NCBI GenBank assembly: GCA_945903545.1
Contig: CAMDOO010000027.1
Location: forward strand, 1-38,635
Source: Opitutus sp. GAS368
GTDB lineage: Bacteria; Verrucomicrobiota; Verrucomicrobiia; Opitutales; Opitutaceae
Reading direction: 5' to 3'
Length of the DNA: 38,635 bases
Shown here piece after piece: positions 1-38,635 of the stretch; the stretch's first letter is position 1, and each line of letters starts with the position of its first letter. The translations under genes were made by a program, and so were the position numbers. Under the pieces are notes generated by a model. It worked only from the letters and a program-made list of their open reading frames with translations. It did no database searches and was not told the DNA's origin.

Positions 1-2931
1 GCCCATCACGCTAGGCGCCGCGGCCCCGGCAGGGCCACCGCCGCCGCCGCGGGCGCCACCACCGCCGCCGCGGCCACCGCCGCCACCACCGCGGGCGCCA
101 CCGCGACCGCCGGGTGCAGCGGTCAGCTCGGCCTTGTAAGTCGCGAGCAGCTGCAGCTTGGCCTCGGGCGTGTCGCGGACCTCGCCCCAGATTTCACCCA
201 GGCGCTTGGTCAGGGTGGCATCGTTGAGGCTGCGGATCTGCCGGGCGTCGGACGCCGAGACATCGGCGTGCTTGATTTTGCCAGCCGCCAGCGCGTCGAG
301 GAGATTGCCGGCAAAGGCGGGGCGGGAAGCCAAGGCCGCGATCAGCTGCGGAAGGTCCGCCGCCGCGAACTTGGGGTAGGCGGCAACGAGCATCGGGCCG
401 ATCGCCGGGTCGTTGAAACTGGCGAGCGCGGTCGCCGCAATCGCATTGGCGGAGGGCACCTCAAGCATTTGTTGGGAGACCTGGCGCAGGTCGGCGGCGC
501 GGGCGGAGAGCAGCGACTGCAGGGCCGCCTTGCGCGCCTCGGGCGTGGCCGCCGCATCGAGGGCGATGCGCTTGGCCTCGGCCAGCGCGCGGGTGCTGCC
601 GAGCACCACGTCGAGGCTGCGGACCTTGGCGACCAGCTCGGCATTGGCCGAGGCGTGGACCTTGTTGGAGAACGTGTCCCACGCCACGGGGAGGGTCAGG
701 CCCTGCTGCCCCTGGAGGCCCTGGGTCAGGCCGTCCACGATGTCGGACTGGTAGGTCTCGTCCCGGTTGGTGGCCGCGACAATGAGTTCGTTGACCGGGC
801 CCGGGCTGGTCTTGATGTCCTCCGCGAGGCGGCGGGCGATGTACTTGCTCGTCGCACGCAGCTCGCTCTTGGTGCCGAGCGAGGAAAGCGCGGAGGGATT
901 GACCTGCCCGAGCGGGATCAGGGCATACCAGGTCATGAGGGGCAGGTTCTTGTCGGTCGCATCCTCCTTGTGGGAGAGCAGCCCGGCGGCCACGGCGGGA
1001 CGCAGGTTGAAGGGCATGCGCTGCATCGTCGACGCGAGGACGAGGCGGACGAGGCTCGAGGGATCCTGCGCCGCCATCCGGTTGAATTCCGCGACGACCG
1101 CCGATGAAGGAGCGACCTCGGGACCGCCCACCACGACGGCCGGACGCTGCTGGATGAAGACCGCGCCGCCACCGCCACGACCGGTGGCGCCGGCCACGTT
1201 GTCCGTGGTGTGCAGCGCATCGATCGGCCAGTTCTGCGTCAGCAGGCGGATGCCCCAGACGCGCATGTGCTCGTCGGATGATTTGAGCAGTGGCAGGAGG
1301 AAGGCCTCGTCGGTCCCGCCGACGACATAGAGTGTCCAGAGGGAGCGCAGCTTGCGGGCCACGTCGGCCTCACGGTTGAACTGGTCGCGCAGCAATTGCT
1401 TCGCGTTGCCGATGCCGCGGCCGTCCACCAGGCGGTTGGAGAATTCCTGCCGCGCCATGCGGGGGAACCACTCGTTGGCATGCGTGTTGAGGGCCACGAG
1501 TTGCTCGCCTGTCATCGCATACAGGTTGCTCCCGGAACTCGGCTTGGCGTCGCCGTAGGTGATCTTGTAGATGCGTCCGCTCAGGCGGTTCTCGCCGGTG
1601 CGGTTGTGATAATCACCGGTATCGGTCCAGTCGCTGATGAACACGCCGCCGTCGGGTCCATAGACGATGTCCATACCGCGGAACCACGGGTCGGGGATCT
1701 CGAAGAGATCGGGTTCGGGCGCGCGCTTGGCGACATAACCGGAGCCGCTGCGCTCGAGATCCTGAACCACGGTGCGGTGGCCGAAAAGGTTGATCGCAAA
1801 CATCCGGTCGCGGTAGTCGGCCGGCCAGTTGTCACCCTGGTAGATCATCATGCCGACCATGGCGTGGCCGTTGTTCCAAGGACCGGCGGCCCAGGTCGGA
1901 ACCGCACCGGGGGCGGCCCCCCGACCACCGGCTGCCGGGACTGCCGCCGCAGCGTCCGCCGCCGGGGCCGCGCCACCACGCGGGGCCGCGGCCGCACCGC
2001 CACCGGCACCGCCGGCCGCTGCGCCTCGTCCACCACCGCGAGCGCCGCCCGCGGTGCGGAAATCGAAGTTGCCGATCTGGTCGATCAGTTCGTAGGCCTT
2101 CTGGTTCGGCTCGGCCGAGCTGCTGACGAATTTCGCGCCGGGCATCGAGTACCAGAACGGGCCCACGATCGTGGAGTCGAAGAAATGCTCGCCATACTTG
2201 TCCCAGTCCTGGCCCCACGGGTTCACCGTGCCGGAAGCGAGCGCCTCGAAGACCCTGGTCTGGGGATGAAAACGGAAAAGCGAGCCATGCAGGCGAGCCC
2301 GCTGCGACGAAGGGGTTCCGGGGGGACCGACCATCTGCAGGTGGGCGTGGCCGGTGCGGCCGTAGATCCAGCCGTCGATGCCGTATTCCAGGCCGTTCGC
2401 GCTCGTGTGCATGTTGCCGCCGGTGGCATTAAAACCGTCGTACACCACCTCGGCGGGACCGTCGGGCACGCCATCGGCGTTGCGGTCGGCGATGAAAAGG
2501 ATCTGCGGCGAGGCCATGACCCAGACGCCGCCGTTGCCGAGCGCGAAGCCCATCAGGTTCTTGATGTCATCAGTGAACACCTTGCGGGAGGTGAGCTTGG
2601 AGCCGCCGTCGGCACCTTCCAGAATCACGATCCGGTCGCGGTAGTCATCGACGAAGCGATCGCTGTCCATCGTGTAGTTCTCGGCCACCCACATCCGGCC
2701 GCGGGTGTCCCACGTCAGCTGGATCGCATTCTGCACGTCGGGCTCGGAGGCGAAGACGCTGGCCTTGAAGCCGGCCGGAACGCTCTTGATCTGCGCGAGG
2801 GCCTCGGCCGCCGTCAACGGGGGCGCCTCGGTGCCGTTGTTCACGCTGTTGGTGTTGCGGAGGAGCGGGAACTCGGCCGCGGCGCCGTGCAGGGTGGCGG
2901 CGCAGCACAATAACAGGAAAGTACGTTTCAT
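1..2931 (-). CDS. PVC-type membrane-bound dehydrogenase / heme-binding protein, 3'-truncated by window edge
   Basis: An open frame of 977 codons runs without a stop to base 1, so the C-terminus lies outside. It starts at ATG 2931 with a clear Sec signal peptide (MKRTFLLLCCAATLHGAAA). The next ~450 residues look like the soluble beta-propeller (Neff-type) dehydrogenase domain common in Planctomycetes and Verrucomicrobia, with WVAENYTMDSDRF-type and GPDGGVFISDWTDTGDYHNR segments. A HEAT-like helical region follows (about residues 480-930). In this family a C-terminal cytochrome c domain with one CxxCH usually comes next; it is not in view. Three G/A/R-rich low-complexity stretches are unusual: residues ~292-346 (inside the propeller), ~577-589, and ~938-977 at the edge. 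Probably secreted, oxidising a sugar-like substrate; the substrate cannot be inferred. It is divergent from the LysR-type gene at 3071. Confidence 0.8.
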   Translation of the reverse strand, partial: MKRTFLLLCCAATLHGAAAEFPLLRNTNSVNNGTEAPPLTAAEALAQIKSVPAGFKASVFASEPDVQNAIQLTWDTRGRMWVAENYTMDSDRFVDDYRDRIVILEGADGGSKLTSRKVFTDDIKNLMGFALGNGGVWVMASPQILFIADRNADGVPDGPAEVVYDGFNATGGNMHTSANGLEYGIDGWIYGRTGHAHLQMVGPPGTPSSQRARLHGSLFRFHPQTRVFEALASGTVNPWGQDWDKYGEHFFDSTIVGPFWYSMPGAKFVSSSAEPNQKAYELIDQIGNFDFRTAGGARGGGRGAAAGGAGGGAAAAPRGGAAPAADAAAAVPAAGGRGAAPGAVPTWAAGPWNNGHAMVGMMIYQGDNWPADYRDRMFAINLFGHRTVVQDLERSGSGYVAKRAPEPDLFEIPDPWFRGMDIVYGPDGGVFISDWTDTGDYHNRTGENRLSGRIYKITYGDAKPSSGSNLYAMTGEQLVALNTHANEWFPRMARQEFSNRLVDGRGIGNAKQLLRDQFNREADVARKLRSLWTLYVVGGTDEAFLLPLLKSSDEHMRVWGIRLLTQNWPIDALHTTDNVAGATGRGGGGAVFIQQRPAVVVGGPEVAPSSAVVAEFNRMAAQDPSSLVRLVLASTMQRMPFNLRPAVAAGLLSHKEDATDKNLPLMTWYALIPLGQVNPSALSSLGTKSELRATSKYIARRLAEDIKTSPGPVNELIVAATNRDETYQSDIVDGLTQGLQGQQGLTLPVAWDTFSNKVHASANAELVAKVRSLDVVLGSTRALAEAKRIALDAAATPEARKAALQSLLSARAADLRQVSQQMLEVPSANAIAATALASFNDPAIGPMLVAAYPKFAAADLPQLIAALASRPAFAGNLLDALAAGKIKHADVSASDARQIRSLNDATLTKRLGEIWGEVRDTPEAKLQLLATYKAELTAAPGGRGGARGGGGGGRGGGGGARGGGGGPAGAAAPSVMG

Positions 2932-3055
2932 GGGGAATGTCTCGGGACTGGGGGTGAAAACACGGACGGCAAAGCCAACCGCCTGATCGGACTCTCCGGA
3001 GCCTCCCCTCGTAAAGCGCATTGTGAGATTGCAACCACGCGAAGAGTGCATCACC

Positions 3056-3073
3056 CATGATTTATCAGTCATG
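3056..3073. promoter_or_regulatory. Possible LysR-type operator in divergent intergenic region
   Basis: The 139-bp gap between the PVC dehydrogenase (start 2931) and the LysR-type gene (start 3071) holds an inverted repeat CATGA-N8-TCATG. It contains the smaller palindrome TGATTTATCA at 3058-3067. The arms match the T-N11-A spacing typical of LysR-family sites, but the repeat overlaps the regulator's own start codon, which would suit autorepression. A second candidate, TTG-N8-CAA, lies at 3021-3034. Neither is proved. Confidence 0.3.
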
Positions 3074-3979
3074 TTTGAATCGCTTTTCTCCCGTCGCGGA
3101 CTGTCCCTCGATCGATTGCGCGCCCTGCTTGAAGTGCATGACGCTGGCAGCATCTCCCACGCGGTCCCCGGAAACCCCGTGCGCCACAGCCAGTACAGTC
3201 GTCAGCTGCGCGAGCTCTCCGAGTTTTTTGGCTCCGAGATGGCGGAGCGCCGTGGCAAGTTCGTGAAGCTCACGGCCAACGGCACCAGCCTCGCCGAAAT
3301 CTCCCGCGAATACCTGCGGGCCTTGGAGGATTTCACCGGGGCCTGCCGCGGCGAGCACGACCATTTCACGATCGCGGCGGGCGACAGCCTGATGCAGTGG
3401 CTGATCATTCCCCGCCTTGGTGCGCTGCTGCAGCAACTGCCCAAGGTCCGGTTCGCCACCGAGAGCTCCCGCACCGACAACATCATCCAGGATCTTTCCA
3501 ACCTGCGGGTGGATTTCGGCCTCGTCCGCAAGAATGCGCTGATTCCCGGCCTGCAGGCGGCGGATCTGGGCGTCCTCAGCTATGTGGCGGTGGTCCCCAA
3601 GGCCCTCGTCTCCAAGGGGCGAAGCCCTTCCCTCGCCCAAGCGTTCCAGCTGCCGCTGGCGATCCAGACGACCGACGGCCAATTCGGAAAACAGCTCTTC
3701 GACATCGCCTGCACCTTTGCCCCGGCGTTCGAGCCGGCCCTCGCCTGCCAGTCGTTCCCGCAAACCCTGGCCGCCGTGCGCTCGGGCCGGTTTGCGGCCG
3801 TACTCCCGGAACTGGCCGCGGCGGAGTTGCCCCCGGCATCGGTCTACAAGGTCACCGGCGAACCATTGGAGCAATTGAGCCGCGAATATGTGCTCGTCTG
3901 GAACCGCCGCATGATCGGCGTCCGCCCCCTCGCCGCCTCCGTCGCCGACAAGATGGTAACGACGATGTGCCTGACGTGA
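3071..3979 (+). CDS. LysR-type transcriptional regulator
   Basis: A 302-residue protein. The first ~65 residues form a winged helix-turn-helix (LSLDRLRALLEVHDAGSISH, then YSRQLRELSEFFG and a 'KLTANG' wing). An alpha/beta effector domain follows (FTIAAGDSLMQWLIIPRLGALL and later), as in LysR regulators. The HTH is less canonical than usual ('SISHAVPGNPVRHSQYSRQL'), so it is a divergent member. The start was set at ATG 3071 because the upstream GTG/ATG extension (3023) adds sequence with no family match. It is divergent from the PVC-type dehydrogenase, the classic LysR arrangement, so that gene is the obvious candidate target. This is inference from position only. Confidence 0.8.
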   Translation: MFESLFSRRGLSLDRLRALLEVHDAGSISHAVPGNPVRHSQYSRQLRELSEFFGSEMAERRGKFVKLTANGTSLAEISREYLRALEDFTGACRGEHDHFTIAAGDSLMQWLIIPRLGALLQQLPKVRFATESSRTDNIIQDLSNLRVDFGLVRKNALIPGLQAADLGVLSYVAVVPKALVSKGRSPSLAQAFQLPLAIQTTDGQFGKQLFDIACTFAPAFEPALACQSFPQTLAAVRSGRFAAVLPELAAAELPPASVYKVTGEPLEQLSREYVLVWNRRMIGVRPLAASVADKMVTTMCLT

Positions 3980-4010
3980 TCACGGGCACGAGCGGGCGGT
4001 AAAAAGCCGG

Positions 4011-4046
4011 TCGGAGGGTGGGTCCGCCTTCGCCAAGGCTCCGGCG
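4011..4046. repeat. REP-like GC-rich stem-loop between LysR gene and tRNA-Phe
   Basis: Between the LysR stop (3979) and the tRNA 3' end the sequence holds a compact hairpin: GCCTT (4026-4030), loop CGCC, AAGGC (4035-4039). Outer CGCC/GGCG bases can extend it, and a G-rich lead-in precedes it. The look is that of a dispersed REP-type element, but copy number cannot be seen from one window. Confidence 0.35.
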
Positions 4047-4049
4047 AGA

Positions 4050-4076
4050 CACTTTCTTTCCGCTTCGGAATGAAAG

Positions 4077-4078
<2 letters not shown>
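4050..4078 (-). terminator. Stem-loop at the tRNA-Phe 3' end
   Basis: A 13-bp stem with a single T.T mismatch (CACTTTC, T, TTCCG / CGGAA, T, GAAAGTG) and a 3-nt loop lies immediately downstream of tRNA-Phe on its strand. It overlaps the last two bases of the encoded CCA. There is no U-tract, so it may be a processing or 3'-protection hairpin rather than a classical intrinsic terminator. Confidence 0.45.
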
Positions 4079-4152
<74 letters not shown>

Positions 4153-4330
4153 CCAAGAAAGAGGGTCAGAAGAAAGGGCGCCGCGGGGTGGCGTCAACGG
4201 GAATTTCGGACGCCATCCATGATGGGATGAAGTCCGATTCAAACCAGCGCTTTGCCCGACCGTCACCCTTCCGCCGGTCCCGTCAACCGCGCTGGACAAC
4301 CTCCCCGGGCCCGCCCAGTTCAATGCTGCC

Positions 4331-5812
4331 ATGGCGAAACCGCCGAGAACCCCGCGCATGTCGAAGAAGGCCTACGAGGTCCGCGTGGCCGCCGTGCGGG
4401 CCGAGCTCGTCCAGATGCAAGTCGAGCTCAAGTCGGCCCCGTTTCCCCTCCTGCTGGTGATCTCCGGCGAGGAGGGATCGGGCAAGGGCGAGGTCGTCAA
4501 CATCCTCAACGCCTGGCTCGACCCGCGCGGCGTGGAGACCTTTTCCTTCCACAATCCGACCGACGAGGAAAGGGAGCGCCCGGCGATGTGGCGCTACTGG
4601 CGCTGCCTGCCCCCCCGCGGTCGGATGGGCATCTACGCCGGATCCTGGTACACTGAGGCCTTGCGCGACGTCCCCCGCAGCCGGCCCGAGCAGGCGGAAT
4701 TCGGCGAGCAGCTGAAACGCATCGCCCATTTCGAGCAACTTCTGGCCGCCGACCACGCCCTGATCGTCAAATGCTGGTTGCGGCTCCGCAAGGATGAGCA
4801 GCGCGAGCGCCTCCGCGAGCTGAGTTCCGACCCGCGCACGGCCTGGCGGGTCTCACCCGGGGACTGGGAAAGCCACGCCGATTACAAGCACCTCGACAAA
4901 CTTGCCACCCGCCTCCGCCAAGTCACGGACCGCGCGGGCGCCCCGTGGCATGTCATCCCTGCCGGCGAAACCCGTGCCCGCAATCTCGCGGTCGCCGAGC
5001 AACTGCTCGCCAGCTTTCGCGCCCACCGCCAGCGGCACGACCTGCCCCGGCCGGCCACCCGTCCGGGCCGAACCATCGCACTGCGCCCCGGGGGCCTGCG
5101 TCGCCTCCAACGCCTGCGACTCGACCGCACACTGTCCGATTCCGACTACGAGCAGCAGCGCGACGCCTGGCTGGGCCGGCTCAATGCGCTCGTCCGCGAG
5201 GCCTCCGCCCGCCAGCGTTCCATCGTGTGGGTCTTCGAGGGCTGGGACGCGGCCGGCAAGGGCGGTGCGATCCGCCGGCTGACCGATGCCATCGACGCCC
5301 GCGATTACCGCGTGATCCCGGTGGCGCGCCCGACCGATGAGGAAGCCGCCCACCATTACCTCTGGCGCTTCTGGCGGCACGTGCCCCGCGCCGGCATGGT
5401 GACAATCTACGACCGCTCCTGGTACGGCCGGGTGCTGGTCGAGCGCCTGGAGGGTTTCGCCCAACCGGGCGCGTGGCGGCGCGCCTATGCCGAGATCAAT
5501 GACTTCGAGTCGCAGCTCACCGGGCACGGCATCATCGTGCTCAAATTCTGGCTCCACTTGAGCAAGGCGGAACAATTGCGCCGGTTCCGCGACCGGGAGG
5601 AAACGGAGTACAAACAGCACAAGATCAACGCGGAGGACTGGCGCAACCGCCGGAAGTGGGAAGGCTACGAGATCGCCGTCGGCGACATGCTCGCGCTCAC
5701 CAGCCGCCCGCAGGCACCCTGGCAGCTGATTCCCGCCAACAACAAACGCCATGCCCGGCTGGAGATCATCCGCTCGTCCTGCCGCCTGATCGAATCGGTG
5801 CTGGGTGATTGA
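4331..5812 (+). CDS. pap: Two-domain PPK2-family polyphosphate:AMP phosphotransferase
   Basis: A 493-residue tandem PPK2 protein. Enzymes with this architecture use polyphosphate to phosphorylate AMP to ADP in the cytosol, linking polyP stores to adenylate charge. Domain 1 (about 15-235) has a P-loop GEEGSGKG with K52. Domain 2 (about 285-490) has GWDAAGKGG and the lid/Walker-B signature DRSWYGRVLVER. In domain 1 the matching Walker-B position reads AGSWYTEAL, so the Asp/Arg pair is lost; domain 2 is therefore probably the catalytic one, as described for other tandem PPK2 proteins. The start at 4331 is the first good ATG; ATG 4358, at residue 10 (MSKKAYEVR), is an alternative. No clear SD. 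The gene is monocistronic: a hairpin follows its stop at 5830. Confidence 0.9.
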   Translation: MAKPPRTPRMSKKAYEVRVAAVRAELVQMQVELKSAPFPLLLVISGEEGSGKGEVVNILNAWLDPRGVETFSFHNPTDEERERPAMWRYWRCLPPRGRMGIYAGSWYTEALRDVPRSRPEQAEFGEQLKRIAHFEQLLAADHALIVKCWLRLRKDEQRERLRELSSDPRTAWRVSPGDWESHADYKHLDKLATRLRQVTDRAGAPWHVIPAGETRARNLAVAEQLLASFRAHRQRHDLPRPATRPGRTIALRPGGLRRLQRLRLDRTLSDSDYEQQRDAWLGRLNALVREASARQRSIVWVFEGWDAAGKGGAIRRLTDAIDARDYRVIPVARPTDEEAAHHYLWRFWRHVPRAGMVTIYDRSWYGRVLVERLEGFAQPGAWRRAYAEINDFESQLTGHGIIVLKFWLHLSKAEQLRRFRDREETEYKQHKINAEDWRNRRKWEGYEIAVGDMLALTSRPQAPWQLIPANNKRHARLEIIRSSCRLIESVLGD

Positions 5813-5829
5813 GGCGCCGGCCAAGGTTC

Positions 5830-5845
5830 CCTGCACGCTTGCAGG
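5830..5845 (+). terminator. Short perfect hairpin after the PPK2 gene
   Basis: CCTGCA, loop CGCT, TGCAGG: a perfect 6-bp stem 18 bases past the PPK2 stop and 30 bases before the TsaB-like start. No T-run follows, so terminator activity is uncertain. Confidence 0.3.
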
Positions 5846-5875
5846 ACCGACGTTCCAGCCGTTTTGTGGCCGACG

Positions 5876-6514
5876 ATGCCTAGCCTCCGCGAGATTGTCT
5901 CCGCCCACGGGCACCTGTTGCTGCTCGACGCGGTGTCGGAGCGGATCCAGGTCGGACGGTGGACGGCGGACGGGGAACGGTGGGCGGAATCGACCGAGGA
6001 GGCCGGTCTGGGACTTTTTCGCTGCCTCGATGAGCTCAGCATGGACGTGGCCGCGGTGCAGGCCTTCGCTTTTTGTGAGGGCCCGGGTTCGATTCTCGGC
6101 ATTCGCACCGCGGCCATGGCGATCCGCACCTGGCTCGCCCTCGCTCCCCGACCCTGCTTCCGCTACCAGAGCCTGGCGGTGGTGTCCGCCGGGGTGGGTG
6201 ATCCTTCATTCAGCATCGTGGCCGATGCGCGCCGGGAAAACTGGCATGTCTTCCGTCCCGGCTCACCTCTGCGCCGGGTGCCCCGGGCTGAGCTCACCGG
6301 TCCTTGCGTCATGCCGGAGGGTTTCCGGAGTTGGTCGGCGGCGCCGGACGGGATGATGACCCGGCCCTACCGCCTGCGGGACTTGTTTGCCCGGCCCGAG
6401 GTCGCCGGCGCCGACCTTTTCAGTCTGACCGACGCCCCCGATGCCTTCCTGCACGAGGAACCGGAGTACGTCACTTGGACACCGCAAATCCACCGGGCCC
6501 CCGTCACCCCATGA
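5876..6514 (+). CDS. tsaB: TsaB-like tRNA threonylcarbamoyladenosine biosynthesis partner (ASKHA fold)
   Basis: A 212-residue protein with the TsaB hallmark FCEGPGSILGIRTAAMAI (canonical GPGSFTGLR-type loop). It is followed by the SLAVVSAG and IVADARRENWHVF segments that correspond to TsaB 'SLEALA' and 'DARMGEVY'. TsaB pairs with TsaD in the t6A37 modification of ANN-decoding tRNAs and has no peptidase activity of its own. The protein is diverged, so the assignment is by motif and length. ATG 5876 is preferred over a TTG at 5864 in the same frame. Its stop overlaps the alr start by 4 bases (ATGA), implying translational coupling. Confidence 0.7.
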   Translation: MPSLREIVSAHGHLLLLDAVSERIQVGRWTADGERWAESTEEAGLGLFRCLDELSMDVAAVQAFAFCEGPGSILGIRTAAMAIRTWLALAPRPCFRYQSLAVVSAGVGDPSFSIVADARRENWHVFRPGSPLRRVPRAELTGPCVMPEGFRSWSAAPDGMMTRPYRLRDLFARPEVAGADLFSLTDAPDAFLHEEPEYVTWTPQIHRAPVTP

Positions 6515-7662
6515 GCGTGCCGACCCATTCCCTGCCATTGCGCTGCTGGGCCGAGATCGATCTCGCCGCGCTTGAGCGCAACCTGCGGCTCATCCGCGCC
6601 TCCCTGCCCGCCCACATGCGCTATGTGGCGGTCGTGAAGGCCGACGCCTACGGCCACGGCCTGCACCATGTCGCGGCCCGTCTGATGCACGGCGGAGCCG
6701 ACCTCTTCGCCGTCGCCAACGTGGGCGAGGCGGCTGCGCTCCGGGAGCTGGGACCCGGCTGGCCCATCCTGTTGCTGAGTCCCCTGCTCCCCGAGGAGGA
6801 CCGCTTCCTCGCCGACTACGACCTGTCGGCCACGGTGTCGTCGGCCGACGAGGTGCAGCGTCTCGACGCCGCGGGCCGCGCGGCGGGCCGGAAGATTTCG
6901 GTGCATCTGAAGATCGACACGGGCATGGGCCGCCTCGGCGTCTGGCATGAGGAGGCACCGCAACTGCATGCCTCCATTGCGGCCGCTCCGTATCTCCAGC
7001 TTGCCGGCGTGTTCACGCATTTCGCGAGTCCCGACGAGGATGCCGCCTTCACGGCACAACAGCGCCAGCGGTTCCTGGCCGCGCTCGACCGCTGTCCCGG
7101 CCTCCGTCCGGCGGAGCTGTTTGTCCACGCCGACAACAGCGCAGGGATCGAGACCATGCCCGGGGCCAGTCCGTTTAACGCGGTGCGCGTCGGCCTGCTC
7201 CAGTTCGGCATCCTGCCCCACCAGCATTCCCTGCTCGCCCAGGTCCAGACCGAGCCCGTCTTCAGCTTCCGCACGCGGGTGGGACTCGTGAAGCGCCTGC
7301 CGGCCGGCTCCACGGTCAGCTACGGTCGCACGCGCACCCTCACCCGCCCCACCACGATCGCGGTCCTCTGCGGCGGCTACGCCGACGGTATTCCGCGGGC
7401 AGCCAGCAACCGTGCGCAGGTGCTGATCCATGGCCGGCGCTGTCCGGTGCTCGGTCGCGTGACCATGGACCAGACCATCGTCGATGTGACGGATGTGCCC
7501 GCGGTCGCCTGCGGCGACGAGGTGGTGCTGGTCGGTCGGCAGGACGGCGCCGAGATCACGATCACCGAATTCAGCCGCAACGCCGACACCATCCCGTGGG
7601 AAACGCTCTGTTCCGTCACGAAGCGCGTGCCGCGCATCTATCGCACGTCGCTGGGCGTGTGA
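6511..7662 (+). CDS. alr: Alanine racemase
   Basis: A 383-residue PLP enzyme interconverting L- and D-alanine for peptidoglycan. The PLP-lysine motif VVKADAYGHG is present with K43, and the catalytic tyrosine lies in VSYGRTRTL (Y272). Other family blocks are LKIDTGMGRLG, GVFTHFASPDE, NSAGIETMP and MDQTIVDVTDVP. Length is typical. The start at ATG 6511 lies within the ATGA overlap with the TsaB-like gene; the longer upstream frame is only read-through of the TsaB frame and was rejected. It is convergent with the AsmA-like gene, with 23 bases between stops. Confidence 0.95.
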   Translation: MSVPTHSLPLRCWAEIDLAALERNLRLIRASLPAHMRYVAVVKADAYGHGLHHVAARLMHGGADLFAVANVGEAAALRELGPGWPILLLSPLLPEEDRFLADYDLSATVSSADEVQRLDAAGRAAGRKISVHLKIDTGMGRLGVWHEEAPQLHASIAAAPYLQLAGVFTHFASPDEDAAFTAQQRQRFLAALDRCPGLRPAELFVHADNSAGIETMPGASPFNAVRVGLLQFGILPHQHSLLAQVQTEPVFSFRTRVGLVKRLPAGSTVSYGRTRTLTRPTTIAVLCGGYADGIPRAASNRAQVLIHGRRCPVLGRVTMDQTIVDVTDVPAVACGDEVVLVGRQDGAEITITEFSRNADTIPWETLCSVTKRVPRIYRTSLGV

Positions 7663-7685
7663 TGGGATCGGCTTCCAGCCGAGCC

Positions 7686-10595
7686 CTACTTCCCCCGGAG
7701 ATTGTCGATGAACGAGCCGTTGGCTGCCTTGAGCAGGGCCGTCGCCAGATCATTCGCCGAGGGCTCGCCCAAGGTGCCTTCCAGCGTGAAGGGCACGAGG
7801 AACTGACTGAAGCCGAGCGCATCGACTTTCTCGCCCAGCAGGCCGGCCCGCCCAAGCAATCTGCCCGTCTGGCCCTGGGCCAGCAGCTGGAGCTTCAGGG
7901 ATAATTCCTGGCGCAGCCAGGGCAGGCCTTCCGCATGCCGGACCTCACCTGAGCCGGTGAGCCGGAGCTCCTGCGAGATCAGGCTGAATTCATCCAGTTT
8001 GAGGTTCAGCTCGGGCCCGCGCGCGAGGTGCAACACCATCTGGTCAAATTTGAATTCGTTGAAGGCCTTCGCAACCTCGGCGACGTACTGCGAGCGGTTG
8101 GCGGCATTTTCCAGCCGTTCCGATCCCAGCAGCGAGCCGGTGCGGGCGATCACGGAGGTGAAGGTCGACGCCCCCTGGATTTGGTCGCTGACAGTGGTAC
8201 GGAGCAGGCGGCTCGTGCCGCCCTTGCTGACCATTTCCAGCCGGCCCTGGACCCGGTCGAGCAGGTCCGCCGGAACCCGCGCCGTACCCGTCAACTGACC
8301 GGTGGCGCTAAAAAGGCCCTCGACGGCGGGCGAGTGCCCGGGATTCAAAGCCAGCAGCCAGGCGGCCGAGTCGAGTTCGGCCACGGTCACGTCGGCATTC
8401 AACGCGTAGGGCTCGGCCGCGCGGCCGTCATAGGTGAGTCCCACCCCCAGTTTAACCTCCCCGCTCCGACTCATCACGGCATGGCCGTCGTCGAGGCGGA
8501 CGGAGGCGGGCTCAAAGCGCAGCGTGCCGGAGGCGTCATGGAGTTCCTGCCCTGCCCCGTACATCACCCGGCGAAACTCGAGCCCGACGCGGCCGGTGAG
8601 TCCGCCCCAGAAGGGACCGGAGACCGAGGGCGGAGCGGAGGGCGACGGGCCGGCCGGTCCGGCCAGGGCGAAAAGCAGCTGCGCATCCTCCGCGGCGAAC
8701 AGATCGCTCCCGACCTTCGCGTCGAGCCCGAGGCTCTTGGGCCCGATGCTCGCAAATCCGTTGAGGTTCAAATCGGACTTCCGCCCGCCCCGCTCGAAGG
8801 GCACCTGCAGCCGCAGCTCCATGCGCCCGTGTCCCTCCCAGTTGGCGCGCAGGTCGACCCCGAAGACGGGCAGGATTTCCCGCGGCGTCCCCGGCAGGGC
8901 CGCCAGGTCCGTGACCGCGAGATGGACCTCGAGGTCGCGCCGGCCGCCCAAGATGGCCACAAAATCGCCGGTCGCCTTCCCGGCGGCAAGACGGGTCGTC
9001 CCGGCGAGGCCCAGCTGGGAAAGAAGGCCGGTCAGGTCCGAGGTGACCGTGCCCTTGAGCTTCAGGGGTTGGGCCGCCCCCGCGAGGCGCCCGATGTTGC
9101 CGGTGAACGCGAGCCCGACGGTGCCGCCGGCGCGGGCGGAGAGGTCATGGACATCAAGGGTCCAGCCCTGGACCGAATACTCCCCGCTCAGGCGCAGGGA
9201 GAGATCCGTCGGCCCAAGGCGGCGCGCCCCACCCTGCGTCATCGTCACCGCGGATGCGGTCAGCGGCGTCGTGGTGCGTAACGAAAAGCTGTTGTTCCGG
9301 GCCGCGATGGCGACCGCCCCGCGCAGGTCGCCGCCCGTCACGCCCATGCCCTCCGGCAGGCCGAGCTGCGCCCAGCCGAGCGGCAGGCCGCGCACCTCGA
9401 CCGCCACCAGGTCGCGGTCGCGATCAGTCACCTTGAGCAGGCTGCCGGCGGGATTGAATTCAAACGGCTGCAGGGCGCGGAGCGCGAGGACCGGGCCCGC
9501 CCCGGCCAGCTCAAGCGCCAGCCGGCGCACCTCCCACCCGGCGGGTGAGCGTCGCACATCAAAGGTCCCTGAAATATTCAGCGCGTCGACGGGAGCCAGC
9601 CGGAGATCGACCGCCCCCAGCCGGTTGACGGACACCTCGGCCTGGCCGTCGAAAGCCACCGCCGCACCCGCCGGATCGGCCTCAAGCCGGCCGCCACCCG
9701 TCACGCGAAACTCCGGTAACGTGCGGCCGAGCGTGAACGGCGAGACGTCCGCATCCGCCAGGTTGAGTGACCACGCCCCGCGGAGAGGAACGCTCCCCGC
9801 CGGCTGCAACGCCCGGAGATTGGCGACGCGCCGGCCCCCCGACTCCAGGGCGATGGAATAGTCCTCACCGGAATTGGCCCGGGTGGCGGTCAAGGCCGCC
9901 GCCAGCGTCGCCCCCTGGGGCAGGCGCGGGCCGCGGGCACTCGCGTTCAGATTGACCTCCACGGACGAAAACTCGCGCGGGGTCGGCATCGTGACCGCGG
10001 CCCGGCCGGTGAACTCGACGGCACTGACCGCGGCATCACGCGGCAGGGCGGCGGCGACGGAAAAATCGAGCCGGCCGGTGCGCCCGGCGCCGATCTGGCC
10101 ACCGCTGACGTTCAGGCGGGTGCGCACCGGGGGTTCGCCCGGCGAGGCGGGGAACACCACCTCACCCTCGAGGTTGACCCCATCCAGCGTGAGATCCACC
10201 GGGAGCCGGATCCGGCCCAGAATGTTCGCCCCGAAGACCGGCGCGGAGGAAGCGGCCGGCGCCCCCGCCACGCGCGTGAGGTCGATGGTGAGCCCCTTCG
10301 CAACGAGCCGGGAGATCACCAGATTGCCCCGGGCCGCGGCGAGCAGCGGCAGATTCACCTCCAGGGCCGGGACGGCCACCGTGTAGCCGTCGCGGACGAT
10401 CTGCACGTACGAGAGTTCCAGCCGCCCTGGCCGGGCCCGGACTCCGCCGACACTGGCTCCGTATTCGGGATGAGCGGCCAGGTAACGGCGCGCGACCCAA
10501 GTTTGGAACCCAGGCGAGGCCGCAAGCCCCACCAAGCCCGCCACGACAACCACCGCGGTCACCGAGGCGATGATCCATTTGCGGCGGGCTTTCAT
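7686..10595 (-). CDS. AsmA/TamB-like (DUF748-type) envelope protein
   Basis: A 969-residue protein with one N-terminal membrane anchor (residues ~8-28, IIASVTAVVVVAGLVGLAA) and a large repetitive, beta-rich exported region. That region has many alternating hydrophobic strands such as LDLRLAPVDALNISGTFDV and LKGTVTSDLTG. This architecture fits inner-membrane-anchored AsmA-like bridges that span the periplasm and are implicated in lipid transport to the outer membrane; the family match is by architecture, not a catalytic motif. The C-terminus (FVPFTLEGTLGEPSANDLATALLKA) resembles AsmA C-terminal segments. The start is ATG 10595 (MKARRK). Monocistronic. Confidence 0.65.
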   Translation of the reverse strand: MKARRKWIIASVTAVVVVAGLVGLAASPGFQTWVARRYLAAHPEYGASVGGVRARPGRLELSYVQIVRDGYTVAVPALEVNLPLLAAARGNLVISRLVAKGLTIDLTRVAGAPAASSAPVFGANILGRIRLPVDLTLDGVNLEGEVVFPASPGEPPVRTRLNVSGGQIGAGRTGRLDFSVAAALPRDAAVSAVEFTGRAAVTMPTPREFSSVEVNLNASARGPRLPQGATLAAALTATRANSGEDYSIALESGGRRVANLRALQPAGSVPLRGAWSLNLADADVSPFTLGRTLPEFRVTGGGRLEADPAGAAVAFDGQAEVSVNRLGAVDLRLAPVDALNISGTFDVRRSPAGWEVRRLALELAGAGPVLALRALQPFEFNPAGSLLKVTDRDRDLVAVEVRGLPLGWAQLGLPEGMGVTGGDLRGAVAIAARNNSFSLRTTTPLTASAVTMTQGGARRLGPTDLSLRLSGEYSVQGWTLDVHDLSARAGGTVGLAFTGNIGRLAGAAQPLKLKGTVTSDLTGLLSQLGLAGTTRLAAGKATGDFVAILGGRRDLEVHLAVTDLAALPGTPREILPVFGVDLRANWEGHGRMELRLQVPFERGGRKSDLNLNGFASIGPKSLGLDAKVGSDLFAAEDAQLLFALAGPAGPSPSAPPSVSGPFWGGLTGRVGLEFRRVMYGAGQELHDASGTLRFEPASVRLDDGHAVMSRSGEVKLGVGLTYDGRAAEPYALNADVTVAELDSAAWLLALNPGHSPAVEGLFSATGQLTGTARVPADLLDRVQGRLEMVSKGGTSRLLRTTVSDQIQGASTFTSVIARTGSLLGSERLENAANRSQYVAEVAKAFNEFKFDQMVLHLARGPELNLKLDEFSLISQELRLTGSGEVRHAEGLPWLRQELSLKLQLLAQGQTGRLLGRAGLLGEKVDALGFSQFLVPFTLEGTLGEPSANDLATALLKAANGSFIDNLRGK

Positions 10596-10900
10596 GGGAG
10601 TATTGGCTTCGGCACCGGCCGTCCGGTCAAGCCGGCGAAACAGTCGGATGTGATACGTTTTGGGGAATGACCTGATCTGTAGCTGGCCCCGTTGAGGCCG
10701 GCCACCGGGGTCAACGACCCCGGCTACAGCCTAAACGTAATCTAGCCAAACCTGCGCGGGATGCTTGTTGCCGGTCTTCAGTCGTGTCCCATCGGGCTTG
10801 GACCATGGCGCGGGAGCGCCGGTTGGGCCGGTCTCCGAGCGGTCCGCCGCGGCACCGGGCCCTGCCTTGAATCGTCCAAGTCTCCCGGAGGGAGGTGGCT
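10596..10900. other. Gene-free 305-bp spacer
   Basis: The spacer lies between the AsmA-like start and the TolC stop. The only structure seen is the GC-rich palindromic element at 10677-10729 and a small CTCCC-GGA-GGGAG hairpin (10882-10894) just past the tolC stop. Short frames here have no recognisable protein features, and no RNA gene was recognised. Confidence 0.6.
10677..10729. repeat. REP-like palindromic element
   Basis: The arms are 10677-10695 (starting CTGTAGC) and 10711-10729 (ending GCTACAG), complementary at 15 of 19 positions. Nested in the right half is a perfect 8-bp hairpin: CCGGGGTC (10705-10712), loop AAC, GACCCCGG (10716-10723). It has the form of a REP or imperfect-palindrome repeat; dispersal in the genome is not testable here. 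Confidence 0.5.
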
Positions 10901-12235
10901 TTATTCGGCGATATATTCGTCGGGCAGGCCCATCGCGGCACGAAGCTCGGCCAGGGCGACGTTGAAGGCGTAGTAAGCCTGGACCTGATTGGTCCGGGCG
11001 GTCGTCAGCTCCACATTGGTCTGGAGGACGTCAAGCTGGGTGGCGGTGCCGGCCTCATAGCGGACATTGGCTAGGCGCAGGGCCTCCTGGGCCTGCTCCA
11101 CAACCTTCTGCGAGGCCTCAGCCAGCTCCCGCGCCTCCTGGAGCGCGGAATGGGCGCTGCGCACCTGAACATCAACCGCCAGTTGAGCCTCGTTCAGCCG
11201 GAGCCGCGACTGTTCCTGAGCCGAGCGGGCCTGGGAAATGCGCGCCGTCGTGGCGCGGCCATCAAAGACGCTCCACCGGGACTGCAGGCCGATGTAGGTG
11301 CCGTTCTCGGAGTCGCCAAAGCTGTTGGTCGCGCCCTTGCGCAGCTGCCAGCCGCCGACGAGGTCGAGACTCGGCTTGCGCGCGGCTTGGGCCGCCGCGA
11401 CGGCGGTGCCACCCGCGTCGACGAGCTTCTCGAGCCGCTGCAGCTCGGGCCGGCGGGCCCGGGAGGCCTCGAGCGCCGTGCCCAGCTCGATCTCGGTCGG
11501 CCGGTATTCCAGCGCCCCGAGGAAGGACGGGATGCGCCGAAGGTTTTCCGGGGTGTTGGTGGTGAAACCGAGCTGCTGCCGCAACGCCTCGATCGCCAGG
11601 CGGCGCTCGTTGTTGGCGGTGATCAAAGGCACCCGGGCGTTGGCCAGGGCGACCTCGGCGCGCGTCTTCTCAAAAGAGGAGGCGGTGCCGGCATCGAAAC
11701 GGTCGGAGGCGTTCTTGAGCTCTTGCTGGAGGAGGTTCAGATTCTGTTCCTGCACTTTGATTCTTTCGGTCGCGAGCAGCACACGGAAGAAGGCGATGCG
11801 CACTTTGAGGATCGAGTCCTGGATGACCGACCTCAGGTCGAGGAGCGCGGCCTCCCGGCCGAGCTTGGCGCCCGCGACCCCCGAGCGGACTGCGCCGCCG
11901 GAGTACAGGTTCTGCGTCGCCGTCACGCTCAGGTTCCAGAAGCGGTCGCTCGCCGGGAAGCTCTGGCTGAGGGAGTCGGAGTTCCCCTGGACGGAGCCGG
12001 CAGCCACGACCGACGGAATGCGGCGGGCGCTGATCTCGATCAGGACGCCGTCCTGCTGGCGGATGCGTTCGCGGGCCTGGCGGATCGCGAAGTTGTTCTC
12101 GATCGCGAAACCGACGGCGGACTTGAGGTCGAGCTGGTCGGGCACCGGTTGCTGGGGGGCCGGGGCGCCGGGCAGCGAGCCGCCGGCGGCGGACACAAGG
12201 AGAGCAAGGAGCAGGAAACGTCGGGCAGGATTCAT
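10901..12235 (-). CDS. TolC-family outer-membrane efflux channel
   Basis: A 444-residue protein with a signal peptide (MNPARRFLLLALLVSAAGG) and two OEP repeats of long coiled-coil helices. The second repeat includes VRYEAGTATQLDVLQTNVELTTART, the conserved 'Y..G..T..DVL.A...L..A' motif; the first has RFDAGTASSFEKTRAEVALANA. It forms the outer-membrane exit duct for the pump encoded just upstream, whose stop is 8 bases from this start. Last gene of the marR-adaptor-RND-tolC operon. Confidence 0.9.
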   Translation of the reverse strand: MNPARRFLLLALLVSAAGGSLPGAPAPQQPVPDQLDLKSAVGFAIENNFAIRQARERIRQQDGVLIEISARRIPSVVAAGSVQGNSDSLSQSFPASDRFWNLSVTATQNLYSGGAVRSGVAGAKLGREAALLDLRSVIQDSILKVRIAFFRVLLATERIKVQEQNLNLLQQELKNASDRFDAGTASSFEKTRAEVALANARVPLITANNERRLAIEALRQQLGFTTNTPENLRRIPSFLGALEYRPTEIELGTALEASRARRPELQRLEKLVDAGGTAVAAAQAARKPSLDLVGGWQLRKGATNSFGDSENGTYIGLQSRWSVFDGRATTARISQARSAQEQSRLRLNEAQLAVDVQVRSAHSALQEARELAEASQKVVEQAQEALRLANVRYEAGTATQLDVLQTNVELTTARTNQVQAYYAFNVALAELRAAMGLPDEYIAE

Positions 12236-12243
12236 GGCGGAAT

Positions 12244-15200
12244 TCAGGATTTGGCGGGGGCGGGGGCCCCGGTGACCGAGGCAGGCGCGGCGGACCGGAC
12301 CTTGGAGTGGTCGCGGGCAATCAGCATGTAGAAGGCCGGGATGACGTAGAGGGTGAAGACACTGCCGACCGCCATGCCGACCACGAGAACCCAGCCGATG
12401 CTGTTACGGGCGGCGGCGCCGGGGCCGGTCACGAAGATCAGCATGAGGTGACCGAACACGGTCGCGGCCGAGGTCATCATCACGGGTCGCAGCCGGGTGG
12501 CGGCGGCGCGCCGGATGGCGTCGATCTTGGGCAGCCCCTGGTCCTGGAGCGTGTTGGCAAACTCCACGATCAGGATGCCGTTCTTCGCGATCAGGCCGAC
12601 CAGGGTGATCAGGCCGATCTGCGAGTAAATGTTGAGCGTCGTCTTCCAAAGGAAGATCGGGAGGGTCGCCCCCACCATGGCGAGCGGCACGGAGCCCAGC
12701 AGGATAATGCAGGGATCGCGGAAGCTGTTGAACTGCGCCGCGAGCACGAGGAAGATGAGCAGGCCGGCCAGGGCGAAAGCCTTCCAGAGCGCCCCACCCT
12801 CCTTGCGCAACTGACGGGACTGCCCGCCGTAGTCGACGGAGTAGCCCGGCGGCAGGATTTCCGCCGCCTTGGCCTCGAGCTTCTGCAGCGCCACGTCGAT
12901 GCTGGGACCGACGCCCGTGATCTTGACGGAGTTCAGCTGCTGAAAGCGGTTGAGGGAACGCGGCTGCACGGTCGAGCGCAGCGTGGCGATGGTGGACAGC
13001 GGGATGAGCTGCCCGCCGGGCCCGCGCACATGGTAGTCGAGCAGCTGCGAGGCATTGAGGCGCTCGCCGCGCTCGACCTGGGCGATGACGCGGTAGCTGC
13101 GGCCATCGGTGACAAAGCGGTTGACGTAGCCGCCGCCGAGCATCGAACCGAGGTCGCGGGCGACATTGCTCAGGTTCAGGCCCATGGAGGCGACCTTGTC
13201 CTTGTCGATCTCCACCTCGACCTGCGGCAGGTCGAACTTCAGGTCGGAGTCGGCGAAATAGAACGTCGGTGCGCCGCCCGCGGGATTGGCCTCGGTGTTG
13301 GCGTCGAGCACGAGCTGGTTGGCGTACTCCAGCATCTCCCGGTGGTCGGCGGTGGAACGCAGGACGAACTCGATCGGGAACTGGCCGCCGGAGGGCAGCG
13401 GCTCCGGGGTCGTGACGACGGTCGTCACGCCCGGCACGGTCGCCGCGGGTGCCTGCAGGGAATCCTGGATTTCCACGGACGTGCGCTTTCGCTCGGACCA
13501 GGGCTTGAGCAGGGCGCCGGCAAACCCGTAGTTGGAGCCGATGAGCATGAAGGAGGTTTCATACTCCGGCATGCTTTCGAAGATTTTCTGCACCTGGCCG
13601 GCAAAGAGCATGTTCTGGTCGATGGTGGAGGTGGGCGAGGTCTGCAGGATGCTGAACACGACGCCCTGGTCCTCCTTCGGGGCCAGCTCGCTCTGCGCGA
13701 ACATGAAGAAGGGCACGAGCAGGGTGGTAAGGAGCACCGCGGCCGTGATCGTGACCGGCACCCAGCCCAGACTGCGGCCGATCATCCGCTCGTAGGAGTT
13801 GCGAATGCGGTCGAAGATGCGGTTCACCCAGCCGGTCAGGCCGGCTTCCTCATGCGCGCGGTCGGGCAGCAGGTAGGCGCACATCATGGGCGAGAGCGTG
13901 AGGGCCACGAAACCCGACACCGCCACGGCGCCGGCGAGCGTCAGGGCGAACTCCCGGAAGAGCGCGCCGGTGAGACCGCCCTGGAAGGCGATCGGGGCAT
14001 ACACCGCGGCCAGCGTGATGGTCATGGAGATGACCGGGCCGACCAGCTCACGGGCGCCAAGGATGGCCGCATCCGTGCGGCTCTGGCCCTCGCGGATGTG
14101 GCGCTCGATATTCTCCACCACGACAATGGCGTCGTCGACGACGATACCGACCGCCAGCACGATCGCGAGCAGCGTGAGCAGGTTGATGGTGAAGCCGAAC
14201 GCGAGCATCAGGAAGAGCGCGCCGACGAGTGAGAGCGGCATCGCGACCAGCGGGATGAACACCGACCGCAGCGAGCCGAGAAAAAGGAAGATCACGACGG
14301 TGACGATCACCAGGGTCTCGATCAGCGTGCGGAGGATCTCCTTCAGCGCGTCGTCGATGTACTTGGTGGCATCGTAGGCGATCTTGGCCTTCAGGCCCGG
14401 GGGCAGGCCGCGCTCGATGTCAGGCATGACGTCGCGCACGCGCTTGATGACCTCGACCGTGCTCTCGGTCGGTAGCACCCAGATGCCCATGAAGGTGGCG
14501 GTCTCGCCGCCAAACCGCACTTCGGTATCGTAGTTCTCGGCCCCCAGCACGACGTTCGCCACATCGGCGAGGCGCGTGATGACGCCGCCGCGCTCGGTGA
14601 CGACCATCTGCCGGAACTCGTCCACGTTGCGCAGGTCGGTGTTGGCCACGAGGCTGACGCTGAGCATGGTGCCCTTGGTCGAGCCCACCGCGGCGAGGGC
14701 GTTATTGGACTGCAGGGCGGCGCGCACTTCCGAGGGGCTGATGCCGCGGGCGGCCAGCTCCTCGGGCTTGAGCCAGACGCGCATCGCGAAGACGCGGCCG
14801 CCGAGCACATCGGCGCGCTGGACGCCGTTGACGGCGGACAGGCGCGGCTGGACCATGCGGTTCAGGTAGTCGGTGATCTGGTTCTGGTCGAGGGTGTCGG
14901 AGTAGAAGCTCAGGTACGCCGAGGCGAACTGGTTGTCGCTCAGCTCGACGCTGATGCTGGGATTCTCCGCCTCGGGCGGCAGCTCGTTCTTCACCTGGTC
15001 GATCTTGGAGCTGATCTGCGCGAGGGCGGCGTTGGTGTCGTAGTTGAGCCGCAGGTAGACCCGGACCGTGCTGACGCTGGCACTGCTGGTGGACTCGATG
15101 TAGTCGATGCCGTCGGCGCTGGAAATGGCGCGCTCCAGCTGCGTGGTGATGTAGCCGCGGACGGTGTCGGCGCTGGCGCCAAAGTAGACGGTGGTGACGT

Positions 15201-15351
15201 TGACCACCGCGCTGTCGCTGCGCGGGTACTGCCGGGTGTTGAGGTTGAAGTACGCAACGACGCCGACGACGAGGATGACGATGTTGACGACGAGGGCGAT
15301 GACCGGCTTGCGGATGAACAAGTCGGTGAAACTTTTGGTGGGGGCGGACAT
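12244..15351 (-). CDS. RND multidrug efflux permease (HAE-1 family, AcrB/MexF-like)
   Basis: A 1035-residue inner-membrane proton-driven pump of typical length, with 12 predicted TM segments and two large periplasmic loops. The proton-relay Asp pair is in VGIVVDDAIVVVENIERHI (about residue 405). The C-half carries GLIAKNGILIVEFAN (AcrB-type GLSAKNAILIVEF) and RLRPVMMTSAATVFG. It should export hydrophobic drugs or metabolites through the TolC partner. Co-directional with the adaptor gene (20 bases) and tolC (8 bases). Confidence 0.95.
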   Translation of the reverse strand: MSAPTKSFTDLFIRKPVIALVVNIVILVVGVVAYFNLNTRQYPRSDSAVVNVTTVYFGASADTVRGYITTQLERAISSADGIDYIESTSSASVSTVRVYLRLNYDTNAALAQISSKIDQVKNELPPEAENPSISVELSDNQFASAYLSFYSDTLDQNQITDYLNRMVQPRLSAVNGVQRADVLGGRVFAMRVWLKPEELAARGISPSEVRAALQSNNALAAVGSTKGTMLSVSLVANTDLRNVDEFRQMVVTERGGVITRLADVANVVLGAENYDTEVRFGGETATFMGIWVLPTESTVEVIKRVRDVMPDIERGLPPGLKAKIAYDATKYIDDALKEILRTLIETLVIVTVVIFLFLGSLRSVFIPLVAMPLSLVGALFLMLAFGFTINLLTLLAIVLAVGIVVDDAIVVVENIERHIREGQSRTDAAILGARELVGPVISMTITLAAVYAPIAFQGGLTGALFREFALTLAGAVAVSGFVALTLSPMMCAYLLPDRAHEEAGLTGWVNRIFDRIRNSYERMIGRSLGWVPVTITAAVLLTTLLVPFFMFAQSELAPKEDQGVVFSILQTSPTSTIDQNMLFAGQVQKIFESMPEYETSFMLIGSNYGFAGALLKPWSERKRTSVEIQDSLQAPAATVPGVTTVVTTPEPLPSGGQFPIEFVLRSTADHREMLEYANQLVLDANTEANPAGGAPTFYFADSDLKFDLPQVEVEIDKDKVASMGLNLSNVARDLGSMLGGGYVNRFVTDGRSYRVIAQVERGERLNASQLLDYHVRGPGGQLIPLSTIATLRSTVQPRSLNRFQQLNSVKITGVGPSIDVALQKLEAKAAEILPPGYSVDYGGQSRQLRKEGGALWKAFALAGLLIFLVLAAQFNSFRDPCIILLGSVPLAMVGATLPIFLWKTTLNIYSQIGLITLVGLIAKNGILIVEFANTLQDQGLPKIDAIRRAAATRLRPVMMTSAATVFGHLMLIFVTGPGAAARNSIGWVLVVGMAVGSVFTLYVIPAFYMLIARDHSKVRSAAPASVTGAPAPAKS

Positions 15352-15371
15352 GGCGGTGGGCGCGGGCGGGC

Positions 15372-16490
15372 TCAGGTGTTGTCCGGCTTCGGCGCGACCT
15401 GCGCCGACGGCAGGTTGGTGTTATTGATCTGCACCTCGGCGCCGTTGCGCAGCTTGAAGACGCCGGAAGTGACCACTTCCTCGCCGGCCTTGAGGCCCTC
15501 CTCGATCGCGATGAGGTCGCCGCGCGCGTCACCCAGCTTGATGGGTTCCTGGCGGACCCCGAGGTATTCCTTTCCGGCGGCATCCTTCATCTTCGCGATG
15601 ACAAAGATCGAGTTGCCATAGGAAGCATAGGAAACCGAGGTCACCGGCACGACGATCTGGGGACGGCCGGCGGGCAGCTCGACCTCAACCTGCGCAAACA
15701 TGCCGGAGCGCAGCTGTTGCTGCGGGTTGGCGAGGAGCGCCTGGACGGAGACATTGCGCGTGACGGCATCGACCTCGGAATTGATCGCCGAGATGCTGCC
15801 GGCGAAACCGGCCGGGAAGGCGTCAACCTTGACCGTCACCTTCTGCCCGACGACGAGCGAGGGCAGCTGGCGCTGCGGCACGCTGAAATTCACATACATC
15901 CAGTCGAGCTTCTGGAGCGGGATGAGGCCACGGCCACGGCTCACGTACTGACCGACATTGACCTGGCGGATGCCGACGCGGCCGGAGAACGGTGCCCGCA
16001 GGCGCTTCTTCTCGATCTGCGCCTTGATCTGGTTCACGGCGGCGGACGCCTGGGCAAGCTGGGCCTCGGCGAGGTCGAGCTGGTTGCGGGGGGCACTGCT
16101 CTTGGCCACCAGGTCGGTGGTCCGCTTGAAATCCAACTCGGCCAGTTTTTCCTGGGCCTGCGCGGCCACCAACTGGGCGAGTTCCACGGTCGCATCCAGC
16201 TCCAGCAGGAGGTCACCCTCCTTCACGGCGGCGCCGCTCTCGGCGTGGATCTTGGTCACGACGCCGTCGGCGTCGGCGGCGAGCGTGACGCCCTCGAGGG
16301 GGGCCAGCGTGCCGATGGCCTTCTGCAGGGGCTTCCAGACAACCGACTGGGCGACGGCGGATGTCACCGCGATCGGCGGGACGGTGCGCACGACCGAGGA
16401 GACTTCCTTGATCTGGGCGGCTTTGACGGCGGCGAGGATGCCGACCACCACGATGAAACCAACAATGGCCAGAATGTATTTCTTAATCAT
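15372..16490 (-). CDS. RND efflux periplasmic adaptor (membrane fusion protein)
   Basis: A 372-residue protein with an N-terminal membrane anchor (IKKYILAIVGFIVVVGILAAV). The lipoyl half-motif GVTLAADADGVVTKIHAESGAAVKEGDLLLELD comes next. An alpha-hairpin follows (VAAQAQEKLAELDFKRTTDLVAKSSAPRNQLDLAEAQLAQA), then the second lipoyl half (LRAPFSGRVGIRQVNVGQYVSRG) and beta-barrel domains. It couples the RND pump to TolC. No lipobox Cys, so it is probably anchored by the TM helix. It starts one base after the marR stop. Confidence 0.93.
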   Translation of the reverse strand: MIKKYILAIVGFIVVVGILAAVKAAQIKEVSSVVRTVPPIAVTSAVAQSVVWKPLQKAIGTLAPLEGVTLAADADGVVTKIHAESGAAVKEGDLLLELDATVELAQLVAAQAQEKLAELDFKRTTDLVAKSSAPRNQLDLAEAQLAQASAAVNQIKAQIEKKRLRAPFSGRVGIRQVNVGQYVSRGRGLIPLQKLDWMYVNFSVPQRQLPSLVVGQKVTVKVDAFPAGFAGSISAINSEVDAVTRNVSVQALLANPQQQLRSGMFAQVEVELPAGRPQIVVPVTSVSYASYGNSIFVIAKMKDAAGKEYLGVRQEPIKLGDARGDLIAIEEGLKAGEEVVTSGVFKLRNGAEVQINNTNLPSAQVAPKPDNT

Positions 16491-16491
16491 A

Positions 16492-17094
16492 TCAGGACGT
16501 TTTTTCGGAAACAGACAGGATGAGTGAGTGAGTGGGATCGGTGCGGGGCACCGGCGAGGATTCCGCCGGGCGCGGGCGGCTGAGGCGGGCGAGCAGTTGC
16601 ACCAAGGTCTGGCGCTCAGACTCGTCCAAGGGCGAGAGCATCTCGGCCACCGTCTGGAAATGCACCGGAAGCAGGCGGGCCATGAGTTCGCGCCCCATGT
16701 CGGTCATTTGGACCAGCATCATGCGCCGGTCCTGCTGATCCGGCTGCCGGGTGACCATGCCGTCGCGCTCGAGAGTATCGATCAGTCCTGTCATGGTGGC
16801 GCGGGAGACGCCGGCGGCGGCGGCAAGATCCGCCGGGGTGCGGCCCTCCGGCCCGATCTCGGGACAGCCCTTCCCATACTTGTCCTTCCGCCAAAGCAGC
16901 ATGAGGACACCAAAACGCCCGTGGGAAAGTTCGAAACGGGCGAAATTTCGATCCGCCGCGGCGAAGGCCTCGTCGCCCGCCCGGAGAAGGTGCAAATAGG
17001 CCACGACGGCCGAGGGATCGAGGGTCGGATTGTGCCGGGCAGCCTCGAGCAGGCACTCGAAACGAGGCAGATCCTTGAGCAGTAAAGCTGGCAT
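16492..17094 (-). CDS. MarR-family regulator of the efflux operon
   Basis: A ~200-residue winged-HTH protein. The recognition region TPADLAAAAGVSRATMTGLIDTLERDGMVTRQPDQQDRRMMLVQMTDMGRELM matches the MarR core, including the DxRR wing (DQQDRRM). An N-terminal extension of about 60 residues and a P/S-rich tail are present. ATG 17094 was chosen; an in-frame GTG at 17106 is possible. First gene of the efflux operon, so it most likely represses the pump until ligand binds. A palindrome 36 bases upstream of the ATG is a good operator candidate. Confidence 0.88.
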   Translation of the reverse strand: MPALLLKDLPRFECLLEAARHNPTLDPSAVVAYLHLLRAGDEAFAAADRNFARFELSHGRFGVLMLLWRKDKYGKGCPEIGPEGRTPADLAAAAGVSRATMTGLIDTLERDGMVTRQPDQQDRRMMLVQMTDMGRELMARLLPVHFQTVAEMLSPLDESERQTLVQLLARLSRPRPAESSPVPRTDPTHSLILSVSEKTS

Positions 17095-17129
17095 GGTAAC
17101 GGGCACGGGACAGGTAGAGTCGGTAGATA

Positions 17130-17143
17130 GTTAGCTCACTAAC
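17130..17143 (-). promoter_or_regulatory. Candidate MarR operator upstream of the efflux operon
   Basis: A perfect palindrome GTTAG-CTCA-CTAAC lies ~36 bases upstream of the marR ATG. A TTGCAA hexamer (-35-like) sits upstream of it on the minus strand and TATCTA (-10-like) downstream, so the palindrome falls within the core promoter. This is where an autorepressing MarR dimer would bind. Confidence 0.55.
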
Positions 17144-17236
17144 GACAATTGCAAGCGTCCGCACCCATCCTTCTCAAAGTGTCACAGAAGGAGCAGCTTG
17201 TACGTTTGCAGCACCATCCCCCTTAATCTTGTAGCT

Positions 17237-17294
17237 GGGAGCTGAATAACAGCTCCCCAACGTGATTCCCCAGTCCCGATCGGGCTGGATCGGG
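17237..17294 (-). terminator. Two stem-loops downstream of the KS-ACP pair
   Basis: Directly after the ACP stop is a perfect 7-bp stem (CCCGATC / GATCGGG, 6-nt loop, 17275-17294). Further on is a perfect 8-bp stem (GGGAGCTG / CAGCTCCC, loop AATAA, 17237-17257). Neither is followed by a U-run. They lie between the ends of two differently controlled operons and probably mark transcript 3' processing or factor-dependent termination. Confidence 0.4.
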
Positions 17295-17295
17295 C

Positions 17296-17559
17296 CTACT
17301 TTTGGGCCCCGGCCGCGTTGAACTTCGGCGTCAAGTACTCGGCGCAGCTATCGAGTGAAGCGAGCTTCTGGTATTCGGCCTCGGGCACTTCGATCCCGTG
17401 GCGTTTGCGGAGCTCCATGACGATATCGAGAAAGTCCATGCTATCCAGTTCCAGCTGGTCGCGCAGGCGCACGTCCGGCTTCACTTGGGTCAGGTCTTCG
17501 TCGGGCGCGATGTCGGCGATGATGTCGAGCACCACCTGCTTGCATTCGTCATTGGTCAT
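17296..17559 (-). CDS. Acyl carrier protein
   Basis: An 87-residue ACP. The phosphopantetheine serine is S40 in LELDSMDFLD (canonical DSL/DSM). It is acidic and helical, ending with a short AAGAQK tail. It lies 15 bases after the ketoacyl-synthase stop, so the two are co-transcribed and presumably work together. This is likely a dedicated ACP rather than housekeeping AcpP, since the usual fab neighbours (fabD, fabG) are absent. Confidence 0.9.
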   Translation of the reverse strand: MTNDECKQVVLDIIADIAPDEDLTQVKPDVRLRDQLELDSMDFLDIVMELRKRHGIEVPEAEYQKLASLDSCAEYLTPKFNAAGAQK

Positions 17560-17574
17560 GGGTTCGAGGCGGAA

Positions 17575-18813
17575 TTAGGGGACAAAGCGTCGAACAATCA
17601 ACGCGGAATTTATCCCCAGCATTCCGAAGGAGTTATTCAAGATGGCATCGACGCGTTCCACGCGACGCGCCTGGTTCAGCACCAGACCCGGGAGTGCGCA
17701 CTTGGGATCGAGATTGTCGACATTGATGCTCGGATGAACCGTCAGGTCGTCGAACGCCGGCAGATTGCCAGCAAGCTCCAGCGCGCCAGCCGCTCCCATG
17801 CAATGGCCGATGAACCCCTTGGTGTTGTTGATGAAAGTATCGGGACAACCCTCGCCGAAAACGGCCCGGATCGCCTCGCACTCCTGAATGTCGCCCAGCG
17901 GCGTGGCCGTGGCGTGGGTGTTGACGATGTGGATGTCGTGCGGCTGCAGACCGGCGTGGGCGATGGCCTTGCGGACGCACTCCGCCTGACGCACCGGATT
18001 CGGGAGCACGTAGTCGCTCGCGTCGGAATTCACGCAATAGCCACCGATCTCGCCGTAGATCCTGGCCCCGCGGGCGCGGGCATCTTCCAGGCGCTCCAAG
18101 GTGTAGAGGCAACCGCCCTCGGAAACGACGATGCCATTGCGCGCAAGGTCGAACGGACGCGAGGCTTTCGCGGGGTCGTCATGGGTTGCGAGGGCATTCT
18201 GGGATTTGAAACCGGCGAAGATGCCGAAGGTGTGGATGCTTTCGCTGACGCCACCGCAGATCGCGAGGTCGACCTCGCCGAGCCGCAGCATTTGCGCCGC
18301 ATGAATCAGGCCGAGATTGCCGGCCGCGCAGGCCGCCCCGATCGTATAGGCCGGACCGGTGATGCCGAGATTGAGCGAGGTCTCGCCCGCCGGGTTATTC
18401 GCGACCGTCCTGGGATTGTGGTAATGCGACCAGTACTTGGTGTCGTAATTGAATTTCGAGATATTGTAGATCTCGTTCTCCGTCTCGACGTTACCGTGCT
18501 CGGTGCAGCCGATGTAAATGCCGGTGCGGTCCTTCACGATCGCCGCCGCATCCAGCCCGGCATCCGCCAGGGCCTCGCGGGCGCAGTAGATCGAGATCGA
18601 GCCGGCCCGGGTGCCGACGCGGACCTCTTTCTTCTTTTGGTATTTCAGCGGATCGTAATGGCAGACCCCGGCCAGCAGCTGCCCCATGTACCGCACATCG
18701 ATGCGGCTGATCCCCGCCACCCCGGCCAGCAGGTTGCGCCGGAACGCGGCGAGATTGTCGCCGTTCGGGGCGGTGAGGCCTACACCAGTAATGACGATGC
18801 GCGGGAGCTGCAT
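17575..18813 (-). CDS. Beta-ketoacyl-ACP synthase (FabF-like)
   Basis: A 412-residue condensing enzyme with the KS triad: C162 in IGAACAAGNLGL, H300 in NTHATATPLGD, and K332/H337 in TKGFIGHCMGAAGALE. The spacing matches FabF. It catalyses decarboxylative Claisen condensation of malonyl-ACP with an acyl-ACP. The start was placed at ATG 18813 (MQLPRIVITGVGLTAPNGDN), which fits the family N-terminus; the ORF's further 15 residues upstream do not. With its own ACP and no other fab genes it may serve a specialised acyl chain; the product is unknown. It is divergent from galE across 59 bases. Confidence 0.9.
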   Translation of the reverse strand: MQLPRIVITGVGLTAPNGDNLAAFRRNLLAGVAGISRIDVRYMGQLLAGVCHYDPLKYQKKKEVRVGTRAGSISIYCAREALADAGLDAAAIVKDRTGIYIGCTEHGNVETENEIYNISKFNYDTKYWSHYHNPRTVANNPAGETSLNLGITGPAYTIGAACAAGNLGLIHAAQMLRLGEVDLAICGGVSESIHTFGIFAGFKSQNALATHDDPAKASRPFDLARNGIVVSEGGCLYTLERLEDARARGARIYGEIGGYCVNSDASDYVLPNPVRQAECVRKAIAHAGLQPHDIHIVNTHATATPLGDIQECEAIRAVFGEGCPDTFINNTKGFIGHCMGAAGALELAGNLPAFDDLTVHPSINVDNLDPKCALPGLVLNQARRVERVDAILNNSFGMLGINSALIVRRFVP

Positions 18814-18872
18814 GGAGGGAGAATTGGAAATCGCTAGCCATCGCACGACTGAAGGCAATACAAGCTTCCATC

Positions 18873-19865
18873 ATGAACGTCCTCGTTGTCGGCGGCGCCG
18901 GCTACATTGGCAGTCACTGCGTCCGCCAGCTCGTCCTCGCCGGCCACCGGCCCGTCGTGCTCGACAATCTTGTTTACGGCCACCGGGCCGCCGTGCCTGC
19001 GGGCGTCGTGCTCCACGAGGTGGACCTCGGCGACGAGGCGGCGGTCGGGCGTGTCCTGCGCGACGAGCGGATCGAACTCGTGATGCATTTCGCGGCCTTT
19101 TGCTACGTCGGCGAGTCGGTGCAAAAGCCCCTCAAGTATTACCTCAACAATGTCGCCGCCACCCTGCACCTGCTCGCCGCAATGAGGGACGCCGGAGTAC
19201 GACGCTTTGTGTTTTCCTCGACGTGCGCGACCTTTGGCGTGCCCGCGACCCTGCCCATCCATGAGAACCTTCCGCAGGCGCCGATCAATCCCTACGGCCA
19301 GACCAAGCTCGACATTGAGCACGCCCTCAAGGCCCTCGCCCAAGCCGACGGGTTGAGCTTCGCGGCCTTTCGCTATTTCAACGCCGCCGGCGCGGCGGCT
19401 GACGGCTCCATCGGGGAAGACCACGATCCCGAGTCGCACCTGATCCCGCTGGCGATTGCCACGGCCACCGGAAGCCGGCCGCACCTCGAACTTTTCGGCA
19501 CGGACTACCCCACCCCGGATGGCACCTGCCTGCGCGACTACGTCCATGTCGACGACCTGAGCCGCGCCCACATCGCGGCGTTCGCCCGCCTGATGCAGCC
19601 GGGAGCCCAGCTATTCTACAATCTCGGCACCGGACGCCCCACTTCGAACCGCGAGGTGATTGCGGCGGTCGAACGCGCCACGGGGCGAACCGTCAAAGTG
19701 ATCGAGGCACCCCGCCGCCCCGGCGATCCGCCCTCGCTCTACGCGGACGCGGCCAAGGCCCGGCGCGAACTCGGCTGGGAGGTCAAATACCCCGACATCA
19801 CCTCCATCGTCGCCACCGCGTGGAAATGGCACGCCTCGCACCCGCGCGGTTTTGCGGACCGCTAA
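18873..19865 (+). CDS. galE: UDP-glucose 4-epimerase
   Basis: A 330-residue extended SDR enzyme interconverting UDP-glucose and UDP-galactose in the cytosol. The NAD-binding GGAGYIGSH is at residues 7-15, the YGQTK catalytic pair is Y141/K145, and the Ser/Thr position lies in FSSTCATFG (T117). Other GalE signatures are RYFNAAGA, ESHLIPLA, GTCLRDYVHVDDL and YNLGTGRPTSNREVI. Length is typical. It would supply galactose-type sugars for envelope glycans. It is not clustered with other sugar genes and may share a regulatory gap with the KS-ACP pair. Confidence 0.93.
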   Translation: MNVLVVGGAGYIGSHCVRQLVLAGHRPVVLDNLVYGHRAAVPAGVVLHEVDLGDEAAVGRVLRDERIELVMHFAAFCYVGESVQKPLKYYLNNVAATLHLLAAMRDAGVRRFVFSSTCATFGVPATLPIHENLPQAPINPYGQTKLDIEHALKALAQADGLSFAAFRYFNAAGAAADGSIGEDHDPESHLIPLAIATATGSRPHLELFGTDYPTPDGTCLRDYVHVDDLSRAHIAAFARLMQPGAQLFYNLGTGRPTSNREVIAAVERATGRTVKVIEAPRRPGDPPSLYADAAKARRELGWEVKYPDITSIVATAWKWHASHPRGFADR

Positions 19866-19899
19866 CCACGACGGCCTCAACCCAACGGGCTGCCGGAAT

Positions 19900-20235
19900 T
19901 CAGGCAGCCGGGGGCGCAGGCGGCGGGCTCAGTTTCGCGAGATCGATCTTTGCCAGCTGCTGCTTGAGGATCTTGCCCGACTTGAACTTCACCACGGCGC
20001 GCTGCGGAATGACAACCTCGGCCTCGGGCTTGTTCGGGTTGCGGCCGATGCGCTGCTTGCGCACCTGCACCTCGAGGACGCCGAAGTTGCGGAGCTCCAC
20101 GTTGCGGCCGGCGGCCAGGGCATTTTGGACGATGTCCAAGGTCCGCTGCACCGTTTCAACAACCTGCTTTTGCGGGAAGTTGGTCTTCTTGTAGATCTCA
20201 AGGACGATCTCTCGTTTGGTCAGGTTCGTCGACAT
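19900..20235 (-). CDS. HU/IHF-family DNA-bending protein
   Basis: A 111-residue HU/IHF-fold protein. LTKREIVLEIYKKTNFPQKQVVETVQRTLDIV forms the N-terminal helices. VELRNFGVLEVQVRKQRIGRNPNKPEAEVVIPQRAVVKFKSGK forms the beta-arm with the conserved GRNP tip. A Pro/Ala-rich tail (SPPPAPPAA) extends past the standard ~90-residue core. The start at ATG 20235 is backed by an AGGAG SD 5 to 9 bases upstream; the ORF's 22 further residues upstream lack homology. It bends and compacts DNA; whether it forms homo- or heterodimers cannot be told. Confidence 0.9.
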   Translation of the reverse strand: MSTNLTKREIVLEIYKKTNFPQKQVVETVQRTLDIVQNALAAGRNVELRNFGVLEVQVRKQRIGRNPNKPEAEVVIPQRAVVKFKSGKILKQQLAKIDLAKLSPPPAPPAA

Positions 20236-20292
20236 GGGGGAATCTCCTGTTCGTTCGTTGGGTGCTGAAATACTCCGACCTTCTATCGCCAA

Positions 20293-20320
20293 CTTATCCA
20301 CAGCTTTACCAATGCGTCAA
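20293..20320 (-). promoter_or_regulatory. Sigma70-like promoter of the HU gene overlapped by a perfect DnaA box
   Basis: On the minus strand TTGACG (20315-20320) and GATAAG (20293-20298) form -35/-10 elements 16 bases apart. The -10 overlaps TTATCCACA (20294-20302, plus strand), an exact DnaA-box consensus. The placement would let DnaA modulate HU expression. No second box or AT-rich region suggests an origin. Confidence 0.55.
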
Positions 20321-20397
20321 CCTTGTTAGCCGCTTTCTGACCGGCATTTTCGCACTTGCGACTGACGGAAGCCCGTTGCCTGAGTGTACCCCCAGCC

Positions 20398-21108
20398 ATG
20401 CCCGATCCCGCCGCAGTCAATACCATGTTCGCCCAAGTGGCGCAGCGCTACGATCGCGCGAACCGGATCCTGAGCTGCGGCGTGGACCTGTGGTGGCGCC
20501 GGCGGCTGGTCAGGTCCGTTCACACCTACCGGCCGGCCCGCATCCTCGATCTCGCCACCGGCAGCGGCGATGTGGCCTTTGCGCTGGCCCGCGGTCTCGC
20601 CCCCGGCGTTCGTATCACGGGCATGGATTTCTGCCAGCCGATGCTGGAGGTCGCCCTCGCCAAGCAGGTCATCGCGGGCGACCCGCGTCTCGCCGCCGTC
20701 GCCTTCGCTCCGGGCGACGGGCTCAACCTTCCCCTGCCCGAGGCCTCGTTCGAGGCCGTGACCATCGCCTTCGGCCTCCGCAACATGGCAGATCGCGCCC
20801 GCGCCCTGGCGGAGATGCGCCGGGTGCTTGTGCCCGGCGGGCACCTCCACGTGATGGAATTCTCCCAGCCGGCGCCCTGGCTGCGGCCGTTTTACTATTT
20901 CTATATGCGTCACATCTCCCCGCGCCTCGCCGGCCTCGTCACCGGCGAACCGGGCGCTTACCGCTACCTCTGCGATTCCATCGCGCAGTTCCCCGACCGC
21001 GACGGCCTCGCCGAGGAGATCCGCCGCGCCGGATTTGCCGGGGTGCAGGCGGTGTCGCTCACCGGCGGCATGGTCGCAATCCATACCGGACATCGTCCGG
21101 CTGCCTGA
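20398..21108 (+). CDS. menG: Demethylmenaquinone/ubiquinone C-methyltransferase
   Basis: A 236-residue class I SAM methyltransferase with the UbiE/MenG signature MFAQVAQRYDRANRILSCGVDLWWRR, SAM motif I DLATGSGDVA (residues 51-60) and LRNMADRARALAEMRRVLVPGGHLHVMEFSQP. It performs the last C-methylation of menaquinone (or ubiquinone) at the inner-membrane face. The ATG 20398 start gives the family N-terminus; the longer TTG-initiated frame was rejected. It is divergent from the HU gene and followed by a 186-bp spacer with a long hairpin. Confidence 0.92.
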   Translation: MPDPAAVNTMFAQVAQRYDRANRILSCGVDLWWRRRLVRSVHTYRPARILDLATGSGDVAFALARGLAPGVRITGMDFCQPMLEVALAKQVIAGDPRLAAVAFAPGDGLNLPLPEASFEAVTIAFGLRNMADRARALAEMRRVLVPGGHLHVMEFSQPAPWLRPFYYFYMRHISPRLAGLVTGEPGAYRYLCDSIAQFPDRDGLAEEIRRAGFAGVQAVSLTGGMVAIHTGHRPAA

Positions 21109-21183
21109 TCCACCCGGGAATTGGCCAGCCTGCGGGTGGACACCCCCGCGCCGGACCATCCTAGTTCGAATCGCCGAAGGCGT

Positions 21184-21238
21184 CGCCCGGCTTGGCCGGC
21201 TGTTCACGGAATACGTGAAAAGCCAGCCAAGCCGGGCG
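21184..21238. repeat. Long near-perfect hairpin between menG and ileS
   Basis: Two 25-nt arms (21184-21208 and 21214-21238) pair at 23 of 25 positions around a 5-nt loop GAATA. Mismatches are C197/A225 and G202/A220 (last three digits, 21xxx). The element ends 57 bases before the ileS ATG. It may be a REP/MITE-like element, a menG terminator or a 5'-UTR structure; it lacks T-box hallmarks. Confidence 0.7.
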
Positions 21239-21294
21239 CAGGCTCCCCTTGACTCACTCCGGTGCAGACCTAACCTCGCGCGTTTTTTCCCGCC

Positions 21295-24168
21295 ATGGCC
21301 AACGATCTGAAGGATACTCTGCAGCTCCCGCGCACGGATTTTCCGATGCGGGCCGAGCTGCCGAAGCGTGAGCCGGCACGGGTCGCGCACTGGGCCAAAG
21401 CCGGGCTCTACGACGCCATCCAGCGCCGCCGGGCCGGCAGCACGAAGGTCTTTGTGCTGCACGACGGGCCGCCCTTCACCAATGGCGACGTCCACATCGG
21501 CACCGCGCTGAACAAGGTCCTCAAGGACATCACCAACCGCTACAAGTCCATGCAGGGCTACCGCACGCCGTACGTCCCGGGCTGGGACTGCCATGGTCTC
21601 CCGATCGAGCAAAAGGTCTCGCGCGAGGTGCAGGAGCAGAAGCTCAACCTCACCACCGCCGAGCTGCGCGCGCGGTGCGATGCATTTTCCGAGGGCTGGA
21701 TCGCCAAGCAGACCGCCCAGTTCCAGCGGCTCGGCGTCCTCGCCGACTGGAAGAACGAGTACAAGACGAAGGCCCCCGCCTTCGAGGCCGACATCGTCCG
21801 CACCTTCGCCGCATTTGTCGCGAAGGGGTTGGTATACCGCAGCAAGAAGCCCGTTTACTGGAGCATCCCCTTCGAGACCGCCCTCGCCGAGGCCGAGATC
21901 GAGTACAAGGACCACACCTCCGTCGCCATCTGGGTGAAGTTCGCCGTGCCGGCCGCTGAGGCCACCAAGTTCGGCCTGCCGGCCGACAAACCGCTCTACG
22001 TCGTCATCTGGACAACGACCCCCTGGACGATCCCCGCCAACCTCGCGATCGCCGTCAACCCGGAGGTGACCTACGTCGTCGCCGACCTCGGTGCCGAGCG
22101 GATCCTCGTCGCCGAGCCCCTGCTTCCGGCCGTCATCGCCGCCGCCAAGCAGGCCAAGACCGTGGCGGACAATTTTACGGTGACCGCGCCTACCACGGTT
22201 ATGCTCGGTCAAAAGCTAGAGGGCCTCGCCCCGCGTCACCCCTTCATCGACCGCGCCTCGCCGGTCGTTCTCGCCGACTATGTCACGACCGACAGCGGCA
22301 CCGGCTGCGTCCACACCGCCCCGGGCCACGGCGCGGAGGACTATGTGACCGGCCTCAAGTACAAGCTGGAGATCTACTGCCCGGTCGGCGACGACGGACG
22401 CTACGTCGACGACGGCCGCGTGCCCCCCGAGCTCGTCGGGCTGACCACGCTGGAGACGGTTGAGGATCTGGCAGCCAAAAAGCCTGCGCCGGCAAATCTT
22501 GGCGTGCTGAAACTGCTCGCGGCGAAGGGCGCGCTCCTCGCGAAAGCCAAGTACCCGCACAGCTACCCGCACTGCTGGCGGTCCAAGACGCCCATCATCT
22601 TCCGCGCCGTCGACCAGTGGTTCGTGTCGCTGGACCGCGCCGGCACCCGCCAGACCGCCCTCGCGGAAATCGCCCGCCTCGCCACCCACCAGGGCTGGAT
22701 CCCCGCCTGGGGTGAGGCCCGCATCCGCGGCGCCGTCGAGTCCCGCCCCGACTGGTGCGTCAGCCGCCAGCGTTCCTGGGGCGTACCCATCCCGGCCTTT
22801 TACGATGCGAAGAAGAACGCCTTCCTCGACGCCGGCGTGGCCCGCGCCATCGCGGACAAGTTCGCCACCCGCGGGACCAATTTCTGGTACGACTCGACCC
22901 CCGCGGAGATCCTCGCCGGCATCACCCTCCCCGCCGGCTGGCCGGCCCCGTCCGAACTGACCTGCGGCCGCGACACCCTCGATGTGTGGCTCGACTCCGG
23001 TTCATCCCACGCCGCCGTGCTCAGGCGCGGCCAGGGCGGCACCCAGTGGCCGGCCGATCTCTACCTCGAGGGCAGCGACCAGCACCGCGGCTGGTTCAAT
23101 TCCTCCCTCTGGACCGGCGTGATCGCCTATGATGCCGCGCCCTACAAGGCCGTGCTGACCCACGGGTTCATCGTCGACCACGAGCGCAACAAGATCTCCA
23201 AGAGCAGTACCTACGAAAAACCGCAGACGAGCGACGCCTACGTCGGCGACTACGGCGCCGATGTGATCCGTCTCTGGATCGCCTCCCAGGACTTTCGCGA
23301 CGACATCCCGATCTCCAAGGAGATCCTCTCGCACGTCAGCGAGACCTACCGCCAGATGCGGAACACCCTCCGCTACCAGCTCTCCGTGCTCAACGACTTC
23401 GACCCGGCGCAGCACGCCGTGCCGCTTGCGCAGCTCGATACGCTCGACCGCTGGGCCCTGCACCAGACGGCCGCCCTGGTCCGCGACGTCACCGCCGCCT
23501 ACGAGGCCTACGAGTTCCACCGCGTCTACCAGCTCTGCAACCAGTTCTGCGCTGTGACGCTGTCCGCGGTCTATCACGACATCCTTAAGGACCGGCTCTA
23601 CACGCTCGGCACCAACGCGCCGCTGCGCCGCAGCTCCCAGACCGCGATCCACCACATCTTCCGCACCCTCGTGCGGCTGCTCGCGCCCATCGTCACCTTC
23701 ACCGCCGACGAGGCCTGGTCCTTCGGCACCGCCAAGGCCGAGTACACCGACGACTCGATCCACCTGCAGGACTGGCCGGTCGCACCCGCCGCCTGGACCG
23801 ACGAGGCGCTGCAGGCCGAGGTCGCGATGCTCCTCAAGGTCCGCACGCAGGTCAACGAGTCGATCGAGCCGCTGCGCGCCGGGGGCCGGCTCGGCAAGTC
23901 CCTCGACGCCGCGGTCTCCCTCGCCTCGGCCGGTGACGACGCCACGTTCAAGATCCTTGAGAAACACCGGGACTTTCTCCCCGAGCTGTTTATCGTGTCG
24001 CACGTGACCCTCACCCCGGCCGCCGCCCCGCTCACCATCGGCGTGCGCCCGTGCAGCGAGCTCGGCCACCAGAAATGCCCGCGCTGCTGGCGCTCCGTGC
24101 CCGCGCTCACCTCCTCCCCCCACGGCGACGTCTGCCCGCGCTGCGCCGCTGCCCTTTCCGGAATCTGA
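21295..24168 (+). CDS. ileS: Isoleucyl-tRNA synthetase
   Basis: A 957-residue class I synthetase charging tRNA-Ile, with a CP1 editing domain (residues ~180-430, with WTTTPWTIPANLAI and GTGCVHTAPGHGAEDY). The HIGH motif reads HIGT in NGDVHIGTALNK (H67-T70), and KMSKS reads KISKS (ERNKISKSSTYEKP, ~632). Bacterial IleS signatures GWDCHGLPIE, DVWLDSGSSH and YLEGSDQHRGWFNSSL are all present. A C-terminal zinc finger has paired CPRC motifs (CPRCWRS...CPRCAAA). First gene of an ileS / DksA-like / lspA cluster with 14 bases to the next gene. Confidence 0.97.
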   Translation: MANDLKDTLQLPRTDFPMRAELPKREPARVAHWAKAGLYDAIQRRRAGSTKVFVLHDGPPFTNGDVHIGTALNKVLKDITNRYKSMQGYRTPYVPGWDCHGLPIEQKVSREVQEQKLNLTTAELRARCDAFSEGWIAKQTAQFQRLGVLADWKNEYKTKAPAFEADIVRTFAAFVAKGLVYRSKKPVYWSIPFETALAEAEIEYKDHTSVAIWVKFAVPAAEATKFGLPADKPLYVVIWTTTPWTIPANLAIAVNPEVTYVVADLGAERILVAEPLLPAVIAAAKQAKTVADNFTVTAPTTVMLGQKLEGLAPRHPFIDRASPVVLADYVTTDSGTGCVHTAPGHGAEDYVTGLKYKLEIYCPVGDDGRYVDDGRVPPELVGLTTLETVEDLAAKKPAPANLGVLKLLAAKGALLAKAKYPHSYPHCWRSKTPIIFRAVDQWFVSLDRAGTRQTALAEIARLATHQGWIPAWGEARIRGAVESRPDWCVSRQRSWGVPIPAFYDAKKNAFLDAGVARAIADKFATRGTNFWYDSTPAEILAGITLPAGWPAPSELTCGRDTLDVWLDSGSSHAAVLRRGQGGTQWPADLYLEGSDQHRGWFNSSLWTGVIAYDAAPYKAVLTHGFIVDHERNKISKSSTYEKPQTSDAYVGDYGADVIRLWIASQDFRDDIPISKEILSHVSETYRQMRNTLRYQLSVLNDFDPAQHAVPLAQLDTLDRWALHQTAALVRDVTAAYEAYEFHRVYQLCNQFCAVTLSAVYHDILKDRLYTLGTNAPLRRSSQTAIHHIFRTLVRLLAPIVTFTADEAWSFGTAKAEYTDDSIHLQDWPVAPAAWTDEALQAEVAMLLKVRTQVNESIEPLRAGGRLGKSLDAAVSLASAGDDATFKILEKHRDFLPELFIVSHVTLTPAAAPLTIGVRPCSELGHQKCPRCWRSVPALTSSPHGDVCPRCAAALSGI

Positions 24169-24182
24169 ACCCCTTCAAAGCC

Positions 24183-25130
24183 ATGCCCTCCAAGTCCAAG
24201 AAACCCGCCCCCGCGAAGAAGCCGACCGCCAAACCCGCCCCGGCCAAGGCGCATAAACCGGCCAAGCCCGCCCCGGCCCCGGCCAAGGCTCCGGCCAAGA
24301 AGTCCGTTGTCGCGAAGCCGGCCCCGGCCAAGGTGGCTCCCGCCAAGGAAGCCGCGCCCGCCAAGGGCAATACGCGCGCCGATCTCCGCGCCCGCCTGCT
24401 CGGCGCCAAGAAGCACCCGGCCAAGCCGATCGCCTTCAGCCTCGATGAGGTCCGCGCCATCGCCAAGACCGTCTCCGCCAAGGAGGCCAAGTCCGACAAG
24501 GGCGCCCAGGCCGGCATCAAACCCGCCGCCGTCAAGAAAGCCGAGCTCCTGGCCAAGGCCAAGACCACGCCCCATCACGTCAAGGCCGCCTCGCTCACCG
24601 ACATCCTCGGCTTCAATCCCCGCCGCGGAAAGTCCGCCGCGGATCTCGTCGAGGCCGAGGTCCCCGAGAAATTCAAGCGCTACTACAAGATCCTGATCGA
24701 CCTCCGCAAGCACCTCACCGCCGGGATCGAGCTGCACTCCGAGGAGACCCTCAAGCGCTCCGCCAAGGACGACGCCGGCGACCTTTCCTCCTACGGCCAG
24801 CACATGGCCGACTCCGGCACCGACACCTTCGACCGCGATTTCGCCCTGAGCCTCGTTTCCAGCGAGCAGGAGGCCCTCACCGAGATCGATGCCGCCATCA
24901 AGCGCATCCACGACGGCTCCTACGGCGTGTGCGAGATCACCCAGAAGCCCATCGCCAAGGAGCGCCTCCTCGCGGTGCCCTTCACCCGGTACTCCGCCGA
25001 GGCCCAAAAGCAGCTCGAGCGCAACCGCCACCGTTCCCGCACCCAGGCCGGCCTCTTCGGCGAAATGGGCGAGGAAGGCGGCAAGCGCGAGGATGACGGC
25101 GGTGGCGGTGGTGGAGGCGGGGACGAGTAA
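24183..25130 (+). CDS. DksA/TraR-family protein with long K/A/P-rich N-terminus and degenerate zinc motif
   Basis: A 315-residue protein. Residues 1-~70 are Lys/Ala/Pro-rich (repeats such as PAPAKKPTAK), histone H1-like. A linker of about 140 residues follows, then a DksA-type coiled coil and a C-terminal zinc-finger region (about 255-300). There YGVCEITQKPIAKERLLAVPFTRYSAEAQKQLE aligns with the C4 finger, but only one of the four Cys ligands is kept, so zinc binding is probably lost. DksA proteins reach the RNA polymerase secondary channel. The basic N-terminus may bind nucleic acid. An acidic/Gly-rich tail (GEEGGKREDDGGGGGGGGDE) ends it. The start ATG 24183 lies 14 bases after ileS. Confidence 0.82.
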   Translation: MPSKSKKPAPAKKPTAKPAPAKAHKPAKPAPAPAKAPAKKSVVAKPAPAKVAPAKEAAPAKGNTRADLRARLLGAKKHPAKPIAFSLDEVRAIAKTVSAKEAKSDKGAQAGIKPAAVKKAELLAKAKTTPHHVKAASLTDILGFNPRRGKSAADLVEAEVPEKFKRYYKILIDLRKHLTAGIELHSEETLKRSAKDDAGDLSSYGQHMADSGTDTFDRDFALSLVSSEQEALTEIDAAIKRIHDGSYGVCEITQKPIAKERLLAVPFTRYSAEAQKQLERNRHRSRTQAGLFGEMGEEGGKREDDGGGGGGGGDE

Positions 25131-25140
25131 GCCGATCCGT

Positions 25141-25274
25141 GGAGAGCTGAGAGTCCAGAGTCGAGAGCCAGGCCCCTGAACTCCCCACCGGTCATTCTAT
25201 CCTCCGGCTCTCGACTATGGCCCGCAGTTGCCCGTTCGCCTCCAGGCTCTGGACTCTCGACTCTCAGCTCTCGA
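25141..25274. repeat. Inverted pair of 7-bp-period arrays (AGAG / CTCT core) upstream of lspA
   Basis: Left array, 25141-25168: four consecutive heptads of form NNAGAGN (cores at 25143, 25150, 25157, 25164). Right array, 25247-25274: four heptads CTCTNNN (cores at 25247, 25254, 25261, 25268). The right array is the reverse-complement pattern of the left, separated by 78 bases. A lone CTCTCGA at 25208 is a partial fifth. It starts 10 bases after the DksA-like stop and ends 11 bases before the lspA ATG. Confidence 0.8.
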
Positions 25275-25285
25275 CCGATCCATCC

Positions 25286-25813
25286 ATGTCCCTCGTCTCC
25301 GGTCCCAGTCCGACCCGCCTGCAGCGGTTCCTGGCCTACCGCCTGCTGCTCGGGCTCGCCCTCGGCACGCTGGCCGCGGACCAGGCAAGCAAGGCCTGGA
25401 TCGTCGCCCGGATGCCCTTCCCGACCTACGGCGAACCCGGGGCCATCCCGGTCATTCCGGACTTTTTCAACCTCGTGCACGTCGGCAACACCGGCGCCGC
25501 CTGGAGCCTCTTCACCGGGCGCAGCACGGTGCTCGCCGTGCTCGCGGGCCTGACCCTCGTGGCCATTGCCCTCTGCCGCCACGCCCTCGGGCTGCGCGCG
25601 CGCCTCGTGCAGGTGAGCTTCGGCCTCCTCTGCGGCGGCATCGCGGGCAACCTGATCGACCGCCTGCGCTTCGGGCACGTGATCGACTTCCTTGATTTCC
25701 ACTTCGGCAGCTACGTCTACCCAACCTTCAACGTCGCCGACTCCGCAATCTGCGTCGGCGTGTTTCTCTACATCGGCTGGTCGCTGAAGCAGCCGAGTTC
25801 CGAAAAAAGGTAG
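25286..25813 (+). CDS. lspA: Lipoprotein signal peptidase (signal peptidase II)
   Basis: A 175-residue polytopic membrane aspartyl protease that cleaves prolipoprotein signal peptides. The catalytic pair is D125 in GNLIDRLRFGHVIDF and D152 in FNVADSAI; DQASK, GNTGAAWS and four hydrophobic spans are present. The start is ATG 25286; the longer ORF upstream is just translated repeat sequence. Its TAG stop (25811-25813) lies inside the first arm of the palindromic repeat at 25808-25882, so that repeat may have been inserted at, or may define, the C-terminus. Ends ...SLKQPSSEKR. Confidence 0.93.
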   Translation: MSLVSGPSPTRLQRFLAYRLLLGLALGTLAADQASKAWIVARMPFPTYGEPGAIPVIPDFFNLVHVGNTGAAWSLFTGRSTVLAVLAGLTLVAIALCRHALGLRARLVQVSFGLLCGGIAGNLIDRLRFGHVIDFLDFHFGSYVYPTFNVADSAICVGVFLYIGWSLKQPSSEKR

Positions 25814-25882
25814 GGGCGTGTGTCCCCACGCGCCCTCGTTGCAGGCTTCAATCCAGGGCGGCTGGGACAGCCGCCCCTACCT
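25808..25882. repeat. Multi-hairpin palindromic element carrying the lspA stop codon
   Basis: Outer 11-bp arms (25808-25818 and 25872-25882, AGGTAGGGGCG with its exact complement) enclose a perfect 9-bp hairpin, GGGCGGCTG-GGA-CAGCCGCCC (25856-25876), and a looser GGGCGTG / CACGC hairpin at 25815-25840. The bases 25872-25876 are shared, so alternative folds exist. It looks like a dispersed REP-type unit. Confidence 0.55.
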
Positions 25883-25921
25883 CTTAAAAACTCACCGCCG
25901 CGCAGCGCGGGCGGCCGGTCT

Positions 25922-25956
25922 GAAATCTCAAATCTGAGATCTCAAATTGTGAAATG
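25922..25956. repeat. 7-bp-period array (AATCT core) downstream of yicC
   Basis: Five consecutive heptads with ATCT-like core at 25925, 25932, 25939 (ATTG at 25946, then a degenerate unit), spaced exactly 7 bases. Same logic as the arrays at 25141 and 26840/27280 but with a different core sequence. It lies 11 bases before the yicC stop. Confidence 0.6.
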
Positions 25957-25966
25957 GGCGCCTCGC

Positions 25967-26836
25967 TCATTCCACGTTCGCCATCTGCTCCTTCACCCGC
26001 TCGAGCTCGTTCTTCAGCTCGATGACGGCGCGGGAGATGGTCAGGTCGTTCGCCTTGCTGCCGATGGTATGGACCTCGCGGCCCATCTCCAGCAGGAGAA
26101 ACTCGGCCTTCCGGCCAATCTCGCCCTCGGCCTTCAGCAGCGTGCCAAACTGGTCGAGGTGACTCCGCAGGCGCGTCAGCTCCTCGCTGATGTCGCACCG
26201 GTCCGCAAAGAGCGCAATCTCCTTGAGCACGCGCTCGTCGTTCAGGTCGATCTCCAGCTCCGCCTCGCGGAGGCGCTTCCGGAATTGCTCCCGATAGTGG
26301 GCCGGCACCAGCGGGGCGCGCTCGGCCACCTGCGCCACATATTTCGCAATCAGGCCGAGCCGCATCAGCAGGTCGACATGCAGCGCCTCGCCCTCTTTCG
26401 CCCGCATCGCCGAAAAACCGCGCAGCGCCTCGCTGAGCGCCTTCTCGATCACCGGGCGCGCCTCGTCGACCGCCGGCGGCTCCGCCCCCCTGCGCTGCGA
26501 GTTGGCAATGTGCCAAAGCAGCTCGGGCGTCGGCTCAAACTCGATCTTCTGGGTTTTGGCGAACGCCGCCAAGCGCTCGATCGTCTCCCCCGCCGCCGCC
26601 TCGTCCCACTCCGCGCCGCCACTGCGTACGCCGGTGAGCTCGATATCGACATGCACCTTGCCGCGGATCGCGTGTCTCCGGACCTGTGTGCCGATGGCCG
26701 GCTCGAGCGACTCCCACGCCTCCGGCAGCTTCATCGTGAGGTCGAGCGACTTCCGGTTCACCGAGCTGACCTGCACCGTCAGCGTAAATTGCTCGAGGGC
26801 CGACGAGGCGCGGCCGTAACCGGTCATGCTGTTCAT
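25967..26836 (-). CDS. yicC: YicC/YloC-family endoribonuclease
   Basis: A 289-residue protein of the YicC/YloC family (E. coli YicC is an endoribonuclease acting on small RNAs). It has the N-terminal MNSMTGYGRA signature and a C-terminal DUF1732 region rich in charged helices (TLLKAEGEIGRKAEFLLLEMGREVHTIGSKANDLTISRAVIELKNELERVKEQMANVE). Length matches the family. The start is ATG 26836. The right flank abuts the left arm of the four-helix cassette (3 bases between start and arm), so the upstream region that should drive yicC has been replaced or formed by that cassette. Confidence 0.9.
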   Translation of the reverse strand: MNSMTGYGRASSALEQFTLTVQVSSVNRKSLDLTMKLPEAWESLEPAIGTQVRRHAIRGKVHVDIELTGVRSGGAEWDEAAAGETIERLAAFAKTQKIEFEPTPELLWHIANSQRRGAEPPAVDEARPVIEKALSEALRGFSAMRAKEGEALHVDLLMRLGLIAKYVAQVAERAPLVPAHYREQFRKRLREAELEIDLNDERVLKEIALFADRCDISEELTRLRSHLDQFGTLLKAEGEIGRKAEFLLLEMGREVHTIGSKANDLTISRAVIELKNELERVKEQMANVE

Positions 26837-26839
26837 GGT

Positions 26840-26873
26840 CGAAATTCCAAACGCCAAAAGGCCAAACGCCAAA
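26840..26873. repeat. Left arm of inverted heptad repeats (34 bp)
   Basis: Plus strand has CCAAA cores at 26847, 26854, 26862 and 26869, with CGAAA at 26840: period 7, 8, 7, 7. Its reverse complement aligns with 27280-27312 at 28 of 34 columns (hand alignment, one gap). Confidence 0.85.
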
Positions 26874-26877
26874 GCAA

Positions 26878-26892
26878 TTCCGGCCACCGGAA
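26878..26892 (-). terminator. Hairpin after the four-helix-bundle gene
   Basis: Perfect TTCCGG-CCA-CCGGAA stem-loop, 12 bases beyond the TAG stop on the minus strand. No U-run follows it. It could end the cassette transcript. Confidence 0.35.
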
Positions 26893-26904
26893 ATCTCAAG
26901 CGAT

Positions 26905-27264
26905 CTAGTCGTGCTCCAGTTTCTTGATGATCGACGTGAAGATCAACTTTAGCTCCGTCGCCTCCTGGACAAGGGCATCGGCCGTCTTGATCACCTCCCG
27001 GTTATCGCCGCGATTGAGCACGCGAAGCCACATGGCTGACTCCTTCGCTTCCTTGCGGCAGATTCTAAAACGCATTACCCGATCACGGGCGCCTAAAGCT
27101 TCGTTCGCCTCGATGCAATTCGCACCAACTGAGCCGGAAGATCGGACCAGCTGCTTTACATCTTCAACATTTGCTACCGTCCGGGGAAGCCCTTGCACAA
27201 AGGTCCGGACATCAGCGGCAAATCGCTCCGTACGCTCCTCAAGATCATAGCCCTGTCGTGCCAT
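26905..27264 (-). CDS. Four-helix-bundle protein (S23/IVP family, Avd-like)
   Basis: A 119-residue all-alpha protein with the family signatures VKQLVRSSGSVGANCIEANEA (residues ~36-56) and RICRKEAKESAMWLRVL (~67-83). The family includes proteins encoded in 23S rRNA intervening sequences and is structurally related to Avd, the RNA/reverse-transcriptase partner of diversity-generating retroelements. The core is highly basic (R/K-rich), consistent with nucleic-acid binding. No DGR reverse transcriptase or template repeat is present here. The GC content of the gene is visibly lower than its neighbours, hinting at later arrival. It is the only gene within the inverted heptad repeats. Function in this context is unknown. 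Confidence 0.85.
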   Translation of the reverse strand: MARQGYDLEERTERFAADVRTFVQGLPRTVANVEDVKQLVRSSGSVGANCIEANEALGARDRVMRFRICRKEAKESAMWLRVLNRGDNREVIKTADALVQEATELKLIFTSIIKKLEHD

Positions 27265-27279
27265 AAGCCCGCGTCCGTT

Positions 27280-27312
27280 TTTGGAGTTTGGTCCTTGGCA
27301 TTTGGAGTTTCG
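27280..27312. repeat. Right arm of inverted heptad repeats (33 bp)
   Basis: Cores TTTGG at 27280, 27287 and 27301, CTTGG at 27294 and TTTCG at 27308: a strict 7-base period over five units. Counterpart of 26840-26873 in inverted orientation. It ends 11 bases from the trpB stop codon. Confidence 0.85.
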
Positions 27313-27323
27313 CGCAGAAGTCC

Positions 27324-28550
<1,227 letters not shown>

Positions 28551-28602
28551 GGGATTCCCAGCATGGGCCATCGACTCGCCCCGTGGCAAATGGGTTTTCG
28601 GG

Positions 28603-30786
28603 CTACAGTTGCCGCCGCAGGCCCAGCGCCCCCTGGTGGGACGGATCGATCGCCAGGGCCCGCTGCACGGCCGAAAGGGCTCCGGCGCGGTCGCCGCTGC
28701 GAAGTAGAACGGTCGCCAGCGCATAGGGATAGTCCGCGACACGGGGCGACACCTGCTCCGCCTTGCGCAGCGCCTGCGCACCCTCGGCAGATCGCGTCGT
28801 CTGCACCAGTAACAGGCCGAGGTTGTACCAGGCCCGGTCGAACTGGGGGTCACGCTCAACCGCCATCCGAAACGCCGCCTCGGCCTCTGGCCACATCCGG
28901 GCATCGGCATAGGTCAGGGCCGCGCGAAAGGGCAGATCCGCGTCACCCGGCGCAAGGCGTGCGGCCCGGGAAAAAGTGTCCGCTGCCTCGGCGGACTTGC
29001 CCTCGCGATTGAGCACCAGGCCCAGCGAGTCCAGAATGCCGGGAGCATTCGGGTCCCAGTCAACCGCCTTCCTGATCTCCGCCTCGGCCGGCGCAAGCTG
29101 GCCGCGATTTGCCAGGTCCTGGCCCAGGCGCAACCGGCCCGTCGGTTGATCGAGGGTGAGGGCAAGATAGGCATCGAGTTCCTTGCGTTCCGCCGAGTCC
29201 GCCGGCAACCCGGGCGAAAGGACCCAGTCCGCGGCCAGCCGCACCGACCGGACCGGATCGCGCGTCAAGGGGCGAATCCGCTCGCCCGCCGCCGCGCCTA
29301 ACGCTTGAACCGCAGCTTCCCGCTCAAGGGAATCCACGGCGGCGAGGGATGCCGTGGCTGCCGCCAAAGCCGATGGATTATCGGGGACGGACGGCGCCAG
29401 CAGCGCGAGGAAGGTGGCGCGCCAGGCGGGAATATCCTCGCGGCCAAGGAGTTTGAGCAGGCCCTCGGCGGCGCCGGGATTGCCGGCCTGCGCGGCGGCG
29501 ACCACCCGGGCCCGGGCCCGCTGCGTTGAATCGAGCTTCGCGCCATACCAAGCCTGACTTTTCTCGATCGCCCAATCCACCGGCTGTCCGGTGTGGCAAC
29601 GGTTGCAGGCATTCGGGATGCCGAGTTCCTGGGTGAGCAGCGGGTCGGGCTTCAACCAGCCGTGATCGTGCCGCAGCGCGCGTTGCATGAAGGTCGTGAC
29701 GGGCATGTGGCAGCTCACGCACAGGTTGCCCGCGCTGCCCTCGGCATGATGGGAGTGGGCGCTCGGGTTGATCGGCACCGCGCGCGTGCCCGAGGGCTGG
29801 ACGCGTCCCGGCGTCGCGTGGCATTGCAGGCACAGTTGGTTGTTCTCGACCGGCAGGATGGTCTTGGACGAATGCGGATCGTGGCAGTCGAGGCAGGTGA
29901 CCCCGGCGTGGCCCATCCGGCTCTGGAGCACCGACGCCGCGTTGAAATCCTCCCCCTTCACCTGCCCATCGGGAAAAAAGACCGCCGCCTCCACGGGAAG
30001 CACGAGCCGAAAGTGGTCGTTGAACTGGCTGCCCGGCTGGAAGTCCGCCGTGAGCTGTTCGCTCCGCGCGTGACAGGAGAAACACACCTGCTGCATGAGT
30101 GCGCGGTCGCCGGGGAGCGGATTCGATGATTTTTCCGGCCGCCGGCCAGGGGTGACATGATCCGCGGGCATCGCGCCATGGCACTGGATGCAACCCACCC
30201 CTTGCTCGACCCAGTTTGAGGCGTACGCATCGGCGCCGACATCGTAGTTCTTGGCAAAGCCGGTCATGTGGCATTGGGCGCACATCGAATTCCAGTTCAA
30301 GCCGCGGCCAGTCCAGTGTCCCCACTCCCCGGGCTGACGGTTCTCGTCCCCGAAGACATTGAACCATTCCTGCCGGACCGGATCGAAGGCCGTCTCGTGG
30401 ACCTGCCAGCGACCGCCCGGCGCGGGCACCAGCAACTGCCAGAGAGGCTTGTGACCGAGAACCATGGTGGGCGGCGCGGGCAGGACCGCCCCCGCGACCG
30501 TGGGGAACGACGCCAAGGCCGCCTGATCGCGGACCTGGTCAACAAGCCGGTTCGCCCGCGCATGATCGGTCGCCTCCCACGCGGCGAATTCCGCGGGATG
30601 ACAGGAGCGGCACGAGGTCGATAGCTGGGTCACCGCCGCTGCGACCGGGATTACCGCCGGTCGCCCAGGAGGTGGCCGGCCGCACGCCGAGATCACGGCG
30701 AGGGCGGAGGTCAGCGCCAGATAGGCGAGCACCACCCGGATGATGGTTCGCCGGGGTCGCGGCGGGGTCGCAGTCGCCGGCTTCAC
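28603..30786 (-). CDS. Octaheme c-type cytochrome with C-terminal TPR domain
   Basis: A 727-residue protein starting at GTG 30786. N-terminal hydrophobic segment ends in ISAC, a lipobox (C35), so it is probably an exported lipoprotein. Eight CxxCH heme sites lie between residue 59 and ~395: CRSCH, CAQCH, CIQCH, CFSCH, CLDCH, CLQCH, CVSCH and CNRCH. A TPR region ([86 protein letters not shown]) fills the last ~170 residues. Related to multiheme proteins with doubled CxxCH motifs; an electron-transfer role is likely, substrate unknown. It is 25 bases after a sulfatase on the same strand. Confidence 0.88.
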
Positions 30787-30811
30787 GCGTGAATTTCTCC
30801 GGCCGGCGGGG

Positions 30812-32185
<1,374 letters not shown>

Positions 32186-32234
32186 GGAAGGAGGCGGGGG
32201 GAAGCAGAGTCGGGAGGGTTATCCGGCAACCGAT

Positions 32235-33665
32235 TCAATTCGTGTAGGGTACCGTGCCGGTCGCGTCGACGGTGTAGCCCCATTTCTTGATGTAGGCGGC
32301 CGCGGGCAGGAACTCGTCGCCGGCCTCCTTGAGTTTCCGCGCCAGGATTGCCTCCAGATCCGCCTGCAGTCTGGCCGTGCCAAATTGATTCGCCAAGTTG
32401 ATCAGTTGATAGGGATCGGTCTGGTTGTCGAAGAGCAGCCAGGGACCGTGCAGGTCGCGGACGTAGGTGTAACGCTCCGTGCGAATCCCGCGAAACTCCC
32501 GCCCGCCCCGTGAAAACGACCACTGGCCGAACGGCGCCGGACTGGCGAGCAACGTGGCCCCGTCCGAGGGGTTTGCCCCGCCCCGGAGGTAGCCGCTGAA
32601 ATCGAGCCCTTCCGCCGTCTTCGGCACCGCCACCCGGGACAGGCCGAGCAGCGTCGGCATGAGGTCCTCGGAATTGACAACGGTTTCGACCGTGCGCCCG
32701 GCCGAGCCGAGGCCGGCGGGCCAGCGCACCAGCAGGGGCACCCGGATCGATTCATCGTAGGGCTGCTGCTTGTTGTCGCCCCCGTGGGATCCCAGCAGAT
32801 CGCCATGGTCCGCGGTAAAAACCACGATCGTGTTTTCCGCCAAGCCCGATTCGCGCAGGGTCTGCATCAGCTCACCCATGCAGTCATCCAGCGCCGTGCA
32901 GTGGGCATAGTAACCGGCGAGGGACCGGCGGGTCTGGGCGCCGGCCATCGCCGGCACATTCGGCCGCAGGGTGAACTTGGCAGGGTCGTACATCGCCCGG
33001 TATTTCTCGGGAGCGGTATTGTAGGGGTCATGGGGCGGACCCCATGACAGGAACAGCACGAATGGTTTTCCCGTCGCCGCGTGGTCCCGCAGATACTGCT
33101 GCGCGTCCTTGGTCTGGGCGATCGCGTCATAGCCCTCCCACTTCAGCTTCTCCGGACCGTCCGCAAAATAGAACGAGTTGTTGTAGGCATGGGAGCACTC
33201 CAGGACCTTCCAATAATCGAAACCTTGCCGCCGCTCGCGCGGAATGAAATTGGAGCGGCCGTTGGCGTTGAGGTGCCACTTGCCGATGTACCCCGTGTCG
33301 TAACCTTCCTTCCCCAGTGTCTTGGCAATCGTGACCGCGTTCGGATCCAACGGCACGTCGTTCATGAACACCCCGTGGGTCAACGGCCGCTGCCCGGTCT
33401 GGATCGAGGCGCGCGCCGGCCCGCAGACCGGGACACCGGAAATGGCACGGGTGAAATGGATGCTCTCGCGTTGCAGCGCATCCAGGTGGGGCGTCTGCAC
33501 ATTCTGGTCGCCCGCAAATCCAAACGCCTGGGCCCGCCACTGGTCAGCAAAGACGAACAAGATGTTGGGTTTTTGCGACGGGGCCGGGGCCGCGGCGTCT
33601 GCCGCCCGCACCGCGGACGAGATGGCCAGCAATCCGACCAGCGCCATCAGGGTCATGCGTTTCAT
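32235..33665 (-). CDS. Secreted sulfatase (S1 family), paralogue
   Basis: A 476-residue protein. Signal peptide MKRMTLMALVGLLAISSAVRA. It has the canonical formylglycine site VPVCGPARASIQTGQRP (C81), metal-binding FVFADQWR, GKWHLN and FTADHGDLLGSHGGDNKQQPYDESIRVPLLV. ATG 33665 gives a clean signal peptide; the ORF's 18 extra residues upstream do not. Forty-nine bases separate it from the downstream sulfatase, so the pair is likely co-transcribed. A maturase (FGE or AtsB type) is not in the window. Confidence 0.93.
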   Translation of the reverse strand: MKRMTLMALVGLLAISSAVRAADAAAPAPSQKPNILFVFADQWRAQAFGFAGDQNVQTPHLDALQRESIHFTRAISGVPVCGPARASIQTGQRPLTHGVFMNDVPLDPNAVTIAKTLGKEGYDTGYIGKWHLNANGRSNFIPRERRQGFDYWKVLECSHAYNNSFYFADGPEKLKWEGYDAIAQTKDAQQYLRDHAATGKPFVLFLSWGPPHDPYNTAPEKYRAMYDPAKFTLRPNVPAMAGAQTRRSLAGYYAHCTALDDCMGELMQTLRESGLAENTIVVFTADHGDLLGSHGGDNKQQPYDESIRVPLLVRWPAGLGSAGRTVETVVNSEDLMPTLLGLSRVAVPKTAEGLDFSGYLRGGANPSDGATLLASPAPFGQWSFSRGGREFRGIRTERYTYVRDLHGPWLLFDNQTDPYQLINLANQFGTARLQADLEAILARKLKEAGDEFLPAAAYIKKWGYTVDATGTVPYTN

Positions 33666-33796
33666 GGGGTAATGCGGAGAGGCACCTGTAGTCCACCAGG
33701 CTCCCTCGCACAAAAGCATTATCTCCCGCCCGCGGGTGGAAAGGCAAAAATCCGTCCCACGCCCATCGGCGTCCCCCTCTCTCCTTCGCCCCTACG

Positions 33797-34510
33797 TCAG
33801 CTCCCGCTCCGGCCGGGCGGCGCGTCGTACCGGTACCCCACCCCGTGCACGGTCGCGATCGGGCCCTCGGCGTCGGCTCCGATCTTCCGCCGCAACTGCG
33901 CCACGTGCTGGTCAAGGGTGCGGGTCGTGCCGAGATAGTTCACGCCCCAGACGGCGTTGAGCAGGGCGTCGCGGCTCAGGACCTTGCCGGGATGTGACGC
34001 AAAGACCTCGGCGAGTTTCAGCTCCCGGGCAGTCAGGGACTCCACGGCCGATCCCACCTTGGCCGTGAAGCGGTCGCGGCTGATCTCCGCCGCCCCGAAG
34101 GTGAACACGGCCGGCAGCTCATTCTCCGGGGCCACCGCCGCGGTCTTGCCGCGCCGCAGCAGTGCCTCGACCCGCGCCAGGAGTTCCTGCACGCCGAAGG
34201 GCTTGGTCACGTAGTCGTCGCCCCCGAGCTTCAGGCCCACGACCTTGTCGATCTCCTCGCCCTTCGCGGTGAGGAACAGGACGGGAACGCGCGCGCCGCC
34301 GGCCCGCAGGTCGCGGCAGACGTCGTACCCGCTGGCCTTCGGCATCATCACATCGAGCACCACGAGGTCGAATTTCTGCTGGGGAAAAAGCTTCAGGGCC
34401 TGCGCGCCGTCCGCGGCGGCGGTCACGTCGTAACCCTCGCTCTCGAGCGTCGCGGTGAGCCCGAGCCGGATGTCGCGGTCGTCTTCGGCGATCAGGATGC
34501 GCGCCTTCAT
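33797..34510 (-). CDS. OmpR/PhoB-family response regulator
   Basis: A 237-residue protein: receiver domain 1-~120 with phosphoacceptor D53 in LVVLDVMMPKASGYDV, T81 and K103 (VTKPFG), then a winged-helix OmpR-type effector domain (~140-232: LTARELKLAEVFASHPGKVLSRDALLNAVWG, TRTLDQHVAQLRRKIGADAEGPIATVHGVGYRY). The start codon overlaps the stop of the histidine-kinase gene (ATGA), so the two are translated together. It is a candidate binder of the 11-bp direct repeats at 37918-37957. Confidence 0.94.
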   Translation of the reverse strand: MKARILIAEDDRDIRLGLTATLESEGYDVTAAADGAQALKLFPQQKFDLVVLDVMMPKASGYDVCRDLRAGGARVPVLFLTAKGEEIDKVVGLKLGGDDYVTKPFGVQELLARVEALLRRGKTAAVAPENELPAVFTFGAAEISRDRFTAKVGSAVESLTARELKLAEVFASHPGKVLSRDALLNAVWGVNYLGTTRTLDQHVAQLRRKIGADAEGPIATVHGVGYRYDAPPGRSGS

Positions 34511-36327
34511 GGGAGTTCGAGGATGAAGACCGCGCCGCCTCCGGAGCGTGGCTCGCAGCGCAGTTCGCCGCCGAGGCCGCGCGCCAGCTGCCGGGCGATG
34601 CTCAGGCCGAGGCCGGCGCCGCCGCGGTCCGCCGTCAGCGTCTCGTCCACGCGGTGAAACTTCTCGAAGATCTTGTTCCGGTGCTCGGCCGGCACGCCCG
34701 GTCCGCGATCGGCGATCCGCACGCTCACGCCGCCGCCCGGCCGCGGTGACAGGGTCACGAGCACCTCACCGCCGCCCCCCGCGTACTTCGCGGCGTTGTC
34801 GAGCAGGTTGAGGACGATCTGCTCGACCGCGTCCCGGTCGGTCGACACCGGCGGGCCATGCGGCAGGTCCCAACGAAGGATCATCCCGGACTCGCCGAGG
34901 CGCGGCATCTGGGTCCCAAGCAGGCGCTCCAGTTCCACCGCGAGGTCGACCTTTTCCGACGCATACTTTTTCCGCCCCTGCTCCAGCCGGCTGAAATCGA
35001 GGACATTGTTCACCAGCCGCGCCAGCCGCTGGGTTTCCCGCCCGATGGTCCGCAGGTAGTCCCGCCCCTGCTCGGGATCGCGCACCCGGCCCTGCTCCAG
35101 CAGTTCCGAGTACAGCCGGATGTTGGTCAGCGGCGTCTTGAATTCGTGCGAGACGTTGGCGACGAACGAGGTCTTCAGCGCCGCCTCCTCCCCGCTGCGC
35201 CGCGCCTGCAGGAGCAGCAGCGAGCCCGCGCCGAGGATCGCCAGGACGGCGACGATCACCAGGCCCATGCCCAGCGTCGCAAACCCGCCGCCCGCGCCGT
35301 CCGGGTAGGCCGGTGCCAGGAACGCCACCGCTTCCCAGCCGGATAATAGCGCATTGCCCAGCGGGATCCGCGCCACGGGTTCCGTCCCGCCCTGCAACGC
35401 TCCGACCTGATGATGAATCCGGCCCTGGGCATCCCGCAGTGCGAAGCCCTCGCCCGGATTCACCTCGGCCGGCAAGGCTCCCTTCAGTTGCTGGATGAAC
35501 GTGTCGGGATTCAACTCCAGGCCGCGGACATCCGAGCCGTTTCCGGGCCGCATCCAGCCGAGAAGGTGCAGCCGGCCGTCCAAATTCACCGCCTGCCAGC
35601 CCCGCGCCCCGGCGTCAGTTCCGGTCGCCTCTTTTTTCGCGGCCACCGCCGCCACTGCCGCCGCCTTCGCCGGCGCTGCGAGTCCGGCATCGGCCTCGGC
35701 CCGCGAACGCTCCGCCGCCGCCGGAGCGGGAGCCGAAGCCGTCTGATAAACCTGCCGCGCGAGTTCGTTCGCATCCCGCCGGGCGGTCTGGGCCACGCCG
35801 GCGTTGCTGGCCGACTGAAGTTGGACCTTGGAGACGGCCTCGTCGGCACCCGCCAGTGCGTCCTTCAATTCGCGCGTGGCCTTGGAGAAAACGGCGGCAT
35901 CGGTCCACGGCACGCCATTCGAAAAATAGGTGGGGAATCTCCGGGCAAAACCGCGCTGGTTTTCGTCCGGCGCCGCCGCCGTGGGCCGGAGCAGCCGTCC
36001 GTCGGCGGTCGCGCGAAACCCCACGCGGACGAGCGGATTGTTTGTTTCCCAAGTCGCCAGGAAGGCGTCGATCGCGCTCGCCGGCTCCGCGGCCAAGGTG
36101 TCGAGCAGCCCGGTCTGGATGTCGCCGGCCAGCAGCTCGGCATTCTCCACAATCAATCCGGCCCGGGCCGTTGCCGCCGTCCGGCGTGCCGTCTCCGCCA
36201 TCGCGCCGCGCTCGTTCAACGCCGCCTGTTCCCGCCTCAGGAGCAGGACCGCGCCGGCCCCGACAGCGAGGGTCGGCAGGAGCAGCAGCATCCAATAGAG
36301 GACGATGCGGCGGGAGTTGGGGATCAT
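34507..36327 (-). CDS. Membrane sensor histidine kinase
   Basis: A 606-residue kinase. TM1 ~10-30, a ~310-residue periplasmic sensor, TM2 ~350-373, then HisKA with H394 in FVANVSHEFKTPLTNIRLYSELLEQ, N box NLLDNAAKYAGGGG (~507), D box RIADRGPGVP (~537) and G2 GGAGLGLSIARQL (~569). The periplasmic part has an Ala-rich stretch (APAAAERSRAEADAGLAAPAKAAAVAAVAAKKEA, ~201-234). The start is ATG 36327 (MIPNSRR); the upstream ORF extension is untranslated spacer. Cognate partner of the regulator at 33797. Confidence 0.93.
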   Translation of the reverse strand: MIPNSRRIVLYWMLLLLPTLAVGAGAVLLLRREQAALNERGAMAETARRTAATARAGLIVENAELLAGDIQTGLLDTLAAEPASAIDAFLATWETNNPLVRVGFRATADGRLLRPTAAAPDENQRGFARRFPTYFSNGVPWTDAAVFSKATRELKDALAGADEAVSKVQLQSASNAGVAQTARRDANELARQVYQTASAPAPAAAERSRAEADAGLAAPAKAAAVAAVAAKKEATGTDAGARGWQAVNLDGRLHLLGWMRPGNGSDVRGLELNPDTFIQQLKGALPAEVNPGEGFALRDAQGRIHHQVGALQGGTEPVARIPLGNALLSGWEAVAFLAPAYPDGAGGGFATLGMGLVIVAVLAILGAGSLLLLQARRSGEEAALKTSFVANVSHEFKTPLTNIRLYSELLEQGRVRDPEQGRDYLRTIGRETQRLARLVNNVLDFSRLEQGRKKYASEKVDLAVELERLLGTQMPRLGESGMILRWDLPHGPPVSTDRDAVEQIVLNLLDNAAKYAGGGGEVLVTLSPRPGGGVSVRIADRGPGVPAEHRNKIFEKFHRVDETLTADRGGAGLGLSIARQLARGLGGELRCEPRSGGGAVFILELP

Positions 36328-36505
36328 GGGAATAAGGCGTTCGGCAAGGGCGCCGCCCCAGAATAGGGCGGCGCCTTGGCGTTTCACAAGTCGGCAGCGG
36401 AGCGGATTTCCGGATGGTGGACCGGTAGGGCGTGACGGTTGCGGCGCGCCGAGCACACGGACCGACCCGGCGGGCCGCCCCTTCCCGTCCTACCACAGCA
36501 CGACC

Positions 36506-37867
36506 TCAGCGGCTGTTCTGCTGGTTCATGATCTGCGAGTTCTCGGTCCGGTAGGCCTTGCGAGAGGCATTATCCAGGCCCTCGCGCTCCAGCCGGTCCG
36601 CCTCGGGGGCCGCCGCGGCCGCCACCTGACGCACCATGGGATTGCTGTAGGTGTCCGCGGTCCGGGCGAGTTCCTTCGCCCGTTCGCGCACCACCGCCGC
36701 CGCTTCGTCCTTCCTGCCGGCGTCCACCAGTTCCACCGCGGCGAGCTTGGCCACGGCCAGGGCGTTCGTCGCATAGTCCGCCTGCACCTTGTGGTCAGCC
36801 GAAGCCACGACTTCCGCCTCGTCGCGGCTGAATTGCACCTTGCGCTCGGCGCTGGCCGACACCGTTGCCTGGGTGAAGGCGTCCTCGTAGCTCACGCGAG
36901 CCCGCGCGATCTCGCGCTCGGCCCCGGCGGACCCGGCGTCCACCTCGACCTCGATCAGCGCGAACTTCTCCTGCCCGCCGTAAAGCTGATTGAGCGACAG
37001 CTCCGCGCGGTTGCCGCGGATCGTGCCCTCGCGGCCCACGAAGGCGATCGGACGCACCCCGGCGGGAAAGTCGATCTCCACGGTCACGCGGCGCGCGACC
37101 ACGTTCAGCACGTCGCCGAGCTCCGCCGCGAAGATCCGCGGCAGGTCGCGCTCATGCTCCACGAAGTAGGTGTTGCCGTCGCTCGCCTGCGCCAGCCGGC
37201 TCATCAGGTCCTCGTTGAAGCCGAGGCCGAGCCCGACCGTCGTGACCGAGATGCCCTCGCTGACCAGCGAGGCACCGAGCCGCCCCAGCTCGGCGGGCGA
37301 GGCCGGGCCGACGTTGGCCTGGCCGTCAGAGAGCAGGAGGACGCGGTTGACCGTCCCGCGCTCGCCGAAGTGGCGCCGAACCTCGGACGCGCCCAACGCG
37401 ACCCCGTGATAAAGGGCGGTGCCGCCGTTGGCCGAAATCTCGCGGATGGCCTCCTCTAGCCGGCGCCCGTTGCCCACGCGCTGGGCGGGCACGAGCACCT
37501 CGGCGCGGTTGTCGTAGGCGACAAGCGCCACGATGTCGTCGGACGACAGGCGCCGGACGAGCTCCAGCGCCGCCTCACGAGCCTGCTCGATCTTCCCGCC
37601 GCTCATCGAGCCCGAGCGGTCGATCACCACCGCGAGGTTCACCGGCGCGCGCTTGCGGTCCGAAGTGCGCGCGATGGCGTCGAGGCCGATCTTGATGACC
37701 GCCCGTTCCGTGCGTCCGGCGCGAAGCACGCCGCGGTCGAGATCGACGCGCAGGCGGACGGTTTCACTGCCGGCGGGACTCCGCTCGGAGGCACAGGCAG
37801 TGTTGACGAGCGACATCGCACCCAAGAGGAGAGCGGCCGCGAAAGCTGACAGGATGATGTTTTTCAT
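36506..37867 (-). CDS. von Willebrand factor A domain protein (exported)
   Basis: A 453-residue protein. Start ATG 37867 with SD AAGGA (7-base spacing). N-terminal hydrophobic segment (IILSAFAAALLLGAMSLV) exports it. VWA domain from ~75 to ~260 carries the MIDAS site D83-R-S-G-S in VVIDRSGSMSGGK, with TALYHGV and LLLSDGQANVG completing it. A beta-rich domain follows, ending in a charged helical tail (NASRKAYRTENSQIMNQQNSR). It is similar in layout to bacterial YfbK/Mg-dependent VWA proteins; the ligand is unknown. It lies upstream of the kinase (178-base gap) on the same strand. Confidence 0.88.
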   Translation of the reverse strand: MKNIILSAFAAALLLGAMSLVNTACASERSPAGSETVRLRVDLDRGVLRAGRTERAVIKIGLDAIARTSDRKRAPVNLAVVIDRSGSMSGGKIEQAREAALELVRRLSSDDIVALVAYDNRAEVLVPAQRVGNGRRLEEAIREISANGGTALYHGVALGASEVRRHFGERGTVNRVLLLSDGQANVGPASPAELGRLGASLVSEGISVTTVGLGLGFNEDLMSRLAQASDGNTYFVEHERDLPRIFAAELGDVLNVVARRVTVEIDFPAGVRPIAFVGREGTIRGNRAELSLNQLYGGQEKFALIEVEVDAGSAGAEREIARARVSYEDAFTQATVSASAERKVQFSRDEAEVVASADHKVQADYATNALAVAKLAAVELVDAGRKDEAAAVVRERAKELARTADTYSNPMVRQVAAAAAPEADRLEREGLDNASRKAYRTENSQIMNQQNSR

Positions 37868-37917
37868 AGTGGGGTCCTTGTTGGACTTCCCCATGAAACC
37901 AGAAATCGGCCCGGCGG

Positions 37918-37957
37918 TTGTCAGTGCGCGGTCAGCCGATTGTCAGGAGATTGTCAG
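37918..37957 (-). promoter_or_regulatory. Four tandem 11-bp direct repeats upstream of the VWA gene (Pho-box-like)
   Basis: On the minus strand the heptamers CTGACAA, CTGACAA, CTGACCG and CTGACAA (plus coordinates 37951-37957, 37940-37946, 37929-37935, 37918-37924) each repeat after exactly 11 bases. The layout and core resemble PhoB/OmpR sites (CTGTCAT with 4-base spacers), so an OmpR-family regulator dimer pair could occupy them. They end 51 bases before the VWA ATG. The OmpR-type regulator two genes downstream is the prime candidate. Confidence 0.7.
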
Positions 37958-38088
37958 GCCCTCGCGCCAGCACAGGGCAGGCAGAATGCGGACCTTAACC
38001 GCGGATTCCACTGATTCACGCGGCTGGCGCTGCCCCTCGCTCGACCCGGCACCGACCCTTTCGAACGGATCCCCTCAGCCCTGCCGGG

Positions 38089-38619
38089 TTACCCCACCCC
38101 TGCCTTCATCCGCGCGAATTCCTCACGCAGGAACTGCTTGGTTTCCCAAGGGATGGAGTTCCAGTGGCAGTTGGCGAGCGCGCCCTCGAGGGCGTAGGCC
38201 ATGACAACCGACACCGGGCGGCCGTTGGCGTGCAGACGGCGGCAGACCTCGACCGGCCCCAACTCCCGGACCTGCGCAGCATGGGTGATCCCAATCTCAC
38301 GCAGCCAACCGGATGACTTTGGGCCGAGGTTGAGCAGCCGGTCGGCTTCAAGCGCTCCGGGCCGCGGGGCGGTTTTCCGCCTGCGCCGCTCGCCCTTGGC
38401 AAGCCGCGCGGACACCGCCTCATCCAGCACAAAACGCCAAGGCATCGCGGCCCAGATCGGGCCGGCTGAGTCCACGCCGATGCGGGGCGACCCCGTGACC
38501 GCGGTTCGCGGCACGCGCACGCCGCGGTCTTCCAGCCAGAGCCCGACCGCCTTCGCTGCCGGCAATCCGTTCAGGCGGCGGTCGATCTTGAGCGTCTTAG
38601 TCAGCCGGCCCGGGGCGGT
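38089..38619 (-). CDS. 3-methyladenine DNA glycosylase (MPG type) fused to TfoX C-terminal domain, 5'-truncated
   Basis: Read from the right edge, the visible N-terminal part matches the C-terminal portion of Aag/MPG: PGRLTKTLKIDRRLNG, then GLWLEDRGVRV and the strand RIGVDSAGPIWAAMPWRFVL. It continues in frame, through a basic linker (KGERRRRKTAPRPGALEADR), into a TfoX C-terminal domain: LLNLGPKSSGWLREIGITHAAQVRELGPVEVCRRLHANGRP...LEGALANCHWNSIPWETKQFLREEF. MPG excises alkylated purines; TfoX_C is a helix-hairpin-helix-type module found in competence regulators. The start and MPG N-terminal half are missing beyond the edge; 38565 is only an internal TTG. TAA stop at 38089. Confidence 0.75.
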   Translation of the reverse strand, partial: TAPGRLTKTLKIDRRLNGLPAAKAVGLWLEDRGVRVPRTAVTGSPRIGVDSAGPIWAAMPWRFVLDEAVSARLAKGERRRRKTAPRPGALEADRLLNLGPKSSGWLREIGITHAAQVRELGPVEVCRRLHANGRPVSVVMAYALEGALANCHWNSIPWETKQFLREEFARMKAGVG

Positions 38620-38635
38620 GGGGGGGGGGGGGGGG
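38620..38635. other. Terminal poly-G run, probable sequencing/assembly artefact
   Basis: Sixteen consecutive G end the window, in the middle of a coding frame where the MPG family does not have a matching poly-Pro stretch. Dark-cycle poly-G reads at a contig end are the likely cause. Confidence 0.7.

Follow-up and report, generated by a model that had tools for sequence, protein, structure and literature searches.

Genes at the locus

The window (the whole stretch of 38,635 nucleotides that was analysed, which is also the whole contig) carries a group of genes on its minus strand, in which a VWA-domain protein is followed by a two-component system and a sulfatase:

36506-37867, minus strand: VWA-domain protein of 453 aa with an N-terminal signal-like helix (Pfam VWA, 4.8e-18; orthologues; predicted fold)
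34507-36327, minus strand: sensor histidine kinase of 606 aa (Pfam HisKA and HATPase_c), with a 4-bp overlap with the regulator gene
33797-34510, minus strand: OmpR/PhoB-type response regulator of 237 aa, the proposed binder of the repeat array (Pfam Response_reg and Trans_reg_C; RTLDQH recognition helix; co-occurrence with the array)
32235-33719, minus strand: sulfatase, 77 bp past the regulator gene

The regulator matches both Response_reg (108.7 bits) and Trans_reg_C (80.7 bits) above their respective cut-offs, which places it in the OmpR/PhoB family, and its closest relatives in the PDB are the mycobacterial regulators RegX3, MtrA, and PhoP. The program-made open reading frame of the VWA gene opens at an ATG at position 37894, and, given that this codon overlaps a predicted -10 element (37898-37893), the start of the gene was taken as 37867, which is preceded by AAGGA.

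The VWA protein has an invariant DxSxS motif, and its predicted structure (mean pLDDT of 84.6) comprises the VWA domain, a beta-sandwich, and C-terminal helices. In the PDB, this model is most similar to the archaeal ArnAB complex (TM-score of 0.66 by the query and 0.77 by the target), which its own PDB entry describes as a Sec23/24 core orthologue, and the exported VWA protein is predicted, on the basis of the model, to have the build of a Sec23/24 core, similar to that of ArnB.

A possible second control element was considered in the 178 nt between the VWA and kinase genes, where there is a strong hairpin at 36343-36380 (GGCGCCGCCC / GGGCGGCGCC), and the gap as a whole folds no better than its composition predicts (z of -1.68, with 10 of 200 shuffles being equally good). 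The sulfatase was considered as a part of the conserved unit and rejected, as no match to it was found in the 173 relatives' loci examined, where 48 of the 67 loci with a regulator match extend at least 1,500 nt past the regulator; given this absence, it may have been added to the operon locally. At the other end of the window, an open reading frame cut by the contig end (38092-38634) combines the C-terminal part of a 3-methyladenine DNA glycosylase with a TfoX_C domain, and the run of G that closes the contig (38620-38635) looks like a sequencing artefact.

The repeat array

Four short direct repeats lie upstream of the VWA gene, with 50 bp between the last of them and the start codon at 37867:

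37951-37957, minus strand: unit 1, CTGACAA (CTGACAATCTC), supported by the sequence and by column conservation in 50 operon sites and 28 other sites
37940-37946, minus strand: unit 2, CTGACAA (CTGACAATCGG), the strictest unit among the relatives
37929-37935, minus strand: unit 3, CTGACCG (CTGACCGCGCA), degenerate, with the relatives keeping a TKAC core (alignment columns 24-27)
37918-37924, minus strand: unit 4, CTGACAA (CTGACAACCGC), the promoter-proximal unit

The sequence-only reading had described four phased CTGACAA-type repeats with an exact pitch of 11 bp, which holds for the positions and for the pitch, as the units start at 37957, 37946, 37935, and 37924; three of the copies are identical, and the third unit differs from them at two bases. 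Short repeats that are approximately one helical turn apart and upstream of their target are the form of site expected of the OmpR/PhoB family, and the array has this form.

In the window, three copies of CTGACAA at the 11-bp pitch, with up to three mismatches, give two overlapping matches, and none were found in 100 dinucleotide shuffles. At the scale of the 3.08-Mb assembly, the four-unit pattern (up to three mismatches) matches this array only, in two registers, and the reversed four-unit pattern has no match in the whole assembly at the same tolerance.

Conservation upstream of VWA homologues

Homologues of the VWA gene were taken from 37 loci in public genome contigs and from 141 genomes (79 with a match, of which the best 30 loci were taken), and the records of the VWA relatives carry the names Opitutaceae, Opitutia, or Verrucomicrobiota. 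The resulting set of 63 leaves out the loci below 200 bits (L041-L043), one locus with no start (L030), and the duplicates of the window (L001, L003, and L004), and includes the window itself, together with several loci present in both collections. The array was found upstream of 54 of these 63 homologues, at 19-22 of the 22 scored positions, while shuffled upstream DNA had a mean score of 12.1 and a maximum of 18.

An absence of the repeats upstream of the orthologous VWA genes had been named beforehand as a result that would speak against the regulatory role of the site, and the opposite was observed, not only in these 54 loci, but also in all 35 of the 141 genomes with an orthologue above 250 bits, a cut-off that was chosen after the results had been seen. 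In the loci that reach far enough, the order is array, VWA gene, kinase, and regulator, all in one direction, with a kinase match downstream of the VWA gene in most loci of sufficient reach and one locus (L147) without a kinase match.

The nine loci without the array are of different kinds. Six are alphaproteobacterial and score 11-13, with no match to the kinase or the regulator in the DNA examined, which ends inside the VWA gene in L040 and reaches less than 3 kb past it in L035 and L036. The other three are distant loci. Two of them, L031 (a Planctomycetota contig, with a score of 18, which equals the maximum of the shuffles and is no better) and L034 (an Omnitrophota contig, with a score of 15), carry variant CTGACA-CTTACA-CTTA repeats, with a hexamer of TACACT or TAGACT 20 nt past the last unit, found by a script in L034 and by eye in L031, where this unit is CTCACC; the variant precedes a VWA-kinase-regulator series in L031 and a VWA-kinase pair in L034. 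The last of the nine, L032 (a Verrucomicrobia contig, with a score of 13), has the VWA gene, the kinase, and a regulator with the RTLDQH helix, yet the array is absent from the approximately 220 nt upstream that the contig contains.

Promoter geometry

The sites available for alignment were reduced from 54 operon sites and 29 other sites to 50 and 28, respectively, by the removal of sequences at least 80% alike, and four of the 28 other sites (two of them in L111, the others in L118 and L121) precede operons of kinase and regulator in which no VWA gene was matched. When the 50 operon sites are aligned on the array alone, units 1, 2, and 4 are strict and unit 3 reads nTKAC, with weaker conservation beyond the array, and exact copies of CTGACAA are present in units 1-4 in 20, 42, 1, and 23 of the 50 sites, respectively.

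A -10 element is also visible in the alignment, its TG occupying columns 57-58 and its hexamer columns 60-65, and the 28 other sites are alike in this. In the window, it corresponds to the following feature:

37893-37901, minus strand: predicted extended -10, TGG-TTTCAT, 20 nt past the CTGACA of unit 4

An extended -10 at exactly 20 nt past unit 4, scored as G58, T60, A or T61, and T65, was found in 40 of the 50 operon sites and in 15 of the 28 other sites, and the same signature is present in 0-4 sites at each of 24 other offsets, and in a mean of 0.39 (operon) and 0.23 (other) sites in the shuffles. The units, their pitch, and their distance to the -10 are thus kept, while most of the flanking columns are not.

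This geometry bears on the sign of the control, on which co-occurrence and conservation are silent, and the adjacent regulator might bind the array mainly to repress the operon, or to switch it, keeping it off until a signal arrives. This alternative is unlikely, given that the array stops a constant distance short of the -10 and leaves both the -10 and the start site uncovered, with the spacing being just as strict before unrelated genes. In addition, the promoter has an extended -10, and the window has ACAACC, rather than a -35 box, at the usual spacing of 17 nt. Taken together, these features are what activators usually show.

Co-occurrence of the array and the regulator

Across the 141 genomes, the four-unit pattern identified 65 sites, and the reversed pattern only one (in G081), while in the wider sets the reversed matches numbered two in 252 genomes of the family (G081 and G510) and three in 387 genomes of the phylum, all of the latter in a single genome (G351). 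The exact pattern is present in 19 of the 387 genomes, 18 of which belong to the order. The remaining genome (G393, L225) was rejected as a member outside the order, as its hit is a string of CTGAC repeats that no -10 was seen to follow. This string is what might be expected if the array itself were a chance product or a minisatellite with no function. That explanation, which we consider extremely improbable, is contradicted by the excess over the reversed control and by the fact that the four units keep their pitch and their spacing to the -10 amid flanks that mostly vary.

Among the 141 genomes (array with up to one mismatch; regulator at E of up to 1e-60, a cut-off set together with the search), 37 have both the array and the regulator, four the array only, four the regulator only, and 96 neither. 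In the 252 genomes of the family (regulator at E of up to 1e-80, also set together with the search), the respective numbers are 72, 7, 2, and 171, and in the 162 of these genomes that lie beyond the first set, nine of which are also part of the earlier phylum-wide scan, they are 44, 6, 2, and 110; the Fisher tests of these co-occurrences ignore the kinship among the genomes. The recognition-helix core [TS]R[TS]LDQH is conserved among the regulators of the loci that bear the array.

The discordant genomes of the first set include three with the array only (G106, G124, and G133), which have an adjoining kinase and a regulator that is 43-45% identical, and a fourth (G112) with no regulator match at 1e-45, while all four regulator-only genomes (G010, G022, G031, and G064) have paralogous VWA-kinase-regulator loci. 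In the family set, four array-only genomes (G089, G591, G595, and G603) have a regulator that is 55-58% identical on the same contig as the site, and another (G630) has a fragment of the regulator on this contig, with no regulator match at 1e-45 in G558 and G616, the latter 68% complete. Two regulator-only genomes (G548 and G634) have a close regulator and no site even at three mismatches. In the window's own genus, the array, the regulator, and the VWA match are all absent from G001 (92% complete) and G002 (75% complete).

The array goes with the regulator, and not solely with the VWA gene, as two genomes illustrate. G042 has two sites ahead of an operon of kinase and regulator in which no VWA gene was matched. 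G116 has one site immediately before a kinase-regulator pair, likewise with no VWA match, and a second one, on another contig, before a VWA_4 gene.

The sites in G112, G558, and G616, which have no matched regulator orthologue, would be accounted for if an unlinked DNA-binding protein read the array and merely co-occurred with the operon. On the other hand, the array adjoins the kinase-regulator pair across genera and order-level families, this adjacency persists where the VWA gene is missing or elsewhere, as in G042 and G116, and distinct paralogous regulators own a version of the same promoter grammar, all of which makes such a protein very unlikely.

The array may also be read as a Pho box bound by PhoB, which would place the VWA operon in the phosphate starvation regulon, given that the family architecture is shared and the heptamer is similar to that of the Escherichia coli Pho box (CTGTCAT). 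The best NCBIfam match of the kinase is PnpS, at 185.5 of the 400 bits required, which is below the cut-off, and there is one two-unit GTGACA pair near pst in G026. The sequence-only reading had contrasted the array with the classical Pho box, and this contrast is borne out by the regulator, which reaches 181.7 of the 296.2 bits required for PhoB (TIGR02154); five other regulators of the window's genome score higher for PhoB, the best with 257 bits, and none passes.

Given that the array occurs once in the genome of the window, it is not at the pst genes of that genome, and no CTGACA array was found when 30 pstC loci and 15 regions upstream of pst, whose promoters were not located, were searched for pairs of units. 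These searches gave scattered pairs only (such as TTGTCAC in L179 and GTGACA in L216), which makes the pst comparison a weak one and left the Pho box of the family undefined. The target genes in the relatives are not phosphate genes. With a sub-threshold regulator, a single array, and better PhoB candidates in the same genome, the Pho-box reading was rejected as highly improbable.

Other genes behind array sites

In the relatives, the array also precedes MuiA/DUF4139, VWA_4, alpha-2-macroglobulin, and SIMPL genes. A Pfam scan of 20 proteins, one per site, from 20 of the 29 other sites found DUF4139 in five (four of them also with DUF4140), VWA_4 in three, and SIMPL, alpha-2-macroglobulin/MG2, a histidine kinase, a bile-acid symporter, WD40, and rhodanese in one each, while one had a Tll0287-like match below the cut-off and five had no family. 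The DUF4139 protein of L110 passes the MuiA model (486.9 bits against a cut-off of 112.6), whereas that of L117 fails (26.7), and the SIMPL protein remains below the cut-off of the oxidative-stress defence model (98.7 of 249 bits). In L123, the scanned frame overlaps the site, and the next gene is 64-66% identical to the genes behind the sites of L129 and L130, the latter of which has MG2/A2M domains.

Two of the five proteins without a family, together with four others, form one family of proteins of more than 1,000 aa, from six genomes and three genera, with no Pfam or NCBIfam match in the two members checked:

L104, 3754-6999, and L107, 2-3151: the two members that were among the five scanned proteins
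L105, L106, L108, and L109: further members of the same family

The genes of this family lie directly after an array site and adjoin a large VWA protein, and several of the proteins behind the other sites begin with sequences that, by eye, are signal-like.

All eight of the paralogous loci L133-L139 and L173 have TKAC units at the 11-bp pitch with T[AT]nnnT 20 nt further on (by a script, and without a chance control), and an additional unit 10 or 11 bp upstream is often present. These loci are mostly accompanied by a second VWA gene, with the promoter either before the operon or before the following gene, and four of their regulators have AKLR, rather than AQLR or AQVR, in the recognition helix.

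Proposed mechanism and regulon

The array is very probably the activator site of the promoter of the VWA-kinase-regulator operon, bound by the operon's own regulator, and our confidence is tempered by G548 and G634, with their close regulator and no site. That the adjacent OmpR-type regulator and its kinase control the VWA gene through the repeats had already been suggested from the sequence, and both the conservation and the genome-to-genome co-occurrence lend support to such control at the sequence level.

Each 11-bp unit (a 7-bp motif and a 4-bp spacer) would receive one DNA-binding domain, so that the four units may seat two tandem dimers, the form in which this family binds direct repeats. 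The last dimer would be set against the -35 region, as unit 4 starts at approximately -38 when -12 to -7 is assigned to the -10 hexamer. The phosphorylated regulator would then recruit RNA polymerase to the extended -10 promoter, and the levels of the VWA protein, kinase, and regulator would rise together, presumably from one transcript, although the 178-nt gap with its hairpin lies between the VWA gene and the kinase. Given that the array is best read as the promoter of a whole operon that encodes the regulator itself, the circuit would be autoregulatory.

As the array precedes a small set of mostly exported proteins in the relatives, the system resembles a response to extracytoplasmic or envelope stress. 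A broader proposal, which we put forward tentatively and hold with a little less than even confidence, is that the regulators with the RTLDQH helix define an undescribed envelope-surveillance regulon of the Opitutales, with sister forms elsewhere. In this regulon, one grammar (11-bp TKAC-core repeats, a 20-nt spacer, and an extended -10) would control the exported ArnB-like VWA protein, which may feed back on the kinase, together with MuiA/DUF4139, SIMPL, alpha-2-macroglobulin, and the large, family-less exported protein.

These results supply a two-component system of the Verrucomicrobiota with a predicted binding site, a grammar for its promoters, and a regulon of modest size, and a single purified protein and a DNA of 100 bp would suffice to test the prediction. 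The co-regulation also offers a starting point for genes whose role is unknown, such as those of the VWA protein, MuiA/DUF4139, and the large exported protein.

Comparison with known systems

Systems of this kind are well known. The literature searched showed neither the motif, nor the grammar of four units and 20 nt, nor the regulon, all of which appear new relative to it. Among the matches listed, there was no paper on this operon or motif, and none that mapped an OmpR-type regulon in the Verrucomicrobiota.

The core region of PhoP in Bacillus subtilis consists of TTAACA-like short direct repeats at approximately helical pitch upstream of the -10, as in the present array, and differs from it in motif, position, and regulon. 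The Pho box has, like the array, a strict spacing to the core promoter, differs from the array in its central base (CTGTCAT versus CTGACAA), and lies approximately one turn closer to the -10. The Pho box of E. coli PhoB also shares with the array the direct repeats and a regulator of the OmpR/PhoB family (PMC10294691), while the regulator described here does not reach the PhoB cut-off and no such array emerged from the pst scans.

The dedicated sortase system of the Proteobacteria also has a VWA protein beside an OmpR-type regulator, with weak matches at the level of the domains, although the regulator reaches 141.2 of the 335.7 bits of its model (TIGR03787) and the VWA protein 53.5 of 551.65 (TIGR03788), both far short of the cut-offs.

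The PhoP site of Mycobacterium tuberculosis is a further parallel, as this regulator of the OmpR/PhoB family requires direct repeats of 7-bp motifs with 4-bp spacers, binds as tandem dimers, and has a higher affinity for four consecutive motifs than for two (PMC4832192). The motif of PhoP is TCACAGC, in contrast with the CTGACAA found here, and its regulon is another; in the present array, four units are the natural rule, with the third being degenerate.
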